Below, in pieces: positions 1-64,000 of a stretch of 64,000 nucleotides of DNA. Numbering within the stretch: the stretch's first letter is position 1; every line of letters starts with the position of its first letter. This DNA is from Acidocella aromatica (GTDB lineage Bacteria; Pseudomonadota; Alphaproteobacteria; Acetobacterales; Acetobacteraceae). The translations under genes were made by a program, and so were the position numbers. Under the pieces are notes generated by a model, which worked only from the letters and a program-made list of their open reading frames with translations, did no database searches and had not been told where the DNA came from. Location of the stretch: assembly GCF_014201825.1 (NCBI RefSeq), contig NZ_JACHFJ010000002.1, forward strand, positions 186,001 to 250,000. Reading direction: 5' to 3'.

Positions 1-171
1 CAGATATTGGTACTGGCGCATGTACTCGCCCCATGTCTCGGCGAAGTAGCGGACATGGCCGATGACCGGGTAATTGCGCAGAATGGTGTGCTTGGTCTGG
101 CGGATGTCGTGAAGATAAACCGCCGCCACGCCAAGCCCGAGCAGCACGATGATAAATTCCAAACCCAGCAT
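1..171 (-). CDS. FMN-binding glutamate synthase family protein, N-terminal fragment
   Basis: Partial gene: only the first 57 codons are inside the window and it runs off the left edge. Reading leftwards from the ATG at 171, the protein has one hydrophobic N-terminal helix (about residues 4-20), then the segment RQTKHTILRNYPVIGHVRYF. That segment is typical of the membrane-anchored, single-subunit relatives of glutamate synthase (GltB-like, FMN-binding). A GGGGGA ribosome-binding site lies just upstream. The catalytic TIM barrel is outside the window, so the family call rests on the N-terminal segment alone. Confidence 0.6.
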   Translation of the reverse strand, partial: MLGLEFIIVLLGLGVAAVYLHDIRQTKHTILRNYPVIGHVRYFAETWGEYMRQYQYL

Positions 172-253
172 GTGGCTCCCCCATTTTCTGGCGGCGCCTG
201 TTTAGCTGTTCCTCCCTTGGTGAGCCACCCGCACAGGGCGCGGCAGCCATGGT

Positions 254-1597
254 TCAGGCGCCGCGCCCCGGCAACCAGATGGTAAAGGTGGAGCCTTTGC
301 CTGTGTCGCTGTCGATTATCAGCCGCCCGCGATGGCGGTTGACCACATGCTTGACGATGGCAAGCCCGAGCCCCGTGCCGCCGACGGCGCGGGAGCGCCC
401 CTTGTCCACGCGGTAGAAGCGCTCGGTCAGGCGTGGGATATGCTCACGCGGGATGCCGATGCCCTCGTCGGCCACGCTGACGGCCACGCCGCCGGGCTCG
501 AAGCGTGGGTCCGGCGCTGCGGAGGCGGTCAGTTTTATCACGCCGCCGGGCTTGCCGTATTTCAGCGCGTTGTCGAGCAGGTTGCTGAACACCTGGGTCA
601 GCTGGTCGGCATCGGCGGGGATTTTCGGCAGGTCGGGCGGCGCGTTCACCTGCAGCTTGGTGTTGCCGGCCTTCAGCATCGGCTCCATGCCGGCGGCGAT
701 GCGCTCCAGCAGCGGCGGCAGATGCACCAGCTCCTTGGGCGGCGAATGCTCGGAAATCTCGATGCGCGAGAGGTTCAGCAGGTCACCGATGACGCGCTGC
801 ATCCGCGCCGCCTGCTCAGCCATGATGCCAAGGAAGCTCTGCTGAGCCTCAGGGTCATCCGCCGCCGGGCCGCGCAGGGTCTCGACGAAGCCGATCAGGC
901 TGGCCAGCGGCGTGCGCAGCTCATGGCTGGCATTGGCCACGAAATCGGCGCGCATCCTCTCCAGCGCGCGTTCGCGGGTGCGGTCGCTGATGAGCATGTA
1001 GACAGGTTCGCCGACGGGGATCAGCGTCACCTCCAACTCCCGCGCCACCGGCACGGCCAATGCGATCTCGCGCCGCACCGCCTGCTTGCGCGCCCTGGTT
1101 TCGGCCAGGGCGTCGCGCACGTCCGGGTGGCGCAGCAGGGCGGCCATCTCGTTGCCGAAGGCGGTGATCGCGCTGTCATTGCGCCAAAGAACCCGGCTAT
1201 CCGCGTCCAGCTTCATCAGCGGGTCGGGCAGGCGTTCCACCAGGGCCCGGTCCTCCGCCGTGCTGGCAAGCTGGCGGGTACGGGAGAGACGCTCGGCATG
1301 GATCAGGCGGATCGCCTCCTGTCCCAGCTGGCGCATCCCCGGCACCAGCAGCGTGGTCTCGCTGGGCAGCTTCTCGGGCGCCACGCGCAGTGCCCGCACC
1401 AGGCGCGTCATCACCACCAGATCTCGCCCCAGCAGGATGCTGAACGCCACCCCCACGGCCGTGCAAAGCGCCCAGGCGATGAGTGCCGGGATGAGCCGCA
1501 GCTCGCCCGAGAACACCAGCGCCACGAACACGAGGCTCGGCAACGCCGCCAGCGCCAGGAATAAGGCGAACGCGGCCGGCCAGGCTTTGTCGAGCAT
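254..1597 (-). CDS. phoR: Sensor histidine kinase, PhoR-like
   Basis: Two-component sensor kinase of 447 aa. Two N-terminal membrane helices (about 5-30 and 36-56) precede a PAS-like region (about 115-205). The HisKA box has the phospho-accepting His at about residue 225 (NASHELRTPLASLIGF). The HATPase domain shows the N box (NLLDNALKYG), G1 (DEGIGIP) and G2 (GGTGLGLAIV). The architecture and phospho-acceptor context match PhoR of the phosphate regulon. No response regulator or pst gene is adjacent, so PhoR is the best match, not a proven assignment. It lies 20 bp downstream of the LppC-like gene and is probably cotranscribed with it. Confidence 0.75.
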   Translation of the reverse strand: MLDKAWPAAFALFLALAALPSLVFVALVFSGELRLIPALIAWALCTAVGVAFSILLGRDLVVMTRLVRALRVAPEKLPSETTLLVPGMRQLGQEAIRLIHAERLSRTRQLASTAEDRALVERLPDPLMKLDADSRVLWRNDSAITAFGNEMAALLRHPDVRDALAETRARKQAVRREIALAVPVARELEVTLIPVGEPVYMLISDRTRERALERMRADFVANASHELRTPLASLIGFVETLRGPAADDPEAQQSFLGIMAEQAARMQRVIGDLLNLSRIEISEHSPPKELVHLPPLLERIAAGMEPMLKAGNTKLQVNAPPDLPKIPADADQLTQVFSNLLDNALKYGKPGGVIKLTASAAPDPRFEPGGVAVSVADEGIGIPREHIPRLTERFYRVDKGRSRAVGGTGLGLAIVKHVVNRHRGRLIIDSDTGKGSTFTIWLPGRGA

Positions 1598-1617
1598 TTT
1601 TTCTTTCCGTGTGCTGT

Positions 1618-2952
1618 TTAGGGCTGATTGAGACTGCTGGGGGCTGGCGAGGTGATGGTGGGCTGGCCCGGCTGCACCGAGAACACCGCCAAGCCTCGTT
1701 TCACCGTGCCGTCAGGATGCAGAACCAGCACGCCATTGGTTCCGGTAAAGCCGGAGGGGGCCGTCAGCACGCTGCTGGTATAGCCGCCCTCGCCCGCCGC
1801 GAGCTTGGCCATGGCCGCGGCGTCGAACGCCACATCGGCAATGGCGGGCGGGGCCGCGCCATAGGCGCTCTGGTACTTGGCATCGAACGCGGCTGAGGCC
1901 GCCGGGTCGGGAGCCGCGTACAACGCGCCGACCAGCACGCTCTGATTGGCCATTTGCGGTGCGATGTTGGCCCACAGCGCCGGGCCCAGGAATTGCACCT
2001 GCGGCGGGGTGACATCGTAATAAGGCAGGAAATTCGCCATCTCGGCCAGGGTGTTGGCGTCGGTTGCGCCGATGAACAGCGCGTTGAAGCTGGGCGGGGG
2101 GATCTGCTGGTGGCGCAGCTTGTCGGCCTGGGCGCGCCCGGCGGCGGTCCCCAGATCCTGCGCGTGCTTGATCTGGTTCATCAGCCCCTGGCCGCGATTG
2201 CTGAAATCGGAAAGCTGCTCCACCGCCTGGTTCACGTTGGAGAAGCCCGGCTGGTAGAAGGTGATTTGCGCCGCCGGTTCGCCGAGCTCGGAGGCCTGGG
2301 CGCTGATTGCGTCGCTGAGATGGTGGCCGAAATCATTGTCCGGCAGCAAGGCGGCAAGCTGGGTGCGCCCGGAATCGGCGGCCACCCGCAGCACGCGCTG
2401 CACCTGCTGCGCCGGGGTGATGCCCAGCGGCCACACGCCGGGAGAGGCCGCTGTGCCATCATTGGTGAAAGCCAGCACATTCACCCCGGCGGAATGGGCG
2501 ATGGGCGCCACGGCCTGGGTCTCGGCGGAGGTGAGCGGGCCGATGATGATGCCGTCGCCAGCCGCCAACCCGGCCTGCGCCGCCGCCACCGCGCCCTGCG
2601 GGGTGCCGCCCGTGTCGCGCACGTCCAGCGCGGGGGCGCCATTGGCCGGGAAAGCCAGCTTCGCCGCGTTCACCAGCGCCTGGCCCACCGGCGCGAGGTT
2701 GCCCGTGAGCGGTGCCAGCAGCAGCACGTTGCCGCTGGTGCGGCCATAGGCGTTAGGCGCCGAAGATGCCGCCGAGGGAGCGAGCTGGGCGGGCGGCCCG
2801 GCGTTGAGTGGCGCCTGTGGCACTTGACCAACGCAGCCAGCAAGCGCCAGCGTGCCGCCCAGGAGTACATATGAGCGAAGAGACGGCACAAGACGCGAAT
2901 AAGGACGAGACAACGGCACGGCCCTCCGTGAGCGGGGATATTGCGGCTTCAT
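1618..2952 (-). CDS. LppC/LpoA-type lipoprotein (penicillin-binding protein activator)
   Basis: Predicted outer-membrane lipoprotein of 444 aa with a periplasmic-binding-protein fold (Leu/Ile/Val-binding-like), as in the PBP-activator/LppC family. A lipobox LALAGC follows a hydrophobic stretch, so the mature protein begins at that Cys, with a Pro/Ala-rich linker after it. The start is uncertain: ATG at 2952 (MKPQYPRSRR) gives a long basic n-region, while a GTG at 2889 would give a more usual 18-residue signal. Either start makes its 5' end overlap the divergent rsmI gene. The lppC-rsmI divergent pairing is common in Proteobacteria and supports the family call. Confidence 0.7.
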   Translation of the reverse strand: MKPQYPRSRRAVPLSRPYSRLVPSLRSYVLLGGTLALAGCVGQVPQAPLNAGPPAQLAPSAASSAPNAYGRTSGNVLLLAPLTGNLAPVGQALVNAAKLAFPANGAPALDVRDTGGTPQGAVAAAQAGLAAGDGIIIGPLTSAETQAVAPIAHSAGVNVLAFTNDGTAASPGVWPLGITPAQQVQRVLRVAADSGRTQLAALLPDNDFGHHLSDAISAQASELGEPAAQITFYQPGFSNVNQAVEQLSDFSNRGQGLMNQIKHAQDLGTAAGRAQADKLRHQQIPPPSFNALFIGATDANTLAEMANFLPYYDVTPPQVQFLGPALWANIAPQMANQSVLVGALYAAPDPAASAAFDAKYQSAYGAAPPAIADVAFDAAAMAKLAAGEGGYTSSVLTAPSGFTGTNGVLVLHPDGTVKRGLAVFSVQPGQPTITSPAPSSLNQP

Positions 2953-3788
2953 TGCCGTCCCTTGTGCTGGTTTCCACCCCAATCGGCAACCTCCAAGATT
3001 TTCCCCCCCGCGCGCGGGAAACACTAGCCAAGGTTGACGTGATTCTGTGTGAAGATACACGGACGAGCGCCACGCTGCTGCGCGCTCACGGGATCAACAC
3101 CCGCACCCAGGCGCTGCACGAGCACAACGAATCGGCGCGGATTCCGGCGCTGGTGGAAGCGATGCATGGAGGCGCGCGCTTCGCCCTGATCTCGGATGCC
3201 GGCACGCCGCTGGTCTCCGACCCAGGCTACCGGCTGGTGCGCGCGGTGATCGATGCCGGGCTGAAACTCTCCGGCATCCCCGGCCCCAACGCGGCGCTGC
3301 TCGCCCTCACCCTCTCCGGCCTGCCGCCGCATCCGTATCTGTTCAGCGGTTTTCTGCCGCCCAAATCCGGGGCGCGGCGGGCGGCGTTCACGACGCTGCG
3401 CGGGGCGGAGCTGGCCGGGCTGAGTGCCACGCATCTGTTCTACGAGGCCCCGCACCGTCTGGCCGAATTCCTGGCCGATGCCGCCGCGTTGCTCGGCCCC
3501 CGCCCCTCCGCCGTGTGCCGGGAACTGACCAAGCATTTCGAGGAAGTGCGCCGGGGCACGCTGGACGAACTCGCCGCGCATTACGCCGAACATGCGCCGC
3601 GCGGGGAGATTTGCGTCGTCATTGGCCCGGCCTTGGCCGAGGAAGCTAGTGCCGAGACGCTGGATGAAGCCCTGCGCACGGCGCTTGCCAGCATGTCGGT
3701 CAAAGACGCAGCCGCCGCCGTGGCCACGGCCACCGGGCTGCCGAGGAAGCAGGTCTATGCCCGGGCCTTGCAGTTGGGGCGGGAATGA
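2871..3788 (+). CDS. rsmI: 16S rRNA (cytidine(1402)-2'-O)-methyltransferase RsmI
   Basis: SAM-dependent tetrapyrrole-methylase-fold enzyme that 2'-O-methylates C1402 in the 16S rRNA decoding centre. Visible motifs: LVLVSTPIGNL near residue 30 and CEDTRTSATLL, the N-terminal hallmark of RsmI, then GTPLVSDPGYRLV and GPNAALLALTLSGLP. The ATG at 2871 was chosen because AGGAG sits 7 nt upstream. It gives a roughly 28-residue polar extension before the conserved core, and a 305-aa protein, slightly longer than usual. The first bases overlap the 5' end of the divergent lipoprotein gene. Confidence 0.9.
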   Translation: MSEETAQDANKDETTARPSVSGDIAASLPSLVLVSTPIGNLQDFPPRARETLAKVDVILCEDTRTSATLLRAHGINTRTQALHEHNESARIPALVEAMHGGARFALISDAGTPLVSDPGYRLVRAVIDAGLKLSGIPGPNAALLALTLSGLPPHPYLFSGFLPPKSGARRAAFTTLRGAELAGLSATHLFYEAPHRLAEFLADAAALLGPRPSAVCRELTKHFEEVRRGTLDELAAHYAEHAPRGEICVVIGPALAEEASAETLDEALRTALASMSVKDAAAAVATATGLPRKQVYARALQLGRE

Positions 3789-3851
3789 TTGCCGCGCCGA
3801 GGGTTGGGCGGAGATTTCTCTCCACTACATAAAGCGGGGAGGTAAGCACCA

Positions 3852-4757
3852 ATGACCGGGACGGCGCAGGCGGTTGAAATTTTTTGCCAGGATGGTGTTC
3901 GCCTTGGCGGTCATTTGTGGCGCCAAGGGGCTAGAGACCGCGCGGGCATCGCCGTCATCAACCCCGCCACCGGCGTGCTGGCGCGCTACTACCACCGCTA
4001 CGCCGCCTATCTCGCCGCCAACGGCTTCGATGTCCTCACCTACGACTACCGGGGCATAGGCGCCTCCCGCCCGGAATCTCTGCGCGGTTGCCGGTACAGA
4101 TGGCAGGACTGGGGGACGCAGGATTTCGACGCGGCTTTGCGCTACGCCGCTGCCGAGGCTCCGGGGGCGAGGCTGCTGGTGGTCGGGCACAGTATCGGCG
4201 GCTATCTGCCCGGTTTGTCGCCGCATGCGCGCCAAATTACGCGCCTGCTCACCGTGGGCGGACAGTACGGCTACTGGCGGGATTACGACCGCGCCAAACG
4301 CGCTGGGCTGTTCTTCAAGTGGAATATCGCCATGCCAGCGCTCACCGCCCTGTATGGTTACTTCCCTGGCAAGCGGCTTGGCTGGCTGGAGGATCTGCCC
4401 GCTGGGGTGGTTAGCGAATGGAGCTTCCGCCGCGCCCGCATGGAACTCGCCCACAGGCCGGAGGAGCGGGCGGAGATCCTTGCCCGCTTCGCCGCCGTCA
4501 CCGCGCCGATTTTGGCCGTGACCCTAACAGATGACGAATTCGCCACGCCCCGGGCCATTGCCCGTACGCTGCGCTACTACCGCAACGCTGCGCGCGAGGC
4601 GGTGCGGCTGCGCCCGGACGATCTGGGGCATGAAAACATCGGCCATTTCGGCCTGTTCCACGCGCGCCACGCGGCGGATTTCTGGCCCGCCACGCTGGCT
4701 TGGCTAAGCGGCGGGGAAAACCCGTGGCCGCACCGCCTGATGGAGGTTCAGGGATAA
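3852..4757 (+). CDS. Alpha/beta hydrolase (COG4757-like)
   Basis: Serine hydrolase of 301 aa. The nucleophile elbow GHSIGG puts the catalytic Ser at residue 114; a later Asp (LTDDEFAT) and His (GHFGLF) complete a plausible triad. The N-terminal segment with DYRGIGAS resembles predicted alpha/beta hydrolases of COG4757. The substrate cannot be told from sequence. A GGGGAGG ribosome-binding site precedes the ATG. Its 3' end overlaps the convergent pdxH by 10 bp. Confidence 0.75.
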   Translation: MTGTAQAVEIFCQDGVRLGGHLWRQGARDRAGIAVINPATGVLARYYHRYAAYLAANGFDVLTYDYRGIGASRPESLRGCRYRWQDWGTQDFDAALRYAAAEAPGARLLVVGHSIGGYLPGLSPHARQITRLLTVGGQYGYWRDYDRAKRAGLFFKWNIAMPALTALYGYFPGKRLGWLEDLPAGVVSEWSFRRARMELAHRPEERAEILARFAAVTAPILAVTLTDDEFATPRAIARTLRYYRNAAREAVRLRPDDLGHENIGHFGLFHARHAADFWPATLAWLSGGENPWPHRLMEVQG

Positions 4758-5326
4758 AGCCGCCCCGTCTCCCAACCCGTCTCTGTCTTGCTGAAGATGA
4801 AGCGGTCATGCAGGCGGAAATCGATCCCCTGCCAGAACTCGAAGTAATCCGGCGCCAGCTTCCAGCCGGACCAGAATTCCGGGCGCGGCACGGGCTGGCC
4901 CTGGAAGCGGGTCTCCACCTCCTCCAGCCGCGACTCGAACACCTCGCGCGAGGGCAGAGGGCGGGACTGCTGGGACGCCCAGGCGCCAAGCTGGCTCATA
5001 CGCGGGCGGCTGGCGAAATAGGCATCGGCCTGTTCGTCGCTCACCTGCGTCACGCTGCCCTCGATGCGCACCTGCCGGGCCAGGCTCTTCCAGTGGAACA
5101 GCAGCGCGACATGGTTGTTCGCCTGCATGTTCTGCGCCTTGCGCGAGCCGAGATTGCCGTAGAACGAGAAACCGGACTTATCCCAGGACTTCAAGAGCAA
5201 GATGCGCGCGGCTGGGCGCCCGTCCGCGCCCACGGTCGCCACGGTCATGGCGTTGGGGTCGTTCGGCTCGCTGCCTTCCGCCGCGGCGAACCACTCGCCA
5301 AATTTCTTGAAGGGGTCCTCACTCAT
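4748..5326 (-). CDS. pdxH: Pyridoxamine 5'-phosphate oxidase
   Basis: FMN enzyme that oxidises pyridoxine or pyridoxamine 5'-phosphate to pyridoxal phosphate, the last step of PLP synthesis and salvage. The 192-aa protein shows ARILLLKSWDKSGFSFYGNL, the FMN and substrate segment HVALLFHWKSLARQVRIEG, SRPRMSQLGAWAS, and the C-terminal FRLHDRF ... GWETGRLYP signature. Start at MSEDPFKKF: the longer upstream frame lacks family similarity and would run into the fabI promoter region. Divergent from fabI, convergent with the hydrolase. Confidence 0.92.
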   Translation of the reverse strand: MSEDPFKKFGEWFAAAEGSEPNDPNAMTVATVGADGRPAARILLLKSWDKSGFSFYGNLGSRKAQNMQANNHVALLFHWKSLARQVRIEGSVTQVSDEQADAYFASRPRMSQLGAWASQQSRPLPSREVFESRLEEVETRFQGQPVPRPEFWSGWKLAPDYFEFWQGIDFRLHDRFIFSKTETGWETGRLYP

Positions 5327-5352
5327 TGTAGAAACAAGCCTCCGGAGTTCAT

Positions 5353-5370
5353 TCACCCTTGATCGGGTGA
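5353..5370. promoter_or_regulatory. Inverted repeat in the pdxH/fabI divergent region
   Basis: A perfect 6-bp dyad (TCACCC, 6-nt spacer, GGGTGA) sits between the divergent pdxH and fabI starts. It could be an operator or a small hairpin in a leader. The dyad is directly visible; its role is a guess. Confidence 0.3.
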
Positions 5371-5427
5371 CATACTCTATGCCACCACCCAGCCCCAGAG
5401 ACGATAGCACCACGGAGATTTAGCCCC

Positions 5428-6270
5428 ATGCCGGATACCCAAGCCGAAATCGCCCCGCCGCGCGGCACGCTCATGGCGGGTAAGCGCGGGCTTATCATGG
5501 GGGTGGCGAATAACCGCTCCATCGCCTGGGCCATCGCGCAAGCCGTGGTGGCGCAAGGGGGTGAGGTCGCCTTCACCTACCAGGGCGAGGCGCTGGAAAA
5601 GCGCGTGCGCCCTCTGGCCGCCTCCATCGGCGCGGATTTCCTGGTCCCCTGTGATGTGTCGGACGACGCGGCCATCGACTCGGCCTTCGAGGCGCTGGAC
5701 AAGAAATGGGGGAAGATTGACTTCCTGGTCCATGCCATCGGATTCGCGGATAAGAACTTCCTGCGCGGGCGCTACCTCGACACCCCGCGCGACGTGTTCG
5801 CCCAGGCCATGGACATTTCCTGCTACTCCTTCCCGGCTGTCGGCCGCCGCGCCGCGGCGCTTATGCGCGATGGCGGCTCGCTGCTGACGCTGACCTATCT
5901 CGGCGCCGAGCGCTGGATGCCGCATTACAACGTGATGGGCGTGGCCAAGGCCGCACTTGAGGCCAGCGTGCGGTACATGGCGGCTGATCTCGGCCGCGAC
6001 AATATCCGCGTCAACGGCATCTCCGCCGGCCCGATCAAGACGCTTGCCGCGAGCGGCATCGGCGATTTCAGCTACATCCTGAAGTGGAACAAGTATAACG
6101 CGCCGATGCAGCGCAACGTGGAGCTGGAGGAAGTGGGCGGCGCCGGGCTTTATATGCTCTCCGACCTTTCCAAGGGCGTGACCGGCGAGATCCACCATGT
6201 GGATTGCGGCTACCATATCGTCGGCATGAAGAACCCGGACGCGCCGGACATCTCCATCGCGAGCGAATAA
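5428..6270 (+). CDS. fabI: Enoyl-[acyl-carrier-protein] reductase (NADH)
   Basis: Fatty-acid elongation enzyme that reduces trans-2-enoyl-ACP; short-chain dehydrogenase fold. The FabI-specific cofactor motif GLIMGVANNRSIAWAIA (about residues 21-37) and the active site YNVMGVAK (Tyr about 167, Lys about 174) match the InhA/FabI arrangement Y-x6-K. It has 280 aa, with about 17 extra N-terminal residues. The start is an ATG behind GGAG; a second Met at residue 16 is an alternative. Only 3 bp separate it from aroC, so the two are probably one operon. Confidence 0.95.
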   Translation: MPDTQAEIAPPRGTLMAGKRGLIMGVANNRSIAWAIAQAVVAQGGEVAFTYQGEALEKRVRPLAASIGADFLVPCDVSDDAAIDSAFEALDKKWGKIDFLVHAIGFADKNFLRGRYLDTPRDVFAQAMDISCYSFPAVGRRAAALMRDGGSLLTLTYLGAERWMPHYNVMGVAKAALEASVRYMAADLGRDNIRVNGISAGPIKTLAASGIGDFSYILKWNKYNAPMQRNVELEEVGGAGLYMLSDLSKGVTGEIHHVDCGYHIVGMKNPDAPDISIASE

Positions 6271-6273
6271 GGT

Positions 6274-7347
6274 ATGTCCTTCAATACCTTCGGGCAGTTG
6301 TTCCGGGTCACCACCTGGGGGGAGAGCCATGGGCCGGCCATTGGCTGCGTGGTTGATGGCTGCCCACCGGGCATTGAACTGTCCGAGGCGGATATCCAGC
6401 CGTTTCTGGACAAGCGCCGCCCCGGCCAGTCCCGCTTTACCACCCAGCGGCAGGAGCCGGATCAGGTGAAGATCCTCTCCGGCGTGTATGAGGGGCGCAC
6501 CACCGGCACGCCGATCTCGCTGCTGATCGAGAATACCGACCAGCGCTCGAAGGACTACGCCAACATCGCCGAGCGCTACCGCCCCGGCCATGCCGACGTG
6601 GCGTATGACATGAAATACGGCCATCGCGACCCGCGTGGTGGCGGGCGCTCATCGGCGCGCGAGACGGCCATGCGCGTGGCCGCCGGGGCCATCGCTCGCA
6701 AGGTGTTGGGGGCGGAGGTGGTGATCCGCGGCGCGATGACGGCGCTGGGCGCACATGGCATCGACCGCGCCAACTGGGACTGGGCGCAGGTGGACGAGAA
6801 CCCCTTCTTCTGCCCGGACGCCAGGGCCGCCGAGGCGTGGAAAACTGAGTTGGATGCCATCCGCAAGGCGGGCTCTTCCATAGGCGCCGTGCTGGAAGTG
6901 GTGGCCGAGGGTGTGAAACCGGGCCTGGGCGCGCCGCTTTACGGCAAGCTGGACGCGGACATCGCGGCGGCGCTGATGAGCATCAACGCGGTGAAGGCAG
7001 TGGAGATTGGCGACGGTTTCGCCGCCGCCGCTCTGCGCGGTGAGGAGAATGCCGATGAGATGCGGATGGAGAACGGGAAGATCAAATTCCTCTCCAACCA
7101 TGCGGGCGGGATTCTGGGCGGCATCGCCACCGGGCAGCCCATCGTGGCGCGTTTTGCCGTAAAACCAACGAGTTCCATCCTAATCCCCAAGCATAGCGTG
7201 AGCGCGGACGGCGAAGAGGTCGAGGTGATAACCAAAGGCCGGCATGACCCGTGCGTGGGCATCCGCGCCGTGCCGGTGGGCGAGGCGATGCTGGCTTGCG
7301 TGCTGGCGGACCATATGCTGCGCCACCGGGGCCAAGTGGGTAACTAG
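6274..7347 (+). CDS. aroC: Chorismate synthase
   Basis: Last step of the shikimate pathway: removes phosphate from EPSP to give chorismate, using reduced FMN. The 357-aa protein has all three family signatures: [18 protein letters not shown] near the N-terminus, [17 protein letters not shown] in the middle, and [17 protein letters not shown] near the C-terminus. Full length, and follows fabI by 3 bp. Confidence 0.97.
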
Positions 7348-7375
7348 TCGCGCCCTTTTTTCAAGATGGGCGCGA
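7348..7375. terminator. Hairpin between convergent aroC and the dapE-operon membrane gene
   Basis: An 8-bp perfect stem (TCGCGCCC / GGGCGCGA) with a 12-nt T/A-rich loop fills the 35-bp gap between two convergent genes. There is no clean U-tract after the stem on either strand, so it is a putative bidirectional terminator only. Confidence 0.4.
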
Positions 7376-7382
7376 AAAACTC

Positions 7383-7946
7383 TTACAAATGCCCGAGCTG
7401 GGCCGGGTCGGGGCCAAAGCCCAGCGCCACCGGGATGATGACGAACAGCCCGATGCAGGCGCTGCTGACCAGCACCATCAGCAACGACCGCCAGCCATCC
7501 AACGCCAGCCCGGCACGCAGGATCAGCCAGCGGTACCAGAACAGATAAACCCCCATCAGCGCCAGCGTGGCCAGTTCCGCCGTGCCCATGGCCACGCCAA
7601 ACTGCACCAGGATCGCCCCGACGAACGAGCCTACCAGAAGCACCGGCAGCAGCGCCCAAAACGACCAGTTGAGCGCCGTGGCGGTGCGTAGCCAGAGCGG
7701 CTTGCGGCCAAACAGCCGAGCGAACTCGTACACCAGCACCGGCAGCACCAGCACGCCGCAGAGCCGGGCCAGCAGCCCCATCAGCGCCGTGCGCCAGTCC
7801 ATCTGGATGGCCGTGACCATTGCGCCCACCAGCGGAAACGCGATGAGCGGCGCCAGCGAGGCGTAGAAATCATCCACTCCGCCGCCGAATTCCTTGATTC
7901 CGGCTGCATCACCCTTGGCCAGCCGCCATAAGCCGCGCAGGATCAT
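7383..7946 (-). CDS. Multi-pass membrane protein, function unknown
   Basis: A 187-aa integral membrane protein with about five hydrophobic segments after a short polar N-terminus (GLWRLAKGDAAGIKEF). The general look is of Yip1-like small membrane proteins, but I do not see a diagnostic motif. Its start codon overlaps the dapE stop (ATGA), so it is the third gene of the dapD-dapE operon and translationally coupled. The operon position is the only hint of a role. Confidence 0.65.
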   Translation of the reverse strand: MILRGLWRLAKGDAAGIKEFGGGVDDFYASLAPLIAFPLVGAMVTAIQMDWRTALMGLLARLCGVLVLPVLVYEFARLFGRKPLWLRTATALNWSFWALLPVLLVGSFVGAILVQFGVAMGTAELATLALMGVYLFWYRWLILRAGLALDGWRSLLMVLVSSACIGLFVIIPVALGFGPDPAQLGHL

Positions 7947-9040
7947 GCGCAGAACGCCATGATCAAGGCCTTGTAGACTTCCGTCAGCTGGCGCAGATCG
8001 GCCACTGGCACGGCCTCGTCCACCTTGTGCATGGTGGCGCCCACCAGCCCGAACTCGGCCACCGGGCAGTAGCGCGAGATGAACCGGGCATCGGACGTAC
8101 CGCCGCCGGTATTCTGCTCCGGGGTTACGCCGGTCACGCGCTCGATGGCTCCGGTCAGCGCCCCGATTTCCTTGCCCGGCTGGGTCAGAAAGGCCTCTCC
8201 GGAGATGCTTACTTCCAGCGTCGCATCCGGGGCGTGGCGGGTCAGCGCCTCGCGCAGATAAGCGGTCAGGGACGCGCCGCTGTGCAAATCGTTGAAGCGG
8301 ATATTCAGCTTGGCCGTGGCCAGCGCCGGGATCACGTTGGTCGCCGGGTTGCCGACATCGACGGAGGTGATCTGCAAGCTCGACGGCTCGAAAAACGGCG
8401 TTCCCTCGTCCAGCTTCTTGCCAATCAGCTCATTCAGCAAGGGGATCAGCTTATGCACGGCGTTGTCGGCCAGGTGAGGATAGGCCGCATGCCCCTGCCT
8501 CCCTGGCACGGAAATGCGCGCATTCATGCTGCCGCGCCGCCCCACCTTCACCACATCGCCCACCCGGCCCCGGCAAGTTGGCTCGCCAACCACGCAGAAA
8601 TCCGGGATCTTCCCATGCTCGGCCATCCATTCCAGCACCTTCACGGTGCCATCCTTGGCCTCGCCCTCTTCGTCGCCTGTAATCAGCAGCGAGACATGGC
8701 CGGGCACCTGGGAAGCCGCGGAGACGAACGCGGCGATGCCGCCCTTCATGTCCACGGCGCCCCGGCCATAGATGATCCCGTCCTGCTCGGTGGCGGCGAA
8801 GGGATCATGCGCCCAGCCCTCGCCGGGGGGCACCACGTCGGTATGTCCGGCGAAGCACAGATGCGCCCCCTGCCCTGGCCGCTCGGCGAAGAAATTCTCG
8901 ATCTCGCCGAAACGCAGCCGCGTGACGGTGAAGCCGAGCCCTTCCAGCGCCTGGATGAGCACGCCCTGCGCGCCGCCATCCGCCGGGGTGACGGAGTTGC
9001 AGCGCAGCAGATCCTGGGCCAGGGCGACGGGGGCGATCAC
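7943..9040 (-). CDS. dapE: Succinyl-diaminopimelate desuccinylase
   Basis: M20-family zinc peptidase fold; hydrolyses N-succinyl-LL-2,6-diaminopimelate in lysine and peptidoglycan precursor synthesis. Metal-binding and catalytic segments are visible: [38 protein letters not shown], and the C-terminal [11 protein letters not shown]. The protein is 365 aa. Its start overlaps the dapD stop by 4 bp and its stop overlaps the next gene by 4 bp, a tight operon. Confidence 0.95.
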
Positions 9041-9861
9041 GCGCGCAGCAGCTCGTTGATCGAGGTCTTGGAGCGGGTCTGCACGTCCACGCGCTTCACG
9101 ATCACGGCGCAGGCGAGGCTGGGGGAAGCGGGCGTCTTGCCCGGCAGGGTGCCCGGCACCACTACCGAATACGGCGGCACCTTGCCGTAGAAAATCTCGC
9201 CGGTCTCGCGGTCCACGATCTTGGTGGAGGCGCCCAGGAACACGCCCATGGAGAGCACCGCCCCCTGGCCGACGATCACGCCTTCGGCCACCTCGGAGCG
9301 GGCGCCGATGAAGCAGTCATCCTCGATGACCACCGGATTGGCCTGCAGCGGCTCCAGCACGCCGCCAATGCCCACGCCACCGGAGATGTGGCAGTTCTTG
9401 CCCACCTGCGCGCAGGAGCCGACGGTGGACCAGGTGTCGATCATCGTGCCTTCGCCGACATAGGCGCCGACATTCACGAAGCTCGGCATCAGCACCACGT
9501 TGGGGGCGATGAAGGCGGAGCGGCGGACCACGGCACCCGGCACGGCGCGGATGCCAGCGGCGGCGAATCGTGGCGCGTCCCAGCCCTGGAATTTAACCGC
9601 CACTTTGTCGAACACCGGCGCGCCGCCGGGGCCGTCCATCAGGCCGTTGGCGGAGAGGCGGAAGGAGAGCAGCACGGCCTGTTTCAGCCACTGGTTCACC
9701 ACCCAACCCTCGGCACCGGGCTCGGCCACGCGGGCCTTGCCGGAATCGAGCAGCTCGAGCGCGGCTTCCACGGCGTCGCGCACCTCGCCGGTGGTGGCGG
9801 GGGAGATCTCGGCGCGCTTATCCCAGGCGGCCTCGATGATGGTCTTGAGATCGGTCGTCAT
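9037..9861 (-). CDS. dapD: 2,3,4,5-tetrahydropyridine-2,6-dicarboxylate N-succinyltransferase
   Basis: Trimeric left-handed beta-helix acyltransferase, which succinylates tetrahydrodipicolinate; the step before DapC and DapE. The 274-aa protein has an N-terminal helical domain ([20 protein letters not shown]) and hexapeptide-repeat strands rich in small residues ([29 protein letters not shown]). The ATG at 9861 has GGGAAAG upstream. The frame stays open much further 5' but without family similarity, so the long version is rejected. First gene of the dapD-dapE operon. Confidence 0.95.
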
Positions 9862-9973
9862 GTCTTTCCCGTCTTGCGAATACGGGGCGGACCATGAGGG
9901 GCAGCGGCGGGCGATGTCAACGCGCCGGGGGCTGGTTAAACTGTTGTTTACGCAGCCGGGATAGACTCGAGGC

Positions 9974-10930
9974 ATGATCGTGCCGCAGATTTCCGCCTTC
10001 AGCCCCGGAGCCCTGGCCGTTGCCCCAGGTACGCACTGGCTTACCGTCGCCGCCATGCTGACCGACCTCGCCTTCGAGACCGACCCGATGGGGCGCTTCA
10101 CCGCCTTCGGGCCGGGCAAGGTTCTGGGCCAGCCGGCGGCTAATCTGCTGGGGCTAGAGCTGGCCAGCCTGCTCGCGGGCGGCACGGCCGAGGAGGAGGC
10201 GCTGAGCGCAACCCAGTTTCGCTCCATCGTCACCACTATCTGCCTGGAATGCGTGGCCTGGCACGGCAAACTGCGCCTCGCCTCGGCCGATGGCAGCACG
10301 CGCATGTACCGCCTGGCCCTGGCCCCGCGCATCACTGGCGCCAAGGTGGCGGGCGTTTACGGAATTTTGTTCGACCTGGAAGCCCCGGAGTTGACCCTGC
10401 CGGACGGCCATGCCGGGCATAATGGCCCCCCTGCCCTGCGCCACAACACCATGCTGGACGCAGAAACCGGGCTATGGTCCGGCCGCACCTTTGGCGACGA
10501 GCTGGGGCGGCGGTTCGACCGCTTGGACGTCGAGGGTCATCCCGGCTCGCTGATCTATCTAGGCTTCTCCCGCGCCACGTCGGGGCTGCGCCCGGCCATC
10601 GCGCTGCGCCTGGCCGAAGAACTGCGCGATGTGGTCCGCCCCACTGACCTGCTCGGGCGAATCGACGAAACCACGATCGGGCTGTGGTGCGACGGCATGG
10701 ACCACCTCACCGCCGGGGAGCGCGCGGCGAAATTCTGCACCACCCTGCCGCCGCTACTGCCGCAGCACGCCGTGATCAGCGTGGGCGTGGGGCCGCGCTG
10801 GTCAAATAGCGGCGACCAGCCAGATACGGTGATGGAACACGCCGCCATCGCACTACGGCTGGCCGACATGGCCTGCCAGCGCGCGGGGGGCGAAGCCGCC
10901 GGCGCGTGGCGGGTATGGCAGGCTGATTAG
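9974..10930 (+). CDS. PAS-like protein with degenerate GGDEF domain
   Basis: 318 aa. Residues about 24-137 look like a PAS fold. Residues about 160-305 follow a GGDEF domain ([17 protein letters not shown] matches the usual D-x-LTGL-x-NR-x-F opening). At the place of the GGDEF active-site loop the protein reads DETTI (231-235), so cyclase activity should be lost. The RxxD inhibitory-site motif is kept as RPTD (222-225), with the normal five-residue spacing to that loop. This suggests a c-di-GMP-binding effector or an inactive regulator. Divergent from dapD; its 3' end overlaps the convergent DUF2892 gene by 4 bp. Confidence 0.7.
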
Positions 10931-11115
10931 GCTTTCTTGCAGGTCTTGATGCCGAACGGCAGGTAAGCCGGGCAGAAACCGATGAAGGCGGTGCCGAGCG
11001 GCACCAAGCCGATCAGGCCCCACAGCGTCTTGGGCCCAACAAAAACGAGGCTGAGCAGCACTAGGCCGACGATCGCGCGCAGAATCCGGTCGAGCGACCC
11101 CATATTTTTGATCAT
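10927..11115 (-). CDS. DUF2892 (YgaP-like) small inner-membrane protein
   Basis: A 62-aa protein with the pattern of the DUF2892 family: N-terminal MIKNMGSLDRILRAIVG, two hydrophobic segments, a Cys in the second half (GFCPAYLPFGI) and a basic tail (KTCKKA). Members are either free-standing or fused to rhodanese domains (YgaP); their function is not settled. Divergent from grpE. Confidence 0.8.
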   Translation of the reverse strand: MIKNMGSLDRILRAIVGLVLLSLVFVGPKTLWGLIGLVPLGTAFIGFCPAYLPFGIKTCKKA

Positions 11116-11211
11116 GATATGTCTCCGTTTTTAGTATTGAATAGCCGTGTGCGACATTATCACCAAAGCGGAAAAAACCGAGGGCCGCCAGGGTGTCCTT
11201 CTTCCCGGAAT

Positions 11212-11240
11212 CTTGTTTCAGAGCCCGACATCGCCTAATT
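11212..11240 (+). promoter_or_regulatory. Putative sigma-32 (RpoH) promoter of grpE
   Basis: CTTG at 11212-11215, an 18-nt spacer, then CCTAATT at 11234-11240, matching the alphaproteobacterial RpoH pattern CTTG-N17/18-CYTAT. The -10 ends only 7 nt before the grpE ATG, so the transcript would have almost no leader. The motif is visible; use by RpoH is inferred from grpE being a heat-shock gene. Confidence 0.45.
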
Positions 11241-11247
11241 CCACGGC

Positions 11248-11787
11248 ATGAGCGAGAACACCCAACAGAACGAGACCACCCCCCAGGAAGAGACGCTGCT
11301 GGAGGCGCCGGATCAGCGGATTGCGGCGCTGGAGCAGGAGCTTCAGGAGATGCGCGACAAATGGCTGCGCTCGGAGGCTGAAATGGCCAATCTGCGCGCC
11401 CGCACCAAGCGTGAGGTTGACGATGCGCGCGCCTTCGCCGTGCAGAAATTCGCCCGCGACGTGGTGGAAGCCGCGGAGAACCTCAAACGCGGCATCGACA
11501 GCCTGCCCAAGCGCACCGAGGACGAGCCCGAGATCGTCGCCAAGATGCGCGACGGCTTCGAGGGCATCGAGCGTTCCTTTGTCGCCCTCCTTGAGCGCAA
11601 CGGCATCACCCGCCAGGACCCCACCGGCGCCGCGTTCGATGCCAATCTGCACCAGGCGATGGCCGAGCAGGAAAGCGCCGAGCACCCGCCCGGAACCGTT
11701 ATCCAAGCCTGGAGCCAGACCTGGCAGCTCAATGGCCGCCTGCTGCGTCCGGCCATGGTCGTCGTCTCCAAGGCCCCTGCCGCCTGA
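11248..11787 (+). CDS. grpE: Nucleotide exchange factor GrpE
   Basis: Co-chaperone that releases ADP from DnaK. The 179-aa protein has an acidic N-terminus, a long coiled coil (about 22-75, RIAALEQELQEMRDKWLRSE) and the C-terminal beta domain ending GRLLRPAMVVVSK, the GrpE signature. No Shine-Dalgarno sequence is visible before the ATG, while a heat-shock-type promoter abuts it. dnaK/dnaJ are not in the window. Convergent with the AsmA-like gene, 9 bp apart. Confidence 0.95.
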   Translation: MSENTQQNETTPQEETLLEAPDQRIAALEQELQEMRDKWLRSEAEMANLRARTKREVDDARAFAVQKFARDVVEAAENLKRGIDSLPKRTEDEPEIVAKMRDGFEGIERSFVALLERNGITRQDPTGAAFDANLHQAMAEQESAEHPPGTVIQAWSQTWQLNGRLLRPAMVVVSKAPAA

Positions 11788-11796
11788 CGGCAAAAC

Positions 11797-14496
11797 TCAG
11801 GGCTGGGTGGTGGGTTTCTCGCCGCCCAGCCCGAACAGCCCGCGCAGAAATCCAGGCGTGAAGGCGGAGAGCGGGTTCATCGCAACATGCGGGTCGGTGA
11901 GCGGGCCGCTCACATGGGCTCGCATCGCGAATACCCCGCCGCCCTTCTCGGGCGAGAATAATTTCCCCAGCAACGGCAATTTCCCCGGCAGCGCGTTCAG
12001 CGCGTAAAGCGGCACCACGGTGGTGTCGATGGAGCAGTTATCATCGGCCAGATTGATGCTGCCCGTGGCGGTAAACCCCAACGACGATGAAAACGCCCGC
12101 GCGCCGTTGAGCTTCAGCGTGCCATCCTGCACCGAGAACGGGATGACCGCGTGGTCGATGCGCATGCCCGGCCCGGAGACGGCATCGGCCACGCCGTACA
12201 ACGTCATCGCCTGCAAAAATTTGGTCACTTCCGGCGCTTTGGCCAAACGGAGCTTCTCCAGCGTGGCCGTGCCCGTGGCAGGCTGGCTGCCACCATACAC
12301 CGCGTCCAGCGCCAGCTTGCCGCCGGTGGCGTTGCCGTAAAGGTTCAGCGCGCGCAGCAGCGTGCCCGTGTCGTCAGAGCGCAGGGTGAGGCTTCGGCGC
12401 AAATCCTGCTGCGGCATAATGCCGAGGCTGAACCCATCGGCCTGGGCCTGGGCCTCGACGACCGTGCCGCCCAGCCCAGCGCCGGTGAAGGTAAAATCCT
12501 TCAGCCCGGGCGCCGGCGGCGCGGCGAGATAGGCCGTGCCGAAATTGAGCGTGGCGGCCCAGGCGGCGCCGCTGAATGTGTCTCCCTTCTTACCGTTGCC
12601 CGCCGTGCTTTGCTGTTTACGCCGTATATCCAGCACAGGCCCCGAGAGGCTGAGGCGCCACGGCTCACCTGCGTTGACCGGCGGGGTGAGGCTACCCTTG
12701 GCCCTGGTGCGGCCAATGGTGGCATTGGCCAGGGTAAAGCTGCCGCCCTCCTGCCCCGTACCTCTGATATCCAGCCCCGGCGCCTGAGCCTCAAGACCGG
12801 TTACCGCCGCCAGCTTGCCGTGTTCCAGCCTGGCGCTGATCGCAAGATGCCCGGCATCACCCGGCTGCTTCGCCCAGCCAAACTCCGGAAGGGCGATGCT
12901 CGCAGCCGTGATGTCCGAACTGACCGAGGCGGTTTGCGTCCCGCCGGACGGACCGCTCAGACGCAACGTGAACGGGGCCACGCCGCTGGCCGGGCCGCTC
13001 GCCGCCGTCGCCTGCTCCAGGCCGAGAAAATTCCAGAGCTGCGCCCCGGCGGCCCCCTGCATCTCGATCGTCGCCGGAGAGTCTTTAGTGCCGATTGCCT
13101 CCTCCATCGCCACCGTGGCGGGCTCGCCGGCAAAGTTCCCCTTGGCCTTCAGGCGCAAGGTCTGCGCGGTTACGTCGACGTCCACGCTGGTGTCGGTGAA
13201 GGAGAGAGGCGGCAGCAAGGAGACCATGTTCACCTTGCGCAGCTTACCCTGCACATGCAGCCCAGTATCGGCGAGATGCAGGTCCTGCACGAACGGGATC
13301 TGCGCGGTGACGTGGGCGGTGATGCTACCCTTGGCGTCCGCGACTCCTGGCGGAGCGTCGCGCAGCAGGTTGAGCGGCGGCGCGTTGAGCACGGCGAAGG
13401 CATCCGGCAGACTGGCGGCGAGATCGACCGCGAGATCGCCAACCTGGTCCTTTTGCGAGACGCCATGGATGGTCATGGTGCCGCCGGTAAGCGCGACACC
13501 AGCGACATGCCCGGCCTGGGCGGTGATGACCGCCGTATCACGGTCCGGCATGGTGAAAGTGCCGTCGAGCTTGGTGAGCGGGGTAATGCCCTTCAGCCAG
13601 ATTAGCCGCAACGCCTGAGCGGTGAAGCCGCCGGTTACGGTATCGAGCTGTAGCGACGAAAGATCCTCCGGCGCGCTGAGCCCGAAGGTGAAAGCCGCGT
13701 TGCGGGCGAAACCCTCGGTGATATTGGCGGTTACCCAATCGCGGGTATGCGGAGCCGCCAGCTCCGGCCAGTAGCTGGGCAGATCCTCGGCCCGCACGGC
13801 ATCCGCCGTGGCGGTGAGGCTGGCGGTCCAGTTCTGGCGCGCGCGGGCGGTGAAGCTGAAACCGACATGCGGCGCGCTGGCGCCAACGGGGGTTAGGTTC
13901 AACTTGCCGTCGGTGATGTCGATGGCGCTGGGTGCCGCGTGCAGCACGAAGCTGCCGCCGGTGATGGATTCGCTCAGGCCCGGCTGACCGACCACGCCGG
14001 GGCCAAGTGTGACGTAGAAATCGCCACGCGCCAAAGTGTAGCCCTTGCCAGGCCAGATATAGGCATGCACCGAGACCGGCGCCGTGGTGCCGGTGAAGCG
14101 CGCGCCTGAGCCGTCCACCCGCAAGGGCTGGTGCGCGCCGAAGATATCCGCGGGCGGGGCCACCATGTCCGCCGCCGGGACATTGACGAATTCCAGCCCT
14201 TCGGCATTGCGCACCGAGATGCCGCGCAGCCGGAAGGCGAACGGCACGCCGCCGCCCAGGTGATACCCAGCCCAGGTCAGCTCCGCGCCGTCCATATGCA
14301 CCGAGATGCCCTGCCCCGAGGCCAGCGTGGCCATGCGCGAGGCCAGTTCCGGCAGTTCCAGCGGCCCGAAGGAGAGGCGGAACGCCAGCAGGCAGAAGCC
14401 TAGGATGCAGAGGATCAGCAGTAGTTCCAGAACACGGGCGAGCTGGTGAACGGCTTCGCCGAATATTTTCCAAACTTGACCTGGACGCTGCTTCAT
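11797..14496 (-). CDS. AsmA/YhdP-like large envelope protein
   Basis: 899 aa: a cytoplasmic stub, one N-terminal membrane helix (about 21-45, LELLLILCILGFCLLAFRLS), then a long periplasmic beta-rich region with repeated strands, as in the AsmA-like/DUF3971 family (YhdP, TamB relatives). These bridge-like proteins are thought to move phospholipids to the outer membrane; that is family knowledge, not shown here. It ends PTTQP. Its 5' side borders the mobile island, so its native promoter may now sit next to foreign DNA. Confidence 0.75.
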   Translation of the reverse strand: MKQRPGQVWKIFGEAVHQLARVLELLLILCILGFCLLAFRLSFGPLELPELASRMATLASGQGISVHMDGAELTWAGYHLGGGVPFAFRLRGISVRNAEGLEFVNVPAADMVAPPADIFGAHQPLRVDGSGARFTGTTAPVSVHAYIWPGKGYTLARGDFYVTLGPGVVGQPGLSESITGGSFVLHAAPSAIDITDGKLNLTPVGASAPHVGFSFTARARQNWTASLTATADAVRAEDLPSYWPELAAPHTRDWVTANITEGFARNAAFTFGLSAPEDLSSLQLDTVTGGFTAQALRLIWLKGITPLTKLDGTFTMPDRDTAVITAQAGHVAGVALTGGTMTIHGVSQKDQVGDLAVDLAASLPDAFAVLNAPPLNLLRDAPPGVADAKGSITAHVTAQIPFVQDLHLADTGLHVQGKLRKVNMVSLLPPLSFTDTSVDVDVTAQTLRLKAKGNFAGEPATVAMEEAIGTKDSPATIEMQGAAGAQLWNFLGLEQATAASGPASGVAPFTLRLSGPSGGTQTASVSSDITAASIALPEFGWAKQPGDAGHLAISARLEHGKLAAVTGLEAQAPGLDIRGTGQEGGSFTLANATIGRTRAKGSLTPPVNAGEPWRLSLSGPVLDIRRKQQSTAGNGKKGDTFSGAAWAATLNFGTAYLAAPPAPGLKDFTFTGAGLGGTVVEAQAQADGFSLGIMPQQDLRRSLTLRSDDTGTLLRALNLYGNATGGKLALDAVYGGSQPATGTATLEKLRLAKAPEVTKFLQAMTLYGVADAVSGPGMRIDHAVIPFSVQDGTLKLNGARAFSSSLGFTATGSINLADDNCSIDTTVVPLYALNALPGKLPLLGKLFSPEKGGGVFAMRAHVSGPLTDPHVAMNPLSAFTPGFLRGLFGLGGEKPTTQP

Positions 14497-14500
14497 GAAG

Positions 14501-14529
14501 TTGTATCCGGCTTCATGGTATAGTATAAA
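14501..14529 (+). promoter_or_regulatory. Sigma-70-type promoter for the serine recombinase
   Basis: TTGTAT (14501-14506), 17-nt spacer, TATAAA (14524-14529), about 35 bp before the recombinase GTG. The boxes are visible; activity is inferred. A short dyad (AACCCC at 14528, GGGGTT at 14554) lies between promoter and start and could be an operator or a hairpin. Confidence 0.45.
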
Positions 14530-14564
14530 CCCCTGTTTTCCGCTGATTTTTTGGGGGTTGGGAC

Positions 14565-16400
14565 GTGTCTCGCATAGGATATAGTTACACCAGATTTTCT
14601 ACAGCCGTCCAAACAAGCGGCGATTCCCAACGCCGCCAAGACCAATTGGCAATTTCTTACGCCACCCGCCATAGCATCACTTTAGACACAAGCCTCAACC
14701 TACGGGACCAGGGGCTTTCAGCCTTCAGCTCTGCACACAAGAAAAGAGGCAATCTTGGTAAATTCTTGGCTGCTATCGAGTCGGGCAAAATAAAGCCCGG
14801 CTCTCTACTTCTAATTGAAGCTGTGGATAGGCTCTCAAGAGAGCATCCTATCACAGCCATGGATACAATTAGTCAAATTGTCCGAGCTGGTGTGGAAATT
14901 GTCACCTGTGAAGATGACACGGTATATTCCATGGCAACCCTCGACTCTGGTGCCATGCAAATTCTGGCTGGGAAACTTGAACAAGCCCGCATGTTTTCTA
15001 AACGCCATTCACGCCGCATGAATGGGGTATGGGAAGAGAAAAAGCTATCTGGTACGGTGCTAACCAAACTGGCACCCGGTTGGCTCAAGGTAGTTGATGA
15101 CAAATATGAAGTGATCGAATCACGTGCGGCAGTTGTGCGGCGCATATTTGAAGAGACAGCAGCGGGGCTAGGCAGAGAGCGCATCGCCAAGCGACTCAAT
15201 CAAGAAGGCATTCCAACTTTTTCCCGTGCAGAGCAAGGCGTCAAAGTCAAAAAGGTATCTACAAGCCAGTGGCATACCTCCACCATTCAAAGCATTATTA
15301 AGACCCGCTCTGCCCTTGGCTATTACCAGCCTCATGAATTGCGCGTTGCCAATGGCAGAAAGCGGGTTGCTGTTGGTGAAGAAAGATTGATTTATCCTCC
15401 TGTGATAGATGCTGCACTCTGGGAAAGAGCTACAGCCAGCATGAAAACCAGAGCAAGCACCGGGGGGGAGAAAGTTTTGGAGTGCGATAACCTGCTAAAG
15501 GGCATAGCCAAGTGTGCACACTGCATGGGCACAATGACCTATATGCGCCGTGCTCCACGCAATCCAAGATCGCAAGAGATGGAATATTTAGCATGCTATG
15601 ACGCCACTCGCGGAGGGCTATGCGCAAACAAGAACTATTATCGGTACAAGCTTGTTGAGCTACTAATCATTGATACGCTTATGGCTTTCAACGCTTTTGA
15701 TCCAACTCTATTTGAAGTCAATGATGCCAAGCTGAATGATCTTTCAAAGCGGATTGCATCAGCAAACGATGAAAAGAACAAAATAGCAAAACAAATTGCT
15801 AATATTACTGAAGCCATCGGTGAACATGGCTTGAAATCACTAATCAGCAAGCTTGCCGAATTAGAGAAAAATTATAGCAAGCTTGACGAAAAGATATCTG
15901 ATTTAAAAGACGAGATTGCTTTGGCTACCAATGAAAGCCCTGCCCTAAATCTGAACAAAATAGCGCAACTACGTGCTTTAGCAGAATCCGATGGCAAAGA
16001 GCGCATCGACGCCCGCTTGGTGATGAGCCAAGCCCTGAAAGCTCTAATTGAGGGTGTCTATTTCAATCATGAAAGTAACTCTGCACTCGTAATTTTGCAC
16101 GGCTTTATTATGTCTATCCGTATCGTCTACGAAGGGCGCAAGAGAAATATTAACGCCTGTGTAGACAGCATTCTATTTCATGCCGGTGAAAAATCATTTT
16201 TTTTGAACGGTGACGGCGAAATAGAAAAGTTTGAAGACGATAACCAAAAAGACTTTGTGGATTATCAGATATCAATTCTTGATCCTGATTCTCCACTAAT
16301 GAAAAGGATTGCACTCAGGCGCCCATCGAACACTTTCCTATACCCTAAAAGGCTGCTGGAAAAGTCGGACGGAACGGCAACTGGCGGCGGAAAAGAATAA
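14565..16400 (+). CDS. Large serine recombinase (site-specific integrase)
   Basis: 611 aa. The N-terminal resolvase domain has the catalytic Ser at about residue 12 (GYSYTRFST) and the AVDRLSREH segment. A recombinase domain follows (RRIFEETAAGLGRERIAKRL), then a zinc ribbon with Cys pairs near 316/319 and 343/352 (CAHC, CYDATRGGLC), then a coiled coil at about 380-450. This is the layout of phage and island integrases. The start is a GTG behind a G-rich stretch. It is the most likely enzyme for moving this island. Codon use is clearly AT-richer than in the flanking genes. Confidence 0.88.
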   Translation: MSRIGYSYTRFSTAVQTSGDSQRRQDQLAISYATRHSITLDTSLNLRDQGLSAFSSAHKKRGNLGKFLAAIESGKIKPGSLLLIEAVDRLSREHPITAMDTISQIVRAGVEIVTCEDDTVYSMATLDSGAMQILAGKLEQARMFSKRHSRRMNGVWEEKKLSGTVLTKLAPGWLKVVDDKYEVIESRAAVVRRIFEETAAGLGRERIAKRLNQEGIPTFSRAEQGVKVKKVSTSQWHTSTIQSIIKTRSALGYYQPHELRVANGRKRVAVGEERLIYPPVIDAALWERATASMKTRASTGGEKVLECDNLLKGIAKCAHCMGTMTYMRRAPRNPRSQEMEYLACYDATRGGLCANKNYYRYKLVELLIIDTLMAFNAFDPTLFEVNDAKLNDLSKRIASANDEKNKIAKQIANITEAIGEHGLKSLISKLAELEKNYSKLDEKISDLKDEIALATNESPALNLNKIAQLRALAESDGKERIDARLVMSQALKALIEGVYFNHESNSALVILHGFIMSIRIVYEGRKRNINACVDSILFHAGEKSFFLNGDGEIEKFEDDNQKDFVDYQISILDPDSPLMKRIALRRPSNTFLYPKRLLEKSDGTATGGGKE

Positions 16401-16474
16401 TGAAACGCCAATTGACGGCGCAATATTACGATCCGGTCGCCATCTGTGCCCGCTTCCTGGCGGCTGAACCTTGA
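16400..16474 (+). CDS. 24-codon ORF coupled to the recombinase stop
   Basis: Its ATG overlaps the recombinase stop as TAATG, and it encodes 24 residues (MKRQLTAQYYDPVAICARFL, then AAEP). There is no known family. Such overlaps often mark translational coupling, but an ORF this short can occur by chance. Confidence 0.25.
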   Translation: MKRQLTAQYYDPVAICARFLAAEP

Positions 16475-16490
16475 GCTATTGCTGGCGTAG

Positions 16491-16718
16491 TTAGCTAATC
16501 AGCTTTGTCAGGGCATCGGCTATATCAAGGGGGTAACCTGATAGAACCAGGTCATGCACCAAGTCAAAAGTATCCCAAGCTTGGTAGTATCTGAGTAGAG
16601 CTTTAGAGGTGTGGGTATAATCGCATTCGTGACCCAATAGAGATGACATATAATCAATTTCTATTTGGCGGCGCCGTCTTTGAAGCTCTCGGTCTATCTC
16701 ATCGTAATTATCATCCAT
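16491..16718 (-). CDS. Hypothetical small protein
   Basis: 75 aa, acidic and basic mixed (MDDNYDEIDRELQRRRRQIE), with no family I recognise. The codon use fits the AT-rich island. There is no clear ribosome-binding site. It faces the recombinase convergently. Confidence 0.4.
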   Translation of the reverse strand: MDDNYDEIDRELQRRRRQIEIDYMSSLLGHECDYTHTSKALLRYYQAWDTFDLVHDLVLSGYPLDIADALTKLIS

Positions 16719-16802
16719 CCAATATTTAGCGAGTATCTGACAAAAACATTTTATAATCTGGTATTTTCTTCAATTCTCATTTTATAAGTTTGTCCAGGTT
16801 CT

Positions 16803-16883
16803 CTATGCCGCCGAAGCCAACACTCTTTAGACGGATGTCCGATTGATATCGAGTTGCTTAGCGATTTCAGTCGGCTTGATTCG
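16803..16883 (-). pseudogene. Remnant of a serine resolvase 3' end
   Basis: In one minus-strand frame the DNA reads KPTEIAKQLDINRTSV, a stop codon, then RVLASAA and a second stop. This aligns with the C-terminal helix-turn-helix of the intact resolvase at 18742-19302 (KPTDIAKQLDISRASVYRVL, then ASAA). A Tyr codon has become TAA. Upstream of this tail the similarity ends abruptly. It is therefore a broken second copy in the same orientation. Confidence 0.7.
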
Positions 16884-17036
16884 CGACGAACTGCGTTTGC
16901 TGCGTGAATATGCCGAAAGGCTGATCGAGACGAATTTCTGAAACATTCTTCAATCCCCTCGACACCAGCGCGTTTCACACGGGTGGGATAAGGGCAGCGG
17001 TAGCGAGCTGGCATTTGGTGCTGAGATAAATACCTG

Positions 17037-17207
17037 ATGGATAAATATGAAAAACTGATCTCCGAGATCAACGACGCCCTTGCAGAACGATTTTTCACCG
17101 ACGAACCGCTCAGCATGATTGATTTGCATCGAAGACGGGACCTCCTGAGAAGGTTGGCGAAGATTGATATTTACCAACCCTCGCCGCCACCATCAGCGCA
17201 GGCTTAG
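17037..17207 (+). CDS. Small ORF, unknown function
   Basis: 56 aa, starting MDKYEKLISEINDALAERFF and ending in a Pro-rich tail. It has the amphipathic, charged look of a real small helical protein. I know no family for it. It lies in the region between the resolvase remnant and the DUF262 gene and has only a weak ribosome-binding site. Confidence 0.35.
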   Translation: MDKYEKLISEINDALAERFFTDEPLSMIDLHRRRDLLRRLAKIDIYQPSPPPSAQA

Positions 17208-17320
17208 CCCGTGCCTGGTGGGAGACACGGCGTTCATCCGCTCTGCTCCACCACGCCCGGCAGCATAATCATTCGTAGGACGACGACACGCGACAAATAG
17301 CCGGTCTTCGATAATCGAAG

Positions 17321-18664
17321 TTACCCGCGTTCGATCCTCGGTCGCGCCCAATTGCAATATCGATGCGTCAACCTGGCATTTTCGGGGATGGTTTTACCTC
17401 CCATCCAGTATTGTTGTATGTGATCCACGGCGGCATCATCTATGGAAAGAATTTTTTGGTCACAAATTGCGCAAGTTTGATCGGATTTCATCAGCTCTTC
17501 CTTGAGCTTGTATGAAAAGCAACGAGGCTCTTTTTGATTGATGCCAAGTATAGATTGAAGAGCACTTCTCCATTTATCAAACCGGGTGTGTACAGCTTCT
17601 ACTGAACTCGTTGAAATTTCAATTGAACGAATAAATTCGTCATCTTCTGTCATCAGAAAGATCAATGCCTCTCTGATGGCATCGAGATTGTGGAACACCT
17701 TGTTTTTGTCGGCATCCGCAAATGAATACATCAAAATGTCGAAGAGCGAAGTGTTAAACTTCTTTGGCTCCCAATTTCCATTCGGGCTGTTGTCTTTTCC
17801 CTTGTAGAACCGCTTAAACGCATTTTTGTCGAGTAATGAACGGATTATTTGGCACGCACTTTTAAATGCCGCTTTTAACTCTGCCAACTCCTTGTCGGTG
17901 ATGTTGCGTTTGTCACGAGCCTCGGCATTGAGAAAATTTCTGATGGGAGGTTTATACTTAAGATAGGTCTTATGATAAAATGCACAAAATCGAAGAACCA
18001 GTTCCTTGTCTTTCATTCTCCGATCAGGGGCTTCCAGTCCAGCTATATACATAAAGTCTGGATCAGAAGCCATTTCCTTTAGGGCAGTATTGAAGTTTCC
18101 TCGATATAGGCAATTTCTCAATTCTTGATCGTTGAGCTGAACCGATCCAGTGTTCAGCCTTTCAAATATCTCAAATTTCAGATTTTCACTTGATTCTTTT
18201 TGAAAAGTGATAGTTCTTACGACGTAGTATCTAATCTTGTTTTGAAGGTCTTCGCTCAGATCGCTGAATTTTTTACCGATCAGGTCTGGGCATACGTTCA
18301 AGCCAGTTAACCTGAATGGTTTCCCATCCGGAAATGTGCCATCTATAAACGAGAAAAAGGACGTCAATCGCTGCTGTCCGTCGATGACATACTCTTTGCC
18401 GTCCTTCTCTTCAGACAGATAGATAATCGGCAAGGGAATGCCCAAAATAGCGGATTCAATTAGTTTGCTTGCCTTTGTAGAATCCCATACATATTGGCGT
18501 TGGAAGTCCGGCTGGAGAACAAGCCGACCTCTTTGCTTTTTTCCATATAGAGAATCGATCTCCGGATCGCCTGCCGATGTGAAAATAGGATTGCCGGCTT
18601 GAGAGATAATCACCTCTTCAACGATTTCGTTATCAAATTCTAAGCCCAAATCGTCATCTGACAT
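17321..18664 (-). CDS. DUF262 domain protein with C-terminal HNH nuclease
   Basis: 447 aa. The N-terminal DUF262 (ParB-like, GmrS-type) domain carries QPDFQRQYVW (51-60) and the conserved DGQQRLT (95-101), the nucleotide-hydrolysing motif of this family. The C-terminus is an HNH endonuclease with CAIC (398-401), VDHI and THRYCN (about 433-438). DUF262-HNH proteins include the GmrSD type IV restriction enzymes against modified phage DNA, so an antiphage role is plausible by analogy. It is a stand-alone gene in the island, flanked by an intact and a broken resolvase. Confidence 0.75.
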   Translation of the reverse strand: MSDDDLGLEFDNEIVEEVIISQAGNPIFTSAGDPEIDSLYGKKQRGRLVLQPDFQRQYVWDSTKASKLIESAILGIPLPIIYLSEEKDGKEYVIDGQQRLTSFFSFIDGTFPDGKPFRLTGLNVCPDLIGKKFSDLSEDLQNKIRYYVVRTITFQKESSENLKFEIFERLNTGSVQLNDQELRNCLYRGNFNTALKEMASDPDFMYIAGLEAPDRRMKDKELVLRFCAFYHKTYLKYKPPIRNFLNAEARDKRNITDKELAELKAAFKSACQIIRSLLDKNAFKRFYKGKDNSPNGNWEPKKFNTSLFDILMYSFADADKNKVFHNLDAIREALIFLMTEDDEFIRSIEISTSSVEAVHTRFDKWRSALQSILGINQKEPRCFSYKLKEELMKSDQTCAICDQKILSIDDAAVDHIQQYWMGGKTIPENARLTHRYCNWARPRIERG

Positions 18665-18741
18665 AGCAAATCATCCCAGTATTGACAGAGATTCAAAACA
18701 ATCCGTTAGTTGGTATAGGCGAATGCGGAAGGTTAGCGGAT

Positions 18742-19302
18742 TTAAGCTGCTGATGCCAAGACCCTATAGACGGATGCCCGACTGATATCGAGCTGCTTGG
18801 CGATATCTGTTGGCTTCACGCCTTGTCCACGCAACTTGACGATCAATGCCTCTTTGCGCCTGGCTGTGGGCGCCCGTCCTTTATATTTACCCTCTTCAGC
18901 AGCCTTCTTGATGCCCTCGCGCTGGCGTTCGAGCATGAGTGCCCGTTCGAATTCGGCGATAGCCCCCAACACGGTCAGCATGAGCTTGGAGGTGGCTTGC
19001 TTCGTGTCCAGCTCCATACCGCCCATGCTCAAAATACGCAGTCCCACCCCCTTCCTGGCGAGCTGATCGACGATATCAAGCAGATCACGCGTCGACCGCG
19101 CCACACGGTCAGGCTTGGTCGCCACGAGGGTATCGCCGTCGCGCACAAAACGAAGTGCCTCTTCGAGTTTGTCGCGCCTGGACACGGATGAGACCTGCTC
19201 GGAAAAGATGCGTTCACATCCCGCTGCCTCGAGGATTTCAAGCTGGGATTCAAAACCGGCTACCTGGGTTCCCATAGATGTGCGCGCGTATCCTACAATC
19301 AT
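18742..19302 (-). CDS. Small serine resolvase/invertase
   Basis: 186 aa. The catalytic domain has Ser9 in YARTSMGTQ, DRVARSTRDLLD and the long E helix (EFERALMLERQREGI). The C-terminal Hin-type helix-turn-helix is intact (about 140-183). This is the size and layout of Tn3-type resolvases and DNA invertases. A broken copy of its last 25 codons lies 1.9 kb downstream. A palindrome and repeated GAGTCTCA boxes just upstream could be its binding sites. Confidence 0.85.
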   Translation of the reverse strand: MIVGYARTSMGTQVAGFESQLEILEAAGCERIFSEQVSSVSRRDKLEEALRFVRDGDTLVATKPDRVARSTRDLLDIVDQLARKGVGLRILSMGGMELDTKQATSKLMLTVLGAIAEFERALMLERQREGIKKAAEEGKYKGRAPTARRKEALIVKLRGQGVKPTDIAKQLDISRASVYRVLASAA

Positions 19303-19306
19303 TGGC

Positions 19307-19375
19307 GAGTCTCACTGAAGTTAATAACATAGTGATATCACGGAGTCTCAAAATAGCAACCAACTTGTGTGAGAC
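19307..19375. promoter_or_regulatory. Candidate res/operator region upstream of the resolvase
   Basis: Within 70 bp directly upstream of the resolvase start there are GAGTCTCA at 19307-19314 and again at 19343-19350, the inverted core TGAGAC at 19370-19375, and a perfect palindrome GTGATATCAC at 19332-19341. Resolvases usually bind dyads next to their own gene. The repeats are visible; binding is inferred. Confidence 0.35.
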
Positions 19376-19555
19376 ATACTGGTGGGGGTAAATGCTATCT
19401 CATTGATCCCTGGTCATATGAGAACACCGACTCAAGACTGCCTCTTCAAACGGCTTTAATCATTGCCGCCAGATTAATGCTGAATTACAGTGGCATAAAG
19501 CCGTTTGCAGCCATTTCAGGCAAGATCAAACAACCCGATTTGAAACAGGGATGTC

Positions 19556-20464
19556 ATGAGTTACAGAGTGCAATCAACCGTCGTATATTTGTCGGGGGTA
19601 TTTACTGCCATTATCACGTCGTTTTTAGTGGTATATGTTGGCAGGCTTTTAAACACAGATATCTTTTCATATATGCTATGGCTCGTAGTTCCAGCAGGCG
19701 CGATAGGCACCGGCATTGCGAGTGCATCAGGGTATTTCTTTGCCGCCTATTATTTCAATCGCATGCCAACGAAAGCATTATTTTTTCTGATGTTTTTGGC
19801 ATCGTCGGTGGCACCGTTTTTGATCTATTTCATCCAATATGAGACGATGGCTTTGGATGACGGGACGCCTGTGAATCAAGTCTGTGGGTTTTTTCACTTT
19901 ATGAATGTCATGATCACTACCGCGTCGTATTCGATTGGTCGGTATGGAAATGGTCCCTCTACGGGGGCGGTAGGCTCCTTTGGCTATTGGATCGCAGCAG
20001 ACCAGTTTATTGGTTTCTTGTTGGCTGGCATCGTGCTGTTTCTGTTACTTCTGAACGTTCCGTCGTGCAGCAACTGCAAAAAATATATGAGAACTTTAGG
20101 CAGCAGATCAAAGTCGTTTGATAATGTTGAAACATTTGCCGCTTATTACGACAATATTTTTAAAATACCAGTATACTCACCTGACTTCACCAATGCAATT
20201 GCAATGGATATCAGGAGGGATAATGCCAAGAAGCCGCAGGCAGGAAATATACTCCTAAGAGAAAATCTAATTACCTGTGAGGAATGTGGAAGCCAAATTC
20301 TTGAAAATGTTGTTTCTATATTTAATGGCAAACAATGGAATGACGCGGACAAACTGAAGAGACGCGTTGAAATTCCGTTCGATGTAAAGCTTCGACCTAT
20401 TTTCTCCAAAGGACAAAGGAAGGCAGAAACTCAATCAAACGACCAGGCGGCGATATCAAGTTAA
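19556..20464 (+). CDS. Membrane protein with two CxxC knuckles, unknown function
   Basis: 302 aa. Four predicted membrane helices (about 8-30, 37-66, 71-94, 143-168) are followed by a soluble C-terminal half with CSNC at about 170 and CEEC at about 241, which could bind one zinc ion. The ATG has AGGGATG upstream. I do not recognise the family. A membrane anchor plus zinc-ribbon tail in a mobile island next to a nuclease gene fits a defence or entry-exclusion role, but nothing in the sequence proves it. Confidence 0.6.
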   Translation: MSYRVQSTVVYLSGVFTAIITSFLVVYVGRLLNTDIFSYMLWLVVPAGAIGTGIASASGYFFAAYYFNRMPTKALFFLMFLASSVAPFLIYFIQYETMALDDGTPVNQVCGFFHFMNVMITTASYSIGRYGNGPSTGAVGSFGYWIAADQFIGFLLAGIVLFLLLLNVPSCSNCKKYMRTLGSRSKSFDNVETFAAYYDNIFKIPVYSPDFTNAIAMDIRRDNAKKPQAGNILLRENLITCEECGSQILENVVSIFNGKQWNDADKLKRRVEIPFDVKLRPIFSKGQRKAETQSNDQAAISS

Positions 20465-20532
20465 AAAACACGATGTTTTACAGCTTATAATTAAGCCCTA
20501 TTAATATAATGTTTCACTGTGTTGGGTGTTCT

Positions 20533-20662
20533 CGTTGTAGGGAATTCTATTCATTGCTTTTTGTGGTGCTATGTTTTGATAGGCAATAACTATCCATCGT
20601 TGTAGGGAATTCTATTCATTGCTTTTTGTGGTGCTATGTTTTGATAGGCAATAACTATCCAT
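20533..20662. repeat. Perfect tandem duplication of a 65-bp unit
   Basis: Two identical 65-bp copies, 20533-20597 and 20598-20662, sit in the 304-bp gap between the membrane protein and the HUH-like gene. Each copy contains an ATTGC...GCAAT inverted repeat (about 27 bases apart). The unit has no coding potential. No third copy is present. It could be an iteron-like or origin element for the adjacent HUH-like protein, or a recent slippage duplication. Confidence 0.9.
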
Positions 20663-20768
20663 TACCACCATTTTTTTCAAAAAGTGGCTGAAAATTTGCA
20701 AATGTCGCTATACCTGGGAATGCGCGGGTGCCGCAGCATTTATTCAGATATAGCGCCCATCGGTTCTT

Positions 20769-21359
20769 CTACTTCTTCTCGGGTATGAGTTCTGGACTGA
20801 GGATCGTTAAAACAAATGGGCTTTGTTTTGTGCAATATTGTAGCCAGCCATAAGTATCATAAATCCGCTCAAGCTTATGTGTTCCTGCCTGAACAAGCTT
20901 GTTCCAACACGTTACCGGTTTGTTGTCAGGAAACAGGCTTTCAAAAGCATTGATCTTAGCCTCTGGAACACTCCATGCCATGTGCACATGGAGCATGGAG
21001 TCAATTTTTATTCCGGATGGAAATGCGAAGTAGGAGGTACGAGTGCTCAAAGGTTTCGTATGAAATCTCTTGCTAAACAACGCGCCGTCGACCATTGCGT
21101 GCAAATTGCGCAGGTTTTTTCGAAGCCTAAGAATACTCGATGACGTCCACAATGGGGTGGAGTTCCTTTTAAGTGAAGCGGCGGGGATTGTTTCAACCAA
21201 CTCACCAGTTTTCCCGTCATATCGATCCACATGCCCGCGTGCAGTTTTGGGAACTGGATATGTAAGAGTCAGAGCATGCGTCAAATTGAATGTGGAAATC
21301 CAAGATATGGCGGCTTCGTTGATTGCAAATCGGCGCGGCTCAAAAGGTATAAACGTCAT
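20769..21359 (-). CDS. HUH-endonuclease-like (Rep/relaxase-type) protein
   Basis: 196 aa. Three motifs occur in the order and spacing seen in rolling-circle Rep and related HUH nucleases: motif 1 HALTLTY (28-34), motif 2 HVH in MLHVHMAW (124-126), and motif 3 Tyr/Lys in GWLQYCTK (Tyr175, Lys178). Such enzymes nick single-stranded DNA through the Tyr and start replication or transposition. There is no helicase domain. It lies at the right end of the island beside the 65-bp repeats. The call is motif-based and not backed by a database match. Confidence 0.5.
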   Translation of the reverse strand: MTFIPFEPRRFAINEAAISWISTFNLTHALTLTYPVPKTARGHVDRYDGKTGELVETIPAASLKRNSTPLWTSSSILRLRKNLRNLHAMVDGALFSKRFHTKPLSTRTSYFAFPSGIKIDSMLHVHMAWSVPEAKINAFESLFPDNKPVTCWNKLVQAGTHKLERIYDTYGWLQYCTKQSPFVLTILSPELIPEKK

Positions 21360-21577
21360 GATACCTATTTAGCACAGCCGAGGATTGTGCGCATTATTTT
21401 TGTGACGAGTGATCAAAACTTCGAAAAAAGAACTATTTTTGGTCGGCGCCTTGGCGGAGTCTTTGTGCTCGTGCTTGGCTTCAGCCGTATCAAGCCTGCT
21501 CTGGCTTCTTTCACGGCAGAGGGCTGGTAGGATGATGATGTTGGGGACGACGAGTTGGGCAGCAAGCGCGAAGGGTT

Positions 21578-24520
21578 TTGGGCTCTGAAATGGGTAAGTC
21601 TTTGAAAAACAACGACACCAATATCACGAAGCCAGACAGCACTTCATCCTGTTCTGCTTGCCAGATGCCAAGCCATTCCCACAAGCCGGTCTTCCCGAAA
21701 GCCGCCGATGCCGGGGCCGCAACCCGGCTGCGCGTCGATTTTTCCGAGCTGGGCGAGGCGCAGTTCGCCTTTGCCGCCACCGAGGAAGGTGCCGCGCTGC
21801 TGCACGCGCTGGGCGGCAACGCGCCTTACCTCGCCGGACTCGCGCTGCGCGACTCGGAGGCGCTGCTGGCCTGTATGGCGGCAGGACCGGATGCCCATGT
21901 GGCCAAGCTGCTGGAGGACGTACGCGCCCTGCCGCCCGACCTGCCGCGCCGGGAGCTGAGTGCTGCGGTGCGCCGGGCCAAGCGGCAGGCGGCGCTGGCG
22001 ATTGCGATTGCCGATATCGGCGGGCTCTGGCCGCTGGAGACGATCACCCGCGCGCTCTCGGACCTCGCGGAAGAAACCCTGCGCGCCGCCGTGCGGCATC
22101 TGCTGTTTACCCTGCACGAGGCAGAGCAGATCACCCTGCCCTATCCGGACGCCCCGGAGCGCGGCTGCGGCTTTACCGCCCTGGCCCTCGGCAAACTCGG
22201 CGCGCATGAGCTGAACTATTCCTCCGACATCGACCTCGTGCTGCTCTACGACCCGGATTGCCCAGTCTACCCCGAGGACGCCCAGGGCATGATGGCGCGC
22301 ATGGCGCGGGACATCTCCACCTTGCTCGCGGTGCGGGATGAGGAGGGCTACGTATTCCGTGTGGATCTGCGCCTACGCCCCGATCCCTCCGCCACCCCGC
22401 CAGTCGTGGCCCTGCCCACGGCGCTATCCTATTATGAATCGCAGGGGCGCACGTGGGAGCGCGCGGCCTTCTCCAAGGCGCGCCCCATCGCCGGGGACAT
22501 CGCGCTCGGCGAGCAGTTCCTCGCCGCCATCCGCCCCTTCATCTGGCGCAAATATCTGGATTTCGCGGCGATCTCGGACATCCACGCGATGAAGCGGCAG
22601 ATCGACGCCCAAACCGGCGGCAGCGGTCTGCTGGGGCTGGATGTGAAGCGCGGACGCGGCGGTATCCGCGAAATCGAGTTCATCGTGCAGACGCTCGGGC
22701 TTGTCTGGGGCGGGCAGGATCCGGCCTTGCGCATCCCCGCGACACTCATCGCCCTGCCCGCCATGGCCAAGGCGGGGCATTTGCCCGAGACGACCGCGCG
22801 CGAGCTGGCGGCGGATTACCGCGTGCTGCGGCAGGTGGAGCACCGGTTGCAAATGGTGGATGACCGCCAGACCCATGCCCTGCCCTCCACCCCGGCGGGG
22901 CTGGAAGTGATTGCCACCTTCCTCGGCGAGCCGGATTTCCAGCATAGCTTCCCCAAGCTGCTGGAACGCGTGCATGAGCATTTCCGCTCCTTCTTCGATA
23001 CCGGGGCGGAAGACGCGCCGCAGCCACTCGACCCCGGCTCCGAAGGCCCGCCTCCGCCCGCCTTTACCGCCCGTTTGCGAGAGCTGGGCTTTAACGACAC
23101 CCAGCACATCGCCGAGCGGCTGCGCGAATGGGCCAGCGGCCAACTCCCCGCCTTGCGCGCGGAACGGGCGCGGGAGCTGCTGGGGGGGCTTATGCCGCAT
23201 CTGCTGGGCACGCTGGGGGCACAGCCCGAGCCGGACAAAGCCTTCGCGCATTTCGACACGCTGCTCTCCCGCCAGCGCGCCGGGGTGCAGCTGCTCTCGC
23301 TGTTCACGCGCCATCCGGCGCTGTTGCAGCGCGTGGCCGCCGTACTCGGCGCCGCTCCGGCTTTGGCCGAGCAACTGGCCGAGGACGCCAATGCCTTGGA
23401 GGCGCTGCTCAACCCCAGCGCCCGCTTTGCCGCGCCCAAGCCTGTGCTGCGCCGCCAACTGGCCGAGGCGGAGGATCTGGAGCAGGCGGTCGCCATCACG
23501 CGGCAATTCGTGCGGCAGGAGGAATTCCACCTTTCGGTCGCCACGCTTGAAGGGCGCATCGACGTGGACGAGGCCGGGCGGCTGCGCACGGCGCTCGCGG
23601 AATCCGCGCTCTCGCTGCTGCTGCCGCGTGTGCTGGAGGCGCATAAGGCGCGGTATGGCCGGGTGAAGGGCGCGCGCTTCGCCGTGGTGGCACTCGGCAA
23701 GGCCGGGGCGGGCGAGATGCTGGCGGGGTCGGATCTCGACCTGATGCTGATTTATGACCACGCGCCGATGGACATCGCGCCCACGCCGTATTTCGTGCGG
23801 CTCAGCCACGCCTTCACCGGCGCGCTCACCGCGCAGGGCAAGGAAGGCTCGCTCTACCATGTAGATATGCGGCTGCGCCCTTCGGGTAATCACGGGCCGG
23901 TGGCGGTCTCGCTGGAGGCGTTCAGGCGCTACCACCATCTGGGCGAATCCTGGACCTGGGAGCGCCTTGCCCTGACCCGCGCGCGGGTGATGGCCACCAC
24001 GCCCGGCTTTGGCCCCGTGGTGCGCGAGGCTATCGACACCGCACTCTCCCGCCCCCAGGCGGCGGAGGCAATTCTGGCGGACACCGCCGCGATGCGCGAC
24101 CGTCTGGCCGCCGAGCTGCCGCCGCACGGGATGTTCGACGTGAAAGCCCTGCCCGGGGGCATGATGGAGGTGGTGTTCATCGCCCAGGCGTTGCAGCTCA
24201 TCCACGGACCAAGGCATAAAGAGCTGTTCCGACCCAACACGGCCGCGGCGCTGCGTGGGCTCGGCCAGGCTGGGCTACTAACCGAGGAGCATACTGCCAC
24301 GCTGCTGCGCGCCGATCATTTCTGGCGCAGTATCCAGGGCATCAACCGCATCACCGGGCTCTCCGACCGCGCAACCAACCCGCTCGCCGCCATGCTGGCT
24401 CCGCTGCTGCGCGCCACCGGCACGGCGGACTTCGCCGAGCTTAAGCTGGCGATAGAGCAGATTAGCGCCCAGGTGCAGAATTGTTTCAACCAGATCATCA
24501 GACAAGGAGTGACCACATGA
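21578..24520 (+). CDS. glnE: Bifunctional glutamine synthetase adenylyltransferase/deadenylase
   Basis: Adenylylates and deadenylylates glutamine synthetase in response to PII, controlling nitrogen assimilation. Two nucleotidyltransferase domains are visible: NYSSDIDLVLLYDP near residue 215 and AGSDLDLMLIYDH near residue 710, each followed by GlnE-type helical regions. The longest frame (980 aa) opens with TTG at 21578, with ATG options at 21590 and 21665. The first 29 residues are AT-rich and poorly conserved in style, so 21665 (MPSHSHKPV) may be the true or ancestral start. Overlaps bcp by ATGA. Confidence 0.92.
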   Translation: MGSEMGKSLKNNDTNITKPDSTSSCSACQMPSHSHKPVFPKAADAGAATRLRVDFSELGEAQFAFAATEEGAALLHALGGNAPYLAGLALRDSEALLACMAAGPDAHVAKLLEDVRALPPDLPRRELSAAVRRAKRQAALAIAIADIGGLWPLETITRALSDLAEETLRAAVRHLLFTLHEAEQITLPYPDAPERGCGFTALALGKLGAHELNYSSDIDLVLLYDPDCPVYPEDAQGMMARMARDISTLLAVRDEEGYVFRVDLRLRPDPSATPPVVALPTALSYYESQGRTWERAAFSKARPIAGDIALGEQFLAAIRPFIWRKYLDFAAISDIHAMKRQIDAQTGGSGLLGLDVKRGRGGIREIEFIVQTLGLVWGGQDPALRIPATLIALPAMAKAGHLPETTARELAADYRVLRQVEHRLQMVDDRQTHALPSTPAGLEVIATFLGEPDFQHSFPKLLERVHEHFRSFFDTGAEDAPQPLDPGSEGPPPPAFTARLRELGFNDTQHIAERLREWASGQLPALRAERARELLGGLMPHLLGTLGAQPEPDKAFAHFDTLLSRQRAGVQLLSLFTRHPALLQRVAAVLGAAPALAEQLAEDANALEALLNPSARFAAPKPVLRRQLAEAEDLEQAVAITRQFVRQEEFHLSVATLEGRIDVDEAGRLRTALAESALSLLLPRVLEAHKARYGRVKGARFAVVALGKAGAGEMLAGSDLDLMLIYDHAPMDIAPTPYFVRLSHAFTGALTAQGKEGSLYHVDMRLRPSGNHGPVAVSLEAFRRYHHLGESWTWERLALTRARVMATTPGFGPVVREAIDTALSRPQAAEAILADTAAMRDRLAAELPPHGMFDVKALPGGMMEVVFIAQALQLIHGPRHKELFRPNTAAALRGLGQAGLLTEEHTATLLRADHFWRSIQGINRITGLSDRATNPLAAMLAPLLRATGTADFAELKLAIEQISAQVQNCFNQIIRQGVTT

Positions 24521-24981
24521 GCCTGACCGAAGGTGCCGACGCACCGGATTTCAGCCTACCCGCGACGTATGGGCGCAGCGTTTCCCTGGCCTCGCTGAAG
24601 GGCAAGCCCTTCGTGCTGTATTTCTACCCCCGTGCCGACACGCCGGGCTGTACCAAGGAGGCCTGCGCCTTTCAGGAGGGGCTGCCCGATTTCTCCAAGC
24701 TTGATGTCACCGTCATCGGCGTGTCCAAGGATTCGATGAAGGCGCTGGAGAAGTTCGCCGAGAAATATTCCTTGCAGTTCCCGCTCGCCTCCGACCCGGA
24801 AGCCAAGGTGATCGACGCCTATGGCGCGTGGCAGGAGAAATCCATGTACGGCAAGAAATACATGGGCATCGAGCGCTCCACCGTTCTGGTGGACGCCAAC
24901 GGCAAGGTGGCCAAGCTGTGGCCGAAGGTGAAAGTCACCGGCCATGCCGAGGACGTGCTGAAGGCGGTGAAGGCGCTGTAA
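24517..24981 (+). CDS. bcp: Thioredoxin-dependent thiol peroxidase (BCP/PrxQ)
   Basis: 154-aa peroxiredoxin that reduces hydroperoxides with thioredoxin. The active-site stretch PRADTPGCTKEACAF holds the peroxidatic Cys and, five residues later, the resolving Cys typical of the BCP/PrxQ class. The start ATG overlaps the glnE TGA, so it is translationally coupled to glnE. Confidence 0.93.
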   Translation: MSLTEGADAPDFSLPATYGRSVSLASLKGKPFVLYFYPRADTPGCTKEACAFQEGLPDFSKLDVTVIGVSKDSMKALEKFAEKYSLQFPLASDPEAKVIDAYGAWQEKSMYGKKYMGIERSTVLVDANGKVAKLWPKVKVTGHAEDVLKAVKAL

Positions 24982-25069
24982 ACTTTCCGAGGCCGCCGAC
25001 CGAATTTTACGTCCGATTAACTTCTCGGGCGGCATGATGAACTCCAGTTAAGGAAAGGGTTGTCGTGCC

Positions 25070-26170
25070 GTGAGTGAATTACTGGACATTCGGCCACTGC
25101 CGCGCGAGGCGGGATCAGCCATCAATCTCCTCCGGGAGGAGGAAGACGCATCCCGCCTGAAAGCGCTTGCCAGCTACGAGATCCTCGATAGCGAGGCGGA
25201 AAAATCCTACGACGACATCGCCCGCCTCGCCGCCTATGTCTGCGCGGCGCCGGCGGGGATGATCTCCTTCTTCGGCGAAAACCGGCAATGGGTGAAATCC
25301 CTGTTCTGTACCGGAGCTTTCGCGGGCAAGGCGCTGGGTTTCCCCCATGACGGCTTCAGGGAAGCAAACCTGCATGAGCCCGGTTCGGTGCTCCAATTGC
25401 CCGACATGCACGCCGATCCGCATTCCGCCTCGCAGAAGCGCGGCCATACCCGCCCTCGTTTCTATGCCGCGGCGCCGCTTTACGCGCCTGCGGGGGAGAT
25501 TCTGGGAAGCGTGAGCGTGCTGGACCGGCGCGCACGCAGCCTGAACGGGGAGCAATGCCACGCGCTGGAAACCCTCGCCCGGCAGGTGATGGAACTGCTG
25601 GAGATGCGCCGCACGCTGATTGGCCTCTCCATGGCCAACGCCAAGCTCGGCCAGCAGAATGTGACCGATGCGCTCACCGGCATCCCCAACCGCCGCGCCT
25701 ATGATCAGAAACTGACCGAGGAATATTCTCGCGCCAAGCGCACCGGGGCCCCACTCTCGCTGCTGATGCTCGATATCGACAATTTCAAACAATATAACGA
25801 TAATTTTGGCCATCTGGCCGGGGATTCTGCTCTGCAGTCCGTGGCGCGGGTGCTGCTCTCCAGCCTGCGGCCTTACGATTTTCTGGCCCGTTATGGCGGC
25901 GAGGAATTCGCCATCATCCTCCCCTCCACCGATCTGGCCGATGCCATCGTGGTGGCGGAGCGCGTGCGTGGGCTGGTCGCGGCGTCGGAGTTTCCGCACC
26001 GTAAGTTCACCATCTCGGTCGGCGTGTCGCGGCTCGATGTGGATGCCGGAACGCGCGCCCTGGTGCAGGCGGCGGATAACGGGCTGTACCGGGCGAAGGC
26101 TTCGGGGCGGAACAAGGTGGTGGTCGGGCGGCTCAACGATCACTCGCCGGTGGGTTCGGCGACGCCCTGA
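25070..26170 (+). CDS. GAF-GGDEF diguanylate cyclase
   Basis: 366 aa. A GAF domain (about 34-172, RQWVKSLF) is followed by a complete GGDEF domain: VTDALTGIPNRRAYDQKL, LDIDNFKQYND, and the active loop GGEEF (276-280). The inhibitory RxxD site is present as RPYD (267-270), exactly five residues before the loop, so product feedback by c-di-GMP is expected. The start is a GTG with AGGAAAGGG upstream. It abuts the convergent mutM stop with no gap. Confidence 0.9.
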   Translation: MSELLDIRPLPREAGSAINLLREEEDASRLKALASYEILDSEAEKSYDDIARLAAYVCAAPAGMISFFGENRQWVKSLFCTGAFAGKALGFPHDGFREANLHEPGSVLQLPDMHADPHSASQKRGHTRPRFYAAAPLYAPAGEILGSVSVLDRRARSLNGEQCHALETLARQVMELLEMRRTLIGLSMANAKLGQQNVTDALTGIPNRRAYDQKLTEEYSRAKRTGAPLSLLMLDIDNFKQYNDNFGHLAGDSALQSVARVLLSSLRPYDFLARYGGEEFAIILPSTDLADAIVVAERVRGLVAASEFPHRKFTISVGVSRLDVDAGTRALVQAADNGLYRAKASGRNKVVVGRLNDHSPVGSATP

Positions 26171-26998
26171 TTATTTCTGCGTCTTGGGGCAATAGAACGT
26201 GCTGCGCCCCGATTGGGTGATGCTTTTGATACCCGCGCAGGCTGGCAGGCCGGGGCAACGCTCGCAAGGCTCGCCCGTGCGCCCGTAGACCTTCCAGGCA
26301 TGTTGGAAATAGCCCAGCTCCCCGCTCGGCTGCACATAATCGCGCAAAGAGGAGCCACCCGCCGCGATGGCCTCGCGTAGCGTGTCGCGTATGGCCTGCA
26401 CCAGCGCCTCGATGCGCGGGCGGGAGATTTTCCCTGCCTGACGGATGGGGCTGATACCCGCGCGAAACAGCGCCTCGCTGGCATAGATATTACCGATCCC
26501 GGCGACGATGCGCTGGTCCAGAAGTGCCGCCTTGATCGAGGTCGCCTTGCCCTTCAGCGCAGCCGTCAGCACAGGGGCCGAAAACTCATTGCCCAGCGGC
26601 TCCGGCCCCATGCCCGCGAGCAGCTTGTGGCTGTCCTCCTCGGTGGTTCGAACAAGGTCCAACGCGCCGAAACGGCGGGGATCGACAAACCCTACCCGCG
26701 CCCCGTCATCGGTCTCGATGGTCAGATGTTCGTGTGCCGCGGGTGGCGCATCGATCAGCATCCGGCCGGACATGCCGAGATGGATCAGCACCGACCAGCC
26801 GTTATCCAGCCGCATGAGCATGAATTTACCCCGGCGGCGGAAGCCCAGCACCACAGCGCCGGTCAGCACGCGTGGCAACTCGGGCGGCACGGGCCAGCGT
26901 ATATCGGCGCGGTGCAGCGTGGCGCGCTTGATGCGGCGTCCGGTGAGGCGGGCATCCAGCCCGCGCATCACGGTCTCTACTTCGGGGAGTTCCGGCAT
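26171..26998 (-). CDS. mutM: Formamidopyrimidine-DNA glycosylase
   Basis: Base-excision repair enzyme that removes 8-oxoguanine and Fapy lesions. The 275-aa protein starts with the catalytic PELPEVETV (Pro2 nucleophile) and has [34 protein letters not shown] and the zinc-finger end GRSTFYCP. The finger is unusual: it reads CERC...C...CPKTQ, so the normal last Cys is Thr, while an extra Cys (GLPAC) may take its place. Divergent from ubiE with a 26-bp gap. Confidence 0.93.
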
Positions 26999-27024
26999 GG
27001 CAAAACAAGGCTATACTGCTTGCC

Positions 27025-27777
27025 ATGAGCCAGAACAATTCCAGCGAGACCGCCGATTTCGGATTCAAGACCGTGCCACGCGGGCAGAAAGCCACCCTGG
27101 TGCGCGAGGTCTTCGATTCGGTGGCCGGCAAGTACGACGTCATGAACGATCTGATGTCGCTCGGCATTCACCGCCTGTGGAAGCGCGAGTTCCTCACGGC
27201 GCTCGATCCGCGCCCACACTACACGCTGCTGGACCTGGCCGCCGGGACCGGGGACATCACCTTCGGCTGGCTCAAGCGCGGCGGTGGGCCGGTGGTGATG
27301 TCGGACATCAACGCCTCCATGCTCAGCGTGGGGCGGGACCGCGCGACGGCCAAAGGGTATCTCGGCGATATCGAGTTCCTGGTGGCCGATGCCGAGAAAC
27401 TGCCGCTGCCCGATGCCAGCTTCGACCGCATCTCCATGGCCTTCGGCCTGCGCAACTGCACCAACAAGGACAAGGTGATCGCCGAGGCGCGCCGTCTGCT
27501 CAAGCCGGGCGGGCGATTCATGGTGCTTGAATTCTCCAAGCTGCAGATCGCCGGGCTGACCGGGCTGTATGACCGCTGGTCCTTCGACGCGCTGCCGAAA
27601 ATCGGCCAGATCGTGGCCAAGGATGCCGAGAGCTACCAGTATCTGGCCGAGAGCATCCGCATGTTCCCGGACCAGGAGACGCTCAAGCGCATGTTCGAAA
27701 ACGCCGGGCTGGAGCGTGTGACGTATCGCAACCTCTCGGGCGGCATCGCGGCCATCCATGCGGGTTGGCGTCTGTGA
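27025..27777 (+). CDS. ubiE: Ubiquinone/menaquinone C-methyltransferase UbiE
   Basis: SAM-dependent C-methyltransferase of quinone biosynthesis, 250 aa. SAM motif LDLAAGTGDITF, then SFDRISMAFGLRNCTNK (UbiE signature 1) and the C-terminal end [15 protein letters not shown] (signature 2). Its stop overlaps the coaBC start (GTGA). In many alphaproteobacteria ubiB follows here; it is absent in this window. Confidence 0.95.
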   Translation: MSQNNSSETADFGFKTVPRGQKATLVREVFDSVAGKYDVMNDLMSLGIHRLWKREFLTALDPRPHYTLLDLAAGTGDITFGWLKRGGGPVVMSDINASMLSVGRDRATAKGYLGDIEFLVADAEKLPLPDASFDRISMAFGLRNCTNKDKVIAEARRLLKPGGRFMVLEFSKLQIAGLTGLYDRWSFDALPKIGQIVAKDAESYQYLAESIRMFPDQETLKRMFENAGLERVTYRNLSGGIAAIHAGWRL

Positions 27778-28955
27778 GGAAACTGCTCCTCATCGTCACC
27801 GGGGGGATTGCCGCTTACAAAGCGCTGGAGTTGGTGCGGCTGGCCACCAAGGCCGGGTATGGCGTGACTGCCGTGCTGACCAAGGCGGGGGCGCAGTTCG
27901 TCACCCCGCTCTCGCTCCAGGCGCTGACCGGCAACAAGGTGTACCAGGAGCTGTTCTCCCTCACCGATGAGAGCGAGATGGGGCATATCGAGCTTTCCCG
28001 TGCCGCCGACCTCGTGGTGGTGGCCCCGGCCACGGCGGATATCCTGGCCAAGATGACCGCCGGGCTGGCTGATGATCTTGCCTCCACGCTGTTGCTGGCC
28101 ACCGATAAGCGCGTGCTCGTGGCCCCGGCGATGAATGTGCGCATGTGGGAACACGCGGCGACCCAAGCCAACATGGCGGCGCTGGCCCGGCGCGGCGTGC
28201 TGGTAGTGCCGCCCGATGAAGGCCCCATGGCCTGCGGCGAATACGGGCCGGGGCGCTTGGCCGAACCGCCCGCGATTCTCTCCGCCATCGAGGCATTCTT
28301 TGCCGACGGGCCGCTCAAGGGGCGCCACGCCATCGTCACAAGCGGGCCGACGCATGAGCCCATCGACCCGGTGCGCTATCTCGCCAATCGCAGCTCGGGC
28401 AAGCAGGGGCATGCCATCGCCGCCGCCCTTGCCGCTCTTGGGGCAAGAGTCACGCTGGTCAGCGGCCCGGTGAATGTGCCTGACCCGGCTGGGGTGAATG
28501 TGGTGCGGGTGGACACGGCGCGCGAGATGCGTGACGCCGTACAGGCCGCTTTGCCCGCCGACATCGCCGTCTGCGCCGCCGCCGTGGCGGATTGGCGCGT
28601 GGAAGAGGCTGGGCAGAAGATCAAAAAGGATGGCTCCGGCCAGCCCCCTGCACTGCGCCTGACTGAAAACCCAGACATTTTGGCTGAGATTTCCGCTCCC
28701 GGCCCGCAGCGGCCCAAGCTCGTCATTGGCTTCGCGGCGGAGACGGAGAAGCTCGCCGAACACGCCGCCGCCAAGCGCGCGCGTAAGGGCTGCGACTGGC
28801 TGGTGGCGAACGATGTCGGCGGCACTGGCATTATGGGCGGGGATGAGAACGAGATATTGCTGCTTACCGAATCCGGCACCGAAGCCTGGGACAAAATGGA
28901 CAAAACAGCGCTGGCGCAAAAACTTGCCGCGCGTATCGGAGAGTTTTTCGCATGA
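27774..28955 (+). CDS. coaBC: Phosphopantothenoylcysteine decarboxylase/phosphopantothenate-cysteine ligase
   Basis: Bifunctional coenzyme A enzyme, 393 aa from the GTG at 27774. The flavin decarboxylase half shows [30 protein letters not shown] and [16 protein letters not shown]. The ligase half begins [23 protein letters not shown] was chosen over an upstream TTG because it overlaps the ubiE stop and starts right at the conserved core. Its stop overlaps dut by 4 bp. Confidence 0.94.
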
Positions 28956-29401
28956 CCAACGTGACTGTTAAAATCCGCCGCCTGCCGCATGGCGAGGGGC
29001 TGGACCTGCCGCATTACGCCACCGCTGGCGCCTCGGGCATGGATTTGCTGGCGGCGGTGGAAGCACCTGTCACCATCCCGGCTGGTGGGCGGGCGCTGAT
29101 CCCCACCGGCTTCTGCATTGCCTTGCCTGCCGGTTATGAGTTGCAGGTGCGTCCGCGCTCGGGCCTCGCGCTGAAAAACGGCATCACCCTGCCCAACTCG
29201 CCCGGCACCATCGATGAGGATTATCGCGGCGAAATCGGCGTGATCGTGCTGAACACCGGCGCTGAGGCGTTTGAGGTCACGCGCGGGATGCGTATCGCCC
29301 AGGCGGTGGTGGCCCCGGTGGTGCGGGCGCTGTGGGAGGTGGTTGAGGATCTCGACGAGACCTTGCGCGGCGCGGGCGGGTTCGGCAGCACCGGGCATTA
29401 A
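28952..29401 (+). CDS. dut: dUTP diphosphatase
   Basis: Trimeric dUTPase, 149 aa, hydrolysing dUTP to dUMP and so keeping uracil out of DNA. Motifs: ASGMDLLAA (1), [11 protein letters not shown] (2), [14 protein letters not shown] (3), RIAQAVVAP (4) and the C-terminal [10 protein letters not shown] (5). Coupled to coaBC by ATGA; the stop overlaps the next convergent gene by 3 bp. Confidence 0.96.
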
Positions 29402-29601
29402 GCGCGCATCAGCAGGACTATTCCAACTCCCACCAGACCCAGCCCGATAAACTGGGTTTGCCAGAAGGCCAGATGGATATGGCTGAAAATGCCATACGGG
29501 TTGCCGTGCACGAACACGAGCAGCCAAATCAGCGGCGTCATCGGCACCGCCCCGATGACGATCAGCACCATACCCAGCGCACGCAGGAGCGCCCGCCCCA
29601 C
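29398..29601 (-). CDS. Small membrane protein, unknown function
   Basis: 67 aa with two hydrophobic helices (about 6-30 and 46-66). No family recognised. It follows the NiCoT gene by 5 bp on the same strand and may be cotranscribed with it. Confidence 0.6.
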
Positions 29602-29606
29602 GCGGG

Positions 29607-30644
29607 CTAATCCCTGACCGTAACCTCGATCCGGTCGTATCCCCGGGCTTTGTAGATCGCCACGGAGACGAGCCAGCTCGAGGCGAAGATGCCGATGATG
29701 ACGTAGCCCAGCGTACCGAAATTATTGTTCAGCGCGGCCACCGGGTCCCAGAACGCGCCGGAGAGGTTATACGCCCCCTGCACGAGCCCCAGCGCCTCCA
29801 GCCCACCGACGATGAGCGCCACCAGCACCGAAACGCTGGTGATGGTGATGTTGTAGTAGAGCTTGCGCATGGGTCGGGCGAAGGCCCAGCCATAGGCGCC
29901 CAGCATCAGCAGGTTGTCGGCCGCATCCACCAGCGCCATGCCGGCCGCGAACAGCGCAGGGAACAGCATAATCGACCAGATCGGCAACCCATGCGAGGCC
30001 CCGGCGGCGGAAATACCGAGCAGCCCGACCTCGGTGGCCGTATCGAACCCCAGCCCGAACAGCACGCCGATGGGGTACATATGCCAATCCCGCCGAACCA
30101 ATCCGAACAAGGCGCGGAACATCCGCCCGAAGAACCCGCGCCGGGCGAGCAGCAGGTTCACGTCCTCGTCGGAATACACCCCGCCCGCTTTCACCCGGCG
30201 GAATGTGGAAATGACGGAGACCAGCACCAGCAGGTTAACGGCGGCGAGGCCCAGCAGGAACCCTGCCGAAACCAGCGTACCGGCAATGCCGCCGAAGCTC
30301 TCCAGCGCGCCAAAATGCGCCTTGATGGCGGTGGCCGAACCAGCCACGGCGGCGGAGAGGGCGAAAACGATGGTGGAATGCCCTAGCGAGAACCACAAAC
30401 CTGCCCCGATGGGCCGCCTGCCCTGCTGCATCAGTTTGCGCGTCACATTGTCGATGGCGGCGATATGGTCGGCATCCACGGCGTGGCGCAGCCCGAAACT
30501 ATAGGCCAGGAACGCGGTGCCCAGTAGCACCGGAAAGTACCTGAACACCGCCGCGGCCAGCGCCCAGACGGCCAAATTAGCAGCACCAAGCCCAACCAGC
30601 ATCACCACGCCGCCGCAATTGGGCTTCACTGCTTCATCCTGCAC
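29607..30644 (-). CDS. Nickel/cobalt transporter, NiCoT family
   Basis: 345-aa permease that imports Ni2+ or Co2+ at high affinity. The family signature in helix 2, RHAVDADHIAAIDNVTR, is intact, along with GLWFSLGHSTIVF, LFGLGFDTATEVGLLG and FPALFAAGMALVDAADN. It resembles HoxN/NixA; the metal preference cannot be told from sequence. No hydrogenase or urease gene is in the window, and no B12-riboswitch core is visible in the 170-bp upstream gap. Confidence 0.9.
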   Translation of the reverse strand: MQDEAVKPNCGGVVMLVGLGAANLAVWALAAAVFRYFPVLLGTAFLAYSFGLRHAVDADHIAAIDNVTRKLMQQGRRPIGAGLWFSLGHSTIVFALSAAVAGSATAIKAHFGALESFGGIAGTLVSAGFLLGLAAVNLLVLVSVISTFRRVKAGGVYSDEDVNLLLARRGFFGRMFRALFGLVRRDWHMYPIGVLFGLGFDTATEVGLLGISAAGASHGLPIWSIMLFPALFAAGMALVDAADNLLMLGAYGWAFARPMRKLYYNITITSVSVLVALIVGGLEALGLVQGAYNLSGAFWDPVAALNNNFGTLGYVIIGIFASSWLVSVAIYKARGYDRIEVTVRD

Positions 30645-30818
30645 TCAACCATGAAGATACTCAAACACCCGCTGCCTTGGTATGACCAATGATCTGGGTC
30701 AAATCGACTCCTTACGCCGAGGCGTCTGTCACGGAAACGCAACGCACCGCCCGGGTGACAAACGAGTTTGTGCTGGTTAAGGGAGCAAAGGCAACCTCTC
30801 CGAACGCCAGGCGGTAAG

Positions 30819-32546
30819 ATGACGAATTACACTCCCACAGCTCTGGCCGGGCGCCGGCTGCCAAACCGCTGGGATGGCGTGGCATTGCTGCTGGTCATGG
30901 GGCTGCTGATCGCGCTGGTCGATGTCGGCCGGGGAACGATCTCCACCTCCATCGCCACCATCCAGAATTCGCCGATCCATCTCGACCCGGCCTATCTGCC
31001 CTATTACGCGCTGCGCTCCACGGCGCGCATGTTCGCGGCACTGTTCTTCTCGCTGCTCTTCACCCTCACCTATGCCACGCTGGCGGCCAAATCCCGCCGG
31101 GCTGGCATGGTGCTGATCCCGATTCTCGACATCCTGCAATCGGTCCCCATTCTCGGCTTCCTCACCTTCACCACCGTGTTCTTCCTCGGGCTGTTCCCAG
31201 GCAAGGTGCTTGGCGCGGAGCTGGCCTCGGTGTTCGTTATCTTCACCTCCCAGGCCTGGAACATGGCGTTCAGCTTCTACCAGTCGCTGACCACGCTGCC
31301 GAACGATTTGCAGGAAGCCTCGCGCTGCTTCCGTCTCTCACCATGGCAGAAATTCTGGCGGCTGGATGTGCCCTTCGCCATGCCGGGGCTGGTGTGGAAC
31401 ACCATGCTGTCGATGTCCGGCGGGTGGTTCTTCGTCGTCGCCTCCGAGGCTGTGACTGTGGGCAACACTACCTTCACCCTGCCGGGTATTGGCTCCTACG
31501 TGGCCACTGCGCTTGAGCAGGAGAATTTGCGCGCGATCTTCTACGCCATCATCGCCATGCTGGTGCTGATCCTGCTCTACGACCAGCTCCTCTTCCGCCC
31601 GCTGGTGGCGTGGTCGGCCAAGTTCCGGTTCGAAACCACGGCAACGGCCACCGGACCTGAGCCATGGATGCTGAAAGTGCTGCGTCGCACCGCGCTTTTC
31701 CAGGATATCGGCGATTTCCTGGGCGGCATCATGCGCTCCCTCACCCGCCTGCGCCTCGCTTTGCCCGCGCGCACGCAGATTGACGAGAACCAGGAGCCCT
31801 CAAAGCTTGTGGATGGGTTCTGGTTCATATGTATCGCCCTGGTGGCAGCCTATGCGGGGTACCGGATTGTTACCTTCGTCTCCGGCACGCTGCATTGGTC
31901 GGATGTCGGCACCGCCGTGCTGATGGGTGGCTTTACCTTGCTGCGCGTAATGGTGCTGATGGCGATCGCGGCGCTGATCTGGGTGCCTATCGGCGTGTGG
32001 ATCGGCCTGCGGCCCAAGGCCACGCGCATCGCCCAGCCCATCGCGCAGTTCCTCGCCGCCTTCCCGGCCAATCTGCTGTTCCCGCCGGTGGTGCTGGCCA
32101 TCGTGTATTTCCACGTTATGCCGGATATCTGGCTGACCCCGCTGATGCTGATCGGCACGCAATGGTACGTGCTGTTCAACGTCATCGCCGGCGCCGCCGC
32201 CTTTCCGGGTGACATGAAGGAGGCCGTGGCGAATTTCCACATCCGCGGCTGGCTGTGGTGGCGCAAGGTGATGATCCCCGGCATCCTGCCCTATTTCATC
32301 ACCGGCGCGCTCACTGCCTCGGGCGGCGCGTGGAATGCCTCCATCGTGGCCGAGGTTGCAAGCTGGGGCAGCACCAACCTCGCGGCACATGGGCTTGGCG
32401 CCTATATCGCGCAGGCCACCGCCGCGGGCGACACGCCGCGTGTCGTGCTGGGCGTGGTGGTCATGTCCTGCTTCGTCATCTTCATCAATCGTATTCTCTG
32501 GCGGCCGCTCTATGCCTATGCGACCCGCCGCACCACTCTGGGGTAA
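30819..32546 (+). CDS. ABC transporter permease, fused NitT/TauT-type
   Basis: 575 aa from the ATG at 30819. Two BPD_transp_1 domains in one chain, about 12 membrane helices; each half has an EAA-type loop (LPNDLQEASRCFRLSPWQKF, and MKEAVANFHIRGWLWWRKVM). This fused form is the partner of ATPases with the AAA-associated C domain. It is followed 3 bp later by the ATPase. No substrate-binding protein gene is adjacent, so the substrate is unknown (anion-, sulfonate- or metal-related are all possible). Confidence 0.85.
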   Translation: MTNYTPTALAGRRLPNRWDGVALLLVMGLLIALVDVGRGTISTSIATIQNSPIHLDPAYLPYYALRSTARMFAALFFSLLFTLTYATLAAKSRRAGMVLIPILDILQSVPILGFLTFTTVFFLGLFPGKVLGAELASVFVIFTSQAWNMAFSFYQSLTTLPNDLQEASRCFRLSPWQKFWRLDVPFAMPGLVWNTMLSMSGGWFFVVASEAVTVGNTTFTLPGIGSYVATALEQENLRAIFYAIIAMLVLILLYDQLLFRPLVAWSAKFRFETTATATGPEPWMLKVLRRTALFQDIGDFLGGIMRSLTRLRLALPARTQIDENQEPSKLVDGFWFICIALVAAYAGYRIVTFVSGTLHWSDVGTAVLMGGFTLLRVMVLMAIAALIWVPIGVWIGLRPKATRIAQPIAQFLAAFPANLLFPPVVLAIVYFHVMPDIWLTPLMLIGTQWYVLFNVIAGAAAFPGDMKEAVANFHIRGWLWWRKVMIPGILPYFITGALTASGGAWNASIVAEVASWGSTNLAAHGLGAYIAQATAAGDTPRVVLGVVVMSCFVIFINRILWRPLYAYATRRTTLG

Positions 32547-32549
32547 GCC

Positions 32550-33872
32550 ATGGATCAGAACGTCACCCAGCCTCTGGTTACCGTCCGCAACTGCCGCCAG
32601 TCTTACCATAAGGAGGCCAGCGCCGACCTCGTGGTGCTCGACGATGTGGACCTGACCCTGAACGAAGGCGAGATCGTCGCTCTGCTCGGGCGCTCCGGCT
32701 CTGGCAAGTCCACGCTGCTGCGCATCGTCTCGGGGCTGCTCAAGCCCACCTCGGGCGATGTGCGCTGGCGCGGCGAGCCCCTGCGCGGCCCAGCCCCCGG
32801 TGTCGCTATGGTGTTCCAGAGCTTCGCGTTGTTTCCCTGGCTCACCGTGCAGGAGAATGTGGAGCTGGGGCTGGAAGCGCTGGGCGTGAAGAAGGATGAG
32901 CGCGATGAGCGCTCGGAAGAGGCGATCGACCTGATTGGCCTTGGCGGGTACGACACCGCTTATCCCAAGGAACTCTCGGGCGGCATGCGCCAGCGCGTGG
33001 GCCTCGCCCGCGCCCTGGTGGTCCACCCAGACCTGCTGCTGATGGACGAACCCTTCTCGGCGCTGGACGTGCTGACCGCCGAGACGCTGCGCACCGACCT
33101 CATCGACCTATGGATGGACAAGAAGCTGCCGGTGAAATCCATCCTCATCGTCACCCATAACATCGAGGAAGCGGTACTCATGGCCGACCGCATCCTGGTG
33201 TTCTCTTCCAATCCCGGCCGCGTGGCGCATGAGTTGAAAGTGCCGTTCGCGCATCCACGCAACCGCTTCGACCCTGCCTTCCGCCAGATGGTGGACGATA
33301 TCTACGGGATCATGACACGCCGGGCGCCGAAGGAAGTGCATGTTCCGGCGGCGGCGGTGCCCAGCGGCTTCGCCACGCCGCTGCACCCGGTCAGCACCAA
33401 CCTTATTTCGGGCTTGATCGAGACGCTGTACGGCGCGCCCTACCAGGGCCGGGCCGACTTGCCGGCCCTGGCCGCCGCACTGCAATACGAGGTGGACGAT
33501 TTGCTGCCGCTGGGTGAAACGTTGCAGCTTCTGGGCTTCGCCGCGCTGGAGGAGGGCGATTTGATCCTCTCCGATATCGGCAAGAAATTCGCCGATGCCG
33601 AGACCGAGGACCGCAAGGAGATCTTCACCGAGCAGTTGCGCGCCAACGTGCCGCTGGTGAACGCCATCCGCACTGTCATCGACCAGCGCTCGAACCATCG
33701 CGCCTCCGCCGTGCGCTTCCGCGACGAGCTGGAGGATCATATGTCTCCCGAATACGCCGATGAGACGCTGCGCGCCGTCATCTCCTGGGGCCGCTACGCC
33801 GAAATCTTCGAATACGACGAAGAGGCGCAGCAATTCGGCCTGGAGGAAGAGGACGAGGAAGAAGAAGCGTAA
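32550..33872 (+). CDS. ABC transporter ATP-binding protein with C-terminal AAA-associated domain
   Basis: 440 aa. The ATPase domain is complete: Walker A GRSGSGKST, Q-loop VFQSFALFPW, signature LSGGMRQR, Walker B LLLMDEPFSALD and the H-loop THN. After about residue 270 a second domain (LISGLIETLYGAPY ... LRANVPLVNAI) matches the AAA-associated C-terminal domain found on NitT/TauT-like ATPases, ending in a run of Glu. Forms a two-gene operon with the fused permease. Confidence 0.88.
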   Translation: MDQNVTQPLVTVRNCRQSYHKEASADLVVLDDVDLTLNEGEIVALLGRSGSGKSTLLRIVSGLLKPTSGDVRWRGEPLRGPAPGVAMVFQSFALFPWLTVQENVELGLEALGVKKDERDERSEEAIDLIGLGGYDTAYPKELSGGMRQRVGLARALVVHPDLLLMDEPFSALDVLTAETLRTDLIDLWMDKKLPVKSILIVTHNIEEAVLMADRILVFSSNPGRVAHELKVPFAHPRNRFDPAFRQMVDDIYGIMTRRAPKEVHVPAAAVPSGFATPLHPVSTNLISGLIETLYGAPYQGRADLPALAAALQYEVDDLLPLGETLQLLGFAALEEGDLILSDIGKKFADAETEDRKEIFTEQLRANVPLVNAIRTVIDQRSNHRASAVRFRDELEDHMSPEYADETLRAVISWGRYAEIFEYDEEAQQFGLEEEDEEEEA

Positions 33873-33884
33873 GCCGGGCACAAA

Positions 33885-33915
33885 AAATGCAGCCTTTTGC
33901 GCAAAGGCTGCATTT
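33885..33915. terminator. Bidirectional rho-independent terminator
   Basis: A perfect 13-bp stem (AAATGCAGCCTTT / AAAGGCTGCATTT) with a 5-nt loop, preceded by an A-run and followed by a T/A stretch. It lies between the convergent ABC ATPase and trmB genes and can serve both strands. Confidence 0.85.
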
Positions 33916-33923
33916 AAAATTTC

Positions 33924-34587
33924 TCAGCGCCGGATCAGCGACCAGTAAACCGGGTGCCGCCCGGCGGCGATGGCCTTGGCCTCGTAGCGGGTATGCGGCC
34001 AGCCCTCGGGGTGCTCGGTCCGGCGGGTGACGGTGAAGATATCCTGCGCGCTCAGAACCTCGTCGGTCCATTCCTGGTAGGTCGGATCGTCCGAGGCGAT
34101 GCGCCATTCCCCACCCGGACGCAGCGCGCGCGCCACCTCCTTCACCAGCTCCGGGTGCACGAAGCGGCGCTTGGCGTGGCGCGCTTTCGGCCAGGGGTCG
34201 GGGAACATCAGGAACAGCTTGCTCAGGGAGCCATCCGCCATGCCGCGCAGCAGCGGGCGGGCGTCGTCGGTGAACAGGCGCAGGTTCGGCAGTGGCTCGG
34301 GGTGCTCGGCATGGTCCGGCGCGATGCGCGAGAGCAGCGAGCAGATGCCGACCTCGAACACCTCTGCGGCGATATAGCCGACATCCGGGTTCTTGCTGGC
34401 CAGTTCATAGGCGTGCTCACCCCCGCCAAACCCGACTTCCAGCCAGATCTCGCGCGGGGTGATGGCGAACGACGCCTCCGGCCAGGACGTGCGCGGCAGA
34501 AACTCCGCCAGCAGCCATTCCTGGCGCGGGCGGAGCTTCTTACCCTTTACGCGGCCGTAGAGCCGGTCAGGGACCGGCTTGACGTCC

Positions 34588-34598
<11 letters not shown>
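33924..34598 (-). CDS. trmB: tRNA (guanine-N7-)-methyltransferase
   Basis: Methylates G46 of tRNA with SAM. The 224-aa protein has the SAM site [16 protein letters not shown] and the [14 protein letters not shown] loop diagnostic for TrmB. Its start overlaps the metK 3' end by 11 bp, so trmB follows metK, the gene that makes its cofactor. Confidence 0.95.
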
Positions 34599-35775
<1,177 letters not shown>

Positions 35776-35805
35776 TATGCATTACCCCCAAAAATCCAGG
35801 CGGCA

Positions 35806-35822
35806 CCGGATGACCCATCCGG
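35806..35822 (-). promoter_or_regulatory. Hairpin in the metK leader
   Basis: A perfect 7-bp stem (CCGGATG / CATCCGG) with a 3-nt loop lies about 30 bp before metK. The stretch TTTTTGGGGG follows some bases later. It may terminate dapB transcription or be part of a metK leader structure. I do not see a convincing match to a known SAM riboswitch. Confidence 0.4.
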
Positions 35823-35856
35823 CCCCCGGGGTCAATACCCTATCGTTGTGCGGGTT

Positions 35857-36618
35857 TTACAGGCGCAAGAAATCGCGCATCGCATACAACCCGGCGGGCT
35901 GGGCATGCAGCCACAATGCCGCGCGTACCGCGCCGGAGGCGAAAACACGGCGGTCGAAGGCGTGGTGCGTCAGGCTGATCTGCTCGTCGCCCGCCGTGAA
36001 CAGCAGCGAGTGGCTACCGATGATCTGGCCGCCGCGCAGCGTGGCGAAACCGATCTCACCATCCTTACGTGGGCCGGTATGGCCGTCACGCCCGGAGACG
36101 ATGACATCCTCGAGCTTCACGCCCCGCCCCTGCGCCACGGCCCGGCCGATGGCCAGCGCGGTGCCGGATGGCGCATCCACCTTCTGCCGGTGGTGCATTT
36201 CCAAGATTTCCGCGTCGTACTGGTGGGGCGGCAGGGCATGGCCCAGCTTTTCGGCCAGCAGCAGCAGCAGGTTCACGCCCGTGCAGAAATTCGGCGAGGC
36301 GATGATGGGAATGGTCTTGGCCGCGTCCTCGATGGCCTTCTGCTCCGCCTCGCCATAGCCGGTGGTGCCGAGCACCCAGGGGGTCTCGGTGGCGGCCAGA
36401 GCGGCGGCATGCTCTCTGACCGTGCTGGCATGGGTGAAGTCGATCACCACGTCCGATTCGCGGGCGAGCGCCGTGATGTCGGAGAAGTGCGGCGCACCTT
36501 CCGGCCCATGGCCAGAGCGGCTGGTGCCGCCGGAGAGCGAAGCCGCGGCGGCGGCCTCCTCGGCGAGATAGATACCCATGCGGCCGGAGATGCCGGCAAT
36601 GCCAATGCGAATAGTCAT
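35857..36618 (-). CDS. dapB: 4-hydroxy-tetrahydrodipicolinate reductase
   Basis: NAD(P)H-dependent step of the diaminopimelate/lysine pathway. The 253-aa protein opens IRIGIAGISGRMG (nucleotide-binding), has VLGTTGYGEAEQKAI, SPNFCTGVNLLL, and the catalytic/substrate segment EMHHRQKVDAPSGTAL. Full length. dapD and dapE lie about 26 kb away in a separate operon. Confidence 0.96.
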   Translation of the reverse strand: MTIRIGIAGISGRMGIYLAEEAAAAASLSGGTSRSGHGPEGAPHFSDITALARESDVVIDFTHASTVREHAAALAATETPWVLGTTGYGEAEQKAIEDAAKTIPIIASPNFCTGVNLLLLLAEKLGHALPPHQYDAEILEMHHRQKVDAPSGTALAIGRAVAQGRGVKLEDVIVSGRDGHTGPRKDGEIGFATLRGGQIIGSHSLLFTAGDEQISLTHHAFDRRVFASGAVRAALWLHAQPAGLYAMRDFLRL

Positions 36619-36666
36619 GCCCGCGAGACTACGCCCGATTCAGTTTTCATACAAAAGCGGAACCAG

Positions 36667-37608
36667 CTAATCATGCAGCGCAGCGAGATGCGCTTCGGAC
36701 GGCTCGCTGATTTCCAGCTGCATCGTGGCGTGGCCAATGCCGAACTCCCGGCGCAGCTGCGCCAGCGCATCTTCCAGCAACCCGTCACCAGGGTGCCCGC
36801 CCGGTACGACCAAATGGCAGGTGAGTGCCGTTTCCGTGGTGCTGAGCGGCCAGACATGCAGGTCATGCACCCCGGTGACGCCCGGCAGCTGGAGAAGCAT
36901 GGTCCGTACCGCTGCCAGATCCACATTGGCCGGCACGGCGTTTACCGACATGGCCAGCGCGCCGGTCAGCAGCCCCCAGCTACCCCAGATAATCACGGCG
37001 CTCACGCCGAGACTGGTCAGCGGGTCCACCCAGCTCCAGCCGGTGAGCAGGATGATCCCGCCCGAGACGACAACGCCGAGCGAGACCAGCGCATCCCCCG
37101 CCATGTGCAAAAAGGCGCCGCGCACGTTGAGGTCACCATCGCGCCCTCGCGAGAACAGCCAGGCGCAAATGCCGTTGATGACAATGCCGCAGGCCGCTAC
37201 GGCCATGACCGTGGCACCCGCCACCGGCTGCGGCTCGAAGAAGCGGCGCAACGCCTCCCATCCCAGCCCGCCGGTGACCACCAGCAGCACCACGGCGTTG
37301 AACAAGGCCGCCAGGATAGTGCTGCCGCCAAGCCCGTAGGTAAAGCGCGGGGTGGCTGCCTTGCGCCCCAGAATGACGGCAAGCCAAGCCACGGCGAGGG
37401 CCAGGACATCGGAAAGGTTATGCCCGGCATCAGCCAGCAGCGCTACGGAGTGGCCCAGCAGGCCGAAAACAACCTCCAGCGCCACGAACCCCGCATTCAG
37501 CGCTATGCCGATGGCAAAGGCTGGGCCGAAATTCTGCGGGGCATGGTGGTGCCCATGATGGTGATCGTGGTGATCATCGTGGTCGTGGTGATGATCGTTA
37601 TGCGCCAT
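36667..37608 (-). CDS. Cation diffusion facilitator (zinc/cobalt efflux)
   Basis: 313 aa, CzcD/ZitB-like. A His-rich N-terminus (MAHNDHHHDHDDHHDHHHGH) is followed by six membrane helices with the metal sites ALLADAGHNLSDV (helix 2) and FLHMAGDALVSLGVV (helix 5), then the cytosolic ferredoxin-like domain with VTGVHDLHVWPLS. Proton-driven export of Zn2+ or a similar ion is expected. Confidence 0.9.
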   Translation of the reverse strand: MAHNDHHHDHDDHHDHHHGHHHAPQNFGPAFAIGIALNAGFVALEVVFGLLGHSVALLADAGHNLSDVLALAVAWLAVILGRKAATPRFTYGLGGSTILAALFNAVVLLVVTGGLGWEALRRFFEPQPVAGATVMAVAACGIVINGICAWLFSRGRDGDLNVRGAFLHMAGDALVSLGVVVSGGIILLTGWSWVDPLTSLGVSAVIIWGSWGLLTGALAMSVNAVPANVDLAAVRTMLLQLPGVTGVHDLHVWPLSTTETALTCHLVVPGGHPGDGLLEDALAQLRREFGIGHATMQLEISEPSEAHLAALHD

Positions 37609-37637
37609 GCTGCACCGCCTTGAAACAGAAAGTCTTA

Positions 37638-37664
37638 CGCGCCCTTTCGGGGGGAAAGGGCGCG
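37638..37664 (-). terminator. Putative terminator after etfQO
   Basis: An 11-bp perfect stem (CGCGCCCTTTC / GAAAGGGCGCG) with a G5 loop lies 40 bp past the etfQO stop. Only a weak T-rich stretch follows on the minus strand, so the call is moderate. Confidence 0.6.
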
Positions 37665-37704
37665 TTCGAATCGTCTGTTACTATCGGATGCTAGGCGGAT
37701 ACTA

Positions 37705-39342
37705 TTACATGCCGCCCGGGTAGTTCGGGCCGCCCGCGCCCTCGGGCACCACCCAGTTGATGTTCTGGGTCGGGTCCTTGATGTCGCAGGTCTTGCAATG
37801 CACGCAGTTCTGCGCGTTGATCTGCAACTGCGGCTTGCCCTCGTCGGCGCCCACGATCTCGTACACACCCGCCGGGCAGTAGCGCGTCTCGGGGCTGCGG
37901 TAGAGGTCCCAGTTCACCGAGATCGCCTTCGCCGGGTCCAGCAGCTTCAGGTGAGCGGGCTGGTTTTCCTCATGGTTGGTGTTGGAGAGGAACACCGAGG
38001 AGAGACGGTCGAAGGTGAGCTTGCCGTCCGGCTTGGGGTAGTCGATCGGCTGGCACTCGGAGGCCTTCTTCAGATGATCGTGGTCGGCGTGGTTCTTAAA
38101 GGTCCAGGGCGCCTTGCCCTTGAACAGATACGTCTCCAGCGCCGCGTTGATCAGCCCGCCATACAGGCCGAACTTGGCGAAGGCCGGGCGGATGTTGCGC
38201 ACCTGATGCAATTCCGACCACACCCAGCTTTCCTGCAACTTGGTCGCGTAAGCGGTCACCTCGTCCGGCTTGTCCCCGGCGAAGGCCTCGGCGATGGCTT
38301 CGGCTGCCACCATAGCGGATTTCATCGCGGTATGGGTGCCCTTGATCTTCGGCACGTTCAGCGTGCCAGCCGCGCAGCCGATCAGCACGCCGCCCGGGAA
38401 GGTCAGCTTGGGCAGGGACTGGAAGCCGCCCTCGTTGATGGCGCGGGCGCCGTAGGAGATGCGCTTCGCGCCCTCGAAGGTCGGCGCGATGGCCGGATGC
38501 GTCTTGTAGCGCTGGAATTCCTGGAAGGGCGAGAGATATGGGTTGGAGTAGTCCAGTCCAACCACGAAGCCGACCGCCACCATGTTCTCGCCGAAATGGT
38601 AGAGGAAGGAGCCGCCATAGGTGTCGCTCTTCAGCGGCCAGCCGATGCTGTGCACGGTCAGGCCCTTGCGGAACTTCTCGGGCTTAACCTCCCAAAGCTC
38701 CTTGATGCCGATGCCATAGGTCTGCGGGTCGCAGTTCTCGCGCAGCTTGAACTGGCCCATCAGCTGCTTGGAGAGCGAGCCGCGGCAGCCCTCGGCGAAC
38801 ACGGTATAGGTGGCGCGCAGCTCCATGCCGCGCTGGTAGTTATCGGTGGGCTCGCCATCCTTGCCGATGCCCACGTCGCCGGTGGCGACACCGACCACGC
38901 GCCCGCCCTCGACCAGCAGCTCGGCGGCGGCGAAACCGGGGTAGATCTCCACGCCCAGCTCCTCGGCCTGCTGGCCCAGCCAGCGCACCACATTGCCCAG
39001 CGAGACAATGTAATTGCCCTCGTTATGCATCTGCGGCGGGGTGGGCATGGCGATGGATTTCGCGTCATCGAGCAGGAAGATGAACTTGTCCTCGGCCACC
39101 GGGGTGGCGAGCGGGATCAGGCCGGGATCGACATCCGGGAACAGCTCCTTGAGCGCACGAGGCTCCAGCACCGCGCCGGAGAGCGTGTGCGCGCCCACTT
39201 CCGAGCCCTTCTCCACGACGCAAACGGCAAGCTCAGGATTGAGCTGCTTCAGCTTGATCGCGGCGGTAAGGCCCGCGGGGCCAGCGCCCACGACGAGCAC
39301 ATCGAATTCCATCGCCTCGCGCGGCTGGTTCAGGTCAGACAT
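37705..39342 (-). CDS. Electron transfer flavoprotein-ubiquinone oxidoreductase
   Basis: 545-aa FAD and 4Fe-4S membrane-associated enzyme that passes electrons from ETF to ubiquinone. The N-terminal dinucleotide fold is VLVVGAGPAGLTAAIKL. The C-terminal cluster ligands are visible: CPAGVYEI, then NCVHCKTCDI. It contains the long conserved YGIGIKELWE segment. ETF subunits are not in the window. Divergent from the uracil-DNA glycosylase gene. Confidence 0.95.
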   Translation of the reverse strand: MSDLNQPREAMEFDVLVVGAGPAGLTAAIKLKQLNPELAVCVVEKGSEVGAHTLSGAVLEPRALKELFPDVDPGLIPLATPVAEDKFIFLLDDAKSIAMPTPPQMHNEGNYIVSLGNVVRWLGQQAEELGVEIYPGFAAAELLVEGGRVVGVATGDVGIGKDGEPTDNYQRGMELRATYTVFAEGCRGSLSKQLMGQFKLRENCDPQTYGIGIKELWEVKPEKFRKGLTVHSIGWPLKSDTYGGSFLYHFGENMVAVGFVVGLDYSNPYLSPFQEFQRYKTHPAIAPTFEGAKRISYGARAINEGGFQSLPKLTFPGGVLIGCAAGTLNVPKIKGTHTAMKSAMVAAEAIAEAFAGDKPDEVTAYATKLQESWVWSELHQVRNIRPAFAKFGLYGGLINAALETYLFKGKAPWTFKNHADHDHLKKASECQPIDYPKPDGKLTFDRLSSVFLSNTNHEENQPAHLKLLDPAKAISVNWDLYRSPETRYCPAGVYEIVGADEGKPQLQINAQNCVHCKTCDIKDPTQNINWVVPEGAGGPNYPGGM

Positions 39343-39485
39343 TTCTTCTCCCTAACAAATGCCTCGATTGATCTGCGGCATACTATAACGAACGTTTGGT
39401 CTAAAGACGAATCGTACCCAAGGTAAAGAGGCACTGCCACCATATAGGACTGGCTGGGCGGCAGCACGCAAGTTAATGAGAGCGT

Positions 39486-40268
39486 ATGGAACTGCTGGAA
39501 GCGCTGCGCCTGCAATGGGAATGGGGAGCTGACGAGGCCCTGCTGGATGCGCCGCAGGACCGCCGCCACGCCGCGCCGCCCCCGCCAGCGCCCGAAAACG
39601 CCTCCCCGCCCCCCGCCCGCCGTGCTGCCCCAGCGCCGCGCGCCGCCGCCATGCCCGCCGGCCCGGCGGAAGCCCGCGCAGCTGCCGCCGCCTGCCAAAG
39701 CCTGGAGGAGCTGGAAACGGCGATGCGTAATTTCACCGGCTGCGCCCTGCGCGATACCGCGACCCAGCTCGTCTTCGCCGATGGCGCGGCGGATGCGCGG
39801 CTGATTATCGTGGGCGAGGCGCCGGGTGGCGAGGAAGACCGCGCGGGCAAGCCCTTCGTCGGGCCCGCCGGGCAGTTGCTGGACAAGATGCTCGGCAGCA
39901 TCGGGCTGGACCGCACCAAGGTGCGTATCATCAACACCGTGCCCTGGCGCCCGCCCGGCAACCGCAACCCCACCGAGGCCGAGATCACGCTCTGCCTACC
40001 CTTCCTGCATCGGCAAATCGCCCTTATTGCCCCGCGCGGGCTGATGGCGCTTGGCGCGGTGGCGGCCAAGGCGCTGCTGCCAGCCGAAGGGGCGACGGGC
40101 ATACGTCGCCTGAGGGGGAGTTGGCGAGAAGCTGAGATCGATGGCCTGCCCGCGCCGCTGCCCTGTCTCGCGACGTATCACCCCGCCTATCTGCTGCGCA
40201 CGCCGCTGGCCAAGGCAGAGGCGTGGCGGGATATGCTAACCCTTAAAGCTTGGTTAGAAACCGCCTAG
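39486..40268 (+). CDS. Uracil-DNA glycosylase, family 4
   Basis: 260 aa. A Pro/Ala-rich N-terminal tail (about 1-70) precedes the catalytic domain with GEAPGGEEDRAGKPFVG (motif 1), NTVPWRPPGNRNPT and the HPAYLLR end motif (motif 2 with catalytic/binding His). Family 4 enzymes carry a 4Fe-4S cluster; the Cys in NFTGCALRD, in TLCLPF and in PCLATYHP are candidate ligands. Removes uracil from DNA. Confidence 0.9.
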   Translation: MELLEALRLQWEWGADEALLDAPQDRRHAAPPPPAPENASPPPARRAAPAPRAAAMPAGPAEARAAAAACQSLEELETAMRNFTGCALRDTATQLVFADGAADARLIIVGEAPGGEEDRAGKPFVGPAGQLLDKMLGSIGLDRTKVRIINTVPWRPPGNRNPTEAEITLCLPFLHRQIALIAPRGLMALGAVAAKALLPAEGATGIRRLRGSWREAEIDGLPAPLPCLATYHPAYLLRTPLAKAEAWRDMLTLKAWLETA

Positions 40269-40406
40269 AATCGATGATTCTCACGAAAATTTGATCGCAA
40301 ACCTCCCTTGCAATCTATTGAAAGCAGGTATTTTGTCTAAAAAATAGGGATTTGTCTCGCTGAATAGGGTTGCGTCACTTGGATATGACGTGTAGGGCCC
40401 TTGGTT

Positions 40407-42056
40407 ATGCGAGGAGCCCCCAAACCGCTTCCCCGCCTGAACGGTTTCCGTCTGGCTGTTGCCACGGCTTCCGTTTTTGCCCTCAGCCTCGTGCATCCCA
40501 CGAAGGCGTCGGCGAAGTCCCCCGATTTGGGACAAGGCCCGGGAACGTCTCAGCCCCCCACAGCGCCGCTTAGCGCCATGAATGGCGATAGCGTGGCCTA
40601 CGCCGTACCGCGCAATGCCCCTTCTGGGGATGTGGAAATCACCTTGCCGCAACCGCTCGCCCCGAGCGACGTGGCATTGTACCAGCGCATCCTGCAATTG
40701 CAGGATAACGGCGCCTACGCCGAAGCCGACCATCTTATTGGCCGGCTTGGCGATACCTCCCTGCTCGGTAGCGTGCTGGCCGCACGCTACATGAGCGCGG
40801 ATTACGTCACCAAACCCTCTGAACTCACCGCCTGGTGGGACAAATATTCGAGTGAGCCGGAAGCCGCCGATATTTACAAGCTCATGCAGCTCAAGCTGCA
40901 CCGGGCCGAGCTGCCGCCCGCGCCCCGAACGGCACTGATGCCAGAAACCACCATCACCCCGGGTGCGGCGGCCATGCCGGTCTTTGCGCCGGACAGCTAC
41001 ATATGGCACCAGCGCTTCGTGACAGGGCTGAATGCCTGGGAGCATGGTGATATCAGCACCGCCTTGAGCATCTTTGCCTCCACGGCGCAGATCCCAGGCA
41101 TCTCGGACGATGACCGCGCCGCCAGCCAGTTCTGGGCCGCGCGCGCGGCCCTGCGCCTGCAACAGCCGGAACAGTATCTGAACTGGCTGCATCAAGCCGC
41201 CTGGGCCAACACCACCTTCTACGGCATGTTGGCTGGCAAGCTGCTCGGCCAGGGCTTTGGCCCCACCGGCATCTCCGCCACGCTGACCGAAGCCGACGTG
41301 CTGGCCGTGGACGCGATCCCCGAGGGGCATCGCGCCTTCGCGCTGATCCAGATCGGCGAACCAGAGCAGGCCGCCCTGGCGCTGCGGGCATTATGGCCGC
41401 AGATGCAGAGCAATCCGGCGCTTGCCCGTTCGGTGATGGCCGTGGCCGCCCGTGCCGGGCTGGTCGATGTCACCGTGGCCATTGCCGGCACCATGCCAAG
41501 CCCGGTGGATGAGATCGCGGGTGCGCGTCTGCCCCTGCCCTCGTTGCATCCCTCGGGCGGGTTCACGGTCGATCCGTCGCTGGTCTACGCCCTCACCCGC
41601 ACGGAATCAGGCTTCGACGCCCATGCGGTTTCCCGCTGCGGCGCGCGCGGCCTGATGCAGCTGATGCCCGAAACAGCCACCATGGTGCGTCGTACCCAGG
41701 GCGTGGATGGCTCACTGGCCGACCCTTCGGCCAATCTGGCCATGGGGCAGGCTTATCTGCGCTACCTTGGGGGGCAGCCGGGGGTGAACAACAACCTCCT
41801 GGCCGTTCTCGCCAGCTATAATGCGGGGCCAAACGCCGCTGCCTCGTGGTCTACCCAGGTGCAGGATACCAGCGACCCGCTGCTGTTCATCGAGAGCATC
41901 CCGAACAATGAGACCAGGCGCTACGTCCGCCAAGTGCTGGCCGATAGCTGGCTCTATGCGGAAGAGATCGGGAGCAAACCCGAGAGCCTGAACGATCTGG
42001 CGGAAGGTAACTTCCCGCAGCTCAACCTCAACGTCTATACCGCAGAGGCGAACTAA
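40407..42056 (+). CDS. Lytic transglycosylase (soluble Slt-type)
   Basis: 549 aa from the ATG at 40407. The signal peptide runs about residues 1-37 (AVATASVFALSLVHPTKASA). A long helical superstructure is followed by the SLT catalytic domain near residue 400: LTRTESGFDAHAVSRCGARG with the catalytic Glu, then LMQLMPETA and LASYNAGPNA. It cleaves peptidoglycan glycan strands in the periplasm. A TTG two codons upstream is a weaker start. Ends at a strong terminator. Confidence 0.9.
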   Translation: MRGAPKPLPRLNGFRLAVATASVFALSLVHPTKASAKSPDLGQGPGTSQPPTAPLSAMNGDSVAYAVPRNAPSGDVEITLPQPLAPSDVALYQRILQLQDNGAYAEADHLIGRLGDTSLLGSVLAARYMSADYVTKPSELTAWWDKYSSEPEAADIYKLMQLKLHRAELPPAPRTALMPETTITPGAAAMPVFAPDSYIWHQRFVTGLNAWEHGDISTALSIFASTAQIPGISDDDRAASQFWAARAALRLQQPEQYLNWLHQAAWANTTFYGMLAGKLLGQGFGPTGISATLTEADVLAVDAIPEGHRAFALIQIGEPEQAALALRALWPQMQSNPALARSVMAVAARAGLVDVTVAIAGTMPSPVDEIAGARLPLPSLHPSGGFTVDPSLVYALTRTESGFDAHAVSRCGARGLMQLMPETATMVRRTQGVDGSLADPSANLAMGQAYLRYLGGQPGVNNNLLAVLASYNAGPNAAASWSTQVQDTSDPLLFIESIPNNETRRYVRQVLADSWLYAEEIGSKPESLNDLAEGNFPQLNLNVYTAEAN

Positions 42057-42062
42057 ACCGGA

Positions 42063-42096
42063 CCGCTCATGCGCGCAGGCCATGGGCGGTTTTTTT
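42063..42096 (+). terminator. Rho-independent terminator after the lytic transglycosylase
   Basis: A 9-bp stem (CCGCTCATG / CATGGGCGG, one G-T pair) with a 9-nt loop is followed by seven T. Textbook intrinsic terminator, 6 bp past the stop codon. Confidence 0.9.
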
Positions 42097-42105
42097 GTCT
42101 TAAAT

Positions 42106-42120
42106 GTTCTTGTTTTGTTC
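42106..42120 (+). promoter_or_regulatory. LexA box (SOS operator), upstream copy
   Basis: An exact GTTC-N7-GTTC, the alphaproteobacterial LexA consensus. It ends one base before the -35 hexamer of the promoter that serves the radical SAM gene, where LexA would block RNA polymerase. Confidence 0.75.
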
Positions 42121-42149
42121 TTGACTGTCGCAATGCGAAATGATTTATA
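42121..42149 (+). promoter_or_regulatory. Sigma-70 promoter of the radical SAM gene
   Basis: TTGACT (42121-42126), exactly 17 nt, TTTATA (42144-42149). It is among the best matches to the sigma-70 consensus that I noticed in this window, which suits a gene kept off by a repressor. Confidence 0.7.
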
Positions 42150-42156
42150 AAAACAA

Positions 42157-42171
42157 GAACGGAGCATGAAC
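42157..42171 (+). promoter_or_regulatory. Second LexA-like box over the transcription start
   Basis: GAAC-N7-GAAC, the reverse complement form of the same consensus, begins 7 bp after the -10 box and covers the expected transcription start and the GGAG ribosome-binding site. Because it partly coincides with GGAGCATG it could be chance; with the first box it makes a two-site operator. Confidence 0.5.
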
Positions 42172-42174
42172 ATC

Positions 42175-43281
42175 ATGGTGGTGTCCCGGATACAGGTCAA
42201 CAGCGAGATCGGTCATGGCGCGATCAAGGGCCGTGGTACCCCCGTGAATCCCCCCAACCGCTTCGAGCGCGCGCACGGGGAAGCCTTCGACGATGGCTGG
42301 GACCTGCCCAAGGAAGACGCCACCAAGCCACAAACCATGCTGATCCGCGACGCCACACGCAGCATCATCACCCGCAACGACAGCCCGGACATCGCCTTCG
42401 GACAGAGCGTGAACCCCTACCGGGGCTGCGAACACGGCTGCATCTACTGCTTCGCTCGCCCCAGCCATGCTTATCTCGGCTTTTCCGCCGGGCTCGATTT
42501 CGAGACCAAGATCGTCTTCAAGCCCGAGGCGCCGCGCCTGCTGGAGAAAGAACTCTCCCGTGCCGGGTATAAGCCAGCGGTGATCGTGCTGGGCTCCAAC
42601 ACCGACCCGTATCAGCCGGTGGAGCGCACGCTGGGACTGACACGGGCGATCCTCGAGGTGCTGGAGAAGTTCGGTAACCCGGTCGGCATCGTCACCAAAT
42701 CCGCCGGGGTGCTGCGCGATGCCGATATCCTGGCGCGCATGGCCTCAAAACGTCTAGCGCGGGTGTTCATCTCGGTCACCACGCTAGATCCAACCCTGGC
42801 ACGCACGCTGGAACCGCGTGCCGCCTCACCCGCCCGGCGTCTTTCCGTCATCCGCGAGCTTTCGGCCCAAGGGATTCCGGTGGGAGTGATGGCCTCACCG
42901 ATGATCCCCGGCGTGAACGATGCCGAGATGGAGAGCATTGTGGAAGCAGCCGCCAAGGCCGGAGCACGTAGCGCGCACACCACGCTCGTTCGCCTGCCGC
43001 ATGAGCTGGCGCCCCTATTCGTCGACTGGCTGGAGAAACACCTGCCCGGCCGGGCCAGCCATGTGCTGAGCCTGATCCGCCAGAGCCGCGGCGGCAAGCT
43101 GAACGACCCGGATTTCCATTCCCGCTTCACCGGCTCCGGTCCGTATGTGGAGATGCTGCACCAGCGCTTTGCCCGTGCGGTGAAACAATTCGGTCTGGAA
43201 GGCGGCAATGCGGTGTTGGACTGCTCCCAGTTTGCCGTGCCGCGCGCCACCCCGGCGGCGGGTCAGCTCAGTCTTTTTTGA
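42175..43281 (+). CDS. PA0069-family radical SAM protein (SplB-like)
   Basis: 368 aa from the ATG at 42175, chosen because GGAG then has workable spacing; an ATG three codons earlier (42166) is too close to it. The radical SAM cluster motif is CEHGCIYC (Cys about 85, 89 and 92 from this start), preceded by FGQSVNPYRG. The family is related in sequence to spore photoproduct lyase, but its reaction is not known. The promoter carries two LexA boxes, pointing to induction by DNA damage. The C-terminus ends QLSLF. Confidence 0.88.
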   Translation: MVVSRIQVNSEIGHGAIKGRGTPVNPPNRFERAHGEAFDDGWDLPKEDATKPQTMLIRDATRSIITRNDSPDIAFGQSVNPYRGCEHGCIYCFARPSHAYLGFSAGLDFETKIVFKPEAPRLLEKELSRAGYKPAVIVLGSNTDPYQPVERTLGLTRAILEVLEKFGNPVGIVTKSAGVLRDADILARMASKRLARVFISVTTLDPTLARTLEPRAASPARRLSVIRELSAQGIPVGVMASPMIPGVNDAEMESIVEAAAKAGARSAHTTLVRLPHELAPLFVDWLEKHLPGRASHVLSLIRQSRGGKLNDPDFHSRFTGSGPYVEMLHQRFARAVKQFGLEGGNAVLDCSQFAVPRATPAAGQLSLF

Positions 43282-43298
43282 ATCAGGAGGACCAAACG

Positions 43299-43676
43299 AT
43301 GCCGTTTGATGGACATATCGTAATCGGCCTGGCTTCGCTGTTCGGCTGTATCTGCATGCTGTTCTTTTGCGCCGCCCAGCTGATGGCAATGCTGGAGGAA
43401 CTCCGCTCCGCCCAAACGGGCTACATGGTGACGAACATCCCGATGCCCGCCACCAGCATCACCAGCGTACCCAGCCAACCGAGCATCTTCAGCCTTGGCC
43501 CAATACTGAACTGTCCCATGATCCGCGGGCTGGCGGCAAGCAGCACGGTCACCGCCATCAGCGGTACAGCCACCAGGCCGTTGATCACGGCGCTCCAGAA
43601 CAGAGCCTTCACCGGGTCGAGACTGGAAAAATTCAGCAGCGCGCCGACAAACACGGCAACGGCGATGGTGCCGTAG
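43299..43676 (+). CDS. Small membrane protein reading antisense into the Nramp gene
   Basis: A perfect AGGAGG at 43285-43290 sits 8 nt before the ATG at 43299. The first 40 residues form a plausible protein with one hydrophobic helix (about 6-32). From 43421 on, the frame runs antisense over the Nramp 3' end, with the Ser/Thr/Pro-rich look of a shadow frame. Either the true gene was cut short and now reads through, or the start is a decoy. No family recognised. Confidence 0.35.
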   Translation: MPFDGHIVIGLASLFGCICMLFFCAAQLMAMLEELRSAQTGYMVTNIPMPATSITSVPSQPSIFSLGPILNCPMIRGLAASSTVTAISGTATRPLITALQNRAFTGSRLEKFSSAPTNTATAMVP

Positions 43677-44707
43677 AACGCCTTTGCCCGCGGGGCTTGA
43701 TAAGCCAGCCCCACCGGCCAGCCGAAGGCTTCGCACAGTGCGTAGGCGGCGGACCCCGCCAATACCGGCAATGCCAATAGCCCGGTGCCGATAATGCCAA
43801 GCGCGAACACGGTGAAAGCCAAGGGCCCAGCGATAGGCCGGAGGGCTTCAGCCGCATCCGATGATGTCTGGATATTGGTGATCCCGTGCACATGCAGCGT
43901 GGCGGCGGTGGTGAAAATGATGGCCAGCGAGATGACATTGGAAAACGCCATGCCGATATAGGTATCCAGCCGGATGCGCCGCAGCTCCCGCCCGGCCTGT
44001 TCCGGCGCCTCGATCAACGGCTTGGCCACGGGGTCCCCGCGCTCGTCCTCCATCTCCTCGCCTGCTTGCCAGAAGAACAGATACGGGCTGATGGTGGTGC
44101 CGAATACCGCGACGACGACGGTGAAGTAGTCGCTAGTAAACTGGATATGCGGCAGAACCAGTTCCACGCCCACCTGCTTCCAGGGCACATCGGCGATAAA
44201 CACGGTGGCGACATATGCGAACAGTGACAGCGTCAGCCATTTCAGCACCGCGACATAGCGCGCATAACGCACGAAAACTTCCAACAGCACGGAAACAATG
44301 GCGAAGGCCGCGATGCCCACGGGCATGGGCACCGGCACCAGCAGCCGCACGGCGGCGGCCATGGCGCCCAGATCCGCGCCTATATTAATGGTATTGGCCA
44401 GCAACAACAGCAGAACGATGAGATGCAGCGCCCGCCGAGGCATGAAGCGGCGCAAATTACCCGCCAAGCCCAGCCCGGTTACGCGGCCGATCTGGGCGCT
44501 GATCACTTGGATGGCGCACATCAGCGGATAGGTCAGCAGCATGGCCCAGCCCAGCGCGTAGCCATATTGCGCGCCCGCCTGAGAGTATGTGGCGATGCCG
44601 CTGGGGTCGTCGTCCGACGCGCCGGTAATCAGCCCGGGCCCGAGAACCTGCCGCAGCCGTGGCCAGGATGGCGTTTCCTCCGCGCCCAGCTCCTCAACAT
44701 CTGGCAT
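43421..44707 (-). CDS. Nramp-family divalent metal transporter (divergent branch)
   Basis: 428 aa, about 11 membrane helices. Helix 1 reads ASDDDPSGIATYSQAGAQ, not the DPGN of classical Mn/Fe MntH, and the helix 6 region is FGTTISPYLFFWQAGEE, without the usual metal-binding MPH. These positions set metal choice, so the protein probably belongs to an Nramp-related branch, possibly with Mg2+ or another substrate. It is 4 bp upstream of nothing obvious and 4 bp before the ArsC-like gene's 3' end on the same strand. Confidence 0.8.
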   Translation of the reverse strand: MPDVEELGAEETPSWPRLRQVLGPGLITGASDDDPSGIATYSQAGAQYGYALGWAMLLTYPLMCAIQVISAQIGRVTGLGLAGNLRRFMPRRALHLIVLLLLLANTINIGADLGAMAAAVRLLVPVPMPVGIAAFAIVSVLLEVFVRYARYVAVLKWLTLSLFAYVATVFIADVPWKQVGVELVLPHIQFTSDYFTVVVAVFGTTISPYLFFWQAGEEMEDERGDPVAKPLIEAPEQAGRELRRIRLDTYIGMAFSNVISLAIIFTTAATLHVHGITNIQTSSDAAEALRPIAGPLAFTVFALGIIGTGLLALPVLAGSAAYALCEAFGWPVGLAYQAPRAKAFYGTIAVAVFVGALLNFSSLDPVKALFWSAVINGLVAVPLMAVTVLLAASPRIMGQFSIGPRLKMLGWLGTLVMLVAGIGMFVTM

Positions 44708-44711
44708 CTGG

Positions 44712-45074
44712 CTAGAGCAGCTCCTTCACCAGTTCAGCGGGGCGGCAAGCCTTCACTCCCTTGGGCGACACCACAACCGGGCGGTTGAGTAGGATCGGGT
44801 GCGCTGCGATGGCGTCCAAGATCGCCTCGTCATCGGCCTGTTTCAGGCCCAACTCGTCCGCCAGCTTCTCCTTCTCGCGCAGCAGCAGGCGCGCATCGCC
44901 CATCTGCTTGGCCAGCCCCGCTAGCTCCACGCGCGAGGGCGGGTTTTTTAAGTATTCAATAACTTGTGGCTCAACCCCCGCTTCCCGCAGCAGTGCCAGC
45001 GTGTTCCGGGCCGTTCCGCAGGAAGGGTTATAATAAATTTTATAATCAGAGTGTTCCGTCACGTCTTTGAGCAC
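44712..45074 (-). CDS. ArsC-family (glutaredoxin-type) arsenate reductase-like protein
   Basis: 120 aa. The active-site segment YNPSCGTARNTLALLREAG has the catalytic Cys, and the C-terminal RPVVVSPKGVKACRP carries the Arg-Pro substrate pocket typical of ArsC. Whether it reduces arsenate or belongs to the YfgD/Spx-like side of the family is open; no arsR or arsenite pump is adjacent. The start is a GTG at 45074; a second GTG five codons later is possible. The Nramp gene starts 4 bp after its stop. Confidence 0.8.
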   Translation of the reverse strand: MLKDVTEHSDYKIYYNPSCGTARNTLALLREAGVEPQVIEYLKNPPSRVELAGLAKQMGDARLLLREKEKLADELGLKQADDEAILDAIAAHPILLNRPVVVSPKGVKACRPAELVKELL

Positions 45075-45348
45075 CTTGCATGGATTGGCCTTCAGGGTGA
45101 CTAATCTCGCGCAATTTGGGGCTCAGCGCCAGGGCATCGATGCTGGCCATCGGCAAACTGAGGAAAATGCCGATCCGCGTGCGTAGATACTTGAGCGACA
45201 GCGCCAAGGTCAGCTGTCCGTACCCTCGCTCATGCTTGCCCCCACCGCACGGGCTTGTTTCCGGCGCAGGGACAGAGCAGCAGAACAACCCGCAAACGCG
45301 GATGACGCGGAACTTCCCCGAACTGCTATGCAGCCCGGGGAAAGCTCG
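45075..45348. other. Gene-poor gap between argB and the ArsC-like gene
   Basis: 274 bp with open frames on both strands but no product I recognise and no ribosome-binding site that stands out. GC is like the flanking genes. I see no terminator hairpin or repeat here. It may be a decayed gene. Confidence 0.4.
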
Positions 45349-46242
45349 TTACTTGTGGATCATCGTGCCGATGCCGCCTTCGGTGAACAGCTCCAGCAGC
45401 AGCGCGTGCGGCACGCGGCCATCCAGGATAGTGGCGCCCTTCACGCCCTGCGTCACGGCTTCCATGCAGGTCTCCACTTTGGGGATCATGCCACCGGAGA
45501 TGGTGCCGTCGGCGATAAGATCCTTCACCTGCGCCATGGTCAGATCGGAGAGCAGTTGCTTCTCCTTGTTGAGCACGCCCGGTACGTCGGTCAGCATCAG
45601 CAGGCGCTGCGCATTCAGCGCACCGGCGATGGCCCCGGCGGCGGTATCGGCGTTGATGTTGTAGGTCTCCCCATCCTCGCCGCTGCCCACCGGGGCGATA
45701 ACGGGGATCAGCCCGGCGCCGGTCAGCGCATGGATTACGCGGGTATCGATGAAAGAGGGCTCGCCGACATAGCCGAGATCCAGCACGCGCTCGATATTGG
45801 AATCCGGGTCCTTAACCGTGCGCTGCGCCTTGCGCGCGCGGATCAGCCCGCCATCCTTGCCCGAGATGCCCACCGCCAGCGCGCCAGCGCGGTTGATCAG
45901 CCCCGCCACCTGCTTATTCACGGCGCCGGAGAGGACCATCTCCACAACCTCGACCATCGCCGCGTCGGTCACGCGCAGGCCGTTTATGAAGCGGGACTCG
46001 ATGCCTAGCCGGTCGAGCATGGCATTGATCTGCGGCCCGCCGCCATGCACCACCACCGGGTTGATGCCAACCTGCTTGAGCAGAGCGATGTCGCGCCCGA
46101 ACTCGTTGGCCAAGCTGCCTTCCATCGCGTGCCCGCCATACTTCACCACGATGGTGGCCCCGGCATAGCGGCGCAGATAAGGCAGCGCGCGGGCGACGAT
46201 ATGCGCCTCCTGCGCCGCTGTGGTCATGGCATCATCGGTCAT
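45349..46242 (-). CDS. argB: Acetylglutamate kinase
   Basis: Second step of arginine synthesis: phosphorylates N-acetylglutamate. The 297-aa protein has [30 protein letters not shown], and [12 protein letters not shown], with [15 protein letters not shown] near the C-terminus, all typical of ArgB. Follows engB by 18 bp on the minus strand. Confidence 0.96.
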
Positions 46243-46260
46243 CGTGCCGCTCCCCTGGCG

Positions 46261-46944
46261 TTACAGAAACTCGGCGATGGAGGCACGCAACGCCTCGATC
46301 CCCTGCCCCGTCTCACTAGACGTGGTGAACAGGCTGTTCAACGCCGCCGGATGTTTTTTGGCTAGCGCCATCACCTCGTCCTGCTTGCGCTTGAGCGCGT
46401 TCGGCTTCACCGCATCGGCCTTGGTCAGCACGATTTGGAACGCCACGGCAGACTGATCGAGCAGCTCCATCACGGTAAGGTCGGAGACTTTGATCTCCAC
46501 CCGCGAATCGAGCAACAGCAGCACGCGGCGCAGATTCGGGCGGCCGCGCAGGTAGTCCAGCATCAGCCCCTGCCAGTCGCGCTTGATCTCCTTCGGAGCC
46601 TCTGCATAGCCGTAGCCCGGCATGTCCACGAGCACGATGGGGCCGGCGGCGCAGCGAAAGAAGTTGAGCTGGCGCGTGCGCCCCGGCTGGTGCGACACGC
46701 GCGCCAGCGCCTTGCGCCCAGTGAGGGCGTTCAGCAGCGAGGATTTGCCCACATTGGAGCGCCCGGCGAAGGCGATCTCCGTTCCTGCCGGTGCGGGCAG
46801 GGTTTCCAACGTTTGTGCGGCGTAGAAAAACTCGCAGCCCGAGGCGAAGAGCTTGCGCCCTGCCTCGATCTGCGCGGGGGTGTAATCCCCCGCGTCGAAG
46901 TTCAGGCCTTCGCCTGTGCCGCCGTCTGGCGCATGATCAGCCAT
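46261..46944 (-). CDS. engB: Ribosome-biogenesis GTPase EngB/YsxC
   Basis: 227-aa TRAFAC GTPase needed for large-subunit assembly. G1 is GRSNVGKSSLLNAL, G3 DMPGYGYAEAP, G4 TKAD. The start MADHAPDGG at 46944 lies inside the 3' end of yidC (43-bp overlap); a longer frame begins at 46974. Order rpmH-rnpA-yidD-yidC-engB is common in Alphaproteobacteria. Confidence 0.93.
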   Translation of the reverse strand: MADHAPDGGTGEGLNFDAGDYTPAQIEAGRKLFASGCEFFYAAQTLETLPAPAGTEIAFAGRSNVGKSSLLNALTGRKALARVSHQPGRTRQLNFFRCAAGPIVLVDMPGYGYAEAPKEIKRDWQGLMLDYLRGRPNLRRVLLLLDSRVEIKVSDLTVMELLDQSAVAFQIVLTKADAVKPNALKRKQDEVMALAKKHPAALNSLFTTSSETGQGIEALRASIAEFL

Positions 46945-48614
46945 TGCTGCCCCACGGAAAGAAGGTTGTTCCATGCCCAGTACAGGACCAGCCCGGATGG
47001 CGAGCCTGCCAGCATGAAGGTAAAGACGATCGGCATAAGCTGGAACATGCGCGCCTGGGCCGGGTCGGCGGGGGCGGGGTTCAGCTTCTGTTGCAGGAAC
47101 ATGGTGAAGCCCATGATCAGCGGCAGCGCACCGATATGCAGCGGCGCATAGATCGCCGTCGGGTCGAAGGGCAACAGGCCGAACAGGTTGAACAGGTTCG
47201 TCGGGTCAGGCACCGAGAGGTCCTTCACCCAGCCATAGAACGGCGCCTGGCGCATCTCGATGGTGATGAAGATCACCTTGTAGAGCGAGAAGAACACCGG
47301 GATCTGCAGCAGCATCGGCAAGCAGCCGGAGGCCGGGTTGATCTTCTCGGCCTTGTACAGCTCCATCGTGGCCTGCTGGAGCTTCACCGCGTCGTCCTTG
47401 TACTGCTCGCGCAGGGCCTGCATCTTCGGCTGGACCAGGCGCATCTTGCCCATCGAGCGGTAGGAGTAGCTGGCCAGCGGGAAGAACACGAGCTTCACCC
47501 CCACCGTGAACACGATGATCGCGAGGCCGAAATTGCCCAGCAGCGAGTTCAGCCAGTCGAGCGCGAAGAAGATCGGCTTGGTCAGAATGTAGAGATGCCC
47601 GAAATCCACGGCCTTATAGAAGTTCGGGATATGGTACTCGCTCTGGTATGCATCCAGGATCTTCACCACCTTGGCGCCGGTGAAGACATGGCTGGTGAAC
47701 GCGGCGTTGCCGCCGGGGGCAGCGGTCACCGGCTGGGCGGTGATGAAGGAGGTCTCGTAGGCCGAGCCGTCGCCATCATTCACGGTGCCGTAGCTCATCG
47801 AGCCGGTCATGCTGGCGGACTGGTCGGGCGCCACGGCGGAGAGCCAGTATTTGTCGGTAATGCCGACCCAGCCGCCCGGAGCGGTCTCGGTATAGGCCAC
47901 GCCACCGGCGGCCTTCTCGCCGTCGCTCTTCAGCGCCTTGTAGCCCTCCTGCTTCAGCGTGCCGTTGAACACGCCGAGCGGGCCGTCGAACAGCACCCAG
48001 CTGCTCTGCTCCTTGGGCTTATAGTCGCGCACCACGCGGGACCACGGATAGAGCTGCACAGCGGCGGCCCCATGGTTGAGCACGTTCTGCGTGACCGTGA
48101 ACATGTATTTGTCGTCCACGGCGAGTTGGAGCTGGAAGGTCAGGCCCTGGCCGTTATCCCAGGAGAGCGTCACCGGCGTCTGCGGCGTCAGCTCATTGGC
48201 GCTGGGGGACCACACGGTGCTGTCATCCGGCACTTTCACGCCCGCAGGGGCGGTCCAGCCGAACTGCACATAGCTGGGCTTGTCGCCGCCACGGCGGCCC
48301 ATGACCTGCACCAGCGGCGAATCGGCTGCCAGGGTCTCGTGGTACTGCTTCAGCACCACATCGTCGAACACCGCGCCGGTCAGGCCGATGCTACCCTTGA
48401 GTAGCGGCGCGTCCACCGTCAGGCGTGGACCGGGGGCTGGAGCCTGCTGCGCGGCAGTGCCGGGGGCACCGGCGGCCTGTTCCGCCAGAGCGGGCGCCTG
48501 CACCTGGGCCGGAACCGGTGCGGGATGCGGCAGGAACTTGTCCTGGATGAACGTGAACGCCAGCAAGATGACGAGCGACACGGAGACGGCAAGCAGCAGA
48601 CGCTTCTGATCCAT
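46902..48614 (-). CDS. yidC: Membrane protein insertase YidC
   Basis: 570 aa from MDQKRLLLAV. The first helix (about 6-22) is followed by a large periplasmic beta domain (about 60-345) and the conserved C-terminal insertase core with five helices (GNFGLAIIVFTVGVKLVFFP, ASGCLPMLLQIPVFFSLYKV). Inserts proteins into the inner membrane with or without SecYEG. The start at 48614 begins 9 bp after the yidD stop. Confidence 0.96.
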   Translation of the reverse strand: MDQKRLLLAVSVSLVILLAFTFIQDKFLPHPAPVPAQVQAPALAEQAAGAPGTAAQQAPAPGPRLTVDAPLLKGSIGLTGAVFDDVVLKQYHETLAADSPLVQVMGRRGGDKPSYVQFGWTAPAGVKVPDDSTVWSPSANELTPQTPVTLSWDNGQGLTFQLQLAVDDKYMFTVTQNVLNHGAAAVQLYPWSRVVRDYKPKEQSSWVLFDGPLGVFNGTLKQEGYKALKSDGEKAAGGVAYTETAPGGWVGITDKYWLSAVAPDQSASMTGSMSYGTVNDGDGSAYETSFITAQPVTAAPGGNAAFTSHVFTGAKVVKILDAYQSEYHIPNFYKAVDFGHLYILTKPIFFALDWLNSLLGNFGLAIIVFTVGVKLVFFPLASYSYRSMGKMRLVQPKMQALREQYKDDAVKLQQATMELYKAEKINPASGCLPMLLQIPVFFSLYKVIFITIEMRQAPFYGWVKDLSVPDPTNLFNLFGLLPFDPTAIYAPLHIGALPLIMGFTMFLQQKLNPAPADPAQARMFQLMPIVFTFMLAGSPSGLVLYWAWNNLLSVGQQWLIMRQTAAQAKA

Positions 48615-48622
48615 GGGGGCTT

Positions 48623-48859
48623 TCAGGAGTGTTTCGTGGATGGGGGAACCGGGTCGTACCCGCCCGGATGCCAGGGATGGCAACGCAGAATCCGCTTTGC
48701 CGCAAGCGCGCTGCCCTTGCCCGCGCCATGGACGCAGATGGCCTCGCGCGCATAGGCGCTACAGGAGGGGAAAAACCGGCAATTCGCACCAATAACCGGG
48801 CGCAGGGTCAACTCGTACACCCGGATGGCGCCCGAGAGCATGTAGGCCGCCGGGCTCAT
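48623..48859 (-). CDS. yidD: Membrane protein insertion efficiency factor YidD
   Basis: 78 aa with the family core [18 protein letters not shown] and [17 protein letters not shown]. Small, amphipathic, works beside YidC. Overlaps the rnpA stop by 4 bp. Confidence 0.95.
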
Positions 48860-49200
48860 GTCAGCACCTCGTCCAACGCCAAAGCCAGATTGCGCTGAAG
48901 CTTGGCGAACGGCACGCTGGCCGTCTCCTTCCGTGCGATCAGCACCAGCTCCACGCCGGGCAGCTCCCGTCCGGCCAAACCAAGACGCGCCGCCTCCCGC
49001 AACCTGCGCTTGGCACGGTTGCGGGTGACGGCGTTGCCGATTTTCTTGGTCGCGGTAAAGCCCAGGCGCAACTCGGGTTCGGCGCCATTGCTGAGCGCCT
49101 GCATGACAAACCCGCTTTTGGCGATTTTTTTACCCCGCGCCGCGAGGCGCAGAAAATCAGCCCGCTTCTTGAAGCGTTTCGGCGGTGTCAGCCGAGCCAT
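48856..49200 (-). CDS. rnpA: Ribonuclease P protein component
   Basis: 114 aa from [20 protein letters not shown]. The RNA-binding motif [16 protein letters not shown] is diagnostic. It helps the catalytic RNA mature tRNA 5' ends. The open frame extends further upstream over rpmH, but the conserved protein begins at 49200. Confidence 0.94.
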
Positions 49201-49228
49201 GCCCAACCCCTGGCGCGGCGCGCGGGGC

Positions 49229-49363
49229 TTAGGCGGAAAGCTTGGCGCGGCCCTTGGCGCGGCGGTTGGCAAGCACCTTGCGGCCGCCAACGGTCGCCAT
49301 GCGGGCGCGGAACCCATGCCGGCGCTTGCGGACGAGTTTGGAAGGTTGATAGGTCCGTTTCAC
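49229..49363 (-). CDS. rpmH: 50S ribosomal protein L34
   Basis: 44 aa: [20 protein letters not shown], then [20 protein letters not shown] and LSA. The match to L34 is complete. The start is GTG, with GGAG 9 nt upstream; there is no ATG in position. 28 bp precede rnpA. Confidence 0.96.
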
Positions 49364-49526
49364 GGTATTCTACTCCGGCGAAAGACAAAAATAGGACGAG
49401 CGCCAAACCGTCCCCGGCAAGGCGCGATGCCGCCGTATAGGCGGGCTCGGCCGTCGCCGTCAATGCGCATGACCGCTTGGCGAGGTTGCGCATGGCACGG
49501 GAACGCGCAACAGGTTATTGGTAGCC

Positions 49527-50456
49527 ATGATATTTTCCTCCCAAGCCCGCTCCCGGATCGTACTGGCCTTGCAGGGCGGGGGCGCGCACGGCGCCTTCAC
49601 CTGGGGCGTACTCGACAGATTATTCGAGGAAGGGCTGGAATTCTCCGCCGTTTCCGGGGTGTCGTCGGGGGCCATGAACGCCGCCATGGCGGTGCAGGGC
49701 TTTGTGCATGGCGGGCCGGAAGGTGCCCGCGCCGCGATGCGCCAGCTCTGGACCCGCGTCGGCGAAGCCAATGTTTTCAGCACCATAGCCTCGCCGCTGG
49801 ACTGGCTCTGGGGCTGGGACAAGGGTATCGAGCTGGGCAATGAGCTGGCCTGGACGGGTTTGGCCAACGTGCTCCGCGTGTTCGATCCCGGCCAGCTCAA
49901 CCCGCTGGGACAGAATCCCCTGGCACCGCTGATCAAGGATCTGCTGGACAAGGAGGCGATCCGCAAACCGTCCGCACCTCGGCTTTTTGTCGGCGCCACG
50001 GATGTCGAATCCGGCGAATCGAAGGTGTTCGGCAACGCCGAGATCGACGTGCAGCATCTACTGGCCTCCGCCTGCCTGCCGATGATGGTTCCGGCCATCG
50101 AGATCGAGGGGCGGCATTACTGGGATGGCGGCTATTCCTGCAATCCGCCTTTGGCGCCGGTTCTTTCCCCTCGGCCGGACCAGCTCGTGCTGGTCCGCGC
50201 CCAGCCGCGCCAGCGCAAGGGCGTGCCGAACTCCACATCGGATATCGTGCACCGGCTGCACGAGATCGCCTTCCAGGCGCCGCTGGAGGCCGAACTCTCC
50301 CTGCTGCCCCGGCATACGCGCCTGCTCGACATCTCCGCCGACGAGGCCCTGGCCAAGCATCCGCTGACCTCGAAGATGAATACCGACAAAAGCTTTCTCG
50401 AAATCCTGTTCGCGGCAGGGCGCGAGGCCGCGGAGACCGCCCTGCACACGGCATGA
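49527..50456 (+). CDS. Patatin-like phospholipase (RssA-like)
   Basis: 309 aa from the ATG at 49527. The oxyanion-hole motif LALQGGGAHGAFTWGVLD, the nucleophile GVSSGAMNAA (Ser in G-x-S-x-G) and the catalytic Asp in WDGGYSCNPPL make a full Ser-Asp dyad. A lipid acyl hydrolase is expected; related genes lie near polyhydroxybutyrate loci in some bacteria, but none are seen here. Overlaps the histidine kinase start by ATGA. Confidence 0.85.
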   Translation: MIFSSQARSRIVLALQGGGAHGAFTWGVLDRLFEEGLEFSAVSGVSSGAMNAAMAVQGFVHGGPEGARAAMRQLWTRVGEANVFSTIASPLDWLWGWDKGIELGNELAWTGLANVLRVFDPGQLNPLGQNPLAPLIKDLLDKEAIRKPSAPRLFVGATDVESGESKVFGNAEIDVQHLLASACLPMMVPAIEIEGRHYWDGGYSCNPPLAPVLSPRPDQLVLVRAQPRQRKGVPNSTSDIVHRLHEIAFQAPLEAELSLLPRHTRLLDISADEALAKHPLTSKMNTDKSFLEILFAAGREAAETALHTA

Positions 50457-51874
50457 ATCCTGCTCCCCGCCCCAACCAGCCCAAATTTGAGCTGTTCGGA
50501 GACACGCTCTCCGGCCGGGTGTTGTGGCTTACGGTCGCCATCATCCTGATCATCGAATTGGTGGTAATGCTTCCCGGCCTGGGGCGCGAGCGTCAGGCAT
50601 GGCTGTGGGATCGTATCGCCCACGCACATCTGGCCACCTACCCGCTGGCGCAGTCCGGCGCCACGCTCTCGCCGCAAGCGCAGGATTCGCTCCTTTCCTT
50701 CGCCCTGGACGATGAGATCATCCTTAAAGAGCCCGGCCAGCCTCCCCTGACACTGCGTACGACCCGACCCATTCCGCCCATCGACCGCAGCGCCGTGCTG
50801 ACCGACGAGACCTTGTGGTACAGCACTTGGCGAGCTGTCATTCATCTCGCCGGGCTGGGCGGACGGGAAATGCAGATCATCGCCCCCTCCCCGCTCCAGC
50901 CTGGCGCCGTGCTGGAAGTCACGGTGAACGAGACGCCGCTCGATGCCGATCTGCACGCCCATGCCGAGCATGCCTTCACCGTCACCGTCATCATGGCGCT
51001 GGTTACGGGCCTGCTCATCTTCGCGGTGCTGGACCGGCTGCTGGTGCGCCCGATGCGCATCATCACCACCAGCATCATCAATTTTCGCGAGGACCCGGAG
51101 CAGGAAAGCGCCAGCGACCTCTCCTGGCTGGCCAACCGGCCCGAAGACGAGATTTCAGGCGCCGCGCGCGAGCTGAAATCGATGCAGGACGAGATGCGCG
51201 CCGCCCTGTGGCGCAACGCGCGCCTTGCCGCCGTAGGCACATCCGTGGCCAAGATCAGCCACGACCTGCGCAACATCCTCAGCTCCGCGCTGCTGGTCTC
51301 GGACCGGCTGGAAAGCATCAACGACCCCGCGGTCCAACGCGCCTCGCGCACCCTGGTTTCCGCTGTGGAGCGCTCGGCACAACTCGTCACCCGCACCGTG
51401 GATTTCGCCCGCGAAGGTCCACCCCCGGTGGTACGTTCAGCCGTACCGCTGCACGATCTGGTGGATGAGGCGGCACTGGTGGTGGCGCCGGTGAATAGCG
51501 GCGTGGCCATCCGCAACGAGGTACCCGCCCCGCTGGTCCTATCGCTCGATAGTGGGCAGATCTACCGCGTGCTGGTCAACCTGATGCGCAACGCCGCCGA
51601 GGCGGGCTGCAAGACCATCACCGTGAGCACCGAGAGCCGCGGCGGCGTGACCCGCATGCGCGTGGCCGATGACGGTCCTGGCCTGCCCCTGCGCGTGCAG
51701 GACCGGCTATTCCAGCCCTTCACCAGCTCTGGCCGTTATGGCGGCACCGGGCTGGGCTTGGCCATCGCGCGCGATTTGATCCGCGCCCATGGCGGTGATC
51801 TGGTACTGGAGGAAACCGGGCCGCGCGGCACCGTTTTTGCCATGGATCTGACCATCAGCGAGACTCAGATTTGA
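50453..51874 (+). CDS. Membrane-bound sensor histidine kinase
   Basis: 473 aa. Two membrane helices (about 24-44 and 178-198) enclose a periplasmic sensor of about 130 residues with no known domain. A HAMP-like linker, HisKA with KISHDLRNILSSALL (His phospho-site) and an HATPase with NLMRNAAEAG, ADDGPGLP and GGTGLGLAIARDL follow. No response regulator is adjacent. Coupled by ATGA to the patatin gene. Confidence 0.85.
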   Translation: MNPAPRPNQPKFELFGDTLSGRVLWLTVAIILIIELVVMLPGLGRERQAWLWDRIAHAHLATYPLAQSGATLSPQAQDSLLSFALDDEIILKEPGQPPLTLRTTRPIPPIDRSAVLTDETLWYSTWRAVIHLAGLGGREMQIIAPSPLQPGAVLEVTVNETPLDADLHAHAEHAFTVTVIMALVTGLLIFAVLDRLLVRPMRIITTSIINFREDPEQESASDLSWLANRPEDEISGAARELKSMQDEMRAALWRNARLAAVGTSVAKISHDLRNILSSALLVSDRLESINDPAVQRASRTLVSAVERSAQLVTRTVDFAREGPPPVVRSAVPLHDLVDEAALVVAPVNSGVAIRNEVPAPLVLSLDSGQIYRVLVNLMRNAAEAGCKTITVSTESRGGVTRMRVADDGPGLPLRVQDRLFQPFTSSGRYGGTGLGLAIARDLIRAHGGDLVLEETGPRGTVFAMDLTISETQI

Positions 51875-51913
51875 GTCCCAGGCTCAGAAAAAGACAATTT
51901 CAATAGGAATTTG

Positions 51914-51956
51914 ATGGTTTGTGTTTGCCGCGACCGTGGCAAATCCGAAAAACCAT
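51914..51956. other. Nested inverted repeat between the kinase and siroheme genes
   Basis: ATGGTTT/AAACCAT enclose TTTGCC/GGCAAA, giving a two-level stem-loop in the 167-bp gap. It could be a weak terminator or an RNA leader element. Structure only; no function claimed. Confidence 0.35.
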
Positions 51957-52041
51957 TTCATGCTTTTTGGCAAAGGCAGGAGAAAATCTTTATTTTTTTA
52001 ACGCCATTGCAACGTTGAGAAAAATCATCTTCTAAAGTGCC

Positions 52042-52617
52042 ATGATCCCCGTGGCATTGGCCCCTCATCGTCTGCGCCTTGGCCTTGCCGGCACCGGCCC
52101 GGCGGCGCTCCGCCGCTTGCGCGCCTTGCGTGCGGCGGGGGCCGAGGAGTTGCACGTTTACGCGGGGGGCGAGGATGCCACCCTGGCGGCGGAGGCGGGT
52201 GCCGCCCTGCAACCAACCCTGCCTGGTGAGGCGGAGCTGTCCCGCCTGCATATGCTCTGGATCGCCGGTATGCCGCGCGAGCAGTTCGTCCCGCTGGCCG
52301 AGGCGGCGCGCCGCTTGCGCGTGCTGGTGAATGTCGAGGATGAGCCGGATTATTGCGATTTCCACGCCGTGGCGGAAATCCGCCGGGGCGATCTGCTGCT
52401 CACCGTCTCCACTGGCGGCGCGGCACCTGGGCTTGCCGGGGCAATCCGCCGCCGGCTGGAAGCCTGCTTCCCCGCCATCTGGGCGGAACGGGTGAAGGAG
52501 GCGGCGGCACTGCGCCAATCCTGGCGGGCGCAAAAAGTCCCGATGGCGGAGGCGGCCCAGCGCCTCGAGGCGCTCGCCGATGAGCGCTGTTGGCTCTCCT
52601 GCCCAAAAGCGAATTGA
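52042..52617 (+). CDS. Precorrin-2 dehydrogenase/sirohydrochlorin ferrochelatase-like protein
   Basis: 191 aa, the N-terminal (CysG-B/Met8) half of siroheme synthase. Rossmann fold with GLAGTGPAALRRLRAL, then VNVEDEPDYCDFHAVAEI and LLLTVSTGGAAPGLAGAIR. Converts precorrin-2 to siroheme, the cofactor of sulfite and nitrite reductases. Its position just before cysH fits sulfate assimilation. No uroporphyrinogen methylase domain is attached. Confidence 0.88.
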   Translation: MIPVALAPHRLRLGLAGTGPAALRRLRALRAAGAEELHVYAGGEDATLAAEAGAALQPTLPGEAELSRLHMLWIAGMPREQFVPLAEAARRLRVLVNVEDEPDYCDFHAVAEIRRGDLLLTVSTGGAAPGLAGAIRRRLEACFPAIWAERVKEAAALRQSWRAQKVPMAEAAQRLEALADERCWLSCPKAN

Positions 52618-52621
52618 CCAT

Positions 52622-53395
52622 ATGTCTTTTGTAAATGACATCGCACCGGCCACCGCCGGCCAGGGATCACACAAGATGCTCGACACGATCTCTTCCCTCG
52701 ACTCCACTGACGCCCTGGCCGTGCTGCGCGACGCGATCACGCGCCGCTTCGCCGGCAAGATCGCGCTGGTCTCCTCCTTCGGCACGGAATCGGCGATCCT
52801 GCTGCACATGGTCGCGCAGATCGACAAGTCGGTGCCCGTGATCTTTCTCGATACCGGCAAACTCTTCGCCGAGACGCTGGCCTATCGCGACGAGCTGGTG
52901 GCGCGTCTTGGCCTCACCGATGTCCGCTCCATCAAGCCGAGCGGAGCGCAGCTCGCGGCGTATGACCCTGACGGGCGGCTGTGGGAGAAAGACCCCGATC
53001 TGTGCTGCGCCATCCGCAAGACCAACCCGCTGGACGAGGCACTGACAGGCTTCGAGGCCTGGATCACCGGGCGCAAGCGCGGCCAGTCCGCCACGCGCTC
53101 CAACATGCAGCTGGTGGAAACCGGGGCTGACGGGCGGATCACGGTAAACCCGCTGGCCTTCTGGACCGACGCGGACCTGGAAGCCTATTTCGAGACGCAC
53201 GACCTGCCGCGCCATCCGTTGCAGGCCGAGGGCTATACCTCGATCGGCTGCGCCGTGTGCACCCACAAGCCGCTGCCGGGGCAGGATAAGCGCTCCGGCC
53301 GCTGGGCGGGCAAGGCCAAGACTGAATGCGGCATCCACATGCCGCGCGCCATGACCAAACCGAACTGGCCGGAAGAGCTCAGCTTCGAGGTGTAA
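52622..53395 (+). CDS. cysH: Assimilatory (phospho)adenylylsulfate reductase
   Basis: 257 aa from the ATG at 52622. The PAPS-reductase fold shows SSFGTESAILLHMV and FLDTGKLFAET. The Cys set CC (LCCAIRKTNPL) and CxxC (GCAVCTHKP) binds a 4Fe-4S cluster and marks the APS-reducing type; the C-terminal ECGIHM has the catalytic Cys. Reduces APS to sulfite. cysI is not in the window. Its 3' end overlaps the convergent MFS gene by 17 bp. Confidence 0.93.
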   Translation: MSFVNDIAPATAGQGSHKMLDTISSLDSTDALAVLRDAITRRFAGKIALVSSFGTESAILLHMVAQIDKSVPVIFLDTGKLFAETLAYRDELVARLGLTDVRSIKPSGAQLAAYDPDGRLWEKDPDLCCAIRKTNPLDEALTGFEAWITGRKRGQSATRSNMQLVETGADGRITVNPLAFWTDADLEAYFETHDLPRHPLQAEGYTSIGCAVCTHKPLPGQDKRSGRWAGKAKTECGIHMPRAMTKPNWPEELSFEV

Positions 53396-54578
53396 GCGCC
53401 GCGAGCAGAAACACCGGAATGGCGGCGGCCTGGAACAATACCGAAGCCGCCACCAGCCACCCCAGCCCGGCACCGTAGAGCAATCCCAGCGCCACGCTGC
53501 CCAGCAGCCAGGCAGCACCACGGATCGCATCGAACAGGCCATAAGCCGTGGCGCGGCGCGCGGGGCTGATGAAATCCCCCAGCATGGCCTGGAACAGCGT
53601 GTCCTGCGTGGCCATGCCTACGCCCCACAACACCACCCCGGCCACGGCCCAGCCCGCACCGCCGAAAAACACCAGCGGCACGGCCAGCGTGGCCAGAGTA
53701 ATCCCAACGGCTACAGCACGCGGGCCCAGGCGGTCGAGCAGCCACCCCAGCAGCAACGCCGCCGCCCCCTCGGCGGCCATGCCAGCGGCATAGACGGCCG
53801 GAATCCACGAGAGCGGCACCGTATGCGCCCGTGCAAAATGGAAGCCTATCAGAGCGAAATCGACGAAGCCCGCCGCCATCAGTGCCGCTGCCACCGTCAG
53901 CAGCCGGAACTTGGCGCCGAACCCCGCCCAGGCACCAGGATCGACCGCGGCAACGCGCAGCTCCAGCTTGCGTGGGTCCGGGTAGAGCCGCTGCGCCACG
54001 GCAAGCAGCAGAAGCGCCGCAAGAGCTGGCAACAACAGCACGGCAAAGCTGCGGTGAAACCCCGCGCCCAGTGCCAGCAGCAGCGCCACCAGCAACGGGC
54101 CGGATAGCCCGCCTATCTGGTCGAGCGCCGTGTGCAGGCCAAAGCCCCATCCCGCCCCGGTGCGGCTGGCGGCGTGGGAGAGCATGGCGCCACGAATCGG
54201 TGCCCGAATGGCGCGGCCGAAGCGCTCGCTCACCAGCAGCAGCGCCGCGATTGGCCAGCTCCCGGCAAAAGCCAGCAACGGCACGGAGAGAAGGTTAATG
54301 ACATAGCCGCTCAGCAGCAGCGGCCAGTAGCGCCCGCTGCGGTCCGCCGCCCGGCCGGAGAAATAGCGCACACCATAGCCCAGAAACTCGCCAAACCCGG
54401 CCACCGTGCTAACAACAACGGCGGACGCGCCGAGTGATTCCAGGAACGGCCCGGCGATGCTACGTCCGCCTTCATAGGTCATGTCCGCGAACAGGCTGAC
54501 GCACCCAATCAGTACGATAAAAATGACAGCGTTGCGCCTTGCGGCAGTGGGGGCAGTCTCTTGCTCTTGGCCGGTCAT
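53379..54578 (-). CDS. MFS transporter
   Basis: 399 aa, about 12 hydrophobic helices. The loop 2-3 signature GRAADRSGRYWPLLL is present. No substrate can be told. Last gene of a minus-strand operon; its ATG overlaps the stop of the DHA2-type pump upstream. Confidence 0.85.
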   Translation of the reverse strand: MTGQEQETAPTAARRNAVIFIVLIGCVSLFADMTYEGGRSIAGPFLESLGASAVVVSTVAGFGEFLGYGVRYFSGRAADRSGRYWPLLLSGYVINLLSVPLLAFAGSWPIAALLLVSERFGRAIRAPIRGAMLSHAASRTGAGWGFGLHTALDQIGGLSGPLLVALLLALGAGFHRSFAVLLLPALAALLLLAVAQRLYPDPRKLELRVAAVDPGAWAGFGAKFRLLTVAAALMAAGFVDFALIGFHFARAHTVPLSWIPAVYAAGMAAEGAAALLLGWLLDRLGPRAVAVGITLATLAVPLVFFGGAGWAVAGVVLWGVGMATQDTLFQAMLGDFISPARRATAYGLFDAIRGAAWLLGSVALGLLYGAGLGWLVAASVLFQAAAIPVFLLAALTPRS

Positions 54579-56017
54579 GCCTTCTCCTCCGTTGCTGGAT
54601 GGTGCCCGCTCAGGGCCTCGCCCGCGTTGCGCGGCAGCCTGGCACAGAGCGGCGCCGCAAGCATCGCCACCGCGCTGACAATGACGAACGCGATGGCATA
54701 GTCCGACTGCACCGCTTCCTTATGCCCCTGCAGCCGGGTGGAGATTTCCAGAATGAAGGCGCCCGCCACGATGCCCAGCGTCAGCGTGAGTTGCTGCACC
54801 GTGGCGTAAAGGGTCGTGGCGGCGGACATTCTCGGGCGTGGCACATCGCCATACGCGATGGTGTTGTAGGCAGTGAATTGCAACGAGCGGAAAAACCCGC
54901 CGGTGAACAGGATGGCATCCAGCACTAGAGACGGCCAGTTGGGCTGGAACAACGCGCACAGGCCCATCATCGCCGCCGCGATAGCCCCGTTCCAGATCAG
55001 CACCGTACGGAACCCGAAGCGAGAAAGCAGCGGCTGTGCCGCTGGCTTCATCAGCAGCGCCCCGGCGGCGGCGGCAAAGGTGACGAGGCCGCTTTGCAAC
55101 GGTGTGTAGCCGAAGGCGAGTTGCAGCATCAGCGGCAGCAGGAACGGCAGTGCGCCAACGGCGATTCGGAACAGGCTTCCCGCCAGCATGGAGTTGACGA
55201 AGGTGGGAATGGCGAGCAGCGAGAAATCCAGCACAGGATGCGGGGTGCGCCGCGCATGCGCCGCATAGGCGAGGCAGCACGCCGCCCCCGCCAGAAAAGC
55301 CGCGATGGTCCAGCCCATGGGCACCAGATACCGCCCCACGGTCTCGAATCCGGCCATCAGAAAGGCCATAGCCAATCCCGAGAACACCAGCCCCAGCAGG
55401 TCCAGTTTTCCGCCCCGGTCCGGCTCACGCACATCGGGGATGAACATGCTGACCGCCACCGCGCCGATGATGCCGATGGGGACGTTGATGTCGAACACCC
55501 AACGCCAGGAGAAATAGGAGACGATGAAGCCTCCTAGCGGAGGGCCAAGCACCGGCCCCACCAGGGCAGGCATGGTGAGCCAGGCCATAGCATCCACCAT
55601 CTGCTTGCGCGAGACGGAGCGCAGCAGCAGCAACCGCCCAACAGGCAGCATCATCGCTCCGCCAAGCCCCTGGACGATGCGCGCCGCCACCAGCTCCCCC
55701 ACGCTCCCTGCCACGCCGCACAGCACCGAGCCGACCGTAAAGATGACAATGGCGCCGCGGAACACCTGCCGCGCGCCGAAATGGTCCGCCACCCAGCCCG
55801 AGGCCGGGATGAACACCGAAAGGCTGATAAGATACGAGGTGAGTGCCACGCTCATATGCAGCGGCACGGCGTGGAAGCTCTGAGCCATGGCCGGCAGAGC
55901 AGTGGAGATGACCGTGGAATCCAGATTCTGCATGAACAGCGCCGTGGCGATGATCACCGCCATCAGCCGCATGCGCGCGGGCGAGACTTCCGGCTCAGCC
56001 TCTGTCTGCATCGTCAA
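54575..56017 (-). CDS. MFS multidrug efflux transporter, DHA2 (EmrB/QacA) type
   Basis: 480 aa with about 14 helices and DHA2 motifs: LDSTVISTALPAMAQSFHA in helix 1, WVADHFGARQVFRGAI in loop 2-3 and GPVLGPPLGGFIVSYFSWRW in helix 5. Drug/proton antiport is expected. Linked by ATGA overlaps to both neighbours. Confidence 0.9.
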   Translation of the reverse strand: MTMQTEAEPEVSPARMRLMAVIIATALFMQNLDSTVISTALPAMAQSFHAVPLHMSVALTSYLISLSVFIPASGWVADHFGARQVFRGAIVIFTVGSVLCGVAGSVGELVAARIVQGLGGAMMLPVGRLLLLRSVSRKQMVDAMAWLTMPALVGPVLGPPLGGFIVSYFSWRWVFDINVPIGIIGAVAVSMFIPDVREPDRGGKLDLLGLVFSGLAMAFLMAGFETVGRYLVPMGWTIAAFLAGAACCLAYAAHARRTPHPVLDFSLLAIPTFVNSMLAGSLFRIAVGALPFLLPLMLQLAFGYTPLQSGLVTFAAAAGALLMKPAAQPLLSRFGFRTVLIWNGAIAAAMMGLCALFQPNWPSLVLDAILFTGGFFRSLQFTAYNTIAYGDVPRPRMSAATTLYATVQQLTLTLGIVAGAFILEISTRLQGHKEAVQSDYAIAFVIVSAVAMLAAPLCARLPRNAGEALSGHHPATEEKA

Positions 56018-56346
56018 TCCCGTTCCAGCCCCGCCTGTTCCAAAAGATGTAGATAATGCCGCCAGCGGACCTGCTGCTCACGCCCCAGCTCGCGCAGATA
56101 ATCCCAGGAATAGAGGCTGGACTCGTAGCCATCCGAGAATTTCAGCCGCAAGGCACAGCTGCCCGTGGGCTCGGCAGCGAGGATTTGCACCAGCCTTTTG
56201 CCCGCCACCAGTTCCGCAACACCCGGACCGGCGGGCGGCTGCACGCGCAGAAATTCCGCCGGAAAGCTCAAGCTGCTGCCGTCCTCGTAGTCGAGGTCGA
56301 GCCGCTTGGCCGCCTGGCGGATTTTAATCTGCGCGGGTTCCGTCAC
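56014..56346 (-). CDS. DUF971 domain protein
   Basis: 110 aa. The family pattern of strand, [11 protein letters not shown], then [14 protein letters not shown] matches DUF971, the N-terminal domain also seen in gamma-butyrobetaine hydroxylases and linked to Fe-S scaffold proteins. Stand-alone here. ATGA overlaps with the MFS gene and with the Trm112 gene. Confidence 0.88.
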
Positions 56347-56537
56347 GGCTCCAGTTGGCGTGCTTCCTCCGCCAGCATGATGGGGATGCCGTTGCGGATG
56401 GAGTAGGCTAGACCGGCCTTGGGGCTGATCAGCTCATTATGCTCGCGGTCATAGGTCAGCGGGCCGCGGGTGAGCGGGCAGACCAGGATCTCCAGCAGCC
56501 GCGGGTCCAGCGGGGGGTTGATTGTCTCGGTCGGCAT
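56343..56537 (-). CDS. Trm112/YcaR-family small protein
   Basis: 64 aa: [20 protein letters not shown], then [20 protein letters not shown], the Trm112-like fold, here with only one Cys of the usual zinc knuckle. The start at ATG 56537 overlaps the upstream LON-domain stop. Bacterial members often lie near lpxK or kdsB; here it is in the ybbN operon. Confidence 0.9.
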
Positions 56538-56539
56538 GT

Positions 56540-57214
56540 TCAACTCGCTTTCGGTTCAAAATCGTCATCAAAATCCCCGTCGCGGGCGCCGATTTCCAAC
56601 AGCGCCAGCAGGGCGCGGGCGCGCTCTGTCAGGTCCTTCGCCTCCAGCAGAGCCTGTTTCTCCTCGTTGGTGAAGGGGCAAGCCATGCTGAGCGAGGTCA
56701 CTAGAGTCGCATCGGGCATCGTCTCCAGCCCGTTCCAGTTCACGTCCATCCCAGCGCTGGTGAAGTAGCGGCGTAGCGCATCCTCCAGCTGCGGGCGGGG
56801 GAATGGCAGCGCGCCCTCGCCCGGCACGCGCAAATCGGCCGCGAATCCGGCCAGTCCCGCACGCACGCGCCGGTAGCCCCGGCGCATCTCGATCTCCTCG
56901 ACGATGGTGAAACGGATCACCCCCGTCAGGGTGATGAGGAAGCGCCCGTCATTGGTTTCGTCGAAGGAGGTGAGCCGGCCCAGGCAGCCGATTCGGTACA
57001 AACCGGGGCCGTTCTCACCGTGGCCGAGGCGCTTATCCGGCTGCACCATACCGAAATACCGCCCCTCTCCCAGCGCATCCTCGACCATGGCAAGGTAACG
57101 CGGCTCAAAGATGTTGAGCGGCAGATGCCCACCCGGCAGCAACAGTGCGCCACCGAGCGGAAAGACCGGGAATTCATCCGGCAGCTGGTCCAGCTGTGGC
57201 CCTCGCACGGCCAT
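56540..57214 (-). CDS. LON peptidase substrate-binding domain protein
   Basis: 224 aa. The N-terminal domain of Lon protease without the ATPase or protease: [20 protein letters not shown], then [21 protein letters not shown] stand-alone member of this family next to a thioredoxin-like gene is common in Alphaproteobacteria. Likely a protein-binding or quality-control role. Confidence 0.9.
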
Positions 57215-57219
57215 CGCCG

Positions 57220-58158
57220 TCAGCGGAACAGCAGGGCCGAGAGCTTGCGCCGCGCCGCCATTGTGGCCGGGTCGTCCATGCCCCAGGCCTCAAAGAATTT
57301 CAGCAATTGCAGCCGCGCCGCATCCTCGTTCCAAGCACGGTCGCGCTGCACGATCTCGAGCAGCGCCGCCGCCGCCTCGGCCCGCGCGCCTGAGGCGTTC
57401 AGCGCCGAGGCCAGCTCGTAGCGGGCTTCATGGTCGTCCGGATCCACGGCGATACGCTGGGAGAGCCCGGCCATGGCGGACTGCGCCTTGCGGCCTTCCT
57501 GCGCCAAAGCCAGAGCCGATCGCGCACCGGCGATCTCGGCATGTTCGGCGATCTTTCCCGGAACCTGGGTCAGCACCTCGGCGGCCTGATGCTCATCGCC
57601 CAGCGCTAGCAGCGCGCGGGAGAGCCCGCCCCAGGCTTCCGGCTTCTCCTGGTCCTCCTGTAAGGCGGCGGCGAAATACTGCGCCGCTTGCTCGGCGGCC
57701 CCCTGTTCCAGCAACGTCTTGCCCTGGGCGATGAGGTCCACCGCCGGGGCGGCACTGCCCGCCAGCTTCAGCAGCGCCTCGACGAATCGCTTCAGCTCGC
57801 TCTCGGGCAGCGCGCCCGAGAAGGTGTCGGCGATCTGCCCCTGCCAGAAGGCCACGACCGTTGGCACGGACTGCATCGGCAACCCCATGCGGGCGAGTTG
57901 GGTGACCAGTTCCCGATTCTTATCCACGTCGATCTTCACGAGCTTCACCCGCCCGCCCTGCGCCTTCGTCACCTTTTCCAGCGCGGGGGTGAGGGTTTTG
58001 CAGGGGCCGCACCAAGTCGCCCAGAAATCCACCAGCACGGGCAACTCGCGCGAGGCCTCGATGACATCGGCCATGAAATTGGCTTGGTCGCCATCCACGA
58101 TCATCGGCTGCTGGGCGGGGGCGGGCGCGTCCTGCGCGGGGTTGAGAAAGCTGCTCAT
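57220..58158 (-). CDS. Thioredoxin-TPR protein, YbbN/CnoX-like co-chaperone
   Basis: 312 aa. The thioredoxin domain (about 20-130) has the active site WATWCGPCKTL; a TPR region (about 140-312) follows. In E. coli the homologue CnoX/YbbN protects unfolded proteins under oxidative stress; here the CxxC is intact (CGPC), so redox activity is possible. First gene of the six-gene minus-strand operon. Confidence 0.9.
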   Translation of the reverse strand: MSSFLNPAQDAPAPAQQPMIVDGDQANFMADVIEASRELPVLVDFWATWCGPCKTLTPALEKVTKAQGGRVKLVKIDVDKNRELVTQLARMGLPMQSVPTVVAFWQGQIADTFSGALPESELKRFVEALLKLAGSAAPAVDLIAQGKTLLEQGAAEQAAQYFAAALQEDQEKPEAWGGLSRALLALGDEHQAAEVLTQVPGKIAEHAEIAGARSALALAQEGRKAQSAMAGLSQRIAVDPDDHEARYELASALNASGARAEAAAALLEIVQRDRAWNEDAARLQLLKFFEAWGMDDPATMAARRKLSALLFR

Positions 58159-58294
58159 TCTTGTTCCGTCCTATGCGTTTTCCGCTCCCTATATAGGCGA
58201 TTGCCCTCAACTCTCACACCCCAAAGCATTTTAGTTGTGAGGCGCGCTTGCAATCCGTCCCGGTGGTGGTTAAAGAGCCCCCACCACGCGCCGA

Positions 58295-58369
58295 GCGGGC
58301 GTAGCTCAGGGGTAGAGCACAACCTTGCCAAGGTTGGGGTCGAGGGTTCGAATCCCTTCGCCCGCTCCA
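58295..58369 (+). tRNA. tRNA-Gly (GCC), copy 1
   Basis: 75 nt including an encoded CCA. Acceptor stem GCGGGCG/CGCCCGC, D-arm GCTCAGGGGTAGAGC, anticodon loop TTGCCAA (anticodon GCC), T-arm GGGTTCGAATCCC. All stems pair. Confidence 0.96.
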
Positions 58370-58414
58370 ATTTATTTCCGGTTCTTCCGGTGTGCGTGGA
58401 ACATAGCGCCATGA

Positions 58415-58489
58415 GCGGGCGTAGCTCAGGGGTAGAGCACAACCTTGCCAAGGTTGGGGTCGAGGGTTCGAATCCCTTCGCCCGCTCCA
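58415..58489 (+). tRNA. tRNA-Gly (GCC), copy 2
   Basis: Identical in all 75 nt to the copy 120 bp upstream, including CCA. The first bases on each side (GA before, AATTT after) are also shared, so the pair arose by a recent local duplication or is kept identical by gene conversion. Confidence 0.96.
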
Positions 58490-58520
58490 ATTTCATTCCA
58501 AATTATCAGCAGGTGCGCGC

Positions 58521-59318
58521 ATGACGCTGGCCGATTCTTTCGACGCCTCCCTCACCGCGCCTCGCGCTCTGGGAATCGAAGGCGGGCATAATCTGCGCGA
58601 CTTGGGCGGTTACCGCACGCGCAGCGGCCAGCGCCTGAAATGGGGCGTGCTGTACCGCTCCGGTGCCATCAGCAACCTCACCGAATCGGGCCGGGCCGAG
58701 CTGCGCAATCTCGGCATCAAGGCGATCTGCGATTTTCGCACCCCGCATGAGCGTGCGCGCGTGCCAATGGACTGGCAAGGCCAGGAAGTCGGCTACCACG
58801 CATCGGAGCGCGGCTTCAGCGTTGGCAGCCTGCAAAACTATATCGCCCAGGGCGGGCACCGCCAGGGCGCGATGCTGGCCGCCATGCACGATATCTACCG
58901 CAACCTGCCATTCGAACAGGCCGCCAGCTACCGCCAACTTTTCTACCTTCTCAGCCAGAGCCGCCTGCCGCTGCTGTTCAACTGCTCCGCCGGCAAGGAC
59001 CGCACCGGCCTCGCCGCCGCGCTGATCCTCTACGCGCTGGACGTGCCGCGCGAGACCATTGAACATGACTACACCCTGACCAACCAGGCCATCGACGGGC
59101 TGGAGCAGATGATGCTCCGCGATCCGGGCTATTCCGGCCTCTCCACCCTGGCACGGGAGGAATACATGCCGCTGCTGGACGCACATCCTGAGTATCTGCG
59201 CATCGCCTTCGATGCCATCGAGGCCAAGCATGGGAACGTTGAGGCCTATCTGCACGACGCGCTGGGCGTGGGGGCGGCGGAACTAGAGAAGATCCGCAAC
59301 TTGTTGCTCGAAGATTGA
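58521..59318 (+). CDS. Tyrosine/dual-specificity phosphatase family protein
   Basis: 265 aa. The Cx5R catalytic loop CSAGKDRTG sits near residue 154; N-terminal GGHNLRDLGGYRT and YRSGAISNLTESGR are typical of the bacterial Y_phosphatase3 family, some of which act on phosphoinositides or phosphotyrosine. 32 bp after the second tRNA-Gly; 33 bp before ppk2. Confidence 0.88.
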   Translation: MTLADSFDASLTAPRALGIEGGHNLRDLGGYRTRSGQRLKWGVLYRSGAISNLTESGRAELRNLGIKAICDFRTPHERARVPMDWQGQEVGYHASERGFSVGSLQNYIAQGGHRQGAMLAAMHDIYRNLPFEQAASYRQLFYLLSQSRLPLLFNCSAGKDRTGLAAALILYALDVPRETIEHDYTLTNQAIDGLEQMMLRDPGYSGLSTLAREEYMPLLDAHPEYLRIAFDAIEAKHGNVEAYLHDALGVGAAELEKIRNLLLED

Positions 59319-59351
59319 CCAGCCCTGCGGGAAGGGCCTTATACTCCCGCA

Positions 59352-60107
59352 ATGTCCAAGGATCCCGATTACGACAAAACCCTCCGCCACCTGCAGATCG
59401 AGCTGGTGAAACTTCAGCGCCATGTCATCTCGGAGGGCATGAAAGTACTCATCATCCTGGAAGGGCGTGACGGCGCCGGCAAGGATGGCACGGTCAAGCG
59501 CATCACCGAACATCTCTCACCGCGCGACATCCGCATTGTGGCCCTGCCCAAGCCATCGGATGTTCAGGTCACGCAATGGTATTTCCAGCGCTATGTCGAG
59601 CATCTGCCTGCCGCGGGCGAAATCGTGCTGTTCAACCGCTCCTGGTACAACCGCGCGGGCGTGGAGCCGGTCATGGGCTTCTGCACGGACGCCCAATACC
59701 ATGAGTTCCTGCGTAACGCGCCGGTGTTCGAGGCGATGCTCGACCAGGCGGGCATCAAGGTTCTTAAGTACTACCTGGACATCAGCCGCAAGGAGCAGAA
59801 GAAGCGGCTGGACGACCGGCACAAGGATCCGCTGAAACAGTGGAAGATCTCCCCGATCGACGAAAAAGCCCTGAAGCATTTCGACGATTATACCGAGGCG
59901 CGCGACCGCATGTTGCGCCAAACCGACAGCGCCGCCGCTCCCTGGATGATCGTGCGCGCGAACGACAAAAAAGCCGCGCGGCTTGCCATCATCGCCGACC
60001 TCATCAGGCGCATCGACTACAAGAACTCAACCCCGCACGACGTTGACGAGCAGATCGTCTGCCGCTTCGACGAGTCCTGCCTGACCAATGGAATGCTGGC
60101 CCGATGA
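59352..60107 (+). CDS. ppk2: Polyphosphate kinase 2
   Basis: 251-aa P-loop enzyme that moves phosphate between polyphosphate and nucleotides. Walker A ILEGRDGAGKDGTVKRITEH, Walker B region EIVLFNRSWYNRAGVE, lid-type DDRHKDPLKQWKISPID. Single-domain, class I-like length; the ADP/GDP/AMP preference cannot be told. Overlaps hisI by ATGA. Confidence 0.93.
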   Translation: MSKDPDYDKTLRHLQIELVKLQRHVISEGMKVLIILEGRDGAGKDGTVKRITEHLSPRDIRIVALPKPSDVQVTQWYFQRYVEHLPAAGEIVLFNRSWYNRAGVEPVMGFCTDAQYHEFLRNAPVFEAMLDQAGIKVLKYYLDISRKEQKKRLDDRHKDPLKQWKISPIDEKALKHFDDYTEARDRMLRQTDSAAAPWMIVRANDKKAARLAIIADLIRRIDYKNSTPHDVDEQIVCRFDESCLTNGMLAR

Positions 60108-60487
60108 GCAAAATCCTCGACACGATCAACTTCAACGCCGACGGCCTGATCGCCGCCATCGCCCAGCAGCACGACACGGGCGAGGTGCTGATGATGGCCT
60201 GGATGAACGCGGAGTCGGTCACCGAGACGCTGGCCACCGGGCAGGTGTGTTACTACTCTCGCTCGCGGCAGAAGCTCTGGCGCAAGGGCGAAACCTCCGG
60301 CCAGCAGCAGAAGCTCGTCGAGATGCGCCTGGATTGCGATGGCGACACGCTGCTCCTGCTCGTGGACCAGAAAGGCGTGGCCTGCCATACCGGGCGGCGC
60401 AACTGTTTCTTCCTGGCGGCGCGGAATGGCGAATGGGTGGAGATCGCCAAGCCCGAAGTGAGCCCGGAGGAGCTTTACAAGCGCTGA
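60104..60487 (+). CDS. hisI: Phosphoribosyl-AMP cyclohydrolase
   Basis: 127-aa zinc enzyme, third step of histidine synthesis. Motifs MMAWMNAESV, CYYSRSRQKLWRKGE and CHTGRRNCFF (zinc/catalytic Cys). Stand-alone, without HisE. Coupled to ppk2, apart from any other his gene. Confidence 0.95.
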   Translation: MSKILDTINFNADGLIAAIAQQHDTGEVLMMAWMNAESVTETLATGQVCYYSRSRQKLWRKGETSGQQQKLVEMRLDCDGDTLLLLVDQKGVACHTGRRNCFFLAARNGEWVEIAKPEVSPEELYKR

Positions 60488-60578
60488 TGCGTCACAATTT
60501 GTTACGCCACTTGCTGAGAAGACGGAAGTTGAAGAATAAGTATTCCATCTAGAAGATAAAATCCCGAGGGGGTAGGTC

Positions 60579-62216
60579 ATGCCGTTCGCATTGTCGAAAT
60601 TTCGCGCCAAGCGTCTCGTCGCCGCGGCGGCAGCTCTGGCGTTCACTTTGGGCGGTGCCGCCGCTACCCGCATCGCCCTGGCCGATGACAGCGCCAACTA
60701 CCCCACCGCGTCGCTCACCGCGCCGACGGACCCCGCGGCGCTGATCGAGCGCGGCAAATACCTCACCGCCGCGGCGGACTGCCTGCCCTGCCATACCGGC
60801 CCGGGCCATCAGCCCTTCTCCGGCGGGCTGGTGATGGCCACGCCGTTCGGCGGGCTCTCCACCCCCAACATCACGCCGGACAAGGAAACCGGCATCGGCA
60901 ACTGGTCGGACACGGATTTCTATAACGCCCTGCATTATGGCACGGCGCCGGGGCACTCTTATCTGGTGTTCCCCAAATTCCTGTACCCGGCCATGCCGTA
61001 CACCTCCTACACCAAGCTCTCTTATGCAGATGTGATGGCCATCAAGGCCTATCTCTTCTCGCTCGCCCCGGTGAACGTGGCCCCCACCCCCAGCTCCATG
61101 GCCTTCCCCTTCAACCAGCGTCCGGTGCTGCTTGGCTGGCGGTTGCTGTTCTTCAGCGCCGGCCCCATGAAAATGGACCCGAGCTGGGATGAGCACATGA
61201 AGAACGGCGCCTACCTCACCGAGGCGCTGGGCCATTGCGGCGAATGCCACACCCCGCGAAACATCCTCAGCGCCATGGAACTCGGCCGGGCCTATGCCGG
61301 CGCGCCCATCGACGATCTCTACGCGCCCAACATCTCCTCGGACAAAACCCAGGGCGTGGGCGGCTGGGCACAGGCCGATCTCGTGGCCTATCTGCATGAC
61401 GGCGGCAACATGGTGAAGGGTTCGCCGTTCGGCTCCATGGGCGACATGGTGGCCAACTCCACCAGCAAGCTCTCCGTGTCGGACGTGGTGGACATCGCCA
61501 CCTATCTACAAACCGCGACCAAGCCGCAGCAGACCACCCCGCCCCCCGCGGTGGCCGATGCCGCCGCCTCCATCGCCCGTGGCGCCAACGTATATACCGC
61601 CAACTGCGCAGGCTGCCATGGCAAGACCGGGGCCGGCCTGCCGCCGCGCTTCGCCCCCAACCTGGCGGGTAACGACTCCATCATCGCCGATGAACCCTAT
61701 AACGTGATCGGCCCGGTGCTGAGTGGCCTTGCCCCCTGGACCAAGCTGCCGATGCCGAGCTTCGCCACCAAGCTCTCGGATCAGGAGATCGCCGATGTTG
61801 CCAATTACGTCCGCACCGCCTGGGGCAATCAGGGCGTTGCCAACGCCACACCGGCCCAGGTGCTGCGCTTGCGCGGCATCGCCAGCGTGCCCGCCAGCGC
61901 CGATGCGCTCTCCGACACGCTAGGCTGCCCGCATATCTCCCCCGCAGGCGGACCGAACACCGTCGCCGATCCGGGGAATGGGCTGCTCAACACCTACCAG
62001 GGTGTCACCCCGGAAACGTTGGCCAACCGCACCCGCACGCTGGTCAGCGCGGTCCGCGCCAACAATGCCAGCATCAGCGACGCCGATCTGACCAATACGC
62101 TGGTGGCGGCCTATTGCCCTGTGGTGGCACATACGGCAGGTCTGAGCCTGTCGGCCAAGCAGGAGGCATTGCGTGACTTCATCGCCGGAGCGGCACCGCT
62201 TATCGCCGCCCATTAA
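60579..62216 (+). CDS. Triheme cytochrome c (membrane dehydrogenase subunit type)
   Basis: 545 aa. Signal peptide to about residue 36 (AAAAALAFTLGGAAATRIAL). Three heme sites: CLPCH (about 68-72), CGECH (about 220) and CAGCH (about 343). The layout follows the cytochrome c subunit of alcohol, gluconate and aldehyde dehydrogenases of acetic acid bacteria, which pass electrons to ubiquinone. No dehydrogenase subunit lies beside it. A C-terminal stretch of about 115 residues with two Cys and no heme motif is an add-on I cannot assign. RBS GAGGGGG. Confidence 0.88.
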   Translation: MPFALSKFRAKRLVAAAAALAFTLGGAAATRIALADDSANYPTASLTAPTDPAALIERGKYLTAAADCLPCHTGPGHQPFSGGLVMATPFGGLSTPNITPDKETGIGNWSDTDFYNALHYGTAPGHSYLVFPKFLYPAMPYTSYTKLSYADVMAIKAYLFSLAPVNVAPTPSSMAFPFNQRPVLLGWRLLFFSAGPMKMDPSWDEHMKNGAYLTEALGHCGECHTPRNILSAMELGRAYAGAPIDDLYAPNISSDKTQGVGGWAQADLVAYLHDGGNMVKGSPFGSMGDMVANSTSKLSVSDVVDIATYLQTATKPQQTTPPPAVADAAASIARGANVYTANCAGCHGKTGAGLPPRFAPNLAGNDSIIADEPYNVIGPVLSGLAPWTKLPMPSFATKLSDQEIADVANYVRTAWGNQGVANATPAQVLRLRGIASVPASADALSDTLGCPHISPAGGPNTVADPGNGLLNTYQGVTPETLANRTRTLVSAVRANNASISDADLTNTLVAAYCPVVAHTAGLSLSAKQEALRDFIAGAAPLIAAH

Positions 62217-62793
62217 GGTAGAGACCATAACAGGGGCGGCCATCCTGCCGCTCCTGCCGGACCTCGCGCGGTTGCGCATCACCGTGTTCCGCGAGTTTCC
62301 ATATCTGTACGAGGGCGATCCCGCCTACGAACAGACTTATATGCGTGTTTATGCCGAAGCGCCTGCGGCCGCGATCATCATCGCGCGCGATGGCGAGAAG
62401 ATCGTCGGCGCTTCCACATGCCTTCCGCTGAGCGCCGAAACGCCGAATGTGCAGAAGCCCTTTCGCGAGGCGGGAATGGATATCTCCAGTATCTTCTATT
62501 TCGGCGAGAGCGTGCTGGATTCCGCCTATCGCGGCCGGGGAATCGGGGTGAAATTCTTCGAGGCCCGCGAAACCCAGGCGCGCAAGCATGGCTATCCCGT
62601 CACCGCCTTTTGCGCCGTGCAGCGCCCGGCGGACCACCCTGCCCGGCCGAAAGATTACCAGCCACTGGATGATTTCTGGCGCAAGCGCGGCTATGCCCCG
62701 CATCCTGATCTGGTCTGCTCCATGTCCTGGCGGGAGGTCGGCGCGGACCACGAGACCACGAAACCACTGATGTTCTGGACCCGTACCCTGTGA
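62173..62793 (+). CDS. GNAT-family acetyltransferase
   Basis: 206 aa. GNAT core with SVLDSAYRGRGIGVKFFEAR (acetyl-CoA loop) and a beta-bulge SIFYFGE. Start chosen at the GTG 62173 because a perfect AGGAGG lies 6 nt upstream; this puts the first 44 bp inside the cytochrome gene, in another frame. Substrate unknown. Its stop overlaps the nitrilase start. Confidence 0.85.
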   Translation: MTSSPERHRLSPPIKVETITGAAILPLLPDLARLRITVFREFPYLYEGDPAYEQTYMRVYAEAPAAAIIIARDGEKIVGASTCLPLSAETPNVQKPFREAGMDISSIFYFGESVLDSAYRGRGIGVKFFEARETQARKHGYPVTAFCAVQRPADHPARPKDYQPLDDFWRKRGYAPHPDLVCSMSWREVGADHETTKPLMFWTRTL

Positions 62794-63656
62794 AACTCGC
62801 CCTCGCCCCGTTCGGCGTCACCCCGCCCCCCAGCTTCAAGGCCTTCATCACCCGCATTGAGCGTCTGGCCGCCGAGGCCGCCCTCGCCGGGGCGGATATT
62901 CTGGTGCTGCCGGAATATTTCTCCATGGTGCTGTCGGGGGTGGAGATCAAAACCCCCGACATCGCCGCCGAGCTGGAGTATGTGGTCAAGGCCGCCGACG
63001 AGCTGATCGGGCAAATCACGGTACTGGCCCAGAGGCACAAGCTGCACATCCTGGCGGGTTCGGTGCCAATGCGCAACGCCGATGGCAAGGTGTATAATCG
63101 CGCCCCGTTCATCGCCCCTTCCGGAGCGGTGCGCTACCAGGACAAGCAGGCGATGACCCGGTTCGAGGATGAGCTGTGGCATGTAACCGGCGGCAATGGT
63201 CCAAATGTATTCGAGACCGCTTTCGGGCGCATCGGCGTGTCCATTTGCTACGATTCGGAATTCCCCCTGCATGTGCGCGCCCAGGTGGCGGCAGGGGCCA
63301 AGCTGATCCTCGTGCCGTGCTGTACCGCCTCTATGGCCGGGTTCAACCGCGTGCGCCTCTCCGCCCGCGCCCGCGCCGTGGAGAACCAGTGCTACGTCGC
63401 CGTCGTACCACTGGTGGGCAATGCCGCCTGGTCCGGCTCCATCGACGAAAATATCGGCCACGCCGCGCTCTTCACTCCCTGCGATACCGGCTTCCCCGAT
63501 GACGGAGTCGCCGCCGCCGGGCCACTCAACGAACCGGGTCTGGTGTTCGCGCAGGTGGATTTCGCAGCCATCGACGCCGTGCGCGTGGAAGGCAGCGTGC
63601 TGAACCACCGCGACTGGCAGGAGGTGCCACCCTGCCCTGTCGTGGAACTGGCGTGA
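62790..63656 (+). CDS. Carbon-nitrogen hydrolase (nitrilase superfamily)
   Basis: 288 aa from a GTG. The Glu-Lys-Cys triad is visible: LVLPEYFSM (Glu), RYQDKQAMTRFE (Lys) and SICYDSEFP (Cys). An amidase or related C-N hydrolase; substrate unknown. It shares a GTGA overlap with lpxB and with the GNAT gene upstream, so the three form one transcription unit. Confidence 0.9.
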   Translation: MKLALAPFGVTPPPSFKAFITRIERLAAEAALAGADILVLPEYFSMVLSGVEIKTPDIAAELEYVVKAADELIGQITVLAQRHKLHILAGSVPMRNADGKVYNRAPFIAPSGAVRYQDKQAMTRFEDELWHVTGGNGPNVFETAFGRIGVSICYDSEFPLHVRAQVAAGAKLILVPCCTASMAGFNRVRLSARARAVENQCYVAVVPLVGNAAWSGSIDENIGHAALFTPCDTGFPDDGVAAAGPLNEPGLVFAQVDFAAIDAVRVEGSVLNHRDWQEVPPCPVVELA

Positions 63657-64000
63657 CGCGCATCTTCATCATCGCTGGCGAGGCCAGCGGGGACGTTCTC
63701 GGCTACCGGCTGATGACGGCGCTGCGGGAATTACGCCCTGACACCCAGTTCAGCGGCATCGGAGGGGCGCGCATGGAGGAGGCCGGGCTGACCTCGCTCT
63801 TCCCCATGCAGGAGCTGGCGCTGATGGGGCTGGCGGAAATCCTCCCTCGCGTGCTGCATCTGAAGAAGCGTCTGGCACAGACGGTCGAGGCCATCCGCGC
63901 CGAGAAACCAGATATCGTGCTGACCATCGACAGCCCCGGCTTTACCCTGCGCGTGCTGAAGGCCATCGGCGCTGGCGGGCCGAAGCGCGTGCATTACGTG
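63653..64000 (+). CDS. lpxB: Lipid-A-disaccharide synthase, N-terminal fragment
   Basis: First 116 codons; runs off the right edge. GTG start overlapping the nitrilase stop. RIFIIAGEASGDVLGYRLM, FSGIGGARMEEAGL and MQELALMGLAEILPRVLHLK are the LpxB N-terminal hallmarks. Joins UDP-diacylglucosamine and lipid X in lipid A synthesis. The other lpx genes that often precede it are not present on this side. Confidence 0.93.
   Translation, partial: MTRIFIIAGEASGDVLGYRLMTALRELRPDTQFSGIGGARMEEAGLTSLFPMQELALMGLAEILPRVLHLKKRLAQTVEAIRAEKPDIVLTIDSPGFTLRVLKAIGAGGPKRVHYV

Follow-up and report, generated by a model that had tools for sequence, protein, structure and literature searches.

A predicted double LexA operator in front of a PA0069-family radical SAM gene and a small membrane-protein gene in Acidocella aromatica

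The locus and its predicted control region

The window analysed here is a 64,000-nt stretch of the Acidocella aromatica genome, and it carries a gene for a PA0069-family radical SAM protein that is followed, 17 nt downstream, by a small ORF for a putative membrane protein, the tail of which overlaps an antisense, convergent Nramp gene (Table 1). Two GTTC-N7-GTTC boxes flank a promoter sequence in front of the radical SAM gene, exactly as the original prediction had described them, and a GTTC-N7-GTTC direct repeat beside a promoter is the arrangement of an alphaproteobacterial LexA operator. The Shine-Dalgarno sequence of the radical SAM gene sits inside the 7-nt spacer of box 2, and since this spacer is purine-rich the affinity of box 2 is uncertain.

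Table 1. Genes and predicted control elements of the window discussed in the text
Feature	Position	Strand	Details
Family 4 uracil-DNA glycosylase gene	39486-40268	+	
Third exact GTTC-N7-GTTC box	41169		within the transglycosylase ORF
Intrinsic terminator	42060-42092	+	3' of the lytic transglycosylase gene upstream; hairpin followed by a U run
LexA box 1 (predicted site)	42106-42120	+	GTTCTTGTTTTGTTC, GTTC-N7-GTTC; abuts the -35 hexamer
Promoter core TTGACT-N17-TTTATA	42121-42149	+	TTGACT 42121-42126, 17 nt, TTTATA 42144-42149
Alternative -10	42146-42151		TATAAA
LexA box 2 (predicted site)	42157-42171	-	GAACGGAGCATGAAC on the + strand, GAAC-N7-GAAC
Shine-Dalgarno of radical SAM gene	42162-42165		GGAG
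First ATG of longest radical SAM ORF	42166		
PA0069-family radical SAM protein	42175-43281	+	368 aa, CxxxCxxC at residues 85-92
Small membrane-protein ORF	43299-43676	+	SD AGGAGG 43285-43290, ATG 43299; reads MPFDGHIVIGLASLFGCICMLFFCAAQLMAML
Nramp gene	43421-44707	-	

The promoter had been called strong, a description that fits its -35 side, where 29 of 30 loci of the genus have TTGAC after box 1, and not its -10 hexamer TTTATA, which agrees with TATAAT at only three of six positions. The alternative hexamer TATAAA matches at five positions, but at the cost of a 19-nt spacer, and the -10 is weak and variable in the genus at large, CTTAAT being its commonest form (16/29 loci). A promoter scan of the window did not have the TTGACT-N17-TTTATA promoter among its calls. 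The proposed upstream terminator is borne out by RNA folding of the hairpin (-21.8 kcal/mol, z -3.30) and by its U run, though a consensus terminator scan called none at this position. The longest ORF of the radical SAM gene begins at the first ATG of Table 1, a start that we rejected because GGAG would lie 1 nt away from it and because the relatives begin just after box 2; ATG 42175, the start given in the original prediction, is the likelier one, since GGAG is properly spaced for it and since it agrees with the start codons of the relatives. The possibility that box 2 is an accident of a start codon followed by AAC was likewise discarded, as the L099 and L112 loci, among others, keep GAAC-N7-GAAC with no ATG in the spacer.

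The window holds three exact GTTC-N7-GTTC sites against 1.11 expected, and three or more were found in 10 of 100 shuffles, while the whole genome (2.88 Mb) holds 42 against 61 for the reversed control. The bare motif is thus unenriched genome-wide and a single box is not rare, so that the case rests on the pair, its position and its conservation. Site-by-site inspection took in 39 of the 42 genomic boxes, the three within the window being set apart. Recognised genes near boxes are lexA, recA, uvrA/ssb, a ribonucleotide reductase and, by Pfam, an S24 peptidase-type protein, while many of the remaining sites fall within long ORFs and probably represent chance matches. A single gene of the genome encodes a LexA DNA-binding domain, and it has its own upstream box, GTTCTAGTTTGGTTC; LexA and boxes at the core SOS genes lexA, recA and uvrA/ssb hence occur in the same genome as the unit described here.

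Some further observations can be made on the genomic surroundings. The S24 peptidase-type protein, which by eye has a helix-turn-helix-like start, is encoded about 120 bp from the box GTTCTTGTTATGTTC (L145, G000:C7:57100-60100) and is possibly a second LexA-like switch under SOS control, and the ribonucleotide reductase large chain is encoded about 140 bp from the box GTTCTCTTTATGTTC (L120, G000:C1:68700-71700). The uracil-DNA glycosylase gene of the window lies on the same strand as the radical SAM gene, about 2 kb upstream of it, with the lytic transglycosylase gene in between; uracil-DNA glycosylases appear in SOS or SplB contexts in passages of PMC3765255 and PMC8565304.

Conservation of the box pair in Acetobacteraceae

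The PA0069-family model matches 31 of 38 genomes of the genus, and 30 loci, chosen by the protein alone, were compared. Both boxes are present in 29/30 of them, 36 or 37 nt apart (51-52 bp centre to centre), and the same number show the full pattern of box 1, TTGAC and box 2. Half-sites and TTGAC are identical among these 29 loci by virtue of the pattern selection, and the informative part is therefore the contrast with the flanks: the 20 bases upstream have a mean majority frequency of 0.50, and most promoter-spacer positions fall between 0.3 and 0.7. The box spacers are themselves largely conserved, with five of seven positions at 0.93 or above in each box, which means that the genus alone cannot isolate the half-sites cleanly; other genera do so.

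These were sampled as 55 other genera, one genome each, drawn from the 150 radical SAM matches listed (82 of 102 genera match). Both perfect boxes were found in 37/55, and the remaining 18 comprise 14 with box 1 only, four of which are one mismatch away from box 2, three with box 2 only and one with neither, so that box 1 is present in 51/55; one genome, G073, was sampled through a second copy without box 2 (L250), whereas its other copy has both boxes (L169). A control with reversed half-sites gave four hits in 35,757 bases across the 55 genera. In the 37 dual-box genera the gaps are 33-37 nt, TTGAC directly follows box 1 in 36, and the centre-to-centre distance across genera is 48-52 bp. Conservation in close relatives, on which the original prediction had been staked, is thus what the scan revealed: the operator is kept at the orthologues both within the genus and in most of the other genera sampled. 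Chance boxes are ruled out by this conservation and by the reversed controls: neither the pair nor its retention can be put down to chance.

In the family as a whole 128 of 249 genomes contain the dual pattern with 25-50 nt between the boxes, generally a single time each, against 2/249 for the reversed control, and the radical SAM gene lies directly downstream in 29 of the 30 dual-box loci that were read. Among the matches listed, 52 of 75 dual-box places are within 600 bp upstream of a radical SAM gene and locus reading adds eight, while three of the 75 are off-gap places with no listed radical SAM gene adjoining; the remaining 12 lie outside the cross-match, among them G150:C209 (gap 36), whose genome has its listed radical SAM match on another contig. 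The three off-gap places were rejected as radical SAM operators, G004:C4 (gap 41, L162) having no radical SAM match in its 3-kb locus, and G125:C29 (gap 46) and G116:C199 (gap 26) not adjoining the listed radical SAM genes of their genomes. Outside the family the dual pattern was found in just 2 of 284 alphaproteobacterial genomes, with gaps of 29 and 39 and no TTGAC, one of them having TTTACA, and we take both to be chance sites. The predicted double operator is accordingly specific to the family and nearly absent from other alphaproteobacteria.

It may be argued that only box 1 is an operator, and that box 2 has been kept because translation needs GGAG and the leader. Box 2 indeed reads GAAC-GGA-N4-GAAC in 29/29 loci of the genus, with GGAG in 27/29 and a largely conserved spacer, 14 of the 55 other genera make do with box 1, and alphaproteobacteria at large dispense with the dual arrangement altogether, if the two sites outside the family are chance. 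However, translation has no need of two GAAC half-sites spaced by exactly 7 nt, the pair recurs in the 37 dual-box genera with 33 different box 2 spacers, and the one exception in the genus, L101, keeps box 2 (GAACACATCATGAAC) without any box 1. We therefore consider single-box control improbable, and favor a second operator at box 2.

The radical SAM enzyme and SOS control of its class

The radical SAM protein matches the PA0069-family model NF033668 along the entire profile (486.2 bits against a cut-off of 360, positions 1-348 of 348), which makes it a member of that family, and the radical SAM domain PF04055 is matched as well; the models matched assign no reaction to the PA0069 family. An AlphaFold2 model built with 44 sequences has a mean pLDDT of 80.3, the first 47 residues being mostly poor, and when it was used in a Foldseek search the six best solved structures were all spore photoproduct lyases (SPL; best 4fhg, E 8.7e-8), with TM values of 0.47-0.52 and 14-16 percent identity. 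NifB follows at rank 7 (E 2.7e-6) and then come other radical SAM enzymes, and because these are so close behind, the resemblance is one of the superfamily, with SPL first. By sequence the solved relatives gave weak partial matches only (SkfB, NifB and others), and the profile search for them returned no SPL at E up to 1.

SPL, of which 4FHC and 4FHG are structures, is thus the closest solved fold, and the model likewise combines a radical SAM fold with CxxxCxxC. According to passages of PMC3742179, SPL has four conserved cysteines, the fourth of which (C141 in B. subtilis, C140 in Gt) is the suggested hydrogen donor. In contrast, only the three cluster cysteines are conserved among the 44 PA0069-family sequences, where the next best Cys column reaches 21/43, a finding that concerns column conservation in these sequences. 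Tyr 82, 91, 132 and 146 and His 87 and 98 are invariant in the same set. The claim that the family is related to spore photoproduct lyase consequently stands as far as the fold goes and fails at the fourth cysteine, for want of which we rejected SPL membership. The gene could still be thought a true photolyase-type gene, encoding an SPL that repairs thymine lesions caused by UV, a reading suggested by the name splB used in passages of PMC3323433, and the first six ranks of the fold search and the SOS control shared with that splB speak for it; the missing cysteine, the proximity of NifB and other radical SAM enzymes in the fold search and the failure of the profile search to match SPL make it very unlikely in our view. 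On the evidence of the model the protein may rather be an enzyme on an SPL-like scaffold that is not SPL, and we infer either another hydrogen donor or a non-lyase reaction. The absence of the fourth SPL cysteine also means that the earlier suggestion of a DNA-lesion or nucleotide repair enzyme stays conjectural.

The regulation of this enzyme class can be followed beyond the family. The best 80 of at least 592 homologues found were scanned from 300 bases before the protein match to 60 bases inside it, and 68/80 proved to have a LexA box, either of the alpha or of the gamma type, the controls giving 0/80 for both types; this suggests that the substrate may be one made by DNA damage. The GTTC-N7-GTTC box occurs at 53 of these homologues, CTGT-N8-ACAG at 15 others and neither at 12. 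Going by record titles, the 53 comprise 50 alphaproteobacteria, two unspecified Proteobacteria (L020, L048) and one Mycobacterium (L023), and the 15 (L021, L022, L027, L029, L030, L033, L035, L038, L041, L046, L058, L059, L064, L073, L081) comprise 11 Pseudomonas, one other gammaproteobacterium and three betaproteobacteria. The type of predicted box hence appears to follow the clade, with at most three exceptions (L020, L048, L023), and PA0069-family genes in general look like members of the SOS response. In eight loci of other alphaproteobacteria (L019, L053, L067, L068, L078, L085, L086, L087) the ORF after the radical SAM gene carries a DEAGRGPLAGPV-like motif, which we take to be that of RNase HII.

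A literature search, covering its sources in part, found no paper joining PA0069 and LexA. PA0069 itself is reportedly in the P. aeruginosa LexA regulon described by Cirz in 2006. LexA control of this enzyme class is already known, since according to passages of PMC3323433 splB belongs to LexA regulons predicted in alpha- and beta-proteobacteria and is considered a member of the SOS response, a passage of PMC8565304 describes SplB as under SOS regulation in a number of species, and a radical SAM protein is placed in the Gram-positive core SOS regulon in a passage of PMC7739468; these genes may or may not belong to the PA0069 family. The terms 'radical SAM', 'photolyase' and 'splB' do not occur in the main texts of the Caulobacter and Dinoroseobacter SOS papers (PMC12700426, PMC6473078). 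The proposal that the radical SAM gene takes part in the SOS response is in summary well supported by the conserved boxes, by the 68/80 homologues and by the printed account of splB (PMC3323433).

The small membrane-protein gene and the proposed SOS unit

A homologous small ORF follows the radical SAM stop codon in 21 of the 30 loci of the genus, L099 and L118 ending too early; the search for it required an SD-like run, and the Shine-Dalgarno sequence is therefore no independent evidence. The products share a conserved single-helix core of about residues 1-42 with one hydrophobic segment and invariant Ser and Cys, whereas the tails are very variable. Hydropathy (a 19-residue window) finds the one hydrophobic segment in 21/21 and so describes a small protein with one membrane helix; 19 of the 21 are 61-86 aa long, and the members in the window and in L110 have 125 aa. 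Over the first 42 codons pN/pS is 0.19-0.59 in 14/14 chosen pairs, which overlap and are not independent, and the small gene is under purifying selection. Searches of Pfam and NCBIfam with five members gave no confident family, the only hits having E 0.037 or worse. A profile finds the gene in 23 of the 38 genomes of the genus (E 1.7e-14 to 2.2e-21), 22 times beside the radical SAM gene, but 21 of the 23 matched genomes had supplied rows to the profile, which leaves G033 and G018 as new matches. A scan of 110 genomes of the family, representing 102 genera, found none outside the genus, which itself accounts for two of the 110.

The G018 genome is instructive in that it has no radical SAM match. 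Its contiguous locus (L284, G018:C38:10500-15500) has a perfect box 1, TTTACT for TTGACT and a box 2 with one half-site change, 256 bp separate the first base of box 1 from the start of the small ORF, and a short remnant can by eye be seen to resemble the start of the radical SAM reading frame. That the enzyme was lost and the small gene kept suggests that the latter has a role of its own, in a case that consists of a single draft genome. The SOS context of the small gene is its position downstream of the radical SAM gene and, in this one genome, a box 1 upstream of it, and the same SOS switch probably controls it. As an alternative the small ORF could be a functionless by-product of the region between the genes, leader-like or in decay, as its restriction to one genus, the failure to find it after the radical SAM gene in several readable loci of that genus, its variable tails and the overlap with the antisense Nramp gene in the window might indicate. 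The low pN/pS in all chosen pairs, overlapping though they are, the profile matches in 23 genomes, most of them profile sources, and the retention in G018 without the radical SAM gene nevertheless render this unlikely, and a functional gene is what we prefer.

We consider it likely that the locus constitutes a transcription unit of the SOS response, controlled by a double LexA operator, with the radical SAM enzyme and the small membrane protein as its products. The sequences, their conservation, the gene order, the selection on the small gene and the similarity of fold are established above; LexA occupancy, the tightness of repression, induction, co-transcription, the substrate and the role of the small protein are what we infer. 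One LexA dimer would sit on box 1, against the -35 element, and a second on box 2, covering the transcript start and the Shine-Dalgarno sequence, so that, if transcription starts about 7 nt after the -10, box 2 would span roughly the first 15 transcribed bases. With the Shine-Dalgarno sequence lying within the spacer of box 2, one stretch of DNA would serve as both operator and ribosome site. The two dimers would flank RNA polymerase and hold the unit under tight repression until, upon DNA damage, RecA-stimulated self-cleavage of LexA freed both boxes, and the freed promoter would then drive expression of the radical SAM enzyme and, in this genus, of the small single-helix membrane protein. 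The enzyme would most likely use radical chemistry to act on DNA or nucleotides that have been damaged, on its SPL-like scaffold and by a reaction other than that of SPL.

More tentatively, and as a notion we regard as doubtful though worth stating, the unit of this genus could be an SOS checkpoint in which the small protein, as an undescribed membrane effector induced by damage, inhibits division or arrests growth; the presence of two boxes would then be explained by the need to silence it, or a harmful radical enzyme. The predicted double operator marks a gene that the cell may keep unusually silent, and the small membrane gene offers a concrete SOS effector candidate for Acetobacteraceae. 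New here are the family-specific predicted double operator, with box 2 enclosing the Shine-Dalgarno sequence, and the genus-specific small membrane gene behind it; a literature search, which covered its sources in part, found no earlier description of either and no paper on the LexA regulon of Acetobacteraceae.

Among known systems, certain E. coli promoters, those of colicin genes for example, have two LexA boxes and are associated with tight repression, and by analogy with them tight, late expression would be expected here. The likeness lies in the two operators on one promoter; the E. coli boxes are however of the CTGT-N8-ACAG type, whereas the promoter described here lies between GTTC direct repeats, the second of which contains the Shine-Dalgarno sequence. 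The splB gene of PMC3323433 is likewise an SPL-like radical SAM gene with LexA boxes, although it may not be of the PA0069 family and although the alphaproteobacterial families named in the passages of that paper are Rhizobiaceae, Brucellaceae and Rhodobacteraceae rather than Acetobacteraceae. Furthermore, those passages describe neither a double operator nor a small gene, both of which are present here, and report no splB regulation in the gamma set of the paper, whereas gammaproteobacterial homologues carry CTGT-N8-ACAG in our scan. Finally, the small protein resembles SidA, DidA, YneA and SosA, which passages of PMC4211646 and PMC13396833 describe as damage-induced small membrane division inhibitors, in that, going by description, it too is small and has one membrane helix, in its case behind a predicted SOS-type promoter, but it differs from them in that its gene lies behind that of an enzyme.
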